Part shown: piece by piece, positions 1 through 64,000 of the stretch
Layout of the letters: each line of letters starts with the position of its first letter
How positions within the stretch are numbered: the stretch's first letter is position 1
DNA from: Jejubacter calystegiae
Lineage (GTDB): Bacteria; Pseudomonadota; Gammaproteobacteria; Enterobacterales; Enterobacteriaceae
DNA length: 64,000 bases
Direction: 5' to 3'
NCBI RefSeq assembly: GCF_005671395.1
Contig: NZ_CP040428.1
Span: 1,302,001 to 1,366,000, forward strand
Notes under the pieces: generated by a model
Told to the model about the DNA's origin: nothing
Databases searched by the model: none
Seen by the model: only the letters and a program-made list of their open reading frames with translations
Position numbers and translations under genes: made by a program

Positions 1-86
1 ATTATGCCCGCCTGCATGCGCACAATACGGTGATTACCTCTAAGGCGATCACCAAAGTCGATTCTGAACAGATCCATATGGGCTAA
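1..86 (+). CDS. C-terminal tail of an unidentified protein (possibly DUF3540-like)
   Basis: The frame is open from the window edge to the TAA at 84-86 and encodes 27 residues ending in Gln-Ile-His-Met-Gly. The gene starts outside the window. The stop lies 9 bases before the start of the DUF4150 gene, so the two are probably co-transcribed. A short beta-strand-like ending rich in Thr, Ile and Val, ending in H-x-G, resembles the ends of DUF3540 or VgrG-like proteins that often precede DUF4150 genes in type VI secretion accessory loci. The assignment rests mostly on neighbourhood; only the open frame and stop are seen directly. Confidence 0.45.
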   Translation, partial: YARLHAHNTVITSKAITKVDSEQIHMG

Positions 87-95
87 GGAGCCGTT

Positions 96-488
96 ATGTT
101 TGCTAACTGTCAACTGAGCGGTATGGACCTGGCTTTCCCTGATGTCTGCCTGACTCCCACACCTGCCCCAACGCCGATACCCTATCCGGATATTGCGCTG
201 GGCCCGACCGCGATCCCCAACGCTCTGAATATTCTGTTTATGGGCATGCCGGCTCACAATATGGCCACGGTAACGCCGCTGACCAACGGTGATAACCCCG
301 GGGTCGCTACCGGGGTGGCGTCCGGCACCGTGATGGGGCCTTCGCGACATCTGACCGGTGCTTTTACCGTGCTGCTAAAAGGCACGCCAGCGACCCGCCT
401 GACCAGTGTCTCCTTACAGAATTCCACCAATGCGGTGGGGATGCGTATTGTTCCCAGCCAGTTTAAAGTGTTGATGCTGGCACCTTGA
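96..488 (+). CDS. DUF4150 PAAR-like protein (type VI secretion spike tip family)
   Basis: A 130-residue protein rich in Pro, Thr, Gly and Ala. It has a proline run near residues 22-30 and repeated short Gly/Val/Ala beta segments, as in DUF4150 PAAR-like proteins. Those proteins are thought to cap the VgrG spike of type VI secretion systems and carry effectors. There is no C-terminal toxin domain, so this is a stand-alone tip or adaptor. An AAGGAG ribosome site lies 7 bases before the ATG. The upstream partial gene is probably in the same operon; the ABC-F gene downstream converges on it. No immunity gene is visible in the 12-bp gap. The family call is from sequence character and memory of the family; the role is inferred. 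Confidence 0.7.
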   Translation: MFANCQLSGMDLAFPDVCLTPTPAPTPIPYPDIALGPTAIPNALNILFMGMPAHNMATVTPLTNGDNPGVATGVASGTVMGPSRHLTGAFTVLLKGTPATRLTSVSLQNSTNAVGMRIVPSQFKVLMLAP

Positions 489-498
489 GGCGCCAGCA
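475..498. terminator. Hairpin spanning the DUF4150 stop codon
   Basis: An inverted repeat TGCTGGC...GCCAGCA, extending to 10 pairs with one mismatch, surrounds the loop TTGA that contains the TGA stop. It lies between two convergent genes and could end transcription both ways. There is no T tract, so termination strength is doubtful. Confidence 0.4.
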
Positions 499-500
499 AC

Positions 501-2063
501 TTACGCCAGCACAATTTCCCCCGTCAGTTGGCATTCCCTGGCAAAGTCATCATCGTGGGTGACCAGAATCAGTGCGCCGGGCCAGGAGGCAAGCGCCTGA
601 GCCAGAGCGGCTCTGGCATCGAGATCGAGATGATTATCCGGTTCATCCAGTAGCAGTAGCGGCGTGTCGGGCTGATGGCTGACGATAAGCATCGCCAGTT
701 TCATTTTTTCACCGCCGCTCAGCTCCGTGACTTTTTGTTGGACCTGTTCACGACGAAAGCCCGCCTGGGCCAGCAGCGTCCGTCGCAGGCTCTCTGCCTT
801 TATCATTCCTTCTGACAAGGCTTCCAGCAGGCTGAGTTGTGGATTCAGTAGCTGGTAATGCTGATCCAGATAGCTACACCCCCCGCCCAGCCACAGCCTT
901 CCCGCCTGTAACGATATCTCCTGCCTTAACACTCTTAACAGCGTTGATTTACCGCAGCCGTTATTGCCGCGCAGACGCAGCTTCTCCCCCTGTCGTAGGG
1001 AAAAACTCAGGGGCGACTGTTGCCCGAAAGGCAGTATCCCTTCACTCATTTGTACCAGCGTGTGCTTCCCGGTTTCCGCTTCTCCCGGTGTGATTTTCAG
1101 CGCGGGCGTTGCTACCTGGCGCGCTTTGAGTTCGGCGAGCCGTGATTGTAACTGGCGCTGCTGATTTTCGGTGCGGGTTACCCTGGCTGCAGCAGCAGCG
1201 CCTGCCTGTTCCTTTTTACCGTCGAGCAAAATCTTTGCCTGGCTGCCGCTGCGCGCCAGTCTGTTACCCTGGGCGGCGCGACGCTCGGCTTTTTCTTTAC
1301 TGAGCTGAGCCTGACGGCGGGCCAACTGTAGCGCTTTGCTGGCACTGGTAAGCTGCCTGTCGAGTGCAGCCTGCTGTTGATGCTTCAGGGTAGCGAAAGT
1401 GTCGTAATTACCGCCGTAGCGCTGAAGTCCGTGTTCATTCAGTTCCCAAATTTCTTCCATGGCTCGTAGCAGGAAGCGATCGTGGCTGATCAGCAGTATG
1501 GGGCCCGGGAACTGCTGAATTTGTGCCAGTAGCCAGTGCTTACCTGCGATATCCAGGTGGTTGGAAGGTTCGTCGAGCAGTAACCAGCTATCGGTCTGCT
1601 GGAACAGATTCCACAGGGTGATGCGAGCCTGCTGGCCGCCGCTCAGGGCGCTAAACGGCCTGTCGGGTACTGGCGGCAGCGCCAGTTCCTGGCAGCATTG
1701 CGCAAAGTGCTGGCGGCAATCCCAGCGTTCGTTCAGCATATCGAACCAACGTTCGTTGACACTGCCCTGTTCAATATGCATCAGCGCCTTCAGGGCATCC
1801 TCGAGCCCAAGACAGGCCGCCAGACTGCGGCTCTGCTGCGTTGCATTATGCTGACGATAGATGCCGCACGGGGCATTGAGCCTGAGCATACCGGAAGTGG
1901 GTGGGCGCTTGCCGCTAAGTACCTCGCCCAGCAGCGTTTTGCCGATGCCGTTACGTCCGGTGAGTCCGGTCAGCCTGACGGTCGGCTGACAGCTCAGATC
2001 CTGGAACAGCGTATCGCCTGTTTCGGTGCGTAATGAAATTTGTTGTGCATGAAAAGCGTGCAT
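501..2063 (-). CDS. ABC-F family ATPase (soluble, two ATP-binding cassettes)
   Basis: A 520-residue protein with two ABC ATPase domains and no membrane segments, the ABC-F layout. Walker A motifs are GRNGIGKT (N-terminal) and GNNGCGKST (C-terminal). Signatures are LSGGQQARI and LSGGEKMKL, and Walker B regions are LLLDEPSNHLD and LLLDEPDNHLD. A basic Lys/Arg/Gln/Ala-rich coiled linker joins them. ABC-F proteins act on the ribosome as translation factors or antibiotic-protection proteins; the exact role here is unknown. The start at 2063 is chosen because GGGAGG sits just before it; an ATG 57 bases upstream has no such site. It does not look like a simple orthologue of Uup, EttA, YbiT or YheS, so no symbol is given. 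Confidence 0.85.
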   Translation of the reverse strand: MHAFHAQQISLRTETGDTLFQDLSCQPTVRLTGLTGRNGIGKTLLGEVLSGKRPPTSGMLRLNAPCGIYRQHNATQQSRSLAACLGLEDALKALMHIEQGSVNERWFDMLNERWDCRQHFAQCCQELALPPVPDRPFSALSGGQQARITLWNLFQQTDSWLLLDEPSNHLDIAGKHWLLAQIQQFPGPILLISHDRFLLRAMEEIWELNEHGLQRYGGNYDTFATLKHQQQAALDRQLTSASKALQLARRQAQLSKEKAERRAAQGNRLARSGSQAKILLDGKKEQAGAAAAARVTRTENQQRQLQSRLAELKARQVATPALKITPGEAETGKHTLVQMSEGILPFGQQSPLSFSLRQGEKLRLRGNNGCGKSTLLRVLRQEISLQAGRLWLGGGCSYLDQHYQLLNPQLSLLEALSEGMIKAESLRRTLLAQAGFRREQVQQKVTELSGGEKMKLAMLIVSHQPDTPLLLLDEPDNHLDLDARAALAQALASWPGALILVTHDDDFARECQLTGEIVLA

Positions 2064-2291
2064 ATAACCTCCCTGGGGCAGGGTGGCGTGCGCGGATAGC
2101 AACGGGCTAAAGATAGCCAAAGAAATTTATGAAGACGGAACCACGCCGACTAAACCCTGCCAGTTGCCTGATAAATAAAAATAAAGCGACTGGTGTAAGG
2201 GATTAATCATTCATGTCGGCGAAGACACCATGGAAGAGGGGAGGTGAAATTATAACCGGCGGCAGTGTTGCAGGTAAAGCGTGGCATAGAG

Positions 2292-2310
2292 CCCCGGCGG
2301 TTCGCCGGGG
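2292..2310 (-). terminator. Hairpin after yicC
   Basis: CCCCGGCG-GTT-CGCCGGGG forms an 8-bp perfect GC stem 10 bases beyond the yicC stop. No T tract follows on the minus strand, so it may protect the 3' end or act as a weak terminator. Confidence 0.45.
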
Positions 2311-2319
2311 TTCCGGGAT

Positions 2320-3183
2320 TTACTCGATATTCTGGATCTGCTCGCGCATCTGTTCGATCAACACCTTCAACTCAATGGCGGAGTTAGTGACATCGGCATT
2401 GATGGACTTGGACGCCAGGGTATTCGACTCACGGTTGAATTCCTGCATCATAAAGTCCAGACGGCGGCCCACTGCCTCTTTCTTTTTCAGGATGTTCCAG
2501 GTCTCTTTGACGTGGGCTTCCAGGCGGTCCAGCTCTTCCGCCACGTCCAGGCGCTGGGCCATCAGCACCAGTTCCTGTTCCAGGCGATTGTTTTCCAGCT
2601 GTACTTCGGCGTCTTCCAGTTTAGTGACCAGGCGATCGCGCTGCCATTTCATAATTTCCGGCATATGGGCACGAACTTTCGCCACTTCGGCGCTCACGGC
2701 TTCCAGACGCTGTTCGATCAGGCTCTTCAGGGCCTGGCCTTCGGTTTCACGTGCCACGACGAAATCATCCAGCGCACCGTTCAGTGCGGTCAGCAGTTCC
2801 GCGGTGATGGCGTCCAGATCCTGATCTTTCGCCGACATTACGCCTGGCCAGCGCAGGATGTCTACCGGGTTTATCTCCCCTTCGTCACTCTGCATTTTTA
2901 CCCAGTTGGCGGCCTGCACCAGTTGCTTTGCCAGGGTTTCATTGAGGATAAGTTCGCTCTGGGCGCTGGCATCTGGCTCAAAGCGCAGGTGGCATTCGAC
3001 CTTACCGCGCGTCAGACGGCTGCGGATCCGCTCACGAACGACGGGCTCCAGGCTACGGAATTGCTCCGGCATCCGGAAATAAGTTTCCAGGTAGCGTTGG
3101 TTTACCGAGCGCAACTCCCAGGTGGCGCTGCCCCATTCACCCTTAATTTCCCGCCGGGCGTAGGCTGTCATACTGCGGATCAT
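2320..3183 (-). CDS. yicC: YicC family endoribonuclease
   Basis: A 287-residue protein beginning MIRSMTAYARRE, the length and N-terminus of E. coli YicC. The family (YicC/YloC) comprises endoribonucleases; E. coli YicC has been linked to turnover of the sRNA RyhB. The C-terminal half is strongly helical and charged, and the last 60 residues (from about KEAVGRRLDF to the end) carry the most conserved family block. The start is placed at the ATG giving MIRSMTAY; an in-frame ATG four codons earlier is less likely. It is divergent from rph with a 124-bp spacer, as in E. coli. Confidence 0.95.
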   Translation of the reverse strand: MIRSMTAYARREIKGEWGSATWELRSVNQRYLETYFRMPEQFRSLEPVVRERIRSRLTRGKVECHLRFEPDASAQSELILNETLAKQLVQAANWVKMQSDEGEINPVDILRWPGVMSAKDQDLDAITAELLTALNGALDDFVVARETEGQALKSLIEQRLEAVSAEVAKVRAHMPEIMKWQRDRLVTKLEDAEVQLENNRLEQELVLMAQRLDVAEELDRLEAHVKETWNILKKKEAVGRRLDFMMQEFNRESNTLASKSINADVTNSAIELKVLIEQMREQIQNIE

Positions 3184-3265
3184 AGTAATACCCATTTTTT
3201 GAGGTGGATGAGGGGATTATAGCCAGCACGACCCTGGCAGGATAGGAATAAGCGAGTGAAGTCCG

Positions 3266-3271
3266 TATAAT
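3266..3271 (+). promoter_or_regulatory. -10 element of the rph-pyrE promoter
   Basis: A perfect TATAAT lies 36 bases upstream of the rph start, in the spacer shared with divergent yicC. No good -35 is visible at the ideal distance. Confidence 0.55.
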
Positions 3272-3307
3272 GCGCAGCCACACTCGTTTCAAGCAGGAGT
3301 TTGCCCT

Positions 3308-4024
3308 ATGCGTCCATCAGGTCGTAGCGCCGAACAGGTGCGCCCCGTCACCCTGACCCGTAATTACACTAAACACGCTGAAGGCTCCGTGCTGGTCGAG
3401 TTTGGCGAAACCAAAGTTCTGTGCACCGCCAGCGTGGAAGAGAGCGTTCCGCGCTTCCTGAAAGGCCAGGGGCAGGGCTGGATTACTGCCGAATACGGCA
3501 TGTTACCGCGTTCTACCCATACCCGTAATGGTCGTGAAGCCGCACGCGGCAAGCAGAGCGGCCGTACCATGGAAATTCAGCGTCTGATTGCCCGGGCGCT
3601 GCGCGCTGCCGTCGATCTCAAGGCGCTGGGCGAATTTACCATCATCCTGGACTGCGACGTGCTGCAGGCGGATGGCGGTACTCGTACCGCGTCTATCACC
3701 GGTGCCTGCGTGGCGCTGGCCGATGCCCTGAATGGCCTGGTAGCAAGCGGCAAGCTGAAGAGCAATCCGATGAAAGGGATGGTCGCGGCAGTATCCGTGG
3801 GCATTGTGGACGGTCAGGCGGTGTGCGATCTGGAGTACGTTGAAGACTCCGCGGCGGAAACCGATATGAACGTGGTGATGATGGAAGATGGTCGCATGAT
3901 TGAGGTGCAGGGCACCGCAGAGGGCGAGCCTTTCAGCCACGAGGAGCTGCTTTCGCTGCTGGCACTGGCCCGCGGGGGTATTGAATCGATCGTCGCGTCG
4001 CAGAAGGCGGCGTTGGCAGAGTAA
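3308..4024 (+). CDS. rph: Ribonuclease PH
   Basis: This is a 238-residue phosphorolytic 3'-5' exoribonuclease that trims the 3' ends of tRNA and other RNAs using phosphate. Conserved features include Arg86 in the SGRTMEI segment and GGTRTAS at residues 123-129 with Arg126, the phosphate-binding region. The frame is intact to the normal C-terminus, unlike the K-12 rph-1 frameshift allele. An AGGAG site precedes the ATG. It is the leader gene of the rph-pyrE operon, so its translation should couple to the attenuator just after its stop. Confidence 0.97.
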
Positions 4025-4030
4025 TTTTTT

Positions 4031-4056
4031 CAGGCGACCGACGGGTCGCCTTTTTT
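4031..4056 (+). terminator. pyrE attenuator (UTP-responsive rho-independent terminator)
   Basis: A 7-bp stem GGCGACC-GACG-GGTCGCC is followed by six Ts, starting 9 bases after the rph stop codon. In E. coli, high UTP uncouples the ribosome on rph from RNA polymerase and lets this hairpin terminate before pyrE. The same geometry here, with an intact rph, supports the same control. Confidence 0.9.
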
Positions 4057-4117
4057 ATGACCGGATGCGGTCGTTTAAGTCGTGCAGTGTATTAGTCAAC
4101 ATCTTAGGAGTGGATCC

Positions 4118-4759
4118 ATGAAACCGTATCAGCGCCAGTTTATTGAATTCGCGCTTAGCAAGCAGGTACTGAAGTTCGGCGAGTTTACGCTGAAATCCGG
4201 GCGCATTAGCCCCTATTTCTTCAACGCCGGGCTGTTTAATACCGGCCGCGATTTGGCGTTACTGGGCCGCTTCTACGCCGAAGCGCTGGTGGATTCCGGT
4301 ATCGACTTCGACCTGCTGTTTGGTCCGGCCTATAAGGGCATTCCCATCGCCACCACCACGGCTGTGGCGCTGGCGGAGCATCATGAGCGCGATCTGCCTT
4401 ACTGCTTTAACCGTAAAGAGGCGAAAGATCACGGCGAAGGCGGTAGCCTGGTAGGTAGCCCGCTGACCGGGCGAGTGATGCTGGTGGACGATGTGATTAC
4501 TGCGGGCACCGCCATTCGTGAATCGATGGAAATTATCCAGTCACATGACGCCACTCTGGCTGGCGTGCTGATTTCGCTGGACCGCCGCGAGCGCGGGCGT
4601 GGCGAGATCTCGGCCATCCAGGAAGTGGAGCGTGACTACGGCTGTAAGGTCATTTCTATCATTACCCTGAACGATCTGATCGACTATCTGGCGGAAAAAC
4701 CCGAGATGGCCGAACACCTGGCGGCAGTGCGCGCTTACCGCGAACAGTACGGCGTGTAA
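4118..4759 (+). CDS. pyrE: Orotate phosphoribosyltransferase
   Basis: PyrE joins orotate and PRPP to make orotidine 5'-monophosphate, the fifth step of de novo pyrimidine synthesis. The 213-residue length equals that of E. coli. The PRPP-binding motif [13 protein letters not shown] is at about residues 120-132, and the flexible catalytic loop [11 protein letters not shown] at about 99-109. The start at MKPYQRQF has an AGGAG site 7 bases upstream; an earlier in-frame start would run through the attenuator leader. It is the second gene of rph-pyrE. Confidence 0.98.
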
Positions 4760-4766
4760 GCCTTTG

Positions 4767-4787
4767 CACCCGGCGTTACGCCGGGTG
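4767..4787. terminator. Hairpin between pyrE and the quinone reductase gene
   Basis: CACCCGGCG-TTA-CGCCGGGTG is a 9-bp perfect stem. The TTA loop is the complement of the stop codon of the minus-strand gene, so one hairpin serves both convergent genes. T tracts are lacking on both sides. Confidence 0.5.
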
Positions 4788-5762
4788 AAGCACTATCTTG
4801 CCAGTGACGCCGCCTGCTTCCAGCATCTGGTGAGCGTCGGCGATATCCTCCAGCATAAACTGTGCGGCAATCCGTGGGTGGTAGTTACCCTGTTGCAGGC
4901 AGCGGGTGATATCCGCGATGGCTTGCTGTTTGGCTGACTGCGGCGCGTGGTAAATATAGACAAAGCGCAGTACGCAGCCCTGCATCATGGCGTTGAGCAG
5001 CGGCACGGGAACGGCGGCAGTGGCATCCGGTGTGGCATAGGCGCAGATAACGCCGTCCCGGGCCAGGCAGGCGAGATCAACGCTCAGGTTTTCCATCAGG
5101 TTCACATCGATAATGCGCTCCACACCCTGGCCTTCAGTTTCGGCGGCAATCTGCTGCACGATATCGTCTTTTCCCTGATACAGCACCCGATCTGCGCCAT
5201 ATGCCAGCGCAGCCTCTGCCTGGGCGGGGTTTCTGACCGTGGCGGCGACCCAGGCGCCAGCCCATTTAGCCAGCATAATGGCCGCCGAACCCACGGCTCC
5301 CGCGCCGCCGTGAATAAGTACCCGCAATCCACGCGGGGATCCGTCGGCAAACAGACAGCGGTGCGCCGTCAGCGCCGGAATGCCCAGTGCGGCACCGGTG
5401 TCGAAGTCGATGTTTTCCGGAAGGACTACGGCATTTTGCGCCGGTAGCGTAATATATTGCGCAGCGGTGCCCCACGCCCGGCCGTACTGGGCTTCGTAGA
5501 GCCAGACCCGCTGGTGTAGTCGTTCAGCGCTAACGCCTTCGCCAACGGCCTCAATCACCCCTGCGCCATCCTGATGAGGGATGATGCGTGGAAATTTCAT
5601 GGTGCTGGAAAAGGCGCTACGGGCTTTAAGATCGGTGGGATTCAGGCCGGAACTGTGGACTCTGACCAGCACTTCTCCTGGTCCTGGCTGCGGAGTGGTT
5701 ACTTCTGTGACCTGCAGCACTTCATTTGCGGGGCCCTGTTTTTCATACCAGGCAGCTTTCAT
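4776..5762 (-). CDS. Zinc-free MDR alcohol dehydrogenase / NADPH:quinone reductase-like protein
   Basis: A 328-residue medium-chain dehydrogenase/reductase. The N-terminal GroES-like half contains SSGLNPTDLKAR and the HQDGAGV segment. The Rossmann half carries the dinucleotide motif GGAGAVGSAA near residue 155. The structural-zinc cysteine cluster of classic alcohol dehydrogenases is missing, as expected for the quinone oxidoreductase branch. Such enzymes reduce quinones or other electrophiles with NADPH. It is divergent from an HxlR regulator with a conserved Cys6, a common pairing for electrophile detoxification. The substrate is not determined by sequence. It is absent at this position in E. 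coli (pyrE-slmA), so it belongs to a small insertion. Confidence 0.85.
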   Translation of the reverse strand: MKAAWYEKQGPANEVLQVTEVTTPQPGPGEVLVRVHSSGLNPTDLKARSAFSSTMKFPRIIPHQDGAGVIEAVGEGVSAERLHQRVWLYEAQYGRAWGTAAQYITLPAQNAVVLPENIDFDTGAALGIPALTAHRCLFADGSPRGLRVLIHGGAGAVGSAAIMLAKWAGAWVAATVRNPAQAEAALAYGADRVLYQGKDDIVQQIAAETEGQGVERIIDVNLMENLSVDLACLARDGVICAYATPDATAAVPVPLLNAMMQGCVLRFVYIYHAPQSAKQQAIADITRCLQQGNYHPRIAAQFMLEDIADAHQMLEAGGVTGKIVLHPA

Positions 5763-5822
5763 TGGAGTCTCTCTTGTCGGCAGTAAATTTTATGAACCCC
5801 AGTATTTTTCTTTTGTTTAATT

Positions 5823-5870
5823 TTGACAAGTACGCACAATTATTATACTTAAGGATAAAAAGTATACTTA
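5823..5870 (+). promoter_or_regulatory. Promoter and candidate operator for the hxlR-type gene
   Basis: TTGACA (5823-5828) and TATACT (5844-5849), 15 bases apart, form a promoter pointing to the regulator gene. TATACTTA occurs twice, at 5844-5851 and 5863-5870, 19 bp apart (about two helical turns); the second copy is inside the 10-bp palindrome AAGTATACTT (5860-5869). This arrangement would suit autorepression by the dimeric HxlR protein. The binding role is inferred. Confidence 0.5.
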
Positions 5871-5882
5871 GGAGCTATTAAT

Positions 5883-6209
5883 ATGAAAGCGTATCGCTGT
5901 GCTGTTGAAGTGACGATTGAGGTGGCGGGAGGGAAGTGGAAGCCGCTGATTATTCATTACCTGTTGTCCGGTACTAAGCGTTTTGGTGAATTGCAGCGCC
6001 TGATTGGCGGCGTAACGCAGCGTTCCCTGACCCTGCAACTGCGCGAACTGGAAAGCCACGGTATGGTGAACCGGGTGGTGTATGCCGAAGTGCCGCCCCG
6101 GGTGGAATATTCCTTGACTGAGCTGGGCAGAACGCTGGCCCCTACGCTGGTGGCAATGCGTGAGTGGGGGGAGAATTACATGGCGCGGCGGGAAGCGGAA
6201 CAGCAGTAA
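5883..6209 (+). CDS. HxlR family transcriptional regulator with N-terminal Cys6
   Basis: A 108-residue winged-helix protein of the HxlR family: [13 protein letters not shown] near residues 17-29, then [19 protein letters not shown] and [11 protein letters not shown] (helix-turn-helix), then the wing with [12 protein letters not shown]. The only cysteine is at position 6, the place used by Bacillus YodB to sense quinones and diamide. The divergent neighbour is a quinone-reductase-like enzyme, so a redox- or electrophile-controlled repressor is the likely role (inference). AGGAG lies 8 bases before the ATG. Confidence 0.88.
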
Positions 6210-6227
6210 GCCGTTCCGCGGTGATTC

Positions 6228-7244
6228 TTACACCAGAATCGCGCCCTGGGCATTAACGAACAGCGAATAGATTGAGGTGCTGGCTGCCATAAACAGCCGG
6301 TTGCGCTGTTCGCTGCCGAAACAAAGATTGGCGCAGCGCTCCGGTAGATGGATCATGCCAATGGCCTTTCCCTGGGGATTAAAGACCCGTACGCCGTCCA
6401 GTTCCGGACTACCCATGCCCCAGCCGCACCAAAGGTTTCCAGCGGTGTCGCAGGCTATACCGTCTGCGGTGCCGTTGCCGCAGTCGATGTGTATCCGCTT
6501 ATTTTTCAACTGATTATCTACTACGTCCCAGGCCAGAATCAGGCGATTGGGTTGCGCCCGGCTTTCCACCACATACAAAATCTTACCGTCCGGCGAAAAG
6601 CACAGACCGTTAGGGCCTCTAATGCCTTCCATTGCAATGGTAAGTTCTCCGCTATCGGGCGCTATCCGGTAAAGATTTTCCGGCAGCTCCGATTCGGCGT
6701 GGTGACCTTCATAGAAACCGGCGATGCCGAACGGCGGATCGCTAAACCAGATACTGCCATCCGCACTGACAGCGATATCGTTCGGGGAGTTAAGGCGCTT
6801 CCCCTGATAGCTGTCGGCCAGAACGGTCAGGGTGCCGTCATATTCGGTGCGGGTTACCCGGCGGGTATCGTGTTCACAGCTCAAGAGCCGCCCCTGGCGG
6901 TCGCGAGCGTGGCCGTTGCTGTTATTAGAGGGCTTACGAAAAGCGCTGACCTGGCCGGTGACTTCATCCCAGCGCATAACCGCATTGTTGGGAATATCGC
7001 TCCACAGCAGCATGCGGGCGTCGCCGAACCAGATCGGGCCTTCGGCCCAGCGGCAGCCGGTGGCGATACGCTCGATCTTCGCGCTGGGCAGGATGAGTTT
7101 ACTGAAACTGGGGTCCAGCGCGACGATAGCGGGGTCGGGATAGCGCTGGGAGGGAGCCCAACTGGCGAAACTGTTACGGGTGAGTAGCGCAGAGGCAGCG
7201 ACGGCGCCGCCCAGCTTGAGCAGATCGCGACGAGATGAAGGCAT
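6228..7244 (-). CDS. Tat-exported SMP-30/gluconolactonase family protein
   Basis: A 338-residue protein that starts with a twin-arginine signal (SRRDLLKLGG, then a hydrophobic stretch AVAASALL, cleavage probably after NSFA), so it should be folded in the cytoplasm and exported to the periplasm. The mature part is a six-bladed beta-propeller of the SMP-30/gluconolactonase/LRE type: GCRWAEGPIWF, DRQGRLLSCEHDTRRVTR, LNSPNDIAVSADGSIWFSDPPFG, and GPNGLCFSPDGKILYV. These blocks carry the metal-binding Glu and Asn residues. The family hydrolyses sugar lactones. The start is the ATG preceded by GGAG; an upstream in-frame ATG would bury the Tat signal. The substrate is unknown. Confidence 0.85.
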   Translation of the reverse strand: MPSSRRDLLKLGGAVAASALLTRNSFASWAPSQRYPDPAIVALDPSFSKLILPSAKIERIATGCRWAEGPIWFGDARMLLWSDIPNNAVMRWDEVTGQVSAFRKPSNNSNGHARDRQGRLLSCEHDTRRVTRTEYDGTLTVLADSYQGKRLNSPNDIAVSADGSIWFSDPPFGIAGFYEGHHAESELPENLYRIAPDSGELTIAMEGIRGPNGLCFSPDGKILYVVESRAQPNRLILAWDVVDNQLKNKRIHIDCGNGTADGIACDTAGNLWCGWGMGSPELDGVRVFNPQGKAIGMIHLPERCANLCFGSEQRNRLFMAASTSIYSLFVNAQGAILV

Positions 7245-7396
7245 TGTGTTTCTCCTGTCCTGTAGGGGGTTTTTGTTATGTTCAGGCTCAGAGTAGAGAA
7301 ACGTGCCACGACGGACATCTGGCAATTCCCCGAAGAGATTCGGGCAATTCACCAGGAACTAAAGAGTGCGGCCCGGGGGCCGCCAGCAAGATGAGG

Positions 7397-7993
7397 CTAC
7401 TGTAGCTGTGCGGCGACCAGCGGCCAGCGGGCTTCGAAATCGTCGGTGGGACGGTAGCGGAATTCGCTGCGCACGAAGCGTGACAGCATGCCCTCGCAGA
7501 AAGCCAGCAGTTGGCTGGCCAGCAGCGTTTCGTCGGTTACATAGCCTTTGCCTTCACGCATTTTGCGTTCGCGCAACACCTGGCGCAACTGGGCTTCAAT
7601 GCGTTCGAATAGCTGGTTAATACGGCCCTGGAGACGGTCCTGTTCAAACATCAGCGCATGACCGGTCATAATGCGAGTCAGCCCCGGGTTACGCTCGCCG
7701 AAACCCAGAATCAGCAGCACAATCAAACGCAGGCGGGCGCTGGTCTCTTTCTCATCTTTCAGAATTAAATTAATACGGGTGATCAGGCTGTCTTCAATAA
7801 ACTCGATCAGGCTGTCAAACATCCGGGTTTTGCTGGGAAAATGGCGATAAAGTGCAGCTTCAGAGACGCCTACGGACGCGGCCAGCTTTGCTGTGGTAAT
7901 GCGCTGGCTTCCATCGCTGGATTCAAGCATCTGTGCCAGAGACTGAAGTATTTCTTCGCGACGATTCCTTTTCGCAGTCTGTTTTTCTGCCAT
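7397..7993 (-). CDS. slmA: Nucleoid occlusion factor SlmA
   Basis: A 198-residue TetR-type DNA-binding protein, the same length as E. coli SlmA. The helix-turn-helix is [28 protein letters not shown] (about residues 32-59). SlmA binds specific sites across the chromosome except near the terminus and blocks FtsZ ring assembly over the nucleoid. In E. coli it follows pyrE directly; here three genes intervene. It is upstream of dut and in the same direction. Confidence 0.97.
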
Positions 7994-8109
7994 GTTTTAA
8001 AATACCCCTGAAATGAACACGAGCGGCCACGCAGAATCCGCAGGCATTTTACCTGCGGAGATATTTTTACGTTATTAACGCTGCGGGCGCGTCTGAATTC
8101 CGGACTGAT

Positions 8110-8565
8110 TTACTGACGGCCGGAATGGCCAAAGCCGCCTTCGCCACGGTCGGTGACGTCGAAGGATTCAACCAGGTTAAATTCCGCCTGAACAACCGGA
8201 ACAAATACCATCTGGGCGATGCGTTCGCCCGGCTCGATAGTAAAGCTATCCTGACCGCGATTCCATACGGAGACCATGAGCTGACCCTGATAGTCGGAAT
8301 CGATAAGCCCTACCAGGTTACCCAGTACAACGCCGTGCTTGTGGCCCAGGCCGGAGCGCGGAAGAATCACGGCAGCAAGGCTTGGGTCGGCGATATGAAT
8401 GGCCAGACCGGTAGGCAGAAGCGTGGTTGCACCCGGCGCCAGTTCTACGGCGTCGTCCAGACAGGCACGCAGGTCAAGTCCGGCGGAGCCAGAGGTGGCA
8501 TAAGTTGGTAGCGGAAACTGCTGACCAACGCGCGGGTCCAGAATCTTAACGTCGATTTTTTTCAT
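8110..8565 (-). CDS. dut: Deoxyuridine 5'-triphosphate nucleotidohydrolase (dUTPase)
   Basis: A trimeric dUTPase that makes dUMP and pyrophosphate, supplying thymidylate synthesis and keeping uracil out of DNA. About 151 residues. The five family motifs are present, including [35 protein letters not shown] and the glycine-rich C-terminal [10 protein letters not shown]. Two adjacent ATGs (8568 and 8565) are possible; the second gives MKKIDVKIL. The start overlaps the end of coaBC by 20 bases, so the two are translationally coupled, as in E. coli. Confidence 0.97.
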
Positions 8566-9763
8566 CATAACGGGTAACAATCTCGTCGAGTAACTGATGG
8601 CCAAGGAGAGACTTCCGCCCATGCGGCAGGATCTTATCTCCCCCCTGCCAGAAAAGATGCAGCGCATTGCTATCGCTATTAAATCCCTGATCAGACTGGG
8701 AAACATCGTTAGCGCAAATCAGATCGAGGTTTTTCCTCTCGCGTTTTTGCCGGGCATATTCTTCCACATTATTTGTTTCTGCGGCAAACCCAACAACGTA
8801 GGGTCGTCTGGTTTTTAAGGCTGCTACCCCGGCGACAATATCCGGGTTTTTGACCATTTTTATTGTTAATTCATCGCCTTGCTTTTTGATTTTCTCATCA
8901 GCGATTGCGGCAGCGCGGTAGTCGGCCACTGCGGCGCAGCCGATAAAAATATGCTGTTGCGCTGCGTGCTGTTGTACGGCAGCTTCCATCTCCAGGGCGG
9001 AAGTGACGTCGATACGTTTTACCCAGGGCGGCGTGGCCAGGGAAACCGGCCCGGCCACCAGGGTGACATTCGCGCCACGCGCAGCGGCGGCGGCGGCAAT
9101 GGCAAACCCCATCTTACCCGAGCTGTGATTGGTGATATAGCGCACCGGATCCAGCGGTTCGCGGGTTGGGCCGGCGGTAATCATGATATTCAGATGCTGG
9201 AGGTCTTTCGCTGGCGCGAAGTGATGCCCTGCCATATCGACGATGGTGAGCGGATCGAGCATGCGTCCGGGACCGATGTCGCCGCAGGCCTGGCTGCCGC
9301 TGTCCGGCCCCCAGATTAACAGTTCGCGGTCGGCCAGGACCCCAAGATTATGCTGGGTGGCGGCGGCGCGATACATCTGTTGGTTCATGGCAGGTACGAC
9401 CGCAACTGGCGCAGGCGTCGCCAGGCAGAGGGTGGAGACCAGATCGTTGGCCATGCCTGCGGCAATCCGGGCGATGAGGTCGGCAGTGGCAGGGGCCAGA
9501 ATCACCAGATCGGCCCATTTACCCAGCTCGATATGTCCCATAGCCGCTTCTGCTGCGGGATCCAGCAGGCTATCGGATACCGGGTAGCCGGAAACGGCCT
9601 GCAGGCTCATAGGCGTAATAAAGGCTTTGGCCGCATCGGTCATGGCCACACGTACCTCAGCGCCGTGCTCCCGCAGACGGCGTACCAGTTCGGGCGCTTT
9701 ATAGGCAGCGATGCCGCCGCTAATTCCCAGAACGATTTTCTTGCCGGAAAGCCCCATCATCAT
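8546..9763 (-). CDS. coaBC: Bifunctional phosphopantothenoylcysteine decarboxylase / phosphopantothenate-cysteine ligase
   Basis: A 405-residue fusion that makes 4'-phosphopantetheine in coenzyme A synthesis. The N-terminal CoaC flavoprotein domain (to about residue 190) has [10 protein letters not shown], the catalytic histidine in [20 protein letters not shown] and the cysteine in [13 protein letters not shown]. The C-terminal CoaB ligase has [24 protein letters not shown] and the lysine-rich KIKK loop. The gene begins with three ATGs in a row; the AGGAA site suits the first or second. It diverges from radC. Confidence 0.97.
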
Positions 9764-9903
9764 TGGTTCCTGTAGTCATTTTCAGTCAGTGTAATGGCCT
9801 CATTTTACCATAACCCTTGCATCGTGATCGGCGTGTGCATTGCGAGATGTGCCGCAAATTGTTTGTTTCTTGCTCGACGCCATGTGGACTCTTACGACAA
9901 AAT

Positions 9904-9923
9904 AACTGTAATTATATACAGTA
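9904..9923 (+). promoter_or_regulatory. LexA (SOS) box in front of radC
   Basis: CTGTAATTATATACAG at 9906-9921 has the CTGT-N8-ACAG form of the LexA operator. Counting the flanks, 17 of 20 positions match the TACTGT(AT)4ACAGTA consensus. It lies 18 bases before the radC start, over or near the likely -10 region, so LexA bound here should repress radC. Match to the consensus is seen directly; regulation is inferred. Confidence 0.75.
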
Positions 9924-9941
9924 TTTGAGAAGGAGGACAGT

Positions 9942-10607
9942 ATGGATGGCGAATTATCGATTCTGCCGCGGGAAAAGCTGTTGTGTTATGGTGCCAGCGC
10001 GCTGACGGATGTTGAACTGCTGGCTCTTTTTCTGCGCACAGGCAGACCGGGAATGCATGTGCTGGAATTATCGAACAGATTACTTCAGCATTTTTGTTCG
10101 TTGCGACGGCTACTGACTGCTGAACTGGATGATTTTAAAGTCGTTGGCGGTATTGGGCACGCTAAATATACGCAGCTCAGGGCTATTGCGGAGCTGGCGC
10201 GACGCTATCATGCGTCTCAGATGGAAGAGGAGAAACCGTTACTTAACCCTGAAATGGTGCGCTATTTTTTGCAGGGCCAGCTGGCGGATGAAGAGCGGGA
10301 AATTTTTATGGTGCTGTTTCTGGATAATCGTAATCGGGTTATCAGCCACGGTCGGTTATTTTCCGGCACGCTAAGCCATGTGGAGGTTCATCCGCGGGAA
10401 ATTGTCCGCGAAGCGTTGAAACATAATGCGGCGGCGGTGATTCTGGCCCATAATCATCCTTCGGGCAAAGCGGAACCCAGCCGCGCCGACCGGCTACTGA
10501 CGGAAAATATCGTCAGGAGCTGTAATTTGATGGAGATTCGGGTGCTGGATCACCTGGTTATCGGCCGCGGAGAGAGCATCTCTTTTGCCGAACGCGGGTG
10601 GATTTAG
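9942..10607 (+). CDS. radC: RadC (JAB/MPN domain protein)
   Basis: A 221-residue protein of the RadC family. The N-terminal part (to about residue 100) contains the helix-hairpin-helix-like segment [18 protein letters not shown]. The C-terminal JAB/MPN+ metalloprotease-like domain has [14 protein letters not shown], the zinc motif (His-x-His-Pro...Ser...Asp). No protease or repair activity has been firmly shown for the family. AGGAGG lies 8 bases before the ATG. A strong LexA box sits directly upstream. Confidence 0.95.
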
Positions 10608-10649
10608 AGCAGATCGCGCGATCCTTCGGGATCTTTATCTGTTCGGGAC

Positions 10650-10678
10650 TTGAGCACATCCCTGACACAGCGTATACT
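10650..10678 (+). promoter_or_regulatory. Sigma-70 promoter of rpmB-rpmG
   Basis: TTGAGC (10650-10655) and TATACT (10673-10678) are separated by exactly 17 bases. The start would leave a leader of about 140 nt before rpmB. The promoter overlaps nothing coding: radC ends at 10607. Confidence 0.75.
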
Positions 10679-10712
10679 ACGCCACCTTTGAGAATCTCGG
10701 GTTTGGCATTTG

Positions 10713-10753
10713 GGCCTGGCATACGCGGTTCAAATGAACTGCAGGACCAGGCC
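10713..10753 (+). promoter_or_regulatory. Structured leader of the rpmB-rpmG mRNA
   Basis: GGCCTGG (10713-10719) pairs with CCAGGCC (10747-10753). Inside it GCGGTTC-AAAT-GAACTGC makes a second stem, giving one long interrupted hairpin between the promoter and rpmB. It could be a control site for L28/L33 or another regulator, but no binding motif is recognised. Confidence 0.4.
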
Positions 10754-10803
10754 AACAGCAGGCCTGACGAGGCTGCCAATACCCTATACGAAGCTCGAGC
10801 TAA

Positions 10804-11061
<258 letters not shown>

Positions 11062-11071
11062 GAGGAACTGA

Positions 11072-11242
<171 letters not shown>

Positions 11243-11261
11243 TTTTAGTGGATTGTACGAA

Positions 11262-11286
11262 AACCCGGCTTCGGCCGGGTTTTTTT
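11262..11286 (+). terminator. Rho-independent terminator of rpmB-rpmG
   Basis: AACCCGGC-TTCG-GCCGGGTT with a stable TTCG tetraloop is followed by a T run. It ends 25 bases before mutM, so mutM transcription depends on read-through or a promoter of its own. Confidence 0.9.
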
Positions 11287-11310
11287 GTTTCCGGGGTATG
11301 GGAGGAGAGC

Positions 11311-12608
<1,298 letters not shown>

Positions 12609-13886
12609 TTAATGCATCCTGGTGGGTAAGTAAGGATCCAGTAACTGCAGAAGCCGCTGTAGCGCACCCTGATTCTGGTATAGCACCTCGACGGCATGGC
12701 GGCCATAGTAACTGCGATAATCCTCATCAGAGAGCAGAGAACTCATCTCCTTCACCAGCGATGTGGCGTCGGTAACGGTGATTAGCCCGTTTGCCTGCTC
12801 AAGACGCGCGCAGATATCCTTAAAGTTGAAAATATGGGGCCCCATTAGTACCGGAATGGCGTGGGCAGCAGGCTCCAGAGGATTATGACCGCCGCGCTCA
12901 ACCAGAGAGCCGCCGACAAAAGCCATATCTGCAATGCCATAGAGCAGCATCAGCTCGCCCATGCTATCGCCAATCACCACCTGGGTACTGCCGGATGGCA
13001 CTTCACCAGAAGAACGGGTAATAAAGCTCAGACCCGCTTCTCGTACCAGATCAATGGCATCGGGGAAGCGTTCCGGATGGCGCGGTACCAGGATAAGCAG
13101 CAGATTGGGGTATTGCTTAAGCAACTGCTGATGAGCCGCCACGATAATGCTTTCTTCACCTTCGTGGGTGCTGGCGGCGATCCAGACCGGACGATGTGGA
13201 GCCCACTGGCGGCGTAAGGTAACGGATCTGGCGGCCATCTGCGGCGTGACGGAGATATCAAACTTCAGACTGCCGGTGATGGCAAGCTGTGAACGTTTGG
13301 CGCCAAGTTGAATAAAACGTTCACCGTCTTCTTCGTTCTGGGCGGCGATAAGCGTGATTCGACGCATTAGCGTACGCACAAAGCGCCCCAGTTTGGCATA
13401 ACCTTTTGCCGAGCGTTCAGAAAGACGAGCGTTAGCAATAACCAGTGGGATCTGACGACGATGCAGTGCAGAAATCAGATTTGGCCACAGCTCGGTTTCC
13501 ATAATCAGCACCAGCCGGGGATCGACCCGATCGAGAAAGCGGTTTAATGCATCTGGCAGATCGTAGGGCAGATAGACGTGTTGGACGTCGTCGCCGAAAG
13601 CGGAAAGCACGCGTTCAGAGCCGGTGGGAGTCATTGTTGTGACGGTAATCGGCAGGGAGGGGTGGCTATGGCGCAGGGCGCGAACCAGCGGAATTGCCGC
13701 CAGAGTTTCGCCAACCGAGACCGAATGCAGCATAATCCCGCCGCCTTTCAGCTCTTTATTATAGAAGCCGTAACGTTCTCCCCAGCGCTTGCGATAGGCT
13801 GGTGCCTTACGACCACGCAGCCAAAGCCGAATCCAGATTAGCGGTTGGATTAGGTAAAGCAGCGTCGTGTAAAGCAATTGGAGCAT
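12609..13886 (-). CDS. waaA: 3-deoxy-D-manno-octulosonic acid (Kdo) transferase
   Basis: A 425-residue GT30 enzyme of the inner membrane face that adds two Kdo residues to lipid IVA, the first step of LPS core assembly. An N-terminal hydrophobic anchor (residues 3-22) is followed by the first Rossmann domain with the catalytic Glu60 in HSVSVGETLAAI. The C-terminal domain contains GGSLVERGGHNPLEPAA. The length equals that of E. coli. It is transcribed away from the waaQ operon. Confidence 0.97.
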   Translation of the reverse strand: MLQLLYTTLLYLIQPLIWIRLWLRGRKAPAYRKRWGERYGFYNKELKGGGIMLHSVSVGETLAAIPLVRALRHSHPSLPITVTTMTPTGSERVLSAFGDDVQHVYLPYDLPDALNRFLDRVDPRLVLIMETELWPNLISALHRRQIPLVIANARLSERSAKGYAKLGRFVRTLMRRITLIAAQNEEDGERFIQLGAKRSQLAITGSLKFDISVTPQMAARSVTLRRQWAPHRPVWIAASTHEGEESIIVAAHQQLLKQYPNLLLILVPRHPERFPDAIDLVREAGLSFITRSSGEVPSGSTQVVIGDSMGELMLLYGIADMAFVGGSLVERGGHNPLEPAAHAIPVLMGPHIFNFKDICARLEQANGLITVTDATSLVKEMSSLLSDEDYRSYYGRHAVEVLYQNQGALQRLLQLLDPYLPTRMH

Positions 13887-14290
13887 AGTACATTCTTGTG
13901 CTGGGAACTTGCAGGGGATTCTATGTATTTCACTCCGCCATTGCCATTACTTTCGCGGCATCCGGGAATTAGACTGGAAGATTTATTAATTAACGCTTTG
14001 TTTTAAAAGATTTTTGTTGGGGGTATTCCGGCCCAATAGAAAGCGCATAAAACCGTTTGCCTGTCTCTTTTTGGTACTCTTCAGTGTCGTGACAGAAAAT
14101 TCTTCATATCATTGAAATAAAGGGAAAATTAATTTATTCGCGCAAAAAACATTCAACTCGGCTTAATGCAGAGGAAGTGGTACACTAGCGGACTAAATTT
14201 AAGAAGCGGGTCAGTGAACAGGTAGCTGTAAAGCCTGGGGCGGTAGCGTACCCTTTTGTTGCGACTGGCAGTGTCTGATTAGCTAAAGAG
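13887..14290 (+). other. 404-bp spacer between waaA and waaQ
   Basis: This non-coding stretch separates the divergent waaA and waaQ operons. It is AT-rich in its centre and holds the JUMPStart/ops element near its right end. TACACT at 14181-14186 could be a -10 for the waaQ operon, but no good -35 was found. No small ORF with a ribosome site was seen. Confidence 0.7.
14212..14250 (+). promoter_or_regulatory. JUMPStart element with ops (RfaH recruitment site)
   Basis: This 39-bp stretch starts CAGTGAACAGGTAGCTGTAA and ends with GGCGGTAGCGTA at 14239-14250, the ops sequence with one change in the last base. ops pauses RNA polymerase and loads RfaH, which lets transcription run to the end of long LPS, capsule and sex-factor operons. 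It lies 41 bases before waaQ. Confidence 0.92.
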
Positions 14291-15355
14291 ATGCTTGTGG
14301 AAAAGTCATTTAACAGAATTCTCATCATCAAAATGCGTTTTCATGGGGATATGCTGCTAACCACGCCGGTTATCAGCACGCTTAAGCGGCGTTACCCCGA
14401 TGCGCAAATAGATGTTCTGCTCTACCAGGATACCATCCCGATTCTTTCAGAAAATCCGGAGATTCATGCCCTGTATGGCATGGCGAAAAAAGGGTCAGGA
14501 ACCAAAGAGAAAATAAGTAATTTTCTGAGCCTGGTTAAGACGCTGCGTGCCCGACGTTATGATCTGATCGTGAATTTGACCGATCAGTGGATGGTTTCGT
14601 TACTGGTGCGGTTATTGCCTGCCCGACTCAAACTCTCTCAGGATTACCATCACCGGCAGTCCGCTTTCTGGAAAAACAGTTTTACCAATATGGTGCCGAT
14701 TCAGGGGGAGCATATTGTTGAACGCAATCTTTCGGTGCTGGCGCCTCTGGATGTGACCGATTATTACCGTGACACAACGATGAGCTATCGACCCGAGCAC
14801 TGGGAAAAACTTCGTACTCAACTGGCAGAGCAGGACATCACCGGGCAATATGTGGTGATCCAGCCGACAGCCAGACAGCTGTTTAAATGCTGGGACGACG
14901 AGAAATTTTCTGAAGTAGTCGATGCGTTGCAACAGCGTGGTTATGCTGTGGTGCTGACCTGCGGGCCCGGGGAAGAGGATTTAGCCTGTGTCAGACGCAT
15001 CGCCGAAGGATGCCAGCATAAGCCTGTGACGGCGCTGGCGGGTAAAACGCGATTCCCGGAACTGGCTGCGCTAATCGATCATGCCGCGCTCTTTATTGGC
15101 GTCGATTCTGCCCCGATGCATATTGCCGCGGCGGTAAAAACGCCGATCGTCTGTCTGTTTGGCGCCACCGACCATGTGTTCTGGCGTCCCTGGTCGGATA
15201 ACGCGATTCAACTTTGGGCGGGAGATTATCAACCTATGCCGGAACGTAAGGATCGGGATCGCAGTAAAAAATATCTCTCCGTTATTCCGGCACAGGATGT
15301 GATTGCCGCAGCGGATAAACTGCTGGCCGTTGCCCCGCAAGAGGCAACATCATGA
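14291..15355 (+). CDS. waaQ: LPS heptosyltransferase III
   Basis: A 354-residue GT9 glycosyltransferase that adds the side-branch heptose III to heptose II of the inner core. The N-terminus RILIIKMRFHGDMLLTTPVI is the family motif, and the nucleotide-sugar site FIGVDSAPMHIAAA lies in the C-terminal domain. It is the first gene after the ops element. The stop overlaps waaG by 4 bases (ATGA), indicating translational coupling. Confidence 0.95.
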   Translation: MLVEKSFNRILIIKMRFHGDMLLTTPVISTLKRRYPDAQIDVLLYQDTIPILSENPEIHALYGMAKKGSGTKEKISNFLSLVKTLRARRYDLIVNLTDQWMVSLLVRLLPARLKLSQDYHHRQSAFWKNSFTNMVPIQGEHIVERNLSVLAPLDVTDYYRDTTMSYRPEHWEKLRTQLAEQDITGQYVVIQPTARQLFKCWDDEKFSEVVDALQQRGYAVVLTCGPGEEDLACVRRIAEGCQHKPVTALAGKTRFPELAALIDHAALFIGVDSAPMHIAAAVKTPIVCLFGATDHVFWRPWSDNAIQLWAGDYQPMPERKDRDRSKKYLSVIPAQDVIAAADKLLAVAPQEATS

Positions 15356-16476
15356 TTGTCGCGTTCTGTCTCTATAAATATTTTCCCTTTGGGGGCTTAC
15401 AGCGCGACTTTCTGCGTATTGCTAACACGGTAGCGGCACGCGGCCACAAGGTTCGGGTTTACGTTCAGTCCTGGAGTGGCGAGAAGCCGGAAGCGCTTGA
15501 GATTATTCAGGTGCCGGTGACGTCCCGCACCAATCATGGGCGCAATACTCAATACTATGAGTGGGTACAGGTGCATTTGCAGCAGCACCCCGTAGATCGG
15601 GTGGTTGGATTTAACAAAATGCCGGGGCTGGATGTCTACTATGCGGCGGATGTCTGCTACGCCGAAAAAGTGGAACGAGAGAAAGGTTTTTTCTATCGCC
15701 TGACCGGGCGCTACAGGCATTATATGTCGTTTGAGCGGGCCACCTTCCAGCAGGGGGCAAAGACCGAGCTGTTGATGTTGACGGATAAGCAGATTGCCGA
15801 TTTTCGTCGCCATTATCATACCGAGCCGGAGCGTTTTCATATTCTGCCGCCGGGTATCTATCCGGATCGCAGATACAGCAATCAACCCGCGGGTGCCCGT
15901 TTGACGGCGCGTGAGAAAAACGGAATTGCTCAGGATGATTACCTGGTACTGCAGGTGGGGTCCGATTTTAAACGTAAGGGCGTCGATCGCAGCATTCGGG
16001 CTGTGGCGTCGCTTCCAGAAGAGATTCGCCAGCGCACGTGCTTGATGGTAGTGGGGCAGGATAAGCCAGGACGCTTTGCACAACTTGCGGAACAGCTCTC
16101 TGTGGCTGACCAGGTCAGCTTCTTCAGCGGTCGTAATGATGTCGCGGAACTAATGGCGGCAGCCGATCTGCTGATTCATCCCGCTTACCAGGAAGCCGCG
16201 GGCATCGTGCTGCTGGAAGCCGTTGCTGCAGGTTTGCCGGTACTGGTTACCTCGGTGTGCGGCTATGCTTACTATATTGCGGATGGACAGTGCGGCGCTG
16301 TGATTCAGGAACCGTTCGAACAATCTCAGTTGAATGTGCGGCTGCTCGAAGGGTTACAGAATGAAGAGGTTCGTAAAACCTGGGCGGAAGCCGCTCGCTA
16401 TTATGCCGACACGCAGGACTTATACAGCCTGCCGGAAAAGGCGGCTGATATCATAACAGGTAAGGGGCATGGTTGA
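15352..16476 (+). CDS. waaG: LPS core glucosyltransferase I
   Basis: A 374-residue GT4 enzyme that transfers the first glucose of the outer core onto heptose II. It begins [20 protein letters not shown], the acceptor-side glycine loop. The retaining GT4 motif [18 protein letters not shown] is near residue 281. An amphipathic region before the GT4 core suits membrane association. It overlaps waaQ by 4 bases and waaP by 8 bases. Confidence 0.96.
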
Positions 16477-17266
16477 ATTAAAAGCGCCTTTTGACACGCT
16501 CTGGCTGGGTAAAGATGCCTTTGTTGAAGCGTCGCGGCTGCAGGGCGATGTGTTTCGCGAACTGGAAAGCAGGCGGACGATACGCTTCGAAGTGAATAAC
16601 GCCAGCTATTTCCTGAAATGGCACCAGGGTACCACGCTTAAAGAGGCGATAAAAAACCTGATCTCCTTACGGCTGCCGGTATTGGGAGCTGACAGGGAAT
16701 GGAATGCTATTCATCGTCTGAAGGCCCTTGGCGTTGATACGATGGAAGGAGTTGCATTTGGTCAGAAAGGAAGTAATCCGCTACGGCGCACCTCATTTAT
16801 TATCACTGAAGATTTATCGCCCGCCATTAGTCTTGAGGATTATTGTGCCGACTGGATAATGAATCCCCCTGCACGGGATATTAAACGGATGCTGATTCGC
16901 CGCCTGGCAACTATGGTGCGCAAGATGCATCTGGGGGGGGTGAACCATCGGGACTGTTATCTGTGCCATTTTTTATTGCGGCAGCCGTTTAACGGAACCG
17001 AAGAGGATATGAAGCTTTCCGTTATCGATTTGCACCGTGCTCAAATTCGGCGGCAGGTACCACAACGCTGGCGCGATAAGGATCTGATTGGGCTTTATTT
17101 TTCATCCCTAGAGATAGGATTAACTTCCCGGGATGTATATCGTTTCTTACAGATCTATTTTAAACAACCTTTGCGAAATATTTTAAAAAATGAATCTGGA
17201 TTATTTTTAACTGCTCACCGTAAAGCAGAAAAAATAAGAGAAAGAACAGTTAGGAAATCACTTTAG
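16469..17266 (+). CDS. waaP: LPS core heptose I kinase
   Basis: A 265-residue kinase that phosphorylates O-4 of heptose I, needed for outer-membrane stability and for later WaaY action. The protein-kinase-like fold has [11 protein letters not shown]-type lysine at about residue 50 and the catalytic loop [12 protein letters not shown] with Asp162, matching the E. coli catalytic residue. The DFG-like Asp is in [10 protein letters not shown] content falls toward the 3' end, where the AT-rich part of the locus begins. Confidence 0.96.
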
Positions 17267-17278
17267 CCTGAGGTTGTT

Positions 17279-18286
17279 ATGTATTTTCATGAGAGTGAAG
17301 TTATCAGGGATAAAATCATTCTTGGTAATGAGATAGATCACGGGAGTGAGACGCAACACATAGCTTATGGTACAGATGCGGGCTTTTTGATTGGTTGTGC
17401 GGTCTCGGTTGCATCAGTGCTTCAGAATAATAAAGATAAGACTTTTTGTTTTCATCTTTTTACTGATAAATGTGATAGCCAGAATATTTCTAAATTCCAA
17501 CAGCTTTCTAAGGAGTTTTCTTCCTGCATCATTGTTTATATTATATCAACAGAAAGGCTGATTGGTTTGCCAAGTAATAAGTTATGGTCAACTGCAATTT
17601 ATTACCGATTTATCATTGCTGATATTCTTCGTGAAAAATGTCAGCGGGTTTTATACCTTGACTCAGATATTATTTGTCAGGGGGATATTAGTGAGCTTTT
17701 TCTGGTTTCATTGGCAGATAACATCATCGCTGCATCTATCGATAGAAATAAGGAATGGTGGCAGAATAGAGCTCATGCCCTGAATATGCCAGAGTTAGAA
17801 AATGGGTATTTTAATAGTGGCGTGTTAGTTATTAATACTAATGGATGGGCATCTTTTAACCTTAGTGAAAAAGCCATATCACTATTGTCAGACGATAACG
17901 TAGTTCCCAGGCTAGGATATTATGATCAGGATGTTTTAAATATTCTAACTTGTGGGAATGTATTATTTATTAATCCTATTTTCAATACTCAATATAGTTT
18001 GAATTATGAGTTAAAAGATCATCCAGATTGCCCAATAGAAGATACAACAAAGCTGATTCACTACGTGGGACCAACTAAACCATGGCATATTTGGGCAAAA
18101 GATTATCTTGCTGCGAGACCCTTCGTGCAAGCAAAAGAGGCCTCCCCATGGTGTGATACCCCGTACCAAAAACCATCAACTGCGATGCAGTATCGTTATG
18201 CAGCAAAACACAGTCTGAAGGCAGGGGAATATATTGCTGGTGCTTGTTTTTATTACTCCTATATCTTTTGTAAAATATTTAAATGA
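17279..18286 (+). CDS. waaI: LPS core galactosyltransferase, WaaI/WaaO-like (GT8)
   Basis: A 335-residue GT8 glycosyltransferase. N-terminal HIAYGTDAGFLIGCAVSVASVL binds the nucleotide sugar, LYLDSDIIC is the DxD metal motif (about residues 125-133), and FNSGVLVINTNGW plus HYVGPTKPWH complete the family pattern. It resembles WaaI (Salmonella) and WaaO (E. coli), which add the second hexose of the outer core by an alpha-1,3 bond. A TTGTTATG start context is weak. The gene is much more AT-rich than waaQ/G. WaaI versus WaaO (Gal versus Glc donor) cannot be told from sequence. Confidence 0.85.
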   Translation: MYFHESEVIRDKIILGNEIDHGSETQHIAYGTDAGFLIGCAVSVASVLQNNKDKTFCFHLFTDKCDSQNISKFQQLSKEFSSCIIVYIISTERLIGLPSNKLWSTAIYYRFIIADILREKCQRVLYLDSDIICQGDISELFLVSLADNIIAASIDRNKEWWQNRAHALNMPELENGYFNSGVLVINTNGWASFNLSEKAISLLSDDNVVPRLGYYDQDVLNILTCGNVLFINPIFNTQYSLNYELKDHPDCPIEDTTKLIHYVGPTKPWHIWAKDYLAARPFVQAKEASPWCDTPYQKPSTAMQYRYAAKHSLKAGEYIAGACFYYSYIFCKIFK

Positions 18287-19323
18287 AAGCTGACACGATG
18301 AATTACAATATAAGTTCGGCAATAGTATCCACCACTTGTATCGATTACTCAGAAAGTGATTGTTCGGATTGGTTTCATGTTACATGGGGTGTTGATGAAA
18401 ACTATCAATTTGGTGTTGCTATATCTGCAACGTCACTCCTGATTCATAATCAACATATCCATTTTTGTTTTCACATTTTTCTGGATACAGTCTCTGATCA
18501 TTATCTTGAAAAAATGCATCAGTTAGCAAAGGATTTCAGTATCCGAATTGTAATATATACGGTCTCGTCAGAGATATTCTCAAAATTACCCAGCACTCGA
18601 ATCTGGTCGTATGCGATGTATTTTCGGTTGCTTGGTTTTGAGTATTTAGGCAGTCTTTGCCCAAAGGTATTATATCTGGATGCAGATGTTATTTGTAAAG
18701 AAAGGATAGACGAATTACACCAACTTGACTTTGGTGATAAAGTTGCGGCTGTTGTCAAGGATATATCATCTACCCAAAGTAAGAGTATAAAAAAACTGGG
18801 GATGGAACATCTTACCAACCTGGAGTATTTTAATTCCGGGGTTATGTATGTTGATCTCGAAAAATGGCAGTATGGTGATTTTACCAATAAGGTTCTGGAC
18901 TTATTATTTGATCCAAATGTTGGGGGGAAGGTTAAATATCCTGATCAGGATGCGCTTAATATTGTAATGAGTGGAAAGTTGATTTATCTATCAGAACGGT
19001 ATAATAAAATCTATTCATTAAAAAATGAACTGTCTGACAAGACTCATTCCCTTTATTTAAATACGATCAAAAAAGACACGATATTTATTCATTATACTGG
19101 AATTACTAAGCCATGGCACAAATGGGCTAATTATCCATCTGCCAATTATTTTTATACTGCATACAAACAGTCTCCATGGTGTAATGATGCATTGAAATTG
19201 GCCTGTACCCTTCCAGAGAAGCAGAAAAGATATAAGCATGAAATAAATCAAGGACATTATTTTAAAGGGATTATTTCCTGTGCCGAGTATAATATAAATA
19301 AATTTTTTGTCAGGTGGTCATAA
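18283..19323 (+). CDS. waaJ: LPS core glycosyltransferase, WaaJ/WaaR-like (GT8)
   Basis: A GT8 enzyme of 346 residues if the first ATG is used (341 from the ATG at 18298). LYLDADVIC is the DxD motif; FNSGVMYVDLEKW and HYTGITKPWHKWA are typical of the WaaJ/WaaR group, which adds the third hexose of the outer core. It differs from the preceding GT8 and is probably an old duplicate. The first ATG overlaps the stop of the previous gene (ATGA). No strong ribosome site is visible, consistent with coupled translation. Confidence 0.83.
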   Translation: MKADTMNYNISSAIVSTTCIDYSESDCSDWFHVTWGVDENYQFGVAISATSLLIHNQHIHFCFHIFLDTVSDHYLEKMHQLAKDFSIRIVIYTVSSEIFSKLPSTRIWSYAMYFRLLGFEYLGSLCPKVLYLDADVICKERIDELHQLDFGDKVAAVVKDISSTQSKSIKKLGMEHLTNLEYFNSGVMYVDLEKWQYGDFTNKVLDLLFDPNVGGKVKYPDQDALNIVMSGKLIYLSERYNKIYSLKNELSDKTHSLYLNTIKKDTIFIHYTGITKPWHKWANYPSANYFYTAYKQSPWCNDALKLACTLPEKQKRYKHEINQGHYFKGIISCAEYNINKFFVRWS

Positions 19324-19326
19324 GAA

Positions 19327-20019
19327 ATGATAAGCGAGTATAAGTATAAAGGACTTTCAGTATACGTTAAGGATAACGATGAAAGGTATAAAAACATACT
19401 CAGCGACGTCTTATCGTATAATATTAATACGCTTAAAATATTGCGCAGCATCGAGGATACTAAAGTATCTTTAATTGATACTCAATATGGTAAATTTATA
19501 TTAAAATTCTTTGCGCCAAAAGAAAAGAAGACGGAGCGTTTCCTTAAATCTTTTGTTAAGGGTGACTATTATAAGAATTTGATTGTACAAACCAATCGAG
19601 TTAGGAATAAAGGTAACAGTTTTCCAAATGACTTTTATCTGTTAGCTGAACGTAAGATTTTCAATTATGCCAGTCTCTTTATTATGCTCATTGAGTATAT
19701 TGACGGGACGGAGCTTAATGATATGGACTCTATTAGCGATGAAATCAAACAAGAAATAAAAACGTCAATGGAAAACCTGCATTCAGATAGGATGCTATCG
19801 GGGGATCCTCATAAAGGAAATTTCATAGTAAGTTCGTCTGGAGTCCGGATTATCGATCTCTCGGGTAAAGGATGTAACTCGCAGCGAATGGCGAAGGATC
19901 GTATTGCTATGGAGCGCCATCTTGGAATAAAGAATGAGAAGAAAGATTTTGGTTATTATATGGTGATATATAAAGCCCGGGTGCGGCTGTTAATTAAAAA
20001 AATAAAAGGTAAAAAATAG
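19327..20019 (+). CDS. waaY: LPS core heptose II kinase
   Basis: A 230-residue kinase that phosphorylates heptose II. The fold resembles lipid kinases, with a phosphate-binding loop near GKFILKFF (residues 55-63), the catalytic-type segment HSDRMLSGDPHKGNFIV and the metal Asp in IIDLSGKG. Low GC and start 4 bases after waaJ. Its activity normally requires prior WaaQ and WaaP action; both genes are present in this operon. Confidence 0.9.
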   Translation: MISEYKYKGLSVYVKDNDERYKNILSDVLSYNINTLKILRSIEDTKVSLIDTQYGKFILKFFAPKEKKTERFLKSFVKGDYYKNLIVQTNRVRNKGNSFPNDFYLLAERKIFNYASLFIMLIEYIDGTELNDMDSISDEIKQEIKTSMENLHSDRMLSGDPHKGNFIVSSSGVRIIDLSGKGCNSQRMAKDRIAMERHLGIKNEKKDFGYYMVIYKARVRLLIKKIKGKK

Positions 20020-20041
20020 CATTGAGGAGTAATATACGCAT

Positions 20042-21193
20042 ATGATTAAAAAAGTTGTTTTTACTGTAACTCCTATCTATTCCATTCCACCAAAATCTGC
20101 TGCTGCAGTTGAGACATGGATCTATAAAGTCGCTCAAAGGATATCAATAAAAAATAAAATTATCTGTATTAGAAATGAAGGGTATGAGGAAAAAACACAT
20201 ATTTCAGACAATTGTTCTATTTATAGGATAAAGTTTGGAAAAATATACACACGGTTGTTTAAGAAATGGACTCGACTAGATCCTTTTTCCTATGCAGTGA
20301 GAATTACTAGTACTTCAAAGAAATTTTTTGATAATGAATCATGTGATAATGCGATTATTGTACACAACAATATCAAATTATTTTTAAAGATAAACTCGCG
20401 AATTAAAAATGAAAATATAATATTGCACATGCATAATATGTTAGATCCTGCACCTTTACCCGAAAACGTTAAAATCATTGTTCCTAGCAAGTTTTTGAGC
20501 AATTGGTATGAGGAAAGAAAACCTCAGGCTTCTATTAAAATTGTACCCAATGGTTTTTCACTGGAAAATTATCAGCAGCTTCCTGAAAGCCAAGTTGTTA
20601 GATCTGAATGTGGTTTTAAAGAGAGTGATAAAATAATTTTATTTGCTGGAAGGTTTTCACCTGAAAAAGGAATTATTGAATTAATGCGTGCGGTAAAGAT
20701 GCTTCATGAGAAAGATAGCAGTATTAGATTAGCATTAATAGGTAATCCTGAAGCTTCAATCAAAGGTGAGAAAGTAGCTTACCAGCAAGAGGTTAAAGAT
20801 TTTGCTAAACAAAATATGACAGGATACTGTTTCTTTTTAGGGAGCAAGAGCCCTGATGAGATGCATAAATATTTCTCTCTGGCCGATCTTGTCGCAGTTC
20901 CCTCAATTGTTGATGAAGCTTTTTGTATGGTTGCTCTTGAGGGAATGGCAGCCGGTAAACCAGTAATAGTTTCTCCCCGGGGAGGTATGACTGAATTTGT
21001 GATAAATGGAGAGACAGGTTTTCATTTTAGCTCCCCTATGTCAGCAGAGAGTATGGCATCCGATCTGGATAAAGCGTTGAAGCATCCGAGAAGGTTAGAA
21101 ATTGCTTCCTGTGCAAAAAATTATGCCTTTTCTCACTATACTTGGGAGCATGTCTCCAAGGACTTAGAAAGAGTCCTTGGAGAATGGTTTTAA
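20042..21193 (+). CDS. waaK: LPS core N-acetylglucosaminyltransferase, Salmonella-type WaaK (GT4)
   Basis: A 383-residue GT4 enzyme starting MIKKVVFTVTPIYSIPPKSA, closely like Salmonella WaaK, which adds GlcNAc to the terminal outer-core glucose and builds the site recognised by WaaL. The GT4 part has FAGRFSPEKGIIELMRAV and the donor motif DEAFCMVALEGMAAGKPVI. The Salmonella-type WaaL next door fits this function. The 3' end holds a 12-bp perfect inverted repeat. AT-rich throughout. Confidence 0.88.
   Translation: MIKKVVFTVTPIYSIPPKSAAAVETWIYKVAQRISIKNKIICIRNEGYEEKTHISDNCSIYRIKFGKIYTRLFKKWTRLDPFSYAVRITSTSKKFFDNESCDNAIIVHNNIKLFLKINSRIKNENIILHMHNMLDPAPLPENVKIIVPSKFLSNWYEERKPQASIKIVPNGFSLENYQQLPESQVVRSECGFKESDKIILFAGRFSPEKGIIELMRAVKMLHEKDSSIRLALIGNPEASIKGEKVAYQQEVKDFAKQNMTGYCFFLGSKSPDEMHKYFSLADLVAVPSIVDEAFCMVALEGMAAGKPVIVSPRGGMTEFVINGETGFHFSSPMSAESMASDLDKALKHPRRLEIASCAKNYAFSHYTWEHVSKDLERVLGEWF
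21153..21183. repeat. Inverted repeat at the waaK 3' end (terminator-like)
   Basis: TCTCCAAGGACT (21153-21164) and AGTCCTTGGAGA (21172-21183) form a 12-bp perfect stem with a 7-base loop inside the last codons of waaK, followed by GGTTTTAA. waaK and waaL converge with only 20 bp between them, so an intragenic hairpin is a plausible terminator for one or both operons. Confidence 0.55.
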
Positions 21194-21213
21194 TGTTCGA
21201 GTTATGTATCAAG

Positions 21214-22434
21214 TCAATTTTTTTGATTCTTGTAACGCATGATAAGTAATAATCCTATGAGTATGCCAAGTGGTTTTATATCAACCAACTCAAACATTCC
21301 TCTTATAATGTAGAATCCAAAAAATGATACTGTAAGCATAAGATAAGTCATTTTATCAGGATCTGTTGTTCTGGAAATACTTTTGATAAGGGTTGTTAGT
21401 ACTACAATTATTACACCCAAAAATGCCATGAGTCCTATAACTCCACAACCAAACCAAATATCTAAGTAAATATTGTGTGGTCCAATGGAATGTTTAAAAA
21501 TCCAGTTGGGATGATCCTTTACTCTCTCATTGTATATATTGTGGAAAATATTTTTCCCATATCCATAACCTACTACTGGTTTTTCCATTATTAACTCTAA
21601 AGCTGTTCCTTGAGTACCATTACGATATCTGGCACTGCTATCAGTCTGGTGTATTTTATTTAATAGTTTAGTTGTGTATTGAGGTTGTATATTTTGTATA
21701 GCAATAAACCCTGCAAATGTTAAAAGTAACGATAAAGTAATTAATTTCCATTCTCGGTACGCAATAAGCCAAATAAGGCCCATTATTATGGTTGCGAGCC
21801 ATGCTCCCCTGGCTAGAGTTCCCAGGCAGAGGATACAAAAAACCATAGTTAACAGAATAAAGATAGCTTTGATATCCACTCTTTTGTTATGCCATAACGG
21901 AATTAATCCTGGGAAAAGAAATACAAGTGCGTCAGATACATTGCGATATCTTGTTGACTCAAAAGGTATAATTCCATGTTGATAACCTAAAAAATATATA
22001 TAGCCTTCAATTGCCATACGCATCGATAATGCAGATATGAAAGAAATGATAACTAACTTTATGATTCTTTCTTTGGTTTCGTAAAACAGGACTATTGGAA
22101 TTAATAACGATGAAAGGAGGAAACCCTTAGTCAGCATATCTCCTTTCATAGCATCCCAACTAATTTTTATATCAGTGCTAAAGATTAGTGAATATAACAT
22201 GCTGATGCAAAGTAATATTATCATCAACATAATTTTATTAAAAAAAACTCGAATAATTTTTTTGTTTCTTACAAGATAAATTATGGCTGTAATCAACATA
22301 AGTAGTGGAAGCGCATTTTTATAGCGTGTAATACCATCTATGAAATACGTAACAATGTATAGAAAAACCAGCCCTAGATTCCACAGACTTTGTTTTTTCA
22401 ACTTTTTTCCAGGGTCTTCCAGTGTTAACCGCAT
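21214..22434 (-). CDS. waaL: O-antigen ligase, Salmonella-type WaaL
   Basis: A 406-residue polytopic inner-membrane protein (about 12 segments) that joins undecaprenyl-linked O-antigen to the lipid A core in the periplasm. Typical blocks are FIDGITRYKN near the N-terminus, LGTLARGAWLA, QTDSSARYRNGTQGTA and the periplasmic-loop IGPHNIYLDIWFG with the catalytic-type His. It resembles Salmonella WaaL more than that of E. coli K-12. The start is the ATG preceded by ATGAGGATAACC; two upstream starts (one TTG) lack such a site. Very AT-rich. Confidence 0.9.
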   Translation of the reverse strand: MRLTLEDPGKKLKKQSLWNLGLVFLYIVTYFIDGITRYKNALPLLMLITAIIYLVRNKKIIRVFFNKIMLMIILLCISMLYSLIFSTDIKISWDAMKGDMLTKGFLLSSLLIPIVLFYETKERIIKLVIISFISALSMRMAIEGYIYFLGYQHGIIPFESTRYRNVSDALVFLFPGLIPLWHNKRVDIKAIFILLTMVFCILCLGTLARGAWLATIIMGLIWLIAYREWKLITLSLLLTFAGFIAIQNIQPQYTTKLLNKIHQTDSSARYRNGTQGTALELIMEKPVVGYGYGKNIFHNIYNERVKDHPNWIFKHSIGPHNIYLDIWFGCGVIGLMAFLGVIIVVLTTLIKSISRTTDPDKMTYLMLTVSFFGFYIIRGMFELVDIKPLGILIGLLLIMRYKNQKN

Positions 22435-22453
22435 GGTTATCCTCATAAAAAAT

Positions 22454-23428
22454 TTAGATGTGATAATCAAATAGAGATTTAATTTCTAGTAGTAGATCTT
22501 TACTAGCAATATCACTTATATCTTTATTTTTAGCACAACACGCCACCTGATTCTTCCCATAGCCGCCGATCAATCCTGGATCGGTAGGGCCGTATAGCGT
22601 GATATTAGGGCGGTCGAGCGCGGCGGTCAGATGGCTCAGCCCGGTATCGACAGAGACCACAAAGCGGGCGCCGGCCAGCTCTCTGGCGACCTCTTCAAGA
22701 CTCATCCGCGGTAGTACCTCTACGTAGTCAAAACCTTCTGCCAGTCGTCTGGCTCTTTCTTCCTCATGAGGGGCCCCCCATGGCAATTTGATGCGCAAGC
22801 CGCTATCGGCCATCAGGGCGATCAGTTCACGCCAGTGTGATTCCGGCCAGTGCTTATCGTCGCGCGTGGTGGCATGCAGGAACACGGCGTAGTGACCGGC
22901 ATCCGGATTCAGATGGTTAAGGAAGTGGCGGGCGATGGCATAATCACCCTGGGTTATGGGTTTGTCGTAGCCAAGGCTTTTGGCGAACAGCTCCCGGGTG
23001 CGCTCGACCGCATGCTGTGGTTTAGGGATCTGGTGGCGTCGATTATAGAACAGGCTGGCCAGCGGTTCGCGGGCACTATGCCAGTCCATGCCGTGTTTAG
23101 TTCCGTGGGCCAGGCGAGTCACCAGCGCAGCGCTTTTCAGTAGCCCCTGGGCATCGATCACGGTATCGTAGCGAGTCGCCTGTAATCTGGTACGAAATGC
23201 CTGGCGTTCAGCCTTTATTGGTGCAGAAAACCAGGCTTTGCGCCAGCGACGCAGCGCGACCGGAATAACGTTGTCTACCGCATCGTGCCAGCCCGGTATC
23301 TGGGCAAAACCTTCCTCCACGACCCAGTCAAAACGAATCCCTTCAATCGCCTGAGCAGCATCCGTGAGTGCCGGTAAGGTATGCAGTACATCGCCCATCG
23401 ACGAGGTTTTTACAATCAGTACCCGCAT
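22454..23428 (-). CDS. waaC: LPS heptosyltransferase I
   Basis: A 324-residue GT9 enzyme that adds the first L-glycero-D-manno-heptose to Kdo. Starts MRVLIVKTSSMGDVLHTLPA; the donor site VVSVDTGLSHLTAALDRP and YGPTDPGLIGGYGKNQ are conserved. The final 24 residues after AKNKD are unlike the usual C-terminus and come from abruptly AT-rich DNA (about 22457-22532), a likely recombination junction with the O-antigen ligase side. It ends 19 bases before waaL. Confidence 0.96.
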   Translation of the reverse strand: MRVLIVKTSSMGDVLHTLPALTDAAQAIEGIRFDWVVEEGFAQIPGWHDAVDNVIPVALRRWRKAWFSAPIKAERQAFRTRLQATRYDTVIDAQGLLKSAALVTRLAHGTKHGMDWHSAREPLASLFYNRRHQIPKPQHAVERTRELFAKSLGYDKPITQGDYAIARHFLNHLNPDAGHYAVFLHATTRDDKHWPESHWRELIALMADSGLRIKLPWGAPHEEERARRLAEGFDYVEVLPRMSLEEVARELAGARFVVSVDTGLSHLTAALDRPNITLYGPTDPGLIGGYGKNQVACCAKNKDISDIASKDLLLEIKSLFDYHI

Positions 23429-23431
23429 TCG

Positions 23432-24478
23432 TTACTGTTCCTCGCCCTGCATCAGTTCATGAAGTTCTGCCAGTACCTTCTCCGGCTGGATATCGATCAG
23501 ACTTTGATGATAACCCTCTTCGGCATCGCCTTTACGCACCCGATGGTAGCCACTGATCAAGCGAATGACCCGCGCCTTGTGGGAGAGCGGCGGCGTAAAG
23601 TCCGGGCTACTGGGACCATAGAGCGCTACCAGCGGGCGATCGAGCGCAGCTGCAACGTGCATCAAACCCGAATCGTTGGTGACCACGGCCTGGCAGGAGG
23701 CAATGAGTATGACGGCCTGCTCCAGCTCGGTATCGCCCGCCAGGTTATGGCACCACGACTGCTGTTCCCGGGGTAGGGCGGAACAGATTTGATCGCCAGC
23801 TTCCCTGTCTTTCGCCGAGCCAAACAGCGCTACCTGGAAGCCTTCGCCAATCAGCGATTCGGCCAGACTGGCGTAGTGGTAGTGTGGCCAGCGCTTGGCC
23901 GGGCCAAATTCGGCGCCGGGGCAAAAACCGATAAGCGGGCGCGCGTCAGACAGCGAAAACGTAGCACGCGTCTGACGCTTCTCTGCTTCGCTAACCTGGA
24001 GTTGAGGCCACAGCAGCGGTTGGGGCAGATCCCGTGCGGATTGCATCACGCCTTTATCAAAAGCCAGCGCGACGTAGCGCTCCACCATTAGCGGCCAGGC
24101 CTGTTTATCCAGCGTCCGCACATCGTTTAGCAGGCCATAGCGCATTTCTCCACGCCAGCCGGTTCGTTGGGGGATGTTGGCAAACCAGGGGACGAGAGCG
24201 GATTTCAGGGAATTGGGCAACACAAATGCCCGATCGTAGCGACGCTCGCGCAGGCTGATACCGAGACGACGGCGTTCGCCAATAGCCAGTGCGCCATGGC
24301 CCAGAGGCATCGGAATCGCTTCATGGACCTCGGGCATACGGGATAACAGAGGACGGCACCACGCGGGTGCCATCACATCGATTACCGCTTGGGGATAGCG
24401 CGCCCTGAGCGTGCGGTAGAGACTTTGCGACATCATCATGTCGCCCACCCATGATGGGCCGATCACCAGTATTTTCAT
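23432..24478 (-). CDS. waaF: LPS heptosyltransferase II
   Basis: A 348-residue GT9 enzyme that adds heptose II to heptose I of the inner core. Starts MKILVIGPSWVGDMMMSQSL, and its C-terminal half has NDSGLMHVAAALDRPLVALYGPSSP. The length equals that of E. coli. Three bases separate it from waaC and 15 from hldD, so the group is one operon. Normal GC content, unlike waaL. Confidence 0.97.
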   Translation of the reverse strand: MKILVIGPSWVGDMMMSQSLYRTLRARYPQAVIDVMAPAWCRPLLSRMPEVHEAIPMPLGHGALAIGERRRLGISLRERRYDRAFVLPNSLKSALVPWFANIPQRTGWRGEMRYGLLNDVRTLDKQAWPLMVERYVALAFDKGVMQSARDLPQPLLWPQLQVSEAEKRQTRATFSLSDARPLIGFCPGAEFGPAKRWPHYHYASLAESLIGEGFQVALFGSAKDREAGDQICSALPREQQSWCHNLAGDTELEQAVILIASCQAVVTNDSGLMHVAAALDRPLVALYGPSSPDFTPPLSHKARVIRLISGYHRVRKGDAEEGYHQSLIDIQPEKVLAELHELMQGEEQ

Positions 24479-24493
24479 AGGCCAGGTTACCCG

Positions 24494-25426
24494 TTAAGCG
24501 TCACGGTTTAGCCAGGTCATATACTCCGTAACCCCTTCGGCAACGGTTTTGAAGGGTTTGTCATAGCCTGCAGCGCGCAGGTTGGTCAGGTCGGCCTGGG
24601 TAAAGGCCTGATAGCGACCCTTAAGCTTGTCCGGGAATGGGATGTATTCGATGCTTCCTTTTTTATGGAACGCCAGGGTCGCGTCCGCCACGGCCTGGAA
24701 GGATTCCGCACGACCGGTACCGCAGTTAAAGATGCCAGAGACGCCATTTTCCATGAACCAGAGGTTAACCGCTGCCACATCGCCCACGTAGATAAAGTCG
24801 CGTTTGAAGCCATCGCTGCCTTCAAACAGTTTCGGGCTTTCGCCGTTATTCAACTGGGTATTGAGGTGGAAAGCCACGCTCGCCATGCTGCCCTTGTGAC
24901 CTTCACGCGGGCCATAGACGTTGAAATAGCGGAAACCCACGATCTGCGACTGGGCTTCTGGAAGAATACTGCGAACATATTCGTCGAACAGGAACTTGGA
25001 GTAGCCGTAAACGTTCAGCGGCTGTTCGTATTCGCGGGACTCGATAAAGTCGCTGGTGCGTCCACCGTAGGTGGCGGCGGAAGAGGCGTAAAGGAATGGG
25101 ATCTCGCGTTCCAGGCAGTAGTGCAACAGCTCTTTGGAGTACTGATAGTTGTTATCCATCATGTACTTGCCGTCCCACTCGGTGGTGGAGGAACAGGCGC
25201 CTTCGTGGAAGATGGCTTCGATATCACCAAACTCTTCACCCGCCATAATCTGGATCAGAAAATCTTCTTTATCCATGTAGTCGGCGATGTTCAGGTCGAC
25301 CAGATTGACGAACTTGGTGCCGTCTTTCAGGTTATCGACCACCAGAATATCGCTGTGTCCAAGGTCGTTCAGAGCCTTAACAATGTTGCTGCCGATAAAG
25401 CCGGCACCGCCGGTTACAATGATCAT
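24494..25426 (-). CDS. hldD: ADP-L-glycero-D-manno-heptose 6-epimerase
   Basis: A 310-residue short-chain dehydrogenase-type enzyme that epimerises C6 of ADP-D,D-heptose to give the donor used by WaaC, WaaF and WaaQ. N-terminal [14 protein letters not shown] binds NADP; YGYSKF carries the catalytic Tyr140 and Lys144. First gene of the hldD-waaF-waaC-waaL operon, divergent from kbl. Confidence 0.98.
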
Positions 25427-25655
25427 AAGCGTTAACCTTTAAGAAGTGGGGCCGGGGAACAGTTCCCGACGCTAATGTCTCTTATCATATCATCTCATCG
25501 ATTACCCGACAGCCGCCGGAAGAGATGATGGCGGTAACTTTGATCCGTTAGTCGTGATTTATGCTGCAAAAAGCATAATCCCTGAAGCGTCATCTCGTAT
25601 CAGGGTATAGCTTTGAGTAAGATGTGCCACAGTATGCCATGTATGGAGAATCGCA

Positions 25656-26852
25656 ATGCGAGGGGATTTTTATCAACAGTTAGCGGCCGATCTGGATACG
25701 GCACGCGCAGAGGGGCTGTTCAAGGAAGAGCGTATCATCACCTCTGCGCAGCAGGCAGATATTACGGTGGCGGATGGCAGTCATGTCATTAACTTCTGCG
25801 CCAACAATTATCTGGGGCTGGCCAATCACCCGGCGCTGATTGAAGCGGCGAAAGCGGGTATGGATAGCCACGGCTTTGGTATGGCGTCGGTGCGTTTTAT
25901 CTGCGGTACTCAGGACAGCCATAAAGCGCTGGAGCAGCAGTTGGCGGCATTCCTGGGTATGGACGATGCCATCCTTTATTCCTCCTGCTTCGATGCCAAC
26001 GGCGGTTTGTTCGAAACCCTGCTGGGGCCGGAAGACGCCATTATTTCCGATGCCCTTAACCACGCTTCTATTATCGACGGCGTGCGCCTGTGTAAGGCGA
26101 AGCGTTATCGCTATGCCAATAACGATATGCAAGAACTGGAAGCGCGCCTGAAAGAGGCCCGCGCGGCCGGGGCGCGTCACGTGATGATCGCCACCGATGG
26201 CGTGTTCTCTATGGATGGCGTTATCGCCAATCTGAAGGGCGTTTGCGATCTGGCGGACCAGTATGATGCGCTGGTGATGGTGGATGATTCCCATGCGGTA
26301 GGTTTTGTCGGCGCCAATGGTCGCGGCACCCATGAATACTGCGACGTGATGGGCCGGGTAGATATCATTACCGGCACCCTGGGTAAGGCGCTGGGCGGCG
26401 CTTCCGGCGGTTATACCGCTGCGCGTAAAGAGGTCGTGGAGTGGTTGCGCCAGCGCTCGCGTCCTTATCTGTTCTCTAACTCCCTGGCGCCGGCGATCGT
26501 TTCGGCCTCAATAAAAGTGCTGGAGATGCTGTCGTCTGGCGATGAACTGCGCGATCGGCTGTGGGCCAACGCGCGTCTGTTCCGCGAGAAAATGACCGCC
26601 GCAGGCTTTACGCTGGCTGGGGCCGATCACGCCATTATTCCGGTGATGCTGGGCGATGCGGTTGTGGCCCAGGATTTTGCCCGCGAGCTTCAGAAAGAGG
26701 GGATTTACGTGACCGGCTTCTTCTATCCAGTGGTGCCGAAAGGCCAGGCGCGTATCCGTACTCAGATGTCGGCGGCCCATACTCCGGCACAGATTGAGCG
26801 TGCGGTCGACGCATTTACCCGTATCGGTAAACAGTTGGGCGTAATCGCCTGA
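25656..26852 (+). CDS. kbl: 2-amino-3-ketobutyrate CoA ligase (glycine C-acetyltransferase)
   Basis: A 398-residue PLP enzyme of the alpha-oxoamine synthase family that splits 2-amino-3-oxobutyrate with CoA into glycine and acetyl-CoA. The PLP-lysine segment is [18 protein letters not shown], and the Asp/His pair is [12 protein letters not shown] lies 7 bases before ATG. It forms the threonine-degradation operon with tdh 16 bases downstream. Confidence 0.98.
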
Positions 26853-26868
26853 GTCCGAGGATGTCGCA

Positions 26869-27894
26869 ATGAAAGCATTATCGAAACTAAAAGCGGAACA
26901 GGGAATCTGGATGACCGATGTCCCTGAGCCGGAGATAGGTCATAACGACCTGCTGATCAAAATTCGTAAGACCGCGATCTGTGGTACCGATGTTCATATC
27001 TACAACTGGGATGAGTGGTCCCAGAAAACCATTCCGGTGCCGATGGTGGTGGGTCATGAATATGTGGGTGAAGTGGTTGGTGTTGGTCAGGAGGTCAAAG
27101 GTTTCAGCATTGGCGATCGGGTTTCGGGAGAAGGACATATCACCTGCGGCCACTGCCGCAACTGCCGTGCCGGTCGTACCCACCTGTGTCGTAATACCAT
27201 CGGCGTCGGAGTGAACCGCCCGGGTTGTTTTGCACAATATCTGGTGATCCCTGCCTTTAACGCGTTCAAAATCCCGGACAATATCTCTGACGATTTGGCC
27301 TCTATCTTTGACCCCTTCGGTAATGCGGTTCACACAGCGCTGTCGTTCGACCTGGTCGGGGAAGATGTGCTGGTTTCCGGTGCGGGTCCCATCGGTATTA
27401 TGGCGGCGGCTGTAGCGAAACACGTCGGTGCCCGAAACGTGGTGATCACTGACGTTAACGAATACCGTCTGGCGCTGGCGCGCGATATGGGGGTAACCCG
27501 GGCGGTTAATGTCAGCCAGCAGAGCCTGCAGGATGTGATGGCTGAGCTGGGCATGAGCGAAGGCTTTGACGTCGGGCTGGAGATGTCTGGCGCGCCTGCG
27601 GCTTTTCGCACCATGCTGGATACCATGAATCATGGCGGCCGTATCGCGATGCTGGGGATTCCGCCGTCGGAGATGGCTATCGACTGGAATAAGGTTATCT
27701 TTAAAGGATTGTTTATTAAAGGTATTTATGGTCGCGAGATGTTTGAAACCTGGTATAAGATGGCGGCATTGATTCAGTCCGGGCTCGATCTCTCACCCAT
27801 CATTACCCATCGCTTCTCTATCGATGACTTCCAGAAGGGCTTCGACGCCATGCGGTCGGGGCGATCAGGAAAAGTGATTCTAAGCTGGGATTAA
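26869..27894 (+). CDS. tdh: L-threonine 3-dehydrogenase
   Basis: A 341-residue zinc MDR enzyme that oxidises threonine to 2-amino-3-oxobutyrate with NAD, which Kbl then cleaves. Catalytic zinc ligands lie in [10 protein letters not shown] (Cys38) and GHEYVGEV. The four structural-zinc cysteines are in [15 protein letters not shown], and [13 protein letters not shown] is the NAD site. A rho-independent terminator follows within 10 bases. Confidence 0.98.
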
Positions 27895-27901
27895 ATAATA
27901 G

Positions 27902-27925
27902 AAAGCCGGGATTCCCGGCTTTTTA
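27902..27925 (+). terminator. Rho-independent terminator of kbl-tdh
   Basis: AAAGCCGGG-ATT-CCCGGCTTT is followed by Ts, 8 bases after the tdh stop codon. Confidence 0.9.
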
Positions 27926-28160
27926 TTTGCGATAAATCTCAAATTAGAAATTGATTTGTCAGTTTTTGTCATTCTAATAAAGTATACGTAAGCCGGATTT
28001 GCTCTGATATCTTTATTCCTGGTTGGTCGATTAAATTAAGGGTTCTTAATAAAAGGTAGTTTTTATACGATTATTCTGGAAATTAATGCCCTTAATATTT
28101 CTTTAATAAAACTGCGATATTACTAAAAGTACATTCACAGACCACCAGGATTATAATTTA

Positions 28161-29198
28161 ATGAATGATAGCCAAAAACTGAGCATTATTATGCCGTTAT
28201 ATAATGCCGGTAATGACTTCATCGCCTGTATGGATTCACTGCTGGCGCAAACCTGGCGCGACCTGGAGATTATTATCGTTAACGATGGTTCGACCGATAA
28301 TTCGGGCGAACTGGCGCAGCGCTATGCCGATGCACATGCGCATATCCACCTGATTCATCAGACTAATGCCGGGGCGTCTGTTGCGCGTAACCGCGGGATG
28401 GCCGTCGCCAGCGGCGACTACGTGGCCTTTGTGGATGCCGACGACATCGTCTATCCCACCATGTACGAAACGCTGATGAATATGGCGCTGGAAGATGGCC
28501 TGGATGTGGCTCAGTGTAATGCCGACTGGTGCGATCGCCGTACCGGCCATACCTGGCTGTCAATTCCTACCGACCGCCTGCGATCCACCGGTGTACTGAG
28601 CGGACCCCAGTGGTTGCGTCAGGCGCTGGCCTCAAAGCGCTGGACACATGTTGTCTGGATGGGCGTGTATCGTCGGGAATTAATTAATCAGCTGAAATTA
28701 CAATTTATTCCCGGGCTGCATCACCAGGATATTATCTGGAGTACCGAATTTATGTATAACGCCAAACGCGCGCGTTATACTGAGCAGCCATTATATAAAT
28801 ATTTCCTGCACGATCAGTCGGTAAGTCGGTTGAAACGACGCGGCGGAAAAAATGTCGCCTATCAGCGTCACTATATAAAAATCACGCAGTTGCTGGAAAA
28901 AATGAACCGTGACTATGCCGGAAAAATTACCCTGTATCCGGAGTTTCATCAGCAAATTACCCGCGAGGCGTTACGGGTATGCCATGCAGTGCGTAAGGAG
29001 CCTTCACCCAGCGCACGTCAGGCGATGATTCGGGAAATTATCGATAGCGGCACCCACCTGCGGATGCTGCGTAATGTACGTAGCCCACAGGTAGGTTACC
29101 AGGCTGCACTGTGGCTGACGCGGCTCTGGCGTATGCGTCAGGGCGGCCGACGCGCTATGACACGGGCGATGCGCCGCAGGCTAGCTTCTTTTTGGTAA
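28161..29198 (+). CDS. waaH: LPS core glucuronosyltransferase WaaH
   Basis: A 345-residue GT2 enzyme close to E. coli WaaH (YibD), which transfers GlcA to heptose III of the core. KLSIIMPLYNAG, VNDGSTDNS and FVDADDIVYP (DxD) form the GT2 core; DVAQCNADWC and RWTHVVWMGVYRR are typical of WaaH. In E. coli its expression rises under phosphate limitation through PhoB. It follows a 266-bp AT-rich spacer, so it has its own promoter. The 3' end overlaps yibQ by 18 bases in convergent orientation. Confidence 0.9.
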   Translation: MNDSQKLSIIMPLYNAGNDFIACMDSLLAQTWRDLEIIIVNDGSTDNSGELAQRYADAHAHIHLIHQTNAGASVARNRGMAVASGDYVAFVDADDIVYPTMYETLMNMALEDGLDVAQCNADWCDRRTGHTWLSIPTDRLRSTGVLSGPQWLRQALASKRWTHVVWMGVYRRELINQLKLQFIPGLHHQDIIWSTEFMYNAKRARYTEQPLYKYFLHDQSVSRLKRRGGKNVAYQRHYIKITQLLEKMNRDYAGKITLYPEFHQQITREALRVCHAVRKEPSPSARQAMIREIIDSGTHLRMLRNVRSPQVGYQAALWLTRLWRMRQGGRRAMTRAMRRRLASFW

Positions 29199-30170
29199 CG
29201 TCTGGTTTTCCGATTGCCGGGGGGCGTTGTTCAGGGCGCGTCCCCAGCCCCTCCACTGATTCTGGAAGTAGCTCACCAGCGAACTCTGGCTGAAGCTATC
29301 GCTCAATACTTCAAAGAAACGGGTTACCGGCACCGGCTGCAGCGGTTGTTTACTGCTGCAGAGCTTCGCGCCGCCGCGGAACGGGTTGCGCGGCGTGGTG
29401 GCCGGAGGCGGCGGCGCCGTTCCCGGCGCTGCAGTACCCAGCTGTGGCTCATTCAGCAGGTCGCTGGGCCGCACCAGTTGAATATCCGGCGGTAAACGGT
29501 AGAGTTGCTGCTGGAGTACGCGAACGGTGACCGGATGCGGATGACCGATAGCAATAGTGTGACCGTGGCGCCGGGCAAAGGCAATTGCGCGATCGAACTG
29601 ATGGCGCACCTCGGCTTCGTCCTGCTTATCATCCAGGAAGATATTACGCCTGACGACCTTAATGCCGGTTCCGGCGGCGGCGCGCGTCGCCTGGGTACTA
29701 CCGATAGTGACGCTGTCCAGGAAATAGAGCAGGTTATAATTTTCCAGGGTCTGCATCACTTTCTGCATGCCAAACAGGCTGGAGGTCATGGCGCTGCCCA
29801 TATGGTTATTCATGCCGACCGCACCGGGCACCTTTTGCACGGCGCTGCGGATGATGCGCTCAATTTCGGCACTGCTCATATCCGGGCGCAGCGTATCTTT
29901 CTCCAGCGGCTGTTTACTGATGGGCGCCATCGGCAGATGGATAAGCACTTCGTGTCCGGCCTGATGCGCTTTCAGCGCCATCTCCCGGGCATGGGGCGCG
30001 TTGGGGAGTACTGCAACCGATACCTGAGCTGGTAGAGCAATAACCTGATTTTCCTGGTGTGGTCGATAACCGAAGTCATCGATGACGATTGCCAGCTTAC
30101 CGGCGTGGACGGGGGCCGCCAGCGAGAGCGCGGCGGTAAGGGCGAGCATGACGCGGCGAAATTGAGACAA
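29181..30170 (-). CDS. yibQ: Divergent polysaccharide deacetylase family protein YibQ
   Basis: A 329-residue secreted protein with an N-terminal signal peptide (cleavage after VHA). The NodB-like core starts with KLAIVIDDFGY and includes IHLPMAP, GMNNHMGS and a late AIGHPHP. The family (divergent polysaccharide deacetylase 2) has no proven substrate. The last 90 residues form a Pro/Thr/Ala-rich, low-complexity tail, longer than usual. It lies downstream of envC, 3 bases away, and converges with waaH by an 18-base overlap. Confidence 0.9.
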   Translation of the reverse strand: MSQFRRVMLALTAALSLAAPVHAGKLAIVIDDFGYRPHQENQVIALPAQVSVAVLPNAPHAREMALKAHQAGHEVLIHLPMAPISKQPLEKDTLRPDMSSAEIERIIRSAVQKVPGAVGMNNHMGSAMTSSLFGMQKVMQTLENYNLLYFLDSVTIGSTQATRAAAGTGIKVVRRNIFLDDKQDEAEVRHQFDRAIAFARRHGHTIAIGHPHPVTVRVLQQQLYRLPPDIQLVRPSDLLNEPQLGTAAPGTAPPPPATTPRNPFRGGAKLCSSKQPLQPVPVTRFFEVLSDSFSQSSLVSYFQNQWRGWGRALNNAPRQSENQTLPKRS

Positions 30171-30173
30171 AAC

Positions 30174-31460
30174 TTATCTTCCCAGCCATGGTAGTGGATT
30201 AACGGCCTGACCCTGGCGACGGATTTCGAAATAGAGCGAGGGTCTGCCCTGACCACCGCTGTTACCTACCAGCGCGATAGGCTGGCCTGCGCGCACCTGG
30301 GTGCCGACATTGACCAGCGCGCTCTGATTATAACCGTAAAGGCTCATATCACCTTTACCGTGCTCCACGACAACCACCAGGCCGTAGCCCTGCAGCCAGT
30401 CGGCGAGGATCACCCGGCCATCGGCGATGGCTTTTACCTCGGTACCTTCAGAAGCGCCGATGACGACTCCCTTCCAGCGCAGCTCTCCCTGTAGCTGTTC
30501 GCCAAAGCGGTGCAGCAGGGAACCGCGTACCGGCCAACGGGCCTGGCCGCGCGGTGAGCCAAGGCCGCCGGTACGCGCCATCAGAGAGCGTTCGCTTTCG
30601 GTCGGTTTGTAGGTGCTGCCTTTGCTCGATGCCTCTTTTTGGCGATCGCGTACTTTCTGCGCTTCCCGGGCTTCCCGTTCGGCTTTGGCCTTTGCCGCAG
30701 CGGCGGCGCGTGCGATACGGTCACGCATGCGCGATTCGTTCTGGCGCAGTTCGCTCAGCTGTTGCTGGCCTTTGTGAATCGAAGACTCCAGGCTGTCGAC
30801 GGTTTTCTTACGCTCGTTGCGGGCTGCCTCCAGGCGACGCTGCTGGGCGCGCTGTTCATACAGCAGCGTCTGTTGACGGGACTGCTTCTCTTCCAGTTCA
30901 CTTCTCTGGGCGGCGACCTCAGCGCGGGTCTGCTGCAGACTGGCGATGGTCTCCTGACGAGCCTTATTCAGGTAGCCGAAATAGGCCTGCAGGCGCTGGC
31001 CGCGTTGGCTCTCTTCGCCGCTAAGGATCAGTTGAATGCCGGTATGCTGCCCCTGGCGAAACGCGGCGTCGAGCTGGGCCGCAAGATTGCGTTCCTGCTC
31101 CTTACGCTGCTTTTCCAGTCGGGCAATAGAGGCGTTCATTTCGTCGATCTGGCTGTTGAGGGAGTCCAGCACTTTTTGGGTCTCGCGCAGCTTACGGGCT
31201 GCGGTGGCTATCGCCTTTTCCTGAGCCTGAAGCTGTTCGAGCAGCCTGGCGCGCTGCTGCTGCTGCTGGCGTACCGCACGCTCTTTGGCGGCGATATCCT
31301 GCTGGATGGCATTAAGCCTATCGCGATCGTTGGCGTGGGCGGGCGAAAGACATAGCAATACGCCAGCGCAGATCGCACTGGCGTAACTGAGGGACCTGGC
31401 AGAGAATCGTCGTCCCGGCTGACAGCCCCTGATGATACTTAAAATCGTCTTTCCCCTCAT
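30174..31460 (-). CDS. envC: Murein hydrolase activator EnvC
   Basis: A 428-residue periplasmic protein with a basic N-terminal region and signal anchor (SYASAICAGVLLC), a long coiled coil (about residues 45-280, rich in Gln, Arg, Glu) and a C-terminal degenerate LytM domain (about 310-428). The LytM zinc ligands are replaced (for example LYGYNQ), so it activates amidases AmiA and AmiB rather than cutting peptidoglycan itself. FtsEX recruits it to the division site. It sits between gpmI and yibQ, as in E. coli. Confidence 0.96.
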   Translation of the reverse strand: MRGKTILSIIRGCQPGRRFSARSLSYASAICAGVLLCLSPAHANDRDRLNAIQQDIAAKERAVRQQQQQRARLLEQLQAQEKAIATAARKLRETQKVLDSLNSQIDEMNASIARLEKQRKEQERNLAAQLDAAFRQGQHTGIQLILSGEESQRGQRLQAYFGYLNKARQETIASLQQTRAEVAAQRSELEEKQSRQQTLLYEQRAQQRRLEAARNERKKTVDSLESSIHKGQQQLSELRQNESRMRDRIARAAAAAKAKAEREAREAQKVRDRQKEASSKGSTYKPTESERSLMARTGGLGSPRGQARWPVRGSLLHRFGEQLQGELRWKGVVIGASEGTEVKAIADGRVILADWLQGYGLVVVVEHGKGDMSLYGYNQSALVNVGTQVRAGQPIALVGNSGGQGRPSLYFEIRRQGQAVNPLPWLGR

Positions 31461-31469
31461 GGGGAAAGA

Positions 31470-33017
31470 TTATTCCACGATGAACAGCGGCTTACCAGTC
31501 ATCTCTTGCGGGATTTCCATTCCCATCAGGCTGAGCATGGTCGGCGCGATGTCTGAAAGTTTACCGCCCGCAATGGCATCCACCGCCCGATCGCCGACAT
31601 AAATCAGCGGTACCGGCAGGTTAGTGTGCGCTGTATGGGCCTGTCCGGTGGACGGGTCGCGCATCTGTTCGGCGTTACCGTGGTCGGCGGTAATCAACAA
31701 CTGGCCGCCTGCGGCTTCAACGGCCTTCACCACTTTATCGATGCACTGATCCAGAGTTTCCACCGCTTTCACTGCCGCGTCGAACACGCCGGTATGACCG
31801 ACCATATCACCGTTCGGGTAGTTACAGATGATGGTGTCGTACTTACCGCTGGCAATGGCGTCGGTCAGTTTTTCGGTCAGTTCCGCAGAGCTCATTTCCG
31901 GCTGCAGGTCGTAGGTGGCCACCTGCGGCGAGTTGATCAGGATGCGATCTTCGCCAGCGAAAGGTGATTCAACGCCGCCGTTAAAGAAAAAAGTAACGTG
32001 AGCATATTTTTCCGTTTCGGAAATACGCAACTGGGTTTTATCGTGTTTCGCCATCCACTCGCCGAAGGTGTTGAGCAACGCGGTAGGGGGATAAGCGCAG
32101 GCGGTTTTGATGTCAGCTGCATATTCGGTCAGCATCACGAAATCGCAGAACTTAACCACTTTTTTGCGGGCAAAGCCGTCGAAGTCGGCATTCACAAAGG
32201 CGCGAGCGATCTGGCGGGCACGGTCGGCACGGAAGTTCATAAAGATCAGCGCGTCGCCGTCTTCCATCGCTACGGCTTCTTCGCCAGCGGCGCGAATCAC
32301 GGTGGGCTTCACGAATTCGTCGTTTTCGTCGCGGGCATAGGCGGCCTGCAGACCGGCAACGGCGTTGTCCGACTGGAACTCGCCTTCGCCCAGAGTCAGC
32401 AGGTCATAGGCCAGCGCTACGCGATCCCAACGGTTGTCGCGATCCATGGCGTAGTAGCGGCCGATTAGGGTCGCGATACGGCCTTTGCCCAGTTCGGCAA
32501 ACTTGTCGGAGAAACGCTTCAGGGAAGATTCTGCGCTACGCGGCGGGGTATCTCGGCCATCCAGGAAGGCGTGCAGATAGATTTTTTCCGCTCCGCGTTC
32601 GGCTGCCAGTTCAACCATTGCCATAATATGGTCTTCGTGGCTGTGTACGCCGCCAGCAGAGAGCAGGCCCATGATGTGCACGGCCTTGCCTGCGGAAACG
32701 GCGCGGTCAACCGCGCCAGTCAGCGCCGGGTTGGCAAAGAAAGCACGATCTTTAATTTCCACATCCAGGCGGGTGAGATCCTGGTAAACAACGCGACCAG
32801 CCCCCAGGTTGACGTGACCCACTTCGGAGTTACCCATCTGGCGGTCAGGCAGCCCCACTTCCAGCCCGGAAGCATCGATCAGCGTATGGGGGCGGCTGGC
32901 CCACAGACTATCCATGACCGGCGTGCGGGCCTGGGTGATTGCGTTATCCTGCTGATCTTCGCGATAGCCGTAGCCATCCAGAATCACCAGCACCATGGGT
33001 TTTTTTGAAGCCGACAT
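31470..33017 (-). CDS. gpmI: Cofactor-independent phosphoglycerate mutase (2,3-BPG-independent)
   Basis: A 515-residue Mn-dependent enzyme of the alkaline phosphatase superfamily that interconverts 3- and 2-phosphoglycerate in glycolysis. [10 protein letters not shown] is the metal-binding N-terminus, [15 protein letters not shown] holds the phosphoserine (about 64), and the C-terminal [11 protein letters not shown] gives more ligands. E. coli GpmI is 514 residues. Start of the gpmI-envC-yibQ run. Confidence 0.97.
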
Positions 33018-33268
33018 TGAAAAACCTCATACGTCAGAGATAAAAAATTGGCGTAACTTTACTACAGAAGCGGCGCAAAAATAGCCGCAGAAGATCAAAG
33101 AAAGGGGCCGGAATGGCGGGAATTCCTCGGCGGATGATGGTTTTTTTACGTAACAGGCCGCAGAAACGCGATTACCTCCCGCTCCCTGGCTGTATTTGAC
33201 ACAGTGCACAGGTATACTCCCCAACGGGTTTTTTTATCTACATCATCAGTCGGGAGTTGTTACCCCCC

Positions 33269-33706
33269 ATGCAAGAGATTATGCAATTCGTTGGCCGCCA
33301 CCCCATACTTAGTATCGCGTGGATTGCGCTGCTGGCGGCCGTGCTATACACCACATTTAAAGGGCTGACCTCGAAAGTGAAGGTCATTACCCGTGGCGAG
33401 GCGACGCGCCTGATCAACAAAGAAGAGGCCGTTGTGGTCGATCTGCGTACCCGCGATGAGTTCCGCAAAGGGCATATCCCCAGCGCGCTGAACCTGCAAA
33501 CCGCCGAGATCAAAAACAATAACTTCGGTGAGCTGGAAAAACACAAATCCAGCCCCATCATTATTGTTGATGCTAACGGCGTGAATGCGCAGGAGCCTGG
33601 CGCTCTGCTGAACAAAGCCGGTTTCGAGCGTGTCTTCGTGCTGAAAGAGGGGATCGCTGGCTGGAGCGGGGAAAACCTGCCTCTGGTACGCGGCAAAGGG
33701 AAATAA
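33269..33706 (+). CDS. yibN: Rhodanese-like membrane protein YibN, with no cysteine
   Basis: A 145-residue protein with an N-terminal membrane anchor ([18 protein letters not shown], about residues 11-30) and a rhodanese-like domain that contains [15 protein letters not shown] and [11 protein letters not shown]. The protein has no cysteine at all: where E. coli YibN has a Cys (VDGSGMQCQEP, from memory) this one reads [11 protein letters not shown], so the sulfurtransferase loop cannot form a persulfide. A binding or scaffolding role is more likely. The start is the ATG at MQEIMQFV; an upstream non-ATG start lacks support. Confidence 0.93.
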
Positions 33707-33728
33707 GACCAGTTATTTAGGGGGGATC

Positions 33729-33980
33729 ATGGCTCATATTGAGATCTACACCAAAGCCACCTGTCCGTTTTGCCACCGCGCCAAAGCGCTGCTGGAAAGC
33801 AAAGGTGCCGCTTTTGACGAACTGCCCATCGACGGTGATGCGGCAAAGCGTGAAGAGATGATTGAACGCAGCGGCCGTACCACGGTACCGCAGATTTTTA
33901 TTGATCAGCAGCATATTGGCGGCTGCGATGATTTATACGCACTGGATGCGAGCGGCGGGCTGGACCCTCTGCTGCGCTGA
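33729..33980 (+). CDS. grxC: Glutaredoxin 3
   Basis: An 83-residue thioltransferase that uses glutathione to reduce disulfides and mixed disulfides. The active site is CPFC (residues 12-15) instead of the CPYC of E. coli Grx3, a Tyr-to-Phe change. TVPQIFID has the cis-Pro, and GGCDDL is the glutathione-binding part. GGGGGATC precedes ATG. It lies between yibN and secB. Confidence 0.97.
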   Translation: MAHIEIYTKATCPFCHRAKALLESKGAAFDELPIDGDAAKREEMIERSGRTTVPQIFIDQQHIGGCDDLYALDASGGLDPLLR

Positions 33981-34104
33981 TGCGGCCACCAGGAACTTCA
34001 CTCTGCAACGTTGGGGTGCACACGGCGGCGGCAATAGGCGGGCGCCAGGAGTGTGGCCTGAGGTATGACGAGGATATTAAGGACATTACTGTAAAGGGTT
34101 AATT

Positions 34105-34575
34105 ATGTCAGAGCAAAACAACACCGAAATGACTTTCCAGATTCAGCGCGTTTACACGAAGGATATCTCCTTCGAAGCGCCGAATGCACCTCAGACCTTC
34201 CAGAAAGAGTGGGAGCCGGAGGTGAAACTGGATCTGGATACCGCCTCCAGCCAGCTGGCGGATGATGTCTATGAAGTGGTTCTGCGCGTAACCGTGACCG
34301 CTTCACTGGGCGAAGAGACCGCATTCCTGTGCGAAGTCCAGCAGGCGGGTATCTTCTCTATCGGCGGTATCGAAGGGACTCAGATGGCTCACTGCCTGGG
34401 CGCATACTGCCCGAATATTCTGTTCCCGTACGCCCGTGAATGCATCACTAGCCTGGTTTCCCGCGGCACCTTCCCGCAGCTGAACCTCGCGCCGGTAAAC
34501 TTTGATGCGCTGTTTATGAACTACTTACAGCAGCAGTCTGGCGAAGCAGATGAGCAAGAACATCAGGATGCCTGA
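34105..34575 (+). CDS. secB: Protein-export chaperone SecB
   Basis: A 156-residue tetrameric chaperone that keeps precursors of exported proteins unfolded and hands them to SecA. It starts [20 protein letters not shown] and has the SecB hallmarks SFEAPNAP and [11 protein letters not shown]. The C-terminal DEQEHQDA tail contacts SecA. Its stop overlaps the gpsA start by one base (TGATG). Confidence 0.98.
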
Positions 34576-35588
34576 TGAACACCATTAATGCGTCAATGAC
34601 AGTGATCGGTGCCGGCTCTTACGGCACCGCTCTCGCCATCACCCTCGCAAGAAACGGCCACGATGTCGTTTTGTGGGGGCACGATCCCAACCATATCGCT
34701 ACGCTGCAGCACGATCGCTGTAATGCTGCCTTTCTTCCCGATGTCCCCTTTCCCGATACCCTGCACCTTGAAAGCGACCTCGCTACGGCGCTGGCCGCCA
34801 GTCGTGACATTCTGGTCGTGGTGCCGAGTCACGTCTTTGGTCAGGTGTTAGGGAGTATTCGTCCGCTGTTGCGCGACGATGCCCGTCTGGTCTGGGCAAC
34901 CAAAGGGCTGGAAGCCGAAACCGGTCGTCTGCTGCAGGATGTGGCGCGTGAAGTCCTGGGAGATCGGATCCCGCTGGCGGTAATTTCCGGGCCGACCTTT
35001 GCTAAAGAGCTGGCCGCCGGGCTGCCGACGGCGATTGCCGTTGCGGCGACCGATGACGTCTTTGCCAGCGATCTCCAGACGTTGCTGCACTGCGGCAAGA
35101 GCTTTCGCGTCTATCGTAACCACGACTTTATCGGCGTGCAGTTGGGCGGCGCGGTGAAGAACGTTATTGCCATTGGCGCCGGGATGTCTGACGGCATCGG
35201 TTTTGGGGCGAATGCCCGCACGGCGTTAATTACCCGTGGCCTGGCAGAAATGTCGCGCCTTGGAAGCGCCCTGGGGGCCGATCCTGCCACCTTTATGGGG
35301 ATGGCCGGGTTGGGCGATCTGGTGCTGACCTGTACCGATAACCAGTCGCGTAATCGACGTTTTGGCATGCAACTGGGGCAGGGGGCGGATGTCGACAGCG
35401 CCCAGCAGCAGATTGGCCAGGTGGTGGAAGGCTATCGCAATACCAAAGAGGTTCGCGAGCTGGCGGCCCGCTGTGGCGTCGAAATGCCAATAACCGAGGA
35501 AATTTATCAGGTATTGTATTGCGGAAAAAATGCGCGCGAGGCAGCATTAACGCTACTGGGTCGTGCGCGTAAGGACGAGAGTCACTAA
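34575..35588 (+). CDS. gpsA: Glycerol-3-phosphate dehydrogenase [NAD(P)+]
   Basis: A 337-residue cytoplasmic enzyme that reduces dihydroxyacetone phosphate to sn-glycerol-3-phosphate for phospholipid synthesis. [12 protein letters not shown] binds the cofactor, [10 protein letters not shown] holds the catalytic Lys, and [10 protein letters not shown] is conserved. It forms the secB-gpsA-cysE order found in E. coli. Confidence 0.98.
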
Positions 35589-35668
35589 CGGAGCGCAAAT
35601 CATATAATCATGCGGCCGGGCGATTACGATGGGATCGTCAGCGCCGCTGTTTTTGTCTGGAGAGAGCA

Positions 35669-36490
35669 ATGTTGTGTGAAGAAGTCGAACTGGTCTGGAA
35701 TAACATCAAAGCCGAAGCTCGGGCACTGGCCGATTGTGAGCCGATGCTGGCCAGTTTTTATCACGCAACGCTGCTAAAACACGAAAGCCTCGGCAGCGCG
35801 CTGAGTTATATGCTGGCGAATAAGCTGGCATCACCGATTATGCCTGCCATCGCCATTCGTGAGATGGTGGAAGAGGCCTACGCGGCCGACCCGCAGATGA
35901 TCGCCGCAGCCGCCTGCGATATCCAGGCGGTACGCACCCGCGACCCGGCGGTGGATAAGTACTCCACGCCGTTGCTGTATCTGAAAGGGTTCCATGCGCT
36001 GCAGGCGCATCGTATCGGTCACTGGTTGTGGAACCAGGGGCGCAGGGCACTGGCGATTTTCCTGCAAAATCAGGTTTCGGTTTCCTTCCAGGTCGATATT
36101 CACCCGGCGGCGAAAATCGGTCGCGGCATCATGCTCGACCATGCGACGGGCATTGTGGTGGGTGAAACCGCGGTGATTGAAAACGATGTCTCCATTCTGC
36201 AGTCGGTGACCCTGGGCGGTACTGGCAAAACCAGCGGCGATCGCCATCCCAAGATTCGCGAAGGCGTGATGATTGGCGCGGGTGCTAAAGTGCTTGGCAA
36301 TATCGAAGTGGGGCGCGGTGCCAAGATTGGTGCGGGTTCCGTCGTACTTCAGCCGGTGCCGCCTCATACCACCGCGGCGGGCGTGCCGGCACGCATCGTC
36401 GGGAAACCCGGCAGCGAGAAGCCGTCGATGGATATGGATCAGCACTTTAACGGTAACTGGAACGGCTTCGAATACGGCGACGGGATCTGA
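35669..36490 (+). CDS. cysE: Serine O-acetyltransferase
   Basis: A 273-residue hexapeptide acetyltransferase that makes O-acetylserine for cysteine synthesis; it is feedback-inhibited by cysteine and binds CysK through its C-terminal tail. The left-handed beta-helix spans about residues 140-240; the catalytic His is in LDHATGIVVGET. The C-terminus GFEYGDGI ends in Ile as in CysK-binding tails. GGAGAGAGCA lies upstream of the ATG. Confidence 0.98.
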   Translation: MLCEEVELVWNNIKAEARALADCEPMLASFYHATLLKHESLGSALSYMLANKLASPIMPAIAIREMVEEAYAADPQMIAAAACDIQAVRTRDPAVDKYSTPLLYLKGFHALQAHRIGHWLWNQGRRALAIFLQNQVSVSFQVDIHPAAKIGRGIMLDHATGIVVGETAVIENDVSILQSVTLGGTGKTSGDRHPKIREGVMIGAGAKVLGNIEVGRGAKIGAGSVVLQPVPPHTTAAGVPARIVGKPGSEKPSMDMDQHFNGNWNGFEYGDGI

Positions 36491-36509
36491 TCCCGATAGC
36501 AATTCCGGA

Positions 36510-36989
36510 TCAGACCGGATCCCGCAATACGGCGCCGGGATACCCTAACTGCCGCCAGGCCTCATAGACCACAACTGAGACGGCATTCGACAGATTCATG
36601 CTGCGGCTGTCCGGCACCATCGGTATGCGAATCTTCTGCTGTGGGGGGAGCGCATCCAGAATGGTGGCGGGAAGGCCGCGGGTTTCGGGGCCGAACAGCA
36701 AGTAATCTCCTTCCTGATACGTCACGGCGCTGTGCGCTGGCGTCCCTTTGGTCGTCAGGGCAAACAGTCGTTGCGGGCGTTCACTCTCAAGAAAGGTAGG
36801 GTAGTCGCGATGGCGGGTGACCGCGGTAAATTCGTGATAATCCAGCCCTGCGCGACGCAGGCGTTTATCGTCCCAGGTAAAGCCGGTTGGCTCAATAATA
36901 TGCAGCCGGAAGCCGGTATTAGCGCATAGTCGGATGATATTCCCGGTGTTAGGTGGGATTTCAGGTTCAAATAATACGATATTCAGCAT
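36510..36989 (-). CDS. trmL: tRNA (cytidine/uridine-2'-O)-methyltransferase TrmL
   Basis: A 159-residue SPOUT methyltransferase that 2'-O-methylates the wobble base of tRNA-Leu isoacceptors using AdoMet. The three SPOUT motifs are [18 protein letters not shown] (N20 region), [10 protein letters not shown] and the knot [21 protein letters not shown]. The start is MLNIVLFE; an ATG nine codons earlier lies in the hairpin. Its ribosome site (AAGGGGG) is inside a hairpin just upstream. Confidence 0.97.
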
Positions 36990-36994
36990 GGACG

Positions 36995-37012
36995 CCCCCT
37001 TCTGGAAGGGGG
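36995..37012 (-). promoter_or_regulatory. Hairpin covering the trmL ribosome site
   Basis: CCCCCTT-CTGG-AAGGGGG lies 5 bases upstream of the trmL ATG. The purine arm as read on the minus strand (AAGGGGG) is the likely ribosome-binding site, so pairing would hide it. Control of trmL translation is inferred. Confidence 0.4.
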
Positions 37013-37037
37013 GCAAGGATAGCAGGTTTTTACGCTG

Positions 37038-37067
37038 TCTGCCCCTCTCTGGGGAGAGAGGGGCAGA
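37038..37067. terminator. Hairpin after cpxA
   Basis: CTGCCCCTCTCT-GGGG-AGAGAGGGGCAG is a 12-bp perfect stem (13 with the next pair), 3 bases past the cpxA stop. No T tract follows on the minus strand, but the stem is strong enough to block or protect the end. Confidence 0.5.
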
Positions 37068-37069
37068 TA

Positions 37070-38443
37070 TCAGGTGCGCTGATACAGCGGTAGCCAGAGC
37101 GTCAGGTGCAGGCCGCCCAACGGGCTGTCGTCGGCCTTAACCCAACCGCGATGCTGTTGTACGGCGGTCTCAACAATGGCCAGCCCCAGGCCGGTACCAC
37201 CCGATTCCCGATCCCGGGCTTCATCGGTACGGAAGAAGGGACGGAAGATCTGTTCGCGGTCTTCGGGACTCACTCCCGGACCGTCGTCGTCTACCGTCAC
37301 GGTAATTCCCTGGTTATCCACCGAGAAGTTAACGGCGATTTGGGTATGCGAGTAACGCAGCGCATTACGGACGATATTCTCCAGCGCGCTTTCCAGTGCA
37401 TTTCGGTTGCCGTAAATCTGCCACGGGCCAGGCGGATAGGTAATCTCGAAGGATTTTCCTTTCTGCTCGGCTTCGAAGGCGGCGTTATCCAGCATCTCTG
37501 CCCACAGCTGATTGGCCTTGAGCGTTTCGCTGACCAGCGCATTTTTCTGCTGACTGCGGGACATGACCAGTAGATCGTTGATCATGCTGTCCAGACGCTG
37601 TGCTTCAGTCTCTATCCGCTCCAGTTCTTTGCTTTCGCCGCTGCGGCGACGTAGCAGGGCCGTACCCAACTGCAGGCGGGTTAGGGGAGTGCGCAGCTCG
37701 TGGGAGATATCCGACAGTAGCCGCTGCTGGCTGGTCATCATGCGCTCCAGCGCCGTCACCATCTGGTTAAAGCTGGCGCCAGCGGCCAGGAACTCCTGGG
37801 GACCCGCTTCCAGTTCCGGATGTTGGCGCAGGTTACCCTGTGCGACTTCATCGGCGGCGTTCTTCAGCTTACGGGCGGGTTTCGCCAGACTCCAGGCAAG
37901 CCAGAGCAGCAATGGTGCGCTGACCAGCATGGTGACGATAAGTAGCAGTAACGGGCGATCGAACAACAGGTTAATAAAATCGGATTGCGAACTACTGGCC
38001 GGGCGGATCAGGTAGAGCTGATAGTTATCTTCACCGTCGCGAACCGAGAAAGGGCCGACCAGTTCAACGCGGCCATATTTTTTCTTCTGCGGGTGATCGG
38101 CGTTGTCCGCTTGACCGATAAAGTTGCGGATAATCTGCATTTCGTTGCGCTGGGCGCCGATGACGCGCCCTTCGCTTGTGACCAGCAGCAGACGCTGCCC
38201 CGGTGGGGCCCACTTATCGATGGCGCGGAACAGGCGACGCCACCACATCAGATCATTGGGGGGATCGCTTGCCAGCTCCGCTTCCACGTGCTGTTCAATC
38301 ATAATGCCCTGGCGATGCTCGCTCTCCATCAGCTCTGTCATTTGACGGGAGTCCAGCTTGGGCAACATCAGTACCAGCATTAAAACCAGCGCGAGCGTTA
38401 ACCAGAATATGGCAAAAATACGCGCTGTAAGACTACTTATCAT
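37070..38443 (-). CDS. cpxA: Envelope stress sensor histidine kinase CpxA
   Basis: A 457-residue inner-membrane sensor kinase. TM1 at about 7-27 and TM2 at about 164-184 flank a periplasmic domain that CpxP binds; a HAMP region follows, then [15 protein letters not shown] with phospho-His248, matching E. coli. The ATP site has the N box and [10 protein letters not shown]. It phosphorylates and dephosphorylates CpxR. It overlaps cpxR by 4 bases (ATGA). Confidence 0.98.
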
Positions 38444-39138
38444 GAAGCGGACACCATCAGGTAGCCCCGGCCGCGCAGGGTTTTAAACCACGGTTGGCCG
38501 TCCTTACGCTCCGGCAGTTTGCGGCGCAGGTTCGATATGTGCATATCGATTGCGCGATCAAACGGCGTCAGGCGCTTGCCCAGTACTTCCTGGCTCAGGT
38601 GCTCGCGAGAGACCACCTGGCCCAGATGCTGTGCCAGCAGGTACAGCAGCGTAAATTCGGTGCCTGTCAGCTCCAGGGTCTGGCCTTCAAAGTTGGCCTC
38701 CTGGCGGCCGGGGTTAAGGCTCAGAGCGTCTACTTCCAGGGTTGGGGAACCGCTAACTTCGCTGCTCTGCTGCTCGCTCCAGTGGGAGCGGCGCAGGATT
38801 GCGCGAATACGGGCCACCAGTTCACGATCGTTGAATGGTTTCGGCAGATAGTCGTCCGCACCCAGTTCAAGGCCGAGAACGCGATCCAGCTCGCTACCGC
38901 GCGCGGTCAACATAATCACCGGCGTTTGATGTGTTTGTCGTAGCTCTTTAAGGGTGTCGATACCGTTCTTCTTGGGCATCATCACGTCGAGCAAAAGCAG
39001 GTCGATGCTATCATCAAGGAGGTCGAGAGCCTGTTCACCATCGTGAGCAACAAGCACGTTGAAGCCTTCCATGTCGAGCAATTCCTTTAGCAGGGAAGTC
39101 AGCTCTTTATCATCATCGACTAACAGGATTTTATTCAT
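38440..39138 (-). CDS. cpxR: Response regulator CpxR
   Basis: A 232-residue OmpR-type regulator. The receiver domain has KILLVDDDKELT and phospho-acceptor Asp51 in LLLLDVMMP, with Lys in MLTARG..KPFN. The C-terminal winged helix ends with RGRGYLMVSA. It activates cpxP, degP and other envelope genes. The start is ATG with GAGGTATTAAAA upstream; a further upstream ATG is unlikely. First gene of cpxRA, divergent from cpxP. Confidence 0.98.
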   Translation of the reverse strand: MNKILLVDDDKELTSLLKELLDMEGFNVLVAHDGEQALDLLDDSIDLLLLDVMMPKKNGIDTLKELRQTHQTPVIMLTARGSELDRVLGLELGADDYLPKPFNDRELVARIRAILRRSHWSEQQSSEVSGSPTLEVDALSLNPGRQEANFEGQTLELTGTEFTLLYLLAQHLGQVVSREHLSQEVLGKRLTPFDRAIDMHISNLRRKLPERKDGQPWFKTLRGRGYLMVSAS

Positions 39139-39191
39139 TTTTAATACCTCCGAGGCAGAAATTACGTCATCCAGCACGGCTAATCCATGAC

Positions 39192-39206
39192 TTTACGTTG
39201 TTTTAC
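39192..39206. promoter_or_regulatory. CpxR box between cpxR and cpxP
   Basis: TTTAC-GTTGT-TTTAC reads as GTAAA-N5-GTAAA on the minus strand, the perfect CpxR consensus. It lies between the divergent cpxRA and cpxP genes and should activate both, as in E. coli. Confidence 0.92.
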
Positions 39207-39284
39207 ACCCCCTGACGCTTGTTTGCAGCGAGAATCGTAGACTGGCCCTCGTTGAATCGCAGCACAGTATTTTGGGAGCAAGTG

Positions 39285-39794
39285 ATGCGCATTGTTACTA
39301 CTGCCGTCATGGCCTCTACGCTGGCTCTAACGGCCTTAACTGGCCAGGCTGCTGAAGCCGTCAAGAGTGGCGACTGGCATTCCGCTAAGGACCTGGAGTC
39401 TCAAGGCAGCAGTGTTCAGGGCCATATGTTTGATGGCATTAGTTTAACCGAACATCAGCGCCAACAGTTGCGCGATCTCATGCAACAGGCCAGACACGAG
39501 CAGTCTCCTGTTAATGTTAGCGAAATCGAGACCATGCATAAGCTGGTCACGGCAGAAAAATTTGACGAAAGCGCCGTGCGCGCTCAGGCCGAAAAAATGG
39601 CTCAGGAACAGGTTAAGCGCCAGGTCGAAATGGCCAAAGTTCGCAACCAGATGTTCCACCTGTTAACGCCCGAGCAGCAGATGATTTTAAACAACAAGCA
39701 CCGTCAGCGTATGGAGCAAATGCGCGACCTGGCGGAGATGAAACCGAGTTCCGGATTACGGCTTAGTAGCAGCGGTAATCAGCGTCACCAGTAA
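39285..39794 (+). CDS. cpxP: Periplasmic adaptor and CpxA inhibitor CpxP
   Basis: A 169-residue periplasmic protein with a signal peptide ([23 protein letters not shown]). It binds the sensor domain of CpxA and helps DegP degrade misfolded pilins. Two LTxxQ-type repeats are seen: SLTEHQRQ and LLTPEQQM. The start is the ATG after GGGAGCAAGTG. The 3' UTR carries the sRNA CpxQ. Confidence 0.96.
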
Positions 39795-39802
39795 CAAACC
39801 TG

Positions 39803-39859
39803 TTTTCCTTGCCATAGACACCATCCCTGTCTTCCCCCGCTTTTAGCGGGGTTTTTTTT
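39803..39859 (+). ncRNA. cpxQ: sRNA CpxQ in the cpxP 3' UTR
   Basis: The segment TTTTCCTTGCCATAGACACC followed by ATCCCTGTCTTCCCCCGC and a terminator is close to the E. coli CpxQ, which RNase E releases from the cpxP mRNA and Hfq binds to repress envelope-protein mRNAs. The 3' stem is CCCCGC-TTTTA-GCGGGG followed by eight Ts (39835-39859). The 5' end here is set by comparison with E. coli. Confidence 0.85.
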
Positions 39860-40077
39860 ATCCTTTTTTTCGTCGTCTGTCGCCTGAAAAAGTTATGGAA
39901 ACCATAAAAAAATAGCTAAAGGTTAATAATGGTCTGTTTTTACCGTTTTATCGCGTGCTGGTGCGGAAAAAGTTTGAGGTATAAGGCCGCTTTCGATCGC
40001 TGACCCGTAAATGAAATTTTCACTCCCTGCTATGGGCCTGTTCGCTATACTAGCCGCAATTACGCAGAGGAAGGGTT

Positions 40078-40971
40078 ATGAATCAACAGTATGGGCGGCT
40101 GGTAAGTCGGGCAGCGGTGGCGGCGACGGTGATGGCATCGCTGTTGCTGCTGATTAAAATTTTCGCCTGGTGGTATACCGGCTCGGTCAGTATTCTGGCA
40201 TCGCTGGTGGACTCTCTGGTGGATATCGGTGCATCGCTGACTAATCTGCTGGTCGTGCGTTATTCGCTTCAGCCAGCCGATGAAGAGCACACTTTTGGTC
40301 ATGGAAAGGCGGAGTCGCTGGCAGCGCTGGCGCAAAGCATGTTTATCTGTGGTTCAGCGTTATTTTTGGTGCTGACCGGTATTCAGCACCTGGCGCAGCC
40401 GGTACCGATGAATCAGCCGCAGGTGGGCATTATTGTGACCGTCGTTGCACTGGTCAGTACCCTGATACTGGTCACCTTCCAGCGCTGGGTGGTTCGTCGT
40501 ACCGGCAGTCAGGCGGTACGCGCTGATATGCTTCATTATCAGTCCGATGTCATGATGAACGGCGCCATTCTGATTGCACTGGGCCTGGCCTGGTTTGGGT
40601 GGCATCGGGCAGATTCCCTGTTTGCTCTGGGAATTGGCATCTATATTTTGTATAGCGCCCTGCGCATGGGTTATGAAGCGGTACAGTCGTTGCTTGACCG
40701 TGCGCTGCCGGAAGAAGAGCTGCAGGCGATCGAAGAGATTGTTCACGGCTGTTCGGGTATTCGTGGCGCACATGATTTCAGAACGCGGCAGTCAGGGCCG
40801 ACCCGCTTTATTCAGCTCCATCTGGAAATGGACGATCGTTTACCGCTCGTAGAGGCGCATCGGCTTGCCGAGCGCGTGGAGCAGGCGATTTTGCAGCGTT
40901 TTCCGGGATCCGATGTGATTATTCATCAGGATCCCTGCTCGGTAGTGCCAGAGCCACAACGAAAGATTTAA
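40078..40971 (+). CDS. fieF: Cation-efflux pump FieF (CDF family)
   Basis: A 297-residue inner-membrane Zn/Fe/proton antiporter of the cation diffusion facilitator family, also called YiiP. Six membrane segments are expected; metal ligands are the Asp pair in [11 protein letters not shown] (Asp45, Asp49) and the His/Asp of [11 protein letters not shown]. The C-terminal domain from about 210 forms the cytoplasmic dimer. The last residues are slightly shorter than the 300 in E. coli. Confidence 0.97.
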
Positions 40972-41023
40972 AAAAGGTTCATAAAGGCGTTTTTTCGTAT
41001 AAATTACCGCCATATGGCCTGAC

Positions 41024-41057
41024 CTGAATCAATTCAGCAAAAGACGACTGGTATACT
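41024..41057 (+). promoter_or_regulatory. Cra (FruR) operator and -10 of pfkA
   Basis: CTGAATCAATTCAG (41024-41037) matches the Cra palindrome TGAATCGATTCA at 11 of 12 positions. TATACT at 41052-41057 is the likely -10. Cra bound here would repress pfkA under gluconeogenic conditions, as known in E. coli. Confidence 0.8.
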
Positions 41058-41144
41058 ATCTGTAGCATCGTGGTTGATCATTGCGGGGTTACCGTACGGT
41101 CTCCGGCAACGGGATTAATTAGCATTCTAAGTTCAGAGGTAGTC

Positions 41145-42107
41145 ATGATTAAGAAAATCGGTGTATTGACGAGCGGCGGTGACGCGCCTGGCATGAACGC
41201 TGCGATTCGTGGCGTGGTACGTGCCGCGCTGACGGAAGGGCTCGAAGTCTTTGGTGTTTATGATGGCTATCTTGGCCTGTACGAAGACCGGATGATCAAC
41301 CTGGACCGCTACAGCGTTTCCGACATGATTAACCGCGGCGGCACCTTCCTTGGCTCCGCCCGCTTCCCTGAATTCCGCGAAGAGCACGTTCGCAATGTCG
41401 CTATCGAAAACATGAAAAAACGCGGCCTGGATGCGCTGGTGGTGATTGGGGGCGACGGTTCATACATGGGCGCCAAGCGTCTGACCGAAATGGGGTTCCC
41501 CTGCATCGGCCTGCCGGGCACCATCGATAACGATATTAAAGGCACCGACTACACCATCGGTTTCTTTACCGCGTTGGGGACTGTCGTTGAAGCGATTGAC
41601 CGCCTGCGTGATACCTCTTCTTCCCACCAGCGTATCTCTATCGTCGAAGTGATGGGTCGCTACTGTGGCGACCTGACTCTGGCGGCGGCCATTGCCGGCG
41701 GCTGCGAGTTTATCGTCGTTCCGGAAGTGGAATTTAAGCGTGAAGATCTGGTCGCGGAAATCAAAGCTGGTATCGCCAAAGGCAAAAAACACGCCATCGT
41801 AGCGATTACTGAGCACATCTGCGATGTTGATGAGCTGGCGAAGTACATTGAGGACGAAACGAAGCGTGAAACTCGCGCGACCGTTCTGGGCCACATTCAG
41901 CGCGGTGGTTCTCCGTGCCCTTATGACCGTATTCTGGCCTCGCGCATGGGAGCATACTCTATCGAGCTGCTGCTACAGGGCTTTGGCGGTCGCTGTGTGG
42001 GTATTCAGAACGAGAAGCTGGTGCACCACGACATTATCGACGCCATCGAAAATATGAAGCGTCCGTTCAAAAGCGACTGGATGGATTGCGCCAAGAAGCT
42101 GTACTGA
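41145..42107 (+). CDS. pfkA: ATP-dependent 6-phosphofructokinase I
   Basis: A 320-residue glycolytic enzyme that phosphorylates fructose 6-phosphate, activated by ADP/GDP and inhibited by [21 protein letters not shown] binds [14 protein letters not shown] and [10 protein letters not shown] (Asp127) form the active site. The ATG start with AGAGGT fits. A terminator follows. Confidence 0.98.
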
Positions 42108-42128
42108 TTTGCTCTTTATGAGACAGCG

Positions 42129-42154
42129 GAAAGCCGGGGTTACCCGGCTTTTTT
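42129..42154 (+). terminator. Rho-independent terminator of pfkA
   Basis: AAAGCCGGG-GTTA-CCCGGCTTTTTT lies 22 bases after the pfkA stop. Confidence 0.9.
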
Positions 42155-42252
42155 ATGCTCCAAAGTTATAGCCAATCTTTTTTTATTCTTTAATCAATCA
42201 GTCGCTTTCTGGCAGGCTCCTGTTATTACCCGAATAACGACAGAGAGAGCGA

Positions 42253-43245
42253 ATGATGAATAAATGGGGTGTCGGATTCACGCTGTTACTGGCATCAATG
42301 GGCGCGCTGGCGAAAGATGTTCAACTGTTGAACGTTTCTTACGATCCCACCCGCGAACTGTATGAAGCCTACAACAAAGCCTTCACTGCTCACTGGAAAA
42401 AGGAAACGGGCGATAACGTGGTGATTCGCCAGTCCCATGGTGGATCCGGTAAGCAGGCAACTTCGGTAATCAACGGTATTGAAGCCGATGTGGTGACCCT
42501 GGCGCTGGCCTACGATGTGGATGCCATTGCCCAGCGCGGGCGTATCGACAAAGCCTGGATGAAGCGCCTGCCGGATAACTCTGCACCCTATACCTCGACC
42601 ATCGTCTTTCTGGTACGCAAAGGTAATCCGAAACAGATTCACGACTGGAACGACCTGGCGAAGCCTGGCGTTTCTGTCATCACCCCGAATCCGAAGAGCT
42701 CCGGCGGTGCGCGCTGGAACTATCTGGCCGCCTGGGGCTATGCGCTGCACCACAATAACAACGATAAAGCGAAGGCGCAGGAGTTCGTGAAAGCGTTGTA
42801 CAAGAATGTGGAAGTGCTCGATTCCGGTGCTCGCGGTGCCACCAATACCTTCGTGGAGCGGGGTATTGGCGATGTGCTGATTGCCTGGGAAAATGAAGCG
42901 CTGCTGGCAACCGAAAAACTGGGCAAAGGTAAGTTTGAAATTGTCACCCCGAGCGAATCCATTCTGGCTGAGCCTTCCGTTTCGGTAGTGGATCGGGTGG
43001 TGGATAAGAAAGAAACCCGCCCGGTGGCGGAAGCTTATCTGAAGTATCTCTACTCGCCTCAGGGGCAGGAGATAGCAGCGCAAAACTTCTACCGACCGAG
43101 GGATGCGAAAGTGGCACAGAAGTACGCCGCGCAGTTCCCGAAGCTGAAGCTGTATACCGTGGATGATCTGGCGGGTGGTTGGGCTGAAGCTCAGAAAACG
43201 CACTTCGCCAGCGGCGGCATCTTCGATCAAATAAGCCGGCGCTAA
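42253..43245 (+). CDS. sbp: Sulfate-binding periplasmic protein Sbp
   Basis: A 330-residue periplasmic binding protein with signal peptide [20 protein letters not shown]. It delivers sulfate (or thiosulfate) to the CysTWA ABC importer. [26 protein letters not shown] and the [10 protein letters not shown] region form the ligand pocket. In E. coli it is under CysB. A terminator follows at once. Confidence 0.97.
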
Positions 43246-43250
43246 CAGAG

Positions 43251-43272
43251 CGGCCCTGCGGGGCCGTTTTTT
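43251..43272 (+). terminator. Rho-independent terminator of sbp
   Basis: CGGCCC-TGCG-GGGCCG followed by TTTTTT lies 6 bases after the sbp stop. Confidence 0.9.
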
Positions 43273-43322
43273 ATTTCCGCAGATTGCGCTACGCTGCCTG
43301 CTTCCAACGCCGGGAGAAACGC

Positions 43323-44066
43323 GTGCGACGTCTGTTACTGATTCTGCTCATCCCTTTGACGCTGCTGCTGGCCGGGGTCGGTTATCTTCATCTGGCGGGA
43401 CATCCGGATGCTTTGCGCCATATCGTACTGAAACAGTGTCTGCCGGGCTGGCAGCATGGCAACCCTGCTCCCTGTACCCGGGTCACGCAAGATGCCGCTC
43501 TTCTTAAGGATCGGAACGGCCTTTTGCAGTATCTGCTCCTTCCGGTCATCAGAATTAACGGCATTGAAAGCCCGATGCTGCTGGATGCTGAAACTCCCAA
43601 CTATTTCTGGCTGGCCTGGCAGGCACGGGATCTGCTGGGCGTGAAACGCAGCGCGCCGGTGCCGGATACGGCCATTGCGCTGACGGTGAATTCCCGGATG
43701 GGTCGTACCCAGAATCACCTGCACATTCATATCTCCTGCCTGCGTTCTGAGGTGAGAGCACAGCTTAACCGCAGCGCTGCCGGAGTAGGCCCTCGCTGGC
43801 AACCTCTTGATGGCAGCATTAGCGGTCATCACTATATGATACGTCGGGTCAGCGCCGATGCGCTCAGCAGGCAGAGCCCGTTCCGTCTGCTGGCGAACGA
43901 GGTGCCCGGTGCCCGTGCGCATATGGGGCGCTATGGACTGGCGCTGGCATTGCTTCCCGACGGAGATTTCGTCCTGCTGGCCACCGAACGTCATCTGCTG
44001 CGCCTGAATCTGGCCTCGTCCGAGGAAATTCAGGATCACGACTGTGCGATCCTCCACGACAGCTAA
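43323..44066 (+). CDS. cdh: CDP-diacylglycerol pyrophosphatase Cdh
   Basis: A 247-residue protein with an N-terminal membrane anchor (LLLILLIPLTLLLAG). It hydrolyses CDP-diacylglycerol to CMP and phosphatidate. The HIT-like HLHIHISC motif is near residue 140, with NYFWLAWQARD and YGLALALLPDGDFVLLAT also conserved. A GTG start (with GGGAGA 8 bases before) is chosen over an earlier ATG that lacks a ribosome site. In E. coli cdh is followed by tpiA; here a five-gene cluster intervenes. Confidence 0.9.
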   Translation: MRRLLLILLIPLTLLLAGVGYLHLAGHPDALRHIVLKQCLPGWQHGNPAPCTRVTQDAALLKDRNGLLQYLLLPVIRINGIESPMLLDAETPNYFWLAWQARDLLGVKRSAPVPDTAIALTVNSRMGRTQNHLHIHISCLRSEVRAQLNRSAAGVGPRWQPLDGSISGHHYMIRRVSADALSRQSPFRLLANEVPGARAHMGRYGLALALLPDGDFVLLATERHLLRLNLASSEEIQDHDCAILHDS

Positions 44067-44108
44067 CCTCCGGCTCCCTTCCCAAAAGTAAAAGGTATGT
44101 GACAGCGA

Positions 44109-44144
44109 TCAAAAGATATAAAAGTATACCTTTATGTCTTTTGA
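44109..44144. promoter_or_regulatory. 36-bp palindrome, candidate operator of the GntR/UTRA regulator
   Basis: TCAAAAGATATAAA (44109-44122) and TTTATGTCTTTTGA (44131-44144) are reverse complements except for one base, and the centre AGTATACC holds the palindrome GTATAC. In all 16 of 18 base pairs match. It lies 142 bases before the first gene of the cluster. The length suggests two regulator dimers. The regulator gene at 47686 is the natural candidate. Confidence 0.6.
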
Positions 44145-44248
44145 TTAAATCTTAGACTGTACCTGCCACACCAACCCGTGAAGTCTGCCGTATTGTTCGG
44201 GAATTTAATAAAAAAGACATTATTTTTCATGCCATTAATTTAAATCCA

Positions 44249-44268
44249 CCTTCGGTGACTGCCGAAGG
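44249..44268 (+). repeat. Leader hairpin before the GPH transporter
   Basis: CCTTCGG-TGACTG-CCGAAGG is a 7-bp stem just before the GAGAGGGG ribosome site (44273-44280). It could affect translation of the first gene or stabilise the mRNA. Confidence 0.45.
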
Positions 44269-44285
44269 CCCTGAGAGGGGTACTG

Positions 44286-45623
44286 ATGATGAAGCTCTCT
44301 GTTGTGGAAAAAATAGGCTTTGGCGCTGGGGATATGGCCGTCAACGTGGTGATTGTCGCCATGCAATTGCTACTGGCTTACTTCTATACGGATATTTATG
44401 GGCTGCGCCCGGCTGATGTGGGGGTCTTACTGATCGTGGTGCGGATGATCGATGCCATTATCGACCCAGCCATGGGGATCCTCACCGACAAAATAAATAC
44501 CCGCTGGGGGCGTTATCGCCCCTGGCTTATCTGGTTCGCCATTCCGTTTGGCTTTGCCGTGTATCTGATGTTTATTACCCCGGATCTGGCCTATACCACC
44601 AGGCTCGCCTGGGCCTATTTCTCTTACATTCTGATGACCCTGGTCTACACGGCGATCACCATTCCTTATATCTCCCTGATAGGCGTGATTACTGACGATC
44701 CGGTGGAGCGTCTGAGCGCGAATGGCTACCGGTTTGTCATGACCAAAATCGCCGCTTTCCTGGTGACCATTGTGGTGCCGATGCTGGCGGTCTGGTTGGG
44801 GCAGGGGAACAAAGCGTTGGGGTATCAGTTTGCGATGGGGTTGATGGGTGCGATGGGGACGCTGCTGTTTCTGTTCTGTTTCTTTACCACCCGTGAACGA
44901 CTGAAACCGGAAATTCCCACCCTACCGTTGAAGCAGCAGTTTGCCTGCATGCTGCGTAACGATCAGTGGATTATCCTGGGTATCGTGATTTTACTGCTGA
45001 TGTGCGGCTACGTGATTCGCGGCTCGGTGGCGGCCTATTACGCTAAATATTTTTTAGGCGGCGGCGATGCACTGATTTCGCCATTCCTGACGGTGGGGGT
45101 GGTGGCTTCGATTCTGGCGATGGTCAGCACCACCTGGCTGACCCGGTTTTACGACAAAATTAAACTGTTTCGCTATACCCAGCTTATTACCTTCGCGCTG
45201 AGCATTGCCATGTATCTGCTGGTGGGTCAGCAGGATGTGGTGCTGGCGTTTGTTTTCTACTTCCTGATCAATTTCTTCTGCGACATGCAGATGCCGGTGT
45301 TCTGGTCCTCCATCGCCGAAGCTGTAGATTACGGTGAAAAGAAGAACGGCCAGCGTGTTTCCGGCCTGGCATTTGGCGGCATCCTGTTTTTCCAGAAATT
45401 TGGAATGGGCATTGCTGGCGGCATGCTGGGTTTCCTGCTTAATGCGTTCGGTTATCAGGCCGATACCGCCCAGAGCGCGAGCTCGCTGGCGGGTATTGCG
45501 CTGATGATGACGCTGATCCCCGCGCTGTTCCATCTGGCTATCGGCCTGCTGATGAAACGCTACCGCATTAATAACGACTATTACCGCGAAATTCGCGGTG
45601 AGCTGGCACGTCGCCAGGCGTAA
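44286..45623 (+). CDS. GPH-family (melibiose-type) sugar or nucleoside transporter
   Basis: A 445-residue, 12-segment transporter of the glycoside-pentoside-hexuronide family (MFS). FGAGDMAVNVVIVAMQLLLAYFYTDI and DAIIDPAMGILTDKINTRWGRYRPW (the conserved acidic and basic residues) are diagnostic. Substrates enter with cations. The neighbouring kinase and glycohydrolase-fold protein suggest a ribosyl compound such as aminoimidazole riboside. The start is ATGATG with GAGAGGGG just before it. Confidence 0.88.
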   Translation: MMKLSVVEKIGFGAGDMAVNVVIVAMQLLLAYFYTDIYGLRPADVGVLLIVVRMIDAIIDPAMGILTDKINTRWGRYRPWLIWFAIPFGFAVYLMFITPDLAYTTRLAWAYFSYILMTLVYTAITIPYISLIGVITDDPVERLSANGYRFVMTKIAAFLVTIVVPMLAVWLGQGNKALGYQFAMGLMGAMGTLLFLFCFFTTRERLKPEIPTLPLKQQFACMLRNDQWIILGIVILLLMCGYVIRGSVAAYYAKYFLGGGDALISPFLTVGVVASILAMVSTTWLTRFYDKIKLFRYTQLITFALSIAMYLLVGQQDVVLAFVFYFLINFFCDMQMPVFWSSIAEAVDYGEKKNGQRVSGLAFGGILFFQKFGMGIAGGMLGFLLNAFGYQADTAQSASSLAGIALMMTLIPALFHLAIGLLMKRYRINNDYYREIRGELARRQA

Positions 45624-45632
45624 GGAGGGGCG

Positions 45633-46559
45633 ATGAGCAGAGTCTGGGTAATGGGTGATGCCTCTGTCGATCTGATGCCGGATGATGAGACGCACTACCT
45701 TAAGTGCCCCGGTGGTGCCGCGCTGAATGTGGCGGTGTGCGTGGCACGACTGGGAGGGGACTGCGGCTTTATTGGTCGTCTGGGGCAGGATGATACGGGC
45801 GCCTTCCTGCGTCATGTCTTTATGCGTGAAGGCGTGGATGTCACGCATCTGCGCCCGGATGCGGCGCTAACCAGCGCCGTGTTAATCGTCAGCCTGGACC
45901 CCTGCGGGGAACGCAGCTTCACCTATCTGGTGCGGCCGAGCGCCGATACCTTCGTGACCGCGCAGGATTTACCGGTGTTCCAGCCCGGGGAATGGCTGTG
46001 CTTTAGCTCGATCGGCCTGACCGACGAACCGGCCCGCACGGCCTGCCTGGAGGCTGCCCGCCGAATGCGCCACGCAGGTGGCAGCGTTATGTTTGACGTC
46101 AATCTGCGCGAGGCGATGTGGCCTGAGCCTCAGGCAATTTCCCGGGTGATCGAGCAGGCCATTGGTTTTGCATCCATTGGCAAGGTATCGGCAGATGAAC
46201 TCTGTCGCCTGAGTGGCACGCATCACTGGCGGGAAGCGCGTTTCTACCTGCGCGATCGCGGCTGCCCGATCACGGTGATCTCATTGGGCGATGAAGGCGC
46301 CTGGGTGATTTCGCCTGAGGGAGAACGCCATTTTAGCGGCTTTCCGGCTCAGGTGCGGGATACCACCGGTGCCGGAGATGCCTTCGTGGGTGGACTGCTT
46401 TACACCCTTTCCTGTGAGAGCGCCTCTCTGGCGGCGGCGGTCAATAATGCCAATGCCTGCGGCGCCCTGGCAGTCACCGCGAAAGGCGCCATTACCGCGC
46501 TGCCCAACCTCGCACAGTTGCACCAGTTCCTGGCCCGAAAAGCCGGAACATCGCTTTAA
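45633..46559 (+). CDS. PfkB-family kinase, probable aminoimidazole riboside kinase
   Basis: A 308-residue ribokinase-family enzyme. VWVMGDASVDLMPD starts it, CPGGAALNVAVCVARLGG binds the sugar, and DTTGAGDAFVGGLL is the ATP/anion-hole motif with the catalytic Asp. The sequence is strikingly like Salmonella STM4066, which phosphorylates aminoimidazole riboside to AIR and feeds thiamine synthesis. Annotations of fructokinase are possible but less specific. AAGGAGGGGCG lies before ATG. Second gene of the cluster. Confidence 0.85.
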   Translation: MSRVWVMGDASVDLMPDDETHYLKCPGGAALNVAVCVARLGGDCGFIGRLGQDDTGAFLRHVFMREGVDVTHLRPDAALTSAVLIVSLDPCGERSFTYLVRPSADTFVTAQDLPVFQPGEWLCFSSIGLTDEPARTACLEAARRMRHAGGSVMFDVNLREAMWPEPQAISRVIEQAIGFASIGKVSADELCRLSGTHHWREARFYLRDRGCPITVISLGDEGAWVISPEGERHFSGFPAQVRDTTGAGDAFVGGLLYTLSCESASLAAAVNNANACGALAVTAKGAITALPNLAQLHQFLARKAGTSL

Positions 46560-46582
46560 TAACCAATGACAGGAGCAAAATC

Positions 46583-47623
46583 ATGCAAGTGGATTCAGAT
46601 AAGGTTCTGGGATGCCTGGTGGGGGCCGCGGCGGCCGATGCCATGGGCGCGGCAACCGAAGTTCGCACTCAGCAGCAGATTCAGGATTACTTCGGCGGTT
46701 GGGTCACCGACTTTCGCAAACCGCCTGCCGACACCTTTGGTCGTTGTAATGAGGCCGGGATGTGTACCGATGATTTTCTGCAGGGTTATTACATCATGGA
46801 GTCGCTGCTGAACCACCAGCGCCAGGTGAGTGATGCTGCGATGCGCGAGGCATTCTCTCGCTGGCTGGCTTATCCTTACTACGCTAATTTTACCGGCCCG
46901 ACCACGCGTGCGGCCATGAAGGCGATTTTTAATGACGAGCGCCCCTCGCTTCAGGGAGAGCTGGAGGGCGAAAAGCAGTCGGTACAGATTATTAATAACG
47001 GCAACGCCGAGGCAACCAACGGCTCGGCAATGAAGATCTGGCCCGCGGCATTGCTTCATCCTGGCGATACTGACGCGGCCATTGCCTGCGCGCTGGATGT
47101 TTGTCGCTTTACCCATAATAACCTGTTGGCGATGTCTGGTGCTGCCGCCGTCGCGGCTGCGATAAGCGAAGCTCTGCGTCCGGTGACCAGCGCCGATGCC
47201 ATCATCGCCGCTGGCGTCTATGGCGCGACCCGGGGTTACCGACTGGCGCAAGAGCAGGGGGCAATGACCGTTGCCGGGCCTTCTGTGGCACGCCGCATTG
47301 ATCTGGCAGTGCAAATTGGCAGGCGTCATCGTCACTGGGAAACGGCCATCGTAGAGCTGAATGATATTATCGGTAGCGGCCTGCACGTCAGCGAAGCGGT
47401 TCCTGCCGCGTTTGGGCTGTTCGCCTGCTGTCCGGATTCTGCCGTTGATGCTATTATTTCGGCCGTTAATATTGGCAATGATACCGATACGGTAGCCACG
47501 ATGGTGGGGGCCATTTCCGGCGCATTTCACGGCGCGGGAGCGCTTCCCGCCCATTATCTGACTACCGTCGACAGCATGAACCACTTCGATCTGGCTACGC
47601 TTGCCAGGAAGATTGCAGGGTAA
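46583..47623 (+). CDS. ADP-ribosylglycohydrolase-fold protein
   Basis: A 346-residue protein of the DraG/ARH family, which removes ADP-ribose or hydrolyses N-ribosyl bonds with magnesium. VLGCLVGAAAADAMGAATE is the N-terminal motif, CTDDFLQ holds the first metal Asp pair and NIGNDTDTVATMVGAISGA the second. The position between a kinase and a regulator, like yegU in the E. coli yegTUVW cluster, suggests release of ribose-like parts from an N-riboside. The substrate is unknown. AGGAGCAAAATC precedes ATG. Confidence 0.88.
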   Translation: MQVDSDKVLGCLVGAAAADAMGAATEVRTQQQIQDYFGGWVTDFRKPPADTFGRCNEAGMCTDDFLQGYYIMESLLNHQRQVSDAAMREAFSRWLAYPYYANFTGPTTRAAMKAIFNDERPSLQGELEGEKQSVQIINNGNAEATNGSAMKIWPAALLHPGDTDAAIACALDVCRFTHNNLLAMSGAAAVAAAISEALRPVTSADAIIAAGVYGATRGYRLAQEQGAMTVAGPSVARRIDLAVQIGRRHRHWETAIVELNDIIGSGLHVSEAVPAAFGLFACCPDSAVDAIISAVNIGNDTDTVATMVGAISGAFHGAGALPAHYLTTVDSMNHFDLATLARKIAG

Positions 47624-47685
47624 GTGAAGCGGTTACCCTGCCGGGGATGGTGTGGCCATCCCCCGCAATCCAGTGAGGTAACCCG

Positions 47686-48408
47686 GTGCAGGTTGATAAG
47701 GAAAGTTTCACGCCACTCTACAAGCAGTTGTTTTACATTATCTGCCAGCAAATCCAGAGCGGGACCTGGGCGCTGGGTCAGCAGCTTCCGACTCAAAAAG
47801 AGATTGCCCGCCTTTACAATGTTTCGCTGATTGTCGTTAAGCAGGCGTGGAATGAGCTGGTCAGCGCCGGTTTTATTACCTCCCAACGCGGCAGCGGCTC
47901 GGTGGTGAGTGCGGTGCCGGACGGAGTGAGCTATGGTCATACCTTCCGGGGGATTACCCGCGACCTCCAGGATGCCAATATCCCGGTGGAAAACCAGATT
48001 CTGGAGATATCACCTCGCCATGCGCGTGATGCGCTGGCACACGGACTGAGCCTGCCTCCCCATCATCAGTTCCTCTATATTTCCCGGGTGCGCAGTCTGA
48101 AAGGGCGGCCTTTCAATCATGAGCATATCTATCTTGATACGACCTTTTTCCCGCAGCTAACGCTCAATGCTGACGATCTGCGGCACGAGTCGCTGTATGC
48201 GTTGCTTGGCGTGCATAGCGATTCGGCTATCGAAAAAGTGGATGCCATTCTGCCCACGGCCGCGCTGTGTGACAGTCTGGGGATTTCGGCGCAGAAGCCG
48301 CTGCTGTCGGTGGCGCGCCAGACCTTTCAGGCCGGGCAGGAGCGCCCCTTTGAGTATTGCCGCTACTACGTACTGTCAGACTATTTTGGCGAAATCTATT
48401 ACCACTGA
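47686..48408 (+). CDS. GntR/HutC (UTRA) transcriptional regulator
   Basis: A 240-residue regulator with an N-terminal winged helix (PLYKQLFYIICQQIQSGTWALG... PTQKEIARLYNVSLIVVKQAWNEL; residues 9-66) and a UTRA ligand domain from about 95. It should bind a small metabolite of the cluster pathway. The GTG start is preceded by GTGAGG. The matching Salmonella gene (STM4068) is reported to repress the kinase gene. The 36-bp palindrome upstream is a candidate operator. Confidence 0.9.
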   Translation: MQVDKESFTPLYKQLFYIICQQIQSGTWALGQQLPTQKEIARLYNVSLIVVKQAWNELVSAGFITSQRGSGSVVSAVPDGVSYGHTFRGITRDLQDANIPVENQILEISPRHARDALAHGLSLPPHHQFLYISRVRSLKGRPFNHEHIYLDTTFFPQLTLNADDLRHESLYALLGVHSDSAIEKVDAILPTAALCDSLGISAQKPLLSVARQTFQAGQERPFEYCRYYVLSDYFGEIYYH

Positions 48409-48447
48409 GTTTCCAATAACAACAATGACCCCTTGCTGGAGACAGGC

Positions 48448-49752
48448 ATGTCTGAATTACTGACCCATCCGCTGTTCTGGCCGACCCTGGTGATTACCGT
48501 TACGTTGATTCTGTGGGCAACGTCGGCGCTGCCGGAGTTCCTGACGGCGCTGCTGTTTTTTGCCGTCGCTATGATGGGTCATATCGTGCCTGCGCAAACG
48601 CTGTTTAGCGGTTTTGCCTCCTCTGCGTTCTGGCTGGTGTTTAGCGGATTTGTACTGGGGGTCGCCATTCGCAAGACCGGGCTGGCCGACCGGGCCGCCG
48701 CCGTGATTTCGGCGCGCCTGACCGGCAGCTGGTGGCAACTGGTGGCGAGCGTGGTATTGCTGAGTTATGCGCTGGCTTTTGTGATGCCTTCCAATATGGG
48801 GCGTATCGCGCTGCTGATGCCGGTGGTGGGCGCTATGGCGAAGCGGGTAGGGATTATGGAAGGCAGTCGCGGCTGGTTTGGTCTGGCGCTGGCGGTAGGG
48901 TTTGGTACTTTCCAACTTTCCGCCACCATCTTGCCTGCCAATGTGCCCAACCTGGTGATGAGCGGGGCGACGGAAGGCGCCTACGGCATCCATCTGAACT
49001 ATCTGCCTTATCTGTTGCTGCACACCCCTGTGCTGGGCATCCTGAAGGGGATCGTATTAATCGCCCTGATTAGCTGGTTGTTTCCGGGCACACCGCAGCT
49101 TCCCCGTGAACCGATGCAGTCAGAGCCCTTTAGCATGGCGGAAAAGCGCTTAGCCGTGCTGCTGGCGATAGTTCTGGGACTATGGGTGAGCGAAAGCTGG
49201 CACGGCATCGGCCCGGCATGGATTGGGCTGGCTGCCGCCTGTGTGACCCTGCTACCACGGGTAGGTTTTATTAACGGTGAGGAGTTTGCCAAAGGCGTGA
49301 ATATGCGCACCTGCATCTACGTGGCGGGCATTCTGGGGCTGGCAGCGGCGGTAACGCAAAGCGGACTGGGAGATGCGGTTGGCGCCTGGTTGATGGAGGT
49401 GATGCCGCTGGATCCCGGGCGGCCCTTTACCAGCTTCGCGGCGCTAACCGGGATCACCACGGCGCTGAATTTTATTATGACCGCCAACGGTGTACCGGCG
49501 CTGTACACTACGCTTGCCCAGAGCTTTTCCGGCGCAACCGGCTTTCCGTTGCTGTCGGTGATTATGATTCAGGTGCTGGGTTATTCCACGCCGCTGCTGC
49601 CGTATCAGGCATCGCCCATTGTGGTGGCGATGGCGCTGGGCAGAGTCCCGGCGCGTCAGGGCATCAAGCTTTGTCTGGCGCTGGCGCTGGTGACTTTCCT
49701 TGTTCTGCTGCCGCTCAATTACGGCTGGTTTCTGGTGTTGCACCAGCTATAA
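48448..49752 (+). CDS. SLC13/DASS-type membrane carrier
   Basis: A 434-residue protein with 10-12 membrane segments, similar to the anion-symporter (DASS/ArsB-like) superfamily. GFASSAFWLVFSGFVLGVAIRKTG and AFVMPSNMGRIALLMPVV (SNM motif) plus MTANGVPALYT suit that family. It is second-last in the salvage cluster, so it could carry a related acid or exporter substrate. The ATG at 48448 is preceded by GGAG; an earlier TTG is less likely. A terminator follows. Confidence 0.78.
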   Translation: MSELLTHPLFWPTLVITVTLILWATSALPEFLTALLFFAVAMMGHIVPAQTLFSGFASSAFWLVFSGFVLGVAIRKTGLADRAAAVISARLTGSWWQLVASVVLLSYALAFVMPSNMGRIALLMPVVGAMAKRVGIMEGSRGWFGLALAVGFGTFQLSATILPANVPNLVMSGATEGAYGIHLNYLPYLLLHTPVLGILKGIVLIALISWLFPGTPQLPREPMQSEPFSMAEKRLAVLLAIVLGLWVSESWHGIGPAWIGLAAACVTLLPRVGFINGEEFAKGVNMRTCIYVAGILGLAAAVTQSGLGDAVGAWLMEVMPLDPGRPFTSFAALTGITTALNFIMTANGVPALYTTLAQSFSGATGFPLLSVIMIQVLGYSTPLLPYQASPIVVAMALGRVPARQGIKLCLALALVTFLVLLPLNYGWFLVLHQL

Positions 49753-49777
49753 AAAAACCCGCCAGCGACGGGTTTTT
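49753..49777. terminator. Bidirectional terminator between the carrier and tpiA
   Basis: AAAAACCCG-CCAGCGA-CGGGTTTTT gives a T run on both strands and serves both convergent genes. Confidence 0.85.
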
Positions 49778-49797
49778 ATCGTTCAGTCAGCGAGCAA

Positions 49798-50565
49798 TCA
49801 GGCTTTTTTCGCTGCTGCCGCGGCTTTAACGATGGTCGCGAAAGCGTCGGCTTTCAGAGAAGCACCGCCGACCAGCGCGCCGTCGATATCCGGCTGGCTG
49901 AACAGTTCTGCGGCGTTCTTATCGTTAACGGAACCGCCGTACTGAATGATGACCTGCTCGGCCACTTTCGCGTCGGCTTTCGCGATGTGATCGCGAATAA
50001 ATTTGTGTACCGCCTGAGCCTGAGCCGGGGTAGCGGATTTGCCGGTGCCGATGGCCCATACCGGCTCATAAGCGATAACCACGCCTTCAAAGGCAGCGGC
50101 GCCCTGGGTTTTCAGCACGGCGTCGATCTGGCGAGCGCAGACTTCTTCGGTTTTACCCGCTTCATTTTCTGCTTCGGTTTCGCCGATGCACAGAACCGGG
50201 GTCAGACCCTGTTCTTTCAGTACCGCAAATTTTTTGGCGATAAACTCATCGGATTCTTTGTGATAAGTACGACGCTCGGAGTGGCCGATAATGATGTACT
50301 TCGCGCCGACATCTTTCAGCATTTCGGCGGAGGTTTCACCGGTGAAGGCGCCGGAGAGGTTAACGTCGACGTTCTGGGCGCCGAGCTGAATGTGGCTGCC
50401 GCCAGCGACATTGCGGGCCATATCCAGATACAGATCCGGCGGCGCGATGGCAACGCCGCAACCGTCTACGGCCGACAGCTCTTTGCGCAGGTTGGTGACA
50501 AGCTCGTTAACCATATGGCGGCTGCCGTTCAGTTTCCAGTTACCCATCACTAATGGATGTCGCAT
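49798..50565 (-). CDS. tpiA: Triosephosphate isomerase
   Basis: A 255-residue TIM-barrel enzyme that interconverts dihydroxyacetone phosphate and glyceraldehyde 3-phosphate. GNWKLNGS holds Lys, IIGHSERR holds His95, and [14 protein letters not shown] holds Glu167 with the flexible loop. Start at MRHPLVMG with CTGGAGAATAAAA upstream. Length equals that of E. coli. Confidence 0.98.
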
Positions 50566-50668
50566 TTTTATTCTCCAGGTAATAAAGATAAGACAGGCTG
50601 CCGGGCAGGCAGCCCAGGTTGAGAAACAGTATAGAGACTCTGGGCCGGAAAGGCCTGGCTTTTTATCA

Positions 50669-51262
50669 TTATTGCGCGATTGTCTCACCGGATAGCGTAA
50701 GCTTAATCGGTTCAACGGCGAAAGTTAGCCCTTTTTCGCCGTTGTCCGCGACAACATAGCGCACGGCGCCTTCACTCCATGCATAGTAGATTTTGTCTTT
50801 CCCTTCTTTGAGCAGCCTGTCCAGACGGGACCGGCTCTGCTGTGGAGTAATACCAGGGGTAAAGACCCGCAACACCGCGCTCATCCAGACCTTTGCCTTC
50901 TCTTTTGCTGCCTTTTGTTCGGGGCCCTGAATGGGTAGCCAGGTAATCTGCATACTTTTGATTTTCAGGGTACCTCGCTCCAGGGCGCTGGAGGCATAGA
51001 GATTTTCGTTGATCTTACTGGCGGCCCGGGTCACCCGGGCGGCATCTGGCGCGCTGTCGATGGCGCGGAACTCGTTGATCTTAAGCGAGGGGTTTTCCTG
51101 ATTAAATTTTTCCCGGAACTGGGTGATATTCAGTTCGAACGCGGGGGCGCCCGGCAGTAGATAAGGGGCGACCGGTCCGGGAGAAGCCGCAGGCTCGTCA
51201 GCCAGACTGACGGCCGGAAACAGGGCTATAAGCAGAAAGGTGAAGGTACGGATGTTCATCAT
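50669..51262 (-). CDS. yiiQ: Periplasmic DUF1454 protein YiiQ
   Basis: A 197-residue protein with a signal peptide ([20 protein letters not shown]). The DUF1454 core matches E. coli Yii[35 protein letters not shown] and [20 protein letters not shown]. The function is unknown. Two ATGs in a row (51262, 51259) could start it; no strong ribosome site is seen. Confidence 0.9.
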
Positions 51263-51370
51263 ATTGTTTTTATCTTGTCCCATTACCGGGATTAAATCGG
51301 TATCGGAGCATCTTGTCAAAAGCCATTACAGGTTAAACTAACGGCTGAAGCAATGACCTGGGAAGTGATG

Positions 51371-51790
51371 ATGACCATACAGCAGTGGCTGTTTTCTGTT
51401 AAGGGGCGTATTGGGCGCCGGGAGTTCTGGATCTGGATGGCGATATGGCTGTGCGCCATGGCGCTGCTGTTTACGCTGGCAGGCAGCGACTGGCTCAGCC
51501 TGCAGAGTGCCGCCTTTATTCTGGTTTGTCTGCTGTGGCCTACTGCTGCCGTGGTGGTGAAACGTTTGCACGATCGAGGGAAGTCCGGCGCCTGGGCGCT
51601 GCTGTTGATTCTGTCCTGGATGCTGATGGCCGGGAACTGGGAGATGCTGGCCGGTATCTGGCAGTGGGCGCTGGGGCGCTTTATGCCTACGCTGATTATG
51701 GTAATGATGCTGATAGAACTGGGCGCTTTTGAGGGAAAACCGGGCGGGAACAAGTACGGCGATGAAGCCCGCCCGGTAAAGTTTCGCTAA
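51371..51790 (+). CDS. yiiR: DUF805 membrane protein YiiR
   Basis: A protein of about 139 residues with four membrane segments. The N-terminus MTIQQWLFSVKGRIGRREFWIW and VVVKRLHDRGKSGAWALLL are DUF805 hallmarks. Three in-frame ATGs exist (51353, 51368, 51371); the last has GGAAG at the best distance. Its position between yiiQ and fpr matches E. coli. Function unknown. Confidence 0.87.
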   Translation: MTIQQWLFSVKGRIGRREFWIWMAIWLCAMALLFTLAGSDWLSLQSAAFILVCLLWPTAAVVVKRLHDRGKSGAWALLLILSWMLMAGNWEMLAGIWQWALGRFMPTLIMVMMLIELGAFEGKPGGNKYGDEARPVKFR

Positions 51791-51792
51791 GG

Positions 51793-52539
51793 CTACCAGT
51801 AGAGTTCGGCGGTGATATGGCCGGGGCGACGACGCAGATGTTTGGCCATCTGGCGCGTCTCTTTCAGAAGCTGGGTGGTGTCGCGCACCATTTGCGGATT
51901 GCCGCACAGCATGACGTGGCTGGTCCCGGGCGTCATGCTAAGGCCGACGCTGGCTTCCAGCTCGCCGCTGTTAATCAATGCCGGAATACGGCCGTGGAGC
52001 GCCCCGGGGGCGATTTCGCGGCTGATGACTGTCTGGATACGCAATTTGCCTTCATAGCGCGCCTCCAGTTCCTGCATCAGTGGCAGATAGCTGAGATCGT
52101 CTGCGTAACGCACGGCGTGTACCAGCACGATCTCCTGGAAGCGCGCCAGATAGTCACCCTGTTGCAGAATGGAAAGATAGGGGCCGATAGCGGTGCCCGT
52201 TGAAAGCATCCACAGGGTTTGACAGTCGGGCACTTCCTCCAGCACGAAGAATCCCGCGCCGTCCTTTACCAGCAGGATCTCATCGCCGGGCTTCATCGCG
52301 TGCAGGCGTGGGCTCAGCTTACCTTCCGGCACTTCCACCAGGTAAAATTCCAGATCCGGGCTGGCGGGCGCATTCACGTATGAGTAGGCGCGCTGCACCC
52401 GCTCGCCGTCAATTTCCAGTCCCAGCTTGGTGAACTGCCCCGCGGTAAAGGGGGCGATGGGGGCATGGACGGTCAGACTGAAAAGCGCGTCCGTCCAGTG
52501 CTGGATTTTTGTGACCTTACCGGTAATCCAATCTGCCAT
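51793..52539 (-). CDS. fpr: Ferredoxin/flavodoxin-NADP+ reductase
   Basis: A 248-residue FAD enzyme that passes electrons from NADPH to flavodoxin or ferredoxin. QRAYSYVNAP binds FAD, LSTGTAIGPYLSIL binds NADP, and the C-terminal HITAELYW with a terminal Trp stacks on FAD. In E. coli it is part of the SoxRS regulon; no clear soxbox was identified in the 103-bp upstream space. Confidence 0.97.
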   Translation of the reverse strand: MADWITGKVTKIQHWTDALFSLTVHAPIAPFTAGQFTKLGLEIDGERVQRAYSYVNAPASPDLEFYLVEVPEGKLSPRLHAMKPGDEILLVKDGAGFFVLEEVPDCQTLWMLSTGTAIGPYLSILQQGDYLARFQEIVLVHAVRYADDLSYLPLMQELEARYEGKLRIQTVISREIAPGALHGRIPALINSGELEASVGLSMTPGTSHVMLCGNPQMVRDTTQLLKETRQMAKHLRRRPGHITAELYW

Positions 52540-52642
52540 TGTGCGCTCCTGTTACTGATTCTGCTGTGGTTATCTTCGCAGGGATCGATAACGCTTTTCC
52601 AGCCCGTGGGGGCTGGAAAGCTCTATCGGACAAACGCGGCCA

Positions 52643-53653
52643 TTACAGGATATGTTCCTGCACGCCGGGGTCTTTGCGGTCCAGATAGTGGATGGATTTT
52701 ATGCGGCGAATGGTGCGGGATTTACCGCGGATCAGCAGGGTTTCTGTGGTGGCCATATTGCCCTTGCGGGTGATACCGTCCAGCAGATCGCCTTTGGTAA
52801 TGCCGGTGGCGGAGAAGATGACGTTATCGCTGCGCGCCATTTCATCCAGCTTCAGCACTTTACCGGGCGTAATGCCCATTTGCTGACAGCGGGCTATTTC
52901 CTGTTCGCCGATACGGCGGTTCTCTTCGCTGTCGCCTTTGACCTCATGACGGGCCAGCAGGCGTCCCTGCATATCGCCATCCAGCGCGCGGATCACGGCA
53001 GCGGAAACCACCCCTTCCGGCGCGCCGCCAATGCCGTAAAGCACGTCCACTTCGCTATCCGGCATACAGGTCAGAATAGAGGCTGCCACGTCGCCGTCCG
53101 GAATCGCGAAGACCCGCACACCCAGTTCCTGTAATGCTTTGATGGCCGCGTCATGGCGCGGTTTGGCGAGAATAGTGACGGTCAGTTCCGACAGCGGTTT
53201 ATCGAGAGCGGCGGCGATACGCTTCAGGTTTTCCGTCAGCGGCAGATTCAGATCGATGGCGCCGTGGGCCCCCGGTCCGACGATCAGCTTTTCCATGTAC
53301 ATATCCGGCGCGTTCAGGAAGCAGCCTTCGTCGCCTACCGCCAGTACGGCCAGCGCGTTAGCCTGCCCCATAGCGGTCATGCGGGTGCCTTCGATAGGAT
53401 CCACGGCGATATCCACCGCATCGCCCTGACCGGTACCGACCTGCTCGCCGATGTAGAGCATGGGGGCTTCATCGATCTCGCCTTCGCCGATCACGATAGT
53501 GCCGTTGATATTGACCTGGTTGAGCATAATGCGCATGGCATTGACCGCTGCGCCGTCCGCGGTGTTTTTATCGCCGCGACCCAGCCACTTGTAGCCGGCC
53601 AGAGCGGCGGCTTCGGTCACGCGGGAAAATTCGATGGCAAGTTCTCGTCTCAT
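52643..53653 (-). CDS. glpX: Fructose-1,6-bisphosphatase class II
   Basis: A 336-residue Mn-dependent phosphatase (GlpX) of gluconeogenesis. Metal ligands include Asp33, Glu57 and the DPIEGTR segment (Asp85, Glu88 type). It ends HYLDRKDPGVQEHIL as in E. coli. Last gene of glpFKX, 103 bases after glpK. Confidence 0.97.
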   Translation of the reverse strand: MRRELAIEFSRVTEAAALAGYKWLGRGDKNTADGAAVNAMRIMLNQVNINGTIVIGEGEIDEAPMLYIGEQVGTGQGDAVDIAVDPIEGTRMTAMGQANALAVLAVGDEGCFLNAPDMYMEKLIVGPGAHGAIDLNLPLTENLKRIAAALDKPLSELTVTILAKPRHDAAIKALQELGVRVFAIPDGDVAASILTCMPDSEVDVLYGIGGAPEGVVSAAVIRALDGDMQGRLLARHEVKGDSEENRRIGEQEIARCQQMGITPGKVLKLDEMARSDNVIFSATGITKGDLLDGITRKGNMATTETLLIRGKSRTIRRIKSIHYLDRKDPGVQEHIL

Positions 53654-53756
53654 TGCTGACTCATAACGGGTTTAGGTGCGCTCGAGTTTAGCACAGGGGG
53701 GAGAGGGGCGTTATTGAGGGAGATTAACCGGGCGGAAGTCTCCGCCCGGCAGGGGG

Positions 53757-55286
<1,530 letters not shown>

Positions 55287-56138
55287 TTACAGCGGTGCAT
55301 TGTGGTGCTTAGTGACGTCCGCGGCGCGTTTGGTCCCGGTCTGGGGCTTCATATTCGCCGGCAGATAGTTTGCCACACCTTTACGATAGACAAATGCGCC
55401 CAGCAGTGCCCCAACCACAGGCGCTAAAAGCGGCACCAGGAAGTAGGGGATGGACAACCCGCCGGTAAAGGCGACGTCACCCCAGCCTGCCAGCCAGGCC
55501 AGCGCCTTTGGACCGATATCACGGGCCGGGTTCATGGCGAAGCCGGTCAGCGGCCCCATCGAGGCGCCGAGTAGGGCGATCAACAGGCCAATTAACAACG
55601 GCGCCAGCGGGCCGCGAGGCAGACCGTTGTCATCGTCATTCAGCGCCAGAATCAGCCCCATCAACACGGCGGTAATGGTCACCTCTACGGCGAAGGCCTG
55701 CCAGAAGTTAATATGGGAGTTCGGGTATGTCGAGAAAATACCGGCCAGCTCCAGACTCTGGACACTGCCGCGCACCATTTGGTGCGTCTGCTCGTAATCG
55801 AAAAACAGGTTGTAGTAGAGCCCGTAAACCAGGGCGGCGGCACAGAATGCGCCGAGGAACTGGGCGATAATGTAGGGGACAACCTTACGGCTGTCGAAAC
55901 CGGCGAACAGACACAGGGCAATAGTGACCGCAGGGTTCAGATGGGCACCGGAAACGCCGGCGGTCAGATAGATGGCCATCGCCACGCCCAGACCCCAGAT
56001 GATGCTGATTTCCCACTGGCCGAAGCTGGCGCCGGCGATTTTAAGCCCGGCGACGCAGCCTACGCCGAAGAAGATAAGCAGCCCGGTGCCCAGAAACTCC
56101 GCGATGCACTGGCCTTTTAAGGTAGATGTTTGACTCAT
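55287..56138 (-). CDS. glpF: Glycerol uptake facilitator (aquaglyceroporin)
   Basis: A 283-residue channel with six membrane segments and two re-entrant loops. Both NPA motifs are present: SGAHLNPAVTIA and AMNPARDIGP. It lets glycerol diffuse in so that GlpK can trap it. First gene of the glpFKX operon. Confidence 0.98.
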   Translation of the reverse strand: MSQTSTLKGQCIAEFLGTGLLIFFGVGCVAGLKIAGASFGQWEISIIWGLGVAMAIYLTAGVSGAHLNPAVTIALCLFAGFDSRKVVPYIIAQFLGAFCAAALVYGLYYNLFFDYEQTHQMVRGSVQSLELAGIFSTYPNSHINFWQAFAVEVTITAVLMGLILALNDDDNGLPRGPLAPLLIGLLIALLGASMGPLTGFAMNPARDIGPKALAWLAGWGDVAFTGGLSIPYFLVPLLAPVVGALLGAFVYRKGVANYLPANMKPQTGTKRAADVTKHHNAPL

Positions 56139-56222
56139 AAGCAGGGTCCTGAAGACAAAGAGAAGATACTTGTTATCGTCAGAAGCGTGTCTGCTCCGTC
56201 AGTACGCCTCTCGTACTGTTAA

Positions 56223-56240
56223 TTTATCGTTAACGAACAG
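56223..56240 (-). promoter_or_regulatory. GlpR operator candidate of glpF
   Basis: On the minus strand the sequence reads CTGTTCGTTAACGATAAA; TGTTCGTTAACGA matches the GlpR consensus TGTTCGWTAWCGAACA over its left 13 positions. It lies 85 bases before glpF, where E. coli has GlpR sites that repress the operon without glycerol 3-phosphate. Confidence 0.65.
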
Positions 56241-56306
56241 AAACGAGAAATTTCGAAATTGAAATATGTGTGTTGCGTCAAAAAAATGAGCGTTTACGCG
56301 CCATTT

Positions 56307-56315
56307 TGTGGATAA
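56307..56315. other. Single DnaA-box sequence
   Basis: TGTGGATAA is the complement of TTATCCACA, the strongest DnaA box. It stands alone, so it is not an origin; it might titrate DnaA or occur by chance. Confidence 0.4.
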
Positions 56316-56578
56316 AAACGCGCCTTCACGAAGCGGATGTGCGCAAAACACCGTCCATATTTGTTAACAAACTACCCTGGCGGAGCCGCGAAGGCTTTCG
56401 GCATAAACTGAAAAGTGTCGCAAAGCGTAAACTGCATGGCGCGCTGCTGGACACCGCCTGCCGCGCTCCATACAATCGGACTATCGCGTATGCGCACGTG
56501 TTAATTAAGGCGTCGCCGGTATTCGGGAGCGGATATGGCTATCCATCAACGCCTTGCAAATTCAGGAGAGATTTGACG

Positions 56579-56821
56579 ATGTCATTTGAAGTGTTTGAGA
56601 AACTGGAAGCGAAGGTTCAGCAGGCGATTGATACCATCACCCTGCTGCAAATGGAAATCGAAGAGCTGAAAGAGAAAAACAGCAGCCTTTCTCAGGAAGT
56701 TCAGCAGGCCCAGGGCAACCGTGAAGCGCTGGAACAGGAAAACGCGCAGCTGAAAGAACAGCAGACCGTCTGGCAGGACCGCCTGCAGTCGCTGCTGGGC
56801 AAAATGGAAGAAGTGAACTGA
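56579..56821 (+). CDS. zapB: Cell division factor ZapB
   Basis: An 80-residue antiparallel coiled-coil protein beginning [14 protein letters not shown]. It joins ZapA at the Z-ring and helps link it to MatP and the terminus. Heptad-like Leu/Ile spacing covers nearly the whole chain. The start at MSFEV is chosen by comparison; GGAGAG lies upstream. It faces rraA. Confidence 0.97.
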
Positions 56822-56831
56822 GAGAACAGGT

Positions 56832-56849
56832 AGCGCCCGTCAGGGCGCT
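56832..56849. terminator. Hairpin between zapB and rraA
   Basis: AGCGCCC-GTCA-GGGCGCT is a 7-bp stem in the gap between convergent genes, 10 bases after the zapB stop. The T tail is short. Confidence 0.55.
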
Positions 56850-56866
56850 TCTGCGTGACCGCTGGC

Positions 56867-57352
56867 TTATTCGATATCCAGCGGATCTTCCGAAAGGATG
56901 ATGCCGGTGTTGTCGGCATAGAGGTGGTCGCCAGAAAAGAAGGTTACTCCGCCAAAATTGACGCGCAGATCGCTTTCGCCAGTGCCTTCACCTGCGGCGC
57001 CGACCGGAATAGCCGCCATGGCCTGGATACCGATATCCAGCTCTTCCAGATCGTCTACCTGGCGTACCGCGCCATAGCAAACAATACCTTCCCACTCGTT
57101 TTGAACCGCCAGACGCGCCAGATCGGCATCAATCAGCGCACGACGTACTGAGCCGCCGCCGTCAATAACCAGCACGCGGCCACGACCGTTTTCTTCGAGC
57201 AGGTCGTACAGCAGCCCATTGTCTTCAAAACATTTTACCGTGATGATCTGTCCGCCAAACGACGCCCGCCCACCAAAATTGGAGAACAGGGGTTCAACGA
57301 CGTTGACATCTTCCTGGTAGATGTCGCAAAGCTCGGAAGTATCGTATTTCAT
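56867..57352 (-). CDS. rraA: Regulator of ribonuclease activity A
   Basis: A 161-residue trimeric protein that binds the C-terminal half of RNase E and slows its activity. It starts [13 protein letters not shown] and contains [22 protein letters not shown], the fold once mistaken for a menaquinone methyltransferase. Downstream of menA on the same strand, 69 bases apart. Confidence 0.97.
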
Positions 57353-57421
57353 AGGCTGACTATTTTTCGTTGCTGGCGGAGTTGTCAGTATATCCCTTAA
57401 CGTTCACTGTTGGCAAAATCA

Positions 57422-58357
57422 TCAATGGAGAGCCGGGACCTGGCTCAGTATCACACCAAGCGCAAACAGCAGATTTGTTAACAGCGCACCTTTCACCGTG
57501 CGCTCCAGCATCGGACGAATAGCCACCGGATCCCGCTCGCGGATAACATAGCGCGCCTGACGGATAAGTAGCGGCGCCGCCAGCACGAACAGCCAGCCCC
57601 ACAGGCTGTGCAGCCACAGCAGATTGAACAGCGCCAGGCAGAGCAGGGCGCCCATCAGTAGCCCGGCGTGGTAACGACGCGCCAGTACCGGCCCCAGCCT
57701 GACGGCCAGGGTGTTCTTACCGTTTTCCCGATCGCTGTCGATATCGCGCAGATTATTGATATTGAGCACAGCGGTTGCCAACAGGCCGCTGGCTGTGGCG
57801 GGCAGGAAGACAGAGAAGGTCAGCGAGTGGGACTGCAGATACCAGCTTCCCACTACGCTCAGCCAGCCAAAGAAAATCAGCACCGAAATATCGCCCAGCC
57901 CCATATAGCCATAGGGTCGGGTGCCTACAGTGTAGGTAATGGCGGCGATAATCGACAACAGACCCAACAACAGGAAGCCCAGCACGTCCGCCAGACTGTG
58001 GCAGGCTACGCTTACCAGCGCCAGACCTGACAGACAGATCAGCACTACGGTAATGATTAGCGCGACTTTCATCTGCTGCTGGGTGATAACGCCTTTTTGC
58101 ATACCGCGCAGCGGCCCGATACGATCCGGTTTGTCGCTGCCTTTTTCCGCGTCGCCATAATCGTTAGCAAGGTTGGAAAGGATCTGCAGCAGCCCTGCGG
58201 TCAGTAGCGCCAGCAGGGTCACGGCAGGATCGAAAACGCCCTGCCACCAGGCCAGGGAGGCGCCCACGACAATAGAGGCGAAGGCCAGGGGAAGAGTGCG
58301 CGGGCGCAGACTTTCCAGCCAGGCGCGGGTACGGCTTATCGGTTGAGGTTCGGTCAT
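57422..58357 (-). CDS. menA: 1,4-dihydroxy-2-naphthoate octaprenyltransferase
   Basis: A 311-residue UbiA-family membrane enzyme that prenylates 1,4-dihydroxy-2-naphthoate in menaquinone synthesis. The two Asp-rich motifs are NDYGDAEKGSDKPDR and NLRDIDSDRENGKNT. Eight or nine membrane segments are expected. The start at MTEPQPIS follows E. coli; an upstream TTG is possible. Confidence 0.97.
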   Translation of the reverse strand: MTEPQPISRTRAWLESLRPRTLPLAFASIVVGASLAWWQGVFDPAVTLLALLTAGLLQILSNLANDYGDAEKGSDKPDRIGPLRGMQKGVITQQQMKVALIITVVLICLSGLALVSVACHSLADVLGFLLLGLLSIIAAITYTVGTRPYGYMGLGDISVLIFFGWLSVVGSWYLQSHSLTFSVFLPATASGLLATAVLNINNLRDIDSDRENGKNTLAVRLGPVLARRYHAGLLMGALLCLALFNLLWLHSLWGWLFVLAAPLLIRQARYVIRERDPVAIRPMLERTVKGALLTNLLFALGVILSQVPALH

Positions 58358-58430
58358 GATTCTCGTCGGCAATAAAAAATGGGGGCTGATATAGCCCCCA
58401 TCAAGTGTGATGAAAATGCTCTGAGCGGGA

Positions 58431-59762
58431 TTATAGGATAAAACGGCTCAGATCTTCATCTGCCACCAACTCATCAAGGTGTTTGCTGACATATTCCGCA
58501 TCGATGGTGATGGTCTGACCGTTGAGATCGCTGGCTTCAAAGGAGATGTCTTCCACCAGACGCTCCAGCACCGTATGCAGACGACGTGCGCCGATGTTTT
58601 CCGCGCTTTCGTTAACCTGCCAGGCCGCTTTCGCGATATGGCGGATGCCATCTTCGGTAAATTCGATATTCACCCCTTCGGTCTCCATCAGCGCCTTGTA
58701 CTGCACGGTAATTGAGGCACTTGGTTCGGTCAGAATGCGCTCGAAGTCATCGGTGGTCAGCGCCTGCAGTTCAACGCGAATCGGCAGACGGCCCTGAAGT
58801 TCCGGAATCAGATCGGAAGGACTGGCGACCTGGAAAGCGCCGGAGGCGATGAACAGGATGTGGTCGGTTTTCACCATACCGTGCTTGGTCGAAACGGTGC
58901 AGCCTTCCACCAGCGGTAGCAGGTCGCGCTGTACCCCTTCACGGGAGACATCCGGGCCGGAAGCGTTGCCGCGCTTACAGATTTTATCGATCTCATCGAC
59001 AAACACGATGCCGTGTTGTTCAACGGCGTCGATAGCCTGCTGCTTCAGCTCTTCCGGATTCACCAGTTTGGCGGCTTCTTCTTCAATCAGCAGCTTCATT
59101 GCATCTTTGATTTTCAGCTTGCGCGGTTTCTGCTTCTGACCGCCCAGGTTCTGGAACATAGACTGTAGCTGGCTGGTCATCTCCTCCATTCCAGGGGGAG
59201 CCATAATCTCTACGCCCATGGATGAAGCGGAAAGTTCGATCTCGATCTCTTTGTCGTCCAACTGGCCTTCGCGCAGTTTTTTGCGGAACGACTGGCGCGC
59301 AGCGGAGGGCTCTTGAGCGGCTTCTGCCTGGCCCCAGTTATTCTTCGCCGGCGGAATCAGTACATCGAGAATGCGCTCTTCGGCCAGCTCTTCGGCGCGA
59401 TAGCGATTTTTTTCGATGGACTGCATGCGTACCAGTTTCATCGCTGAATCGGTCAGATCGCGGATAATTGAGTCCACTTCCTTACCGACATAGCCAACTT
59501 CAGTGAATTTTGTCGCTTCAACCTTGATGAACGGCGCATTAGCCAGCTTCGCCAGACGACGAGCGATTTCAGTTTTACCGACACCGGTCGGGCCGATCAT
59601 CAGAATATTTTTCGGTGTGACTTCATGACGCAGCTCTTCATCAAGCTGCATGCGGCGCCAGCGGTTACGCAGCGCAATAGCGACGGAACGCTTGGCGGCG
59701 TCCTGGCCGATAATATGTTTGTTCAGTTCGCTGACGATTTCGCGTGGGGTCATTTCAGACAT
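58431..59762 (-). CDS. hslU: ATP-dependent protease ATPase subunit HslU
   Basis: A 443-residue AAA+ unfoldase that feeds substrates such as SulA to Hsl[14 protein letters not shown] is the Walker A (about residues 57-65), [10 protein letters not shown] the Walker B, and the C-terminal LSRFIL docks into HslV. The I domain (about 110-240) is intact. Overlaps nothing; 9 bases after hslV. Confidence 0.98.
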
Positions 59763-59771
59763 GGGAGATCC

Positions 59772-60305
59772 TTACGCTTCTTTAGACGGGAGTTCTTCGA
59801 TGGTCAGGAAGTGGTTGGTGTAGATGCAGATATCACCGGCGATCCCCAACGACTTTTCCACAATTTCACGGGCGCTCAGTTCGGTATTTTCCAGCAGCGC
59901 GCGGGCGGCAGACTGAGCGTAGGGGCCGCCGGAGCCAATGGCGATCAGATCGTTTTCCGGCTGAACCACATCACCGTTACCGGTGATGATCAGCGAAGCA
60001 TTTTCGTCTGCTACCGCCAGCAGGGCTTCCAGACGTCGCAGCATGCGGTCGGTACGCCAGTCTTTGGCCAGCTCGACTGCGGCTTTAACCAGATGCCCCT
60101 GGTGCATTTCCAGTTTGCGCTCGAAAAGTTCAAACAGCGTAAAGGCATCCGCGGTTCCGCCCGCGAAGCCTGCGATGACCTGATCGTTATACAGGCGGCG
60201 CACTTTCTTCACGTTGCCTTTCATTACGGTGTTGCCTAACGTGGCCTGACCATCGCCACCAATTACCACCTGGCCGTTGCGGCGCACACTTACTATTGTT
60301 GTCAC
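59772..60305 (-). CDS. hslV: ATP-dependent protease subunit HslV
   Basis: A 177-residue threonine peptidase (proteasome beta fold). After Met removal the N-terminal Thr of TTIVSVRR is the nucleophile; [10 protein letters not shown] and [18 protein letters not shown] are conserved. It forms the double hexamer capped by HslU. The start is preceded by a structured 5' leader and a sigma-32 promoter. Confidence 0.98.
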
Positions 60306-60337
60306 GAGCAGACCCCTTTTTTAGAGCTGAATAGGGG

Positions 60338-60362
60338 ACCCTGCACGCTGGCGTACAGGGTC
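60338..60362 (-). promoter_or_regulatory. 5' UTR stem-loop of hslVU
   Basis: GACCCTG-C-ACGC-TG-GCGT-A-CAGGGTC forms an 11-bp stem with one internal mismatch between the hslVU promoter and hslV. A similar 5' stem-loop stabilises the E. coli hslVU mRNA. Confidence 0.65.
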
Positions 60363-60370
60363 GAATGAAC

Positions 60371-60401
60371 TATAGATGGGGGGGATTTCAGGGGTTTCAA
60401 C
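60371..60401 (-). promoter_or_regulatory. Sigma-32 (heat-shock) promoter of hslVU
   Basis: On the minus strand TTGAAA (60395-60400) is followed after 13 bases by CCCCATCTA (60373-60381), the heat-shock sigma consensus. The -35 overlaps the ftsN stop codon (60397-60399). Confidence 0.85.
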
Positions 60402-61308
60402 CCCTGACGGCGAGACGAATGCAGTTTGCGTGACCGGCCGACTTCAGGCGGCTGAGGGTGTTGTCCACGCTCTGTTTGCCTTTAATCGGGCCGATAACTA
60501 CCCGGTTCCAGCCGTTATTAGTGGTTATGTGGGAAGCAAAGCCTTCAAACGCCAGCTGGGCACGGACACTTTCCGCCTGCTCGGCGCCGCGGAACGAGCC
60601 GCACTGTACCATCCACTGACGCGAATCACCGCTGGCTGCGGTTTGCTTAGGCGCCTGAGTTTCATTGGTCACCGGCGCGCTCTGCTGTTTAGGCGCCTGC
60701 GTTTGGGGGCGGGCCGGCTCCTGATAAGGCTGGGTCTGGCTTTGAACCGCGCGCTGCTGCTGTTGCTGGCGCTGCTGGGTGGCCTGCTGCTGACTCCGCA
60801 TCTGCTGTTGCTGTTCCTGCAGATAGCGCTGCTGCTGCTGGCGCTGTAGCGTTTGCTGGCGCTGCGCCGGTGTCTGCTCGTCCCACGGTACTTCGTTAAG
60901 CTGAGTTGGCTGCTGGCGCATATCGGCCTGCATCTGCTCCAGCAACTGGCGTTGCTCATTGGTCAGCTGGTTTTTATTCAGAGGCTGGCCACCCGCCGAA
61001 GGCTCGGTGGGTTGGGTGATTTGCGGTTGGCGGCTCTCCAGCTCTTTGATATAGCGCCAGCGCTCTTCCGGCTTGGGCGGCAGACCGTTACCGGTGACTT
61101 TCTGACCCGGCATGGTCTCTGATTCTTCTTTCTTATGGTGAGTAATGAACCACAGCCCGCCGATAAAGGCCACCAGAACGGCAGCGGCAATCGCCACCAT
61201 CATCGGGGAGACGGCGGGCATGCTGTTACGCTGTTTCTTACGGGAGTTCCCTTTTTTACGCCGCGCAGAAGAGGGTTGTCCGCGACGAACATAATCTCGT
61301 TGTGCCAC
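60397..61308 (-). CDS. ftsN: Cell division protein FtsN
   Basis: A 303-residue bitopic membrane protein that triggers septal peptidoglycan synthesis. A short basic cytoplasmic tail is followed by one membrane segment (about 34-56), a long Gln/Pro-rich periplasmic linker and a C-terminal SPOR domain (about 225-300: WMVQCGSFRGAEQAESVRAQL), which binds denuded glycan. The essential short helical segments lie in the 60-120 region. Downstream of cytR. Confidence 0.95.
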   Translation of the reverse strand: MAQRDYVRRGQPSSARRKKGNSRKKQRNSMPAVSPMMVAIAAAVLVAFIGGLWFITHHKKEESETMPGQKVTGNGLPPKPEERWRYIKELESRQPQITQPTEPSAGGQPLNKNQLTNEQRQLLEQMQADMRQQPTQLNEVPWDEQTPAQRQQTLQRQQQQRYLQEQQQQMRSQQQATQQRQQQQQRAVQSQTQPYQEPARPQTQAPKQQSAPVTNETQAPKQTAASGDSRQWMVQCGSFRGAEQAESVRAQLAFEGFASHITTNNGWNRVVIGPIKGKQSVDNTLSRLKSAGHANCIRLAVRG

Positions 61309-61405
61309 TATCGTTTCGCTGTTTTCATTCGTGATTTAGTCCGCCATGTTACTTAAGGGATGGCTCTTTGACCAGTTTGTAAATCTGAAAGCCAGCATTG
61401 AAGGC

Positions 61406-62428
61406 TTAACGCGCCCGGGTGGATTCGCGTACCACCAGCTGACAGTCCAGCAACCGGGAGCCGTTATTAACGCTATGTCCTTGTAATTGCTCAAGTAACA
61501 GTAACATCGACTGTTGGCCGATCTCGAAGCGCGGCTGAGCCACGGTGGTTAGCGGCGGATCGCAATATTGGGTCAGGGCGATATCGTCAAACCCGATCAG
61601 GGAGATATCCTGAGGTACGCGCAGATGGCGGCGTTTAATCAGTGAAAGCGCGCCCAGCGCCATGATGTCGCTGTGGCAGAACACCGCTTCCGGCGGCTGA
61701 GGCAGATCCAGCAGTTGTCCCATCGCCCGCGCGCCGGCCTCGTAGCTGAAATCTCCACGGGTGATGTAGTGGGGATCCACGTTCAGGCCGTTGCGGCGCA
61801 GCGCCTGAATATAGCCCTGCAGGCGGTAGTGGCACTGAGGCATCTCTTCAGGCCCGGCGATGCAGGCGATACGACGGTGCCCCAGTTCGTGAAGATAGTT
61901 CACGGCATTAAAGGCGGAGGTCAGGTTGTCTATATGAACTGTGGGCAACTCCAGCTCGGCGGCGAATTCGTTCGCCATCACCATGGGCGGCAGATTACGT
62001 TGTTCTTCTTTGCCGGCATCGAACGGCAGGCGTGAACCCAGCAGCAACATACCGTCGATCTGGCGGGGAATGACTAAGTCGATCAGCGTTTTTTCCTGCT
62101 GATTCTGGTGAGCGCAGTCGCCTATCAAAACCAGGTAGCCGTGGCTGGCGGCGGTCACTTCAATGCCGCGAATAATTTCACTGAAGAAGGGATCGCAGAT
62201 ATCGGGGACGATAACCATAATGGTACGTGAGTCGCTGCGTCGGATGCTGCGCCCCAGTGTGTGGGGCAGGTAGCCCACCTCGATGGCGGCCTGTTCCACC
62301 CGGCTGCGGGTAGTCTGGGAGACCTTCTCCGGATTGGTCAGGGCCCTGGATACCGTCGCCGTGGAGACCTGTGCCTGACGGGCGACATCTTTCATGGTTG
62401 CACCTGCAACCTGCTTCCTGGTCTTCAA
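61406..62428 (-). CDS. cytR: LacI-family repressor CytR
   Basis: A 340-residue LacI-type repressor of nucleoside uptake and catabolism genes that acts with CRP. The helix-turn-helix MKDVARQAQVSTATVSRAL is at residues 12-30, the hinge follows, and the periplasmic-binding-like core binds cytidine. VIVPDICDPFFSEIIRGIE is typical. It lies upstream of ftsN as in E. coli. Confidence 0.97.
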   Translation of the reverse strand: MKTRKQVAGATMKDVARQAQVSTATVSRALTNPEKVSQTTRSRVEQAAIEVGYLPHTLGRSIRRSDSRTIMVIVPDICDPFFSEIIRGIEVTAASHGYLVLIGDCAHQNQQEKTLIDLVIPRQIDGMLLLGSRLPFDAGKEEQRNLPPMVMANEFAAELELPTVHIDNLTSAFNAVNYLHELGHRRIACIAGPEEMPQCHYRLQGYIQALRRNGLNVDPHYITRGDFSYEAGARAMGQLLDLPQPPEAVFCHSDIMALGALSLIKRRHLRVPQDISLIGFDDIALTQYCDPPLTTVAQPRFEIGQQSMLLLLEQLQGHSVNNGSRLLDCQLVVRESTRAR

Positions 62429-62581
62429 CTTCTTCTACCTCACGCGCTTCCGCCGGGACAGCAACATCCGGTTAGCTGTCGGATTCCACATTCTTAACAG
62501 ATTATCAGAGACAGCTGTTACAAAAATTTCATCCGAATTGTGACTGAAGTTAAATTCTTAGATCCGCCTCGCATTCCCTTA

Positions 62582-64000
<1,419 letters not shown>

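Follow-up and report, generated by a model that had tools for sequence, protein, structure and literature searches.

A four-gene cassette of GPH symporter, PfkB kinase, ARH-fold hydrolase and GntR/UTRA regulator beside cdh in Jejubacter calystegiae, and a candidate order of steps in riboside use

Gene content and extent of the cassette

The window, a stretch of 64,000 nucleotides from Jejubacter calystegiae (NZ_CP040428.1, positions 1,302,001 to 1,366,000), contains five contiguous open reading frames on the plus strand that are flanked by cdh and tpiA. They encode a symporter of the GPH family (44286–45623; MFS_2/GPH, Pfam 1e-101), a PfkB kinase (45633–46559), an ARH-fold protein that we predict to be a phosphoglycoside hydrolase (46583–47623; ADP_ribosyl_GH, PF03747, 5.5e-57), a regulator with GntR and UTRA domains (47686–48408) and a carrier of the CitMHS/Na_sulph_symp type (48433–49752), all above the Pfam cut-offs. 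Coordinates and family matches agree with an earlier note on this DNA, which had placed five reading frames of these families between cdh and tpiA. Its grouping of all five into one cluster did not hold, as the first four genes travel together and the fifth is an independent resident of the cdh–tpiA gap. The true unit is a four-gene cassette in the order GPH symporter, PfkB kinase, ARH-fold hydrolase and GntR/UTRA regulator, the last of which adjoins the ARH gene in all loci of the window type and also in a Klebsiella variant with a PTS.

The same four genes, in the same order, near cdh and with the same operator, are found in Salmonella as STM4065-4066-4067 and the GntR gene STM4068. Identities between window and Salmonella amount to 83% for the GPH protein, 66% for the kinase, 85% for the ARH protein and 75% for the regulator. 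The cassette is orthologous to STM4065–4068, and the locus is thus a new example of a known, unexplained operon type. The present analysis delimits that unit exactly, leaves out the fifth gene, and contributes a predicted operator and an order of steps open to test. Downstream the two differ: the window continues with the resident fifth gene and tpiA, the Salmonella plasmid record with an lsr locus.

In a sample of 392 genomes of the family, the ARH protein was matched at E 1e-45 in 22, namely 19 of the window type (75–100% identity) and three of a related type (36–39%). All 19 carry the cassette with its gene order unchanged. It lies beside cdh or inside the cdh–tpiA gap also in Salmonella, Raoultella, Cedecea and Klebsiella-like genomes, and the same four genes in the same order occupy other chromosomal sites in Serratia, Pantoea and Izhakiella. 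The earlier note had named unlinked genes in relatives as evidence against its reading; the four genes are linked in every window-type ortholog found. One genome holds a decaying copy in which both the ARH and the kinase gene are split. No DNA match to the cassette was detected in E. coli genomes, and a class-wide search of 369 genomes matched the host alone. The flanks of the relocated cassettes in Serratia, Pantoea and Izhakiella were considered as a guide to the substrate, but they differ and were uninformative.

The fifth gene is present in 120 of the 392 genomes. Its nine best relatives all adjoin cdh at places that lack the cassette, with tpiA on the opposite side wherever the fetched stretch extends that far. 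The gene adjoins the cassette in 11 of the 19 cassette genomes because both occupy the same gap. On the grounds of its distribution and of the cassette-free sites we reject this carrier as part of the system, in which the earlier note had included it; the gene occupied the interval from cdh to tpiA before the cassette. Its description as 'DASS-type' stands as a superfamily label, in line with scores above the wider CitMHS/Na_sulph_symp Pfam cut-offs, but not at the level of TIGR00785, where the protein reaches 109 bits against a cut-off of 199. Note that gntR and the DASS gene are separated by 24 bases, a spacing that makes read-through from the former into the latter possible in the host.

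Upstream control region

An AT-rich inverted repeat, in its full form CAAAAGATATAAAGGTATACCTTTATATCTTTTG, precedes the GPH gene in all 19 aligned sequences. In the window it spans 34 bp (44110–44143) and pairs at 15 of 17 positions, where the best of 300 shuffles gave 13, and in five loci, Salmonella included, pairing is complete (17/17). In the Serratia/Pantoea group 12 to 15 pairs are formed, in some cases not above the group's own shuffles. A search of the window and of the whole genome (5.18 Mb) turned up no second copy of the palindrome, which we predict to serve the GntR/UTRA protein as its operator. A CRP-like TGTGAN6TCAAA site on the plus strand (TGTGACAGCGATCAAA, 44098–44113) overlaps with it, and TGTGAN6TCAAAAGATATAA is found exactly before the GPH gene in most orthologs. 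From the aligned upstream regions a possible −10 element, TAGACT, can be placed at 44153–44158 of the plus strand, with TACACT in many orthologs; an automatic promoter scan called neither this candidate nor the promoter. By position, the arrangement looks like a CRP-activated promoter with the predicted operator covering its −35 region. A search for similar operators upstream of five more distant locus types yielded no match.

With a CRP-like site and a unique palindrome ahead of the GPH gene, the cassette resembles a catabolic operon under activation by CRP and repression by the GntR protein, and the promoter layout fits an operon for a carbon source. Such control is of consequence for the proposal that the natural role is salvage of AIRs or AICA-riboside into the purine/thiamine pathway, with the ARH protein as a side enzyme. 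We give this very little weight, as CRP-like control suggests carbon use, the conserved partner of the kinase is an ARH protein rather than a biosynthetic enzyme and, to our knowledge, AIRs is not known to be abundant as an environmental nutrient. In its favor are the identity of the kinase to STM4066 and the genetics that are cited in PMC3161100. The regulator itself reached 86.5 bits with the HutC model TIGR02018 (cut-off 220), with which it has the GntR-UTRA subfamily alone in common. Imidazole-acetate riboside, suggested as a substrate by this score, found no independent support and was discarded.

Kinase, transporter and active site of the ARH protein

The marked resemblance of the kinase to Salmonella aminoimidazole riboside kinase, already stressed in the earlier note, is borne out by a comparison with proteins of solved structure. 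The nearest solved relative is that enzyme (1TYY, E 4e-125), followed by a Vibrio fructokinase at about 1e-87 to 3e-87. As evidenced by sequence identity, by the same GPH, ARH and GntR neighbors and by an intact DTTGAGD motif that includes the catalytic GAGD, the protein is the ortholog of STM4066, which according to work cited in PMC3161100 phosphorylates the intact N-riboside AIRs. The symporter exceeds the cut-off of TIGR00792 (362 against 231 bits) and forms one clade with the GPH proteins of the type B operons described below (54–61% identity), with the four other GPH proteins of the host outside it (33–40%).

The AlphaFold model of the ARH protein (mean pLDDT 79, pTM 0.84) aligns to MJ1187, ARH3, DraG and Tri1 at Z about 30, and together with the Pfam match, fold and metal residues (E26, T62–D64, D300–D302) place the protein in the ARH superfamily. 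It has fold and two-metal catalytic residues in common with DraG, ARH3 and Tri1, but scores far below the cut-offs of the DraG equivalog TIGR02662 (60.5 against 337 bits) and of the Tri1 model NF041672 (45.8 against 490 bits). Among 66 proteins of its branch, T62, D63, D64, D300, T301, D302, N146, G147 and H178 are invariant, E26 is conserved in 62, and a loop reads G-P-[ST]-[ST] in every one. Bacterial ARHs outside the branch, MJ1187 being the example, can carry Ser/Thr in that loop as well.

In ARH3 the pyrophosphate is contacted by Gly105, Val106, Ser134, Gly138 and His168, and the adenosine stacks with Phe129 and Tyr135 (Rack et al. 2018, PMC6309922). Transferred by sequence alignment, the positions of Gly138 and His168 are those of the invariant G147 and H178, and the loop lies where ARH3 holds the pyrophosphate. 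At the position of Tyr135 the window has Ala and the branch Ala, Thr, Val, Leu and others, with an aromatic residue in none of the 66 proteins, and at that of Phe129 there is Asn or a gap; by alignment, the pair of Phe and Tyr that stacks on adenosine beside the SYGNG motif is thus absent throughout. With the contacts to ribose and its proximal phosphate, G147, H178 and the loop among them, retained in all 66 proteins and the aromatic stack lost, the pocket looks built for ribose and one phosphate, without the adenosine site of ARH3. Chemically, an ADP-ribosyl group consists of AMP attached to a 5-phosphoribosyl group, and a kinase acting on a riboside would supply exactly the part that appears to be retained. 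Besides the missing stack and the loop, a TNG motif and an operon for uptake plus phosphorylation set the window ARH apart from DraG, ARH3 and Tri1.

An enzyme of this fold might instead remove ADP-ribose from protein or from free ADP-ribosyl compounds, in the manner of DraG, ARH1, ARH3 or Tri1, and the kinase would then be a separate activity. The common fold and the complete metal site agree with this. Moreover, the branch may still bind ADP-ribose, because the contacts were mapped by alignment, the model is weakest at residues 101–107 and 122–150, the very region of those contacts, and ARH1 holds adenosine through another loop. We nevertheless judge ADP-ribose removal quite unlikely: no subfamily member keeps the ARH3 stack, the DraG and Tri1 scores are far under their cut-offs, no ADP-ribosyltransferase was noticed among the neighbors, and the ARH gene is nearly always part of a transporter-linked operon.

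Genomic partners of the ARH branch and the order of steps

For an analysis of its partners, relatives were gathered by ARH similarity irrespective of their neighbors and clustered at 80% identity, and two members without the branch motifs were set aside. Of the resulting 28 clusters, 23 have a PfkB gene within a few kilobases, three lack one and have a PTS instead, and two have neither, with the transporter varying among GPH, an NHS nucleoside permease, an NCS1 permease and ABC systems. This partner pattern was computed directly, as were gene set, linkage, conserved operator and conserved catalytic residues. Elsewhere in the 5.18 Mb of the host there are about seven PfkB-like places, from which chance adjacency of ARH and PfkB is estimated at about 2%, and three ARHs outside the subfamily have neither PfkB nor PTS beside them. 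The PTS-linked examples, all from plasmid records, comprise a Klebsiella operon with a mannose-type PTS, two Amidohydro_2 proteins, an ARH with 54% identity to that of the window and a GntR gene, and operons of Enterococcus and Listeria with a beta-glucoside PTS, an ARH and no PfkB; the ARHs of the latter two are about 28% identical to that of the window and go with hexoside-type import.

As a PTS phosphorylates its substrate during import, an ARH beside it must meet a phosphorylated sugar. A PTS on the one hand and a transporter plus kinase on the other do the same job of import and phosphorylation, and the simplest common denominator would be that the ARH receives a phosphorylated sugar, an argument by analogy from three cases. 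It runs counter to the sequence 'imported, cleaved and phosphorylated' put forward in the earlier note, as does the action of the kinase family on the intact riboside. Cleavage first, by which the ARH hydrolyses the unphosphorylated riboside and the kinase phosphorylates the freed sugar, is the main rival. The activity of ARH enzymes on N- and O-ribosyl bonds would allow it, and so would a kinase that belongs to the fructokinase/ribokinase superfamily and matches the Vibrio fructokinase. We consider it unlikely all the same in view of the PTS-linked relatives that lack a kinase, the intact riboside accepted by the kinase ortholog (as cited in PMC3161100), the phosphate-contact residues retained in 66/66 proteins and an rbsBKR-like ribose operon in the host, whose own ribokinase would make a second one redundant.

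The explanation that we regard as best, and hold to be slightly on the probable side, leads from import via phosphorylation of the sugar to cleavage of the phosphorylated glycoside by the ARH. The cargo of the GPH symporter would be a small furanoside, with an N-riboside as the likeliest candidate. The PfkB kinase would phosphorylate the sugar of this compound at its 5-OH, and the ARH-fold enzyme would then use its two-metal site to hydrolyse the glycosidic bond of the 5-phosphorylated product, yielding ribose-5-phosphate and the free aglycone, with the cassette activated by CRP and repressed by GntR. We infer the order of steps, the phosphorylated substrate and the products; the main doubts arise because the ARH residues are alignment-mapped, the model is weak in that region and the prediction is computational. 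The broader suggestion of riboside salvage is supported in the form of an operon for glycoside or riboside use. The proposed logic is that of pseudouridine use, where PsuT imports the nucleoside, the PfkB protein PsuK phosphorylates it and PsuG cleaves the 5'-phosphate. The ARH fold would here stand in for PsuG, which has a different fold and cleaves a C-glycoside; the cassette would work like that system without being a member of its family.

A related module is yegTUVW of E. coli, to which the earlier note had pointed and whose kinship is supported by the same combination of permease, ARH, PfkB and GntR regulator (YegW, also GgaR). ARH subfamily, PfkB and GntR of this module are present in the window, where the permease is a GPH protein instead of an NHS-type nucleoside permease; the kinase belongs to another subfamily, and the ARHs are 26–33% identical. 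The repressor of yegTUV, GgaR, is responsive to ADP-glucose in vitro (PMC10819704), from which, given the same architecture, a nucleotide-sugar or glycogen-linked role could be extended to the cassette. We find this highly improbable, as transporter and kinase subfamilies differ and the ARH is so distant; furthermore, according to the authors the functions of yegTUV are unknown, and ADP-glucose was tried owing to predicted functions (PMC10819704).

In the literature searched, mostly open-access, we found no paper that treats an ARH as a phosphoglycosidase, and the papers found assign no role to the transporter or, in line with the earlier note, to the ARH enzyme. For the Salmonella ortholog, a kinase structure has been solved and attenuation of an ARH mutant (STM4067) in the pig gut is on record (PMC3161100), but the papers searched offer no pathway. 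The limit of four genes, the single operator and the placement of the ARH after phosphorylation reduce the open question to one enzyme assay. If the prediction is true, a branch annotated as ADP-ribosylglycohydrolase in several bacterial groups is made up instead of glycosidases that act on sugar phosphates, and its relatives in yegTUV, in rhizobia and in lactic acid bacteria, as well as those linked to a PTS, need rereading. Going further, the cassette might scavenge the ribosyl remnants that ADP-ribosylation leaves behind, or alpha-N-ribosides of a similar kind, such as ribosyl-arginine or alpha-ribazole, with the ARH branch as a class of phosphoglycoside hydrolases; this would account for the ARH fold and also for the defect in gut persistence reported for the Salmonella ARH mutant, but we regard it as a long shot.

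The type B operons are found in 404 of 5426 complete E. coli genomes and also in Yersinia and others. They share the GPH clade, GntR and PfkB with the window and have an ARH with 37% identity; their kinase is ribokinase-like, and they further encode a SIS protein, a secreted phytase-like protein, a KdgM-type porin and either a UshA-like nucleotidase or a secreted DUF2608 protein. In one such locus a BMP/PnrA-type ABC importer takes the place of GPH beside the ARH. The presence of UshA and of this importer points to a nucleotide- or nucleoside-like cargo for the GPH group.

Possible nucleoside and pyridine-nucleotide context

The clearest link of the ARH branch, the relatives gathered by similarity to the ADP-ribosylglycohydrolase-fold protein (ARH) of the window, to nucleoside-type cargo is found at locus L119 (3268-11120), where the genes of a BMP/PnrA-type ABC importer directly precede ARH, SIS and PfkB. 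On a Lactiplantibacillus plasmid (L082, 2875-9247), genes for a NUDIX protein, nicotinate phosphoribosyltransferase and isochorismatase lie immediately 5' of ARH, an NCS1 permease and PfkB, an arrangement hinting at pyridine-nucleotide remnants as the cargo of this particular locus.

PTS-linked operons and the E. coli island

The operon on Klebsiella pneumoniae plasmid pC708_1 (L078, 4074-9797) encodes a PTS of the mannose type together with two Amidohydro_2 proteins, ARH and GntR; it represents the window system in a form driven by a PTS. Tellurite-resistance genes are located near this operon. In Enterococcus raffinosus (L084, 4069-6978) and Listeria monocytogenes (L085, 4070-6975), ARH is accompanied by a PRD-type regulator and a beta-glucoside PTS, and the usual 6-phospho-beta-glucosidase is not encoded directly within either operon.

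The island of E. coli M8 (L143, 4617-12861), flanked by ygiN and parE, encodes GPH, GntR, ARH, an SIS protein, PfkB, a secreted phytase-like protein, a KdgM porin and DUF2608; 404 of the 5426 complete genomes of this species carry such an island.

Further genes in the host and a decaying cassette

Beyond the window, the J. calystegiae genome holds a second ARH-family gene of another subfamily (L076, 6875-7777), adjoined by HAD phosphatase-like and purine-permease-like genes, with pst-like genes near and neither PfkB nor PTS beside it. The DASS/CitMHS-type carrier residing in the cdh-tpiA gap (window 48433-49752), for which sequence search returned no related solved structure, is present in about one third of the sampled family genomes. 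In the decaying cassette of genome G410 (L066, 7881-9879), ARH and kinase are each in pieces, and GPH still reads through.
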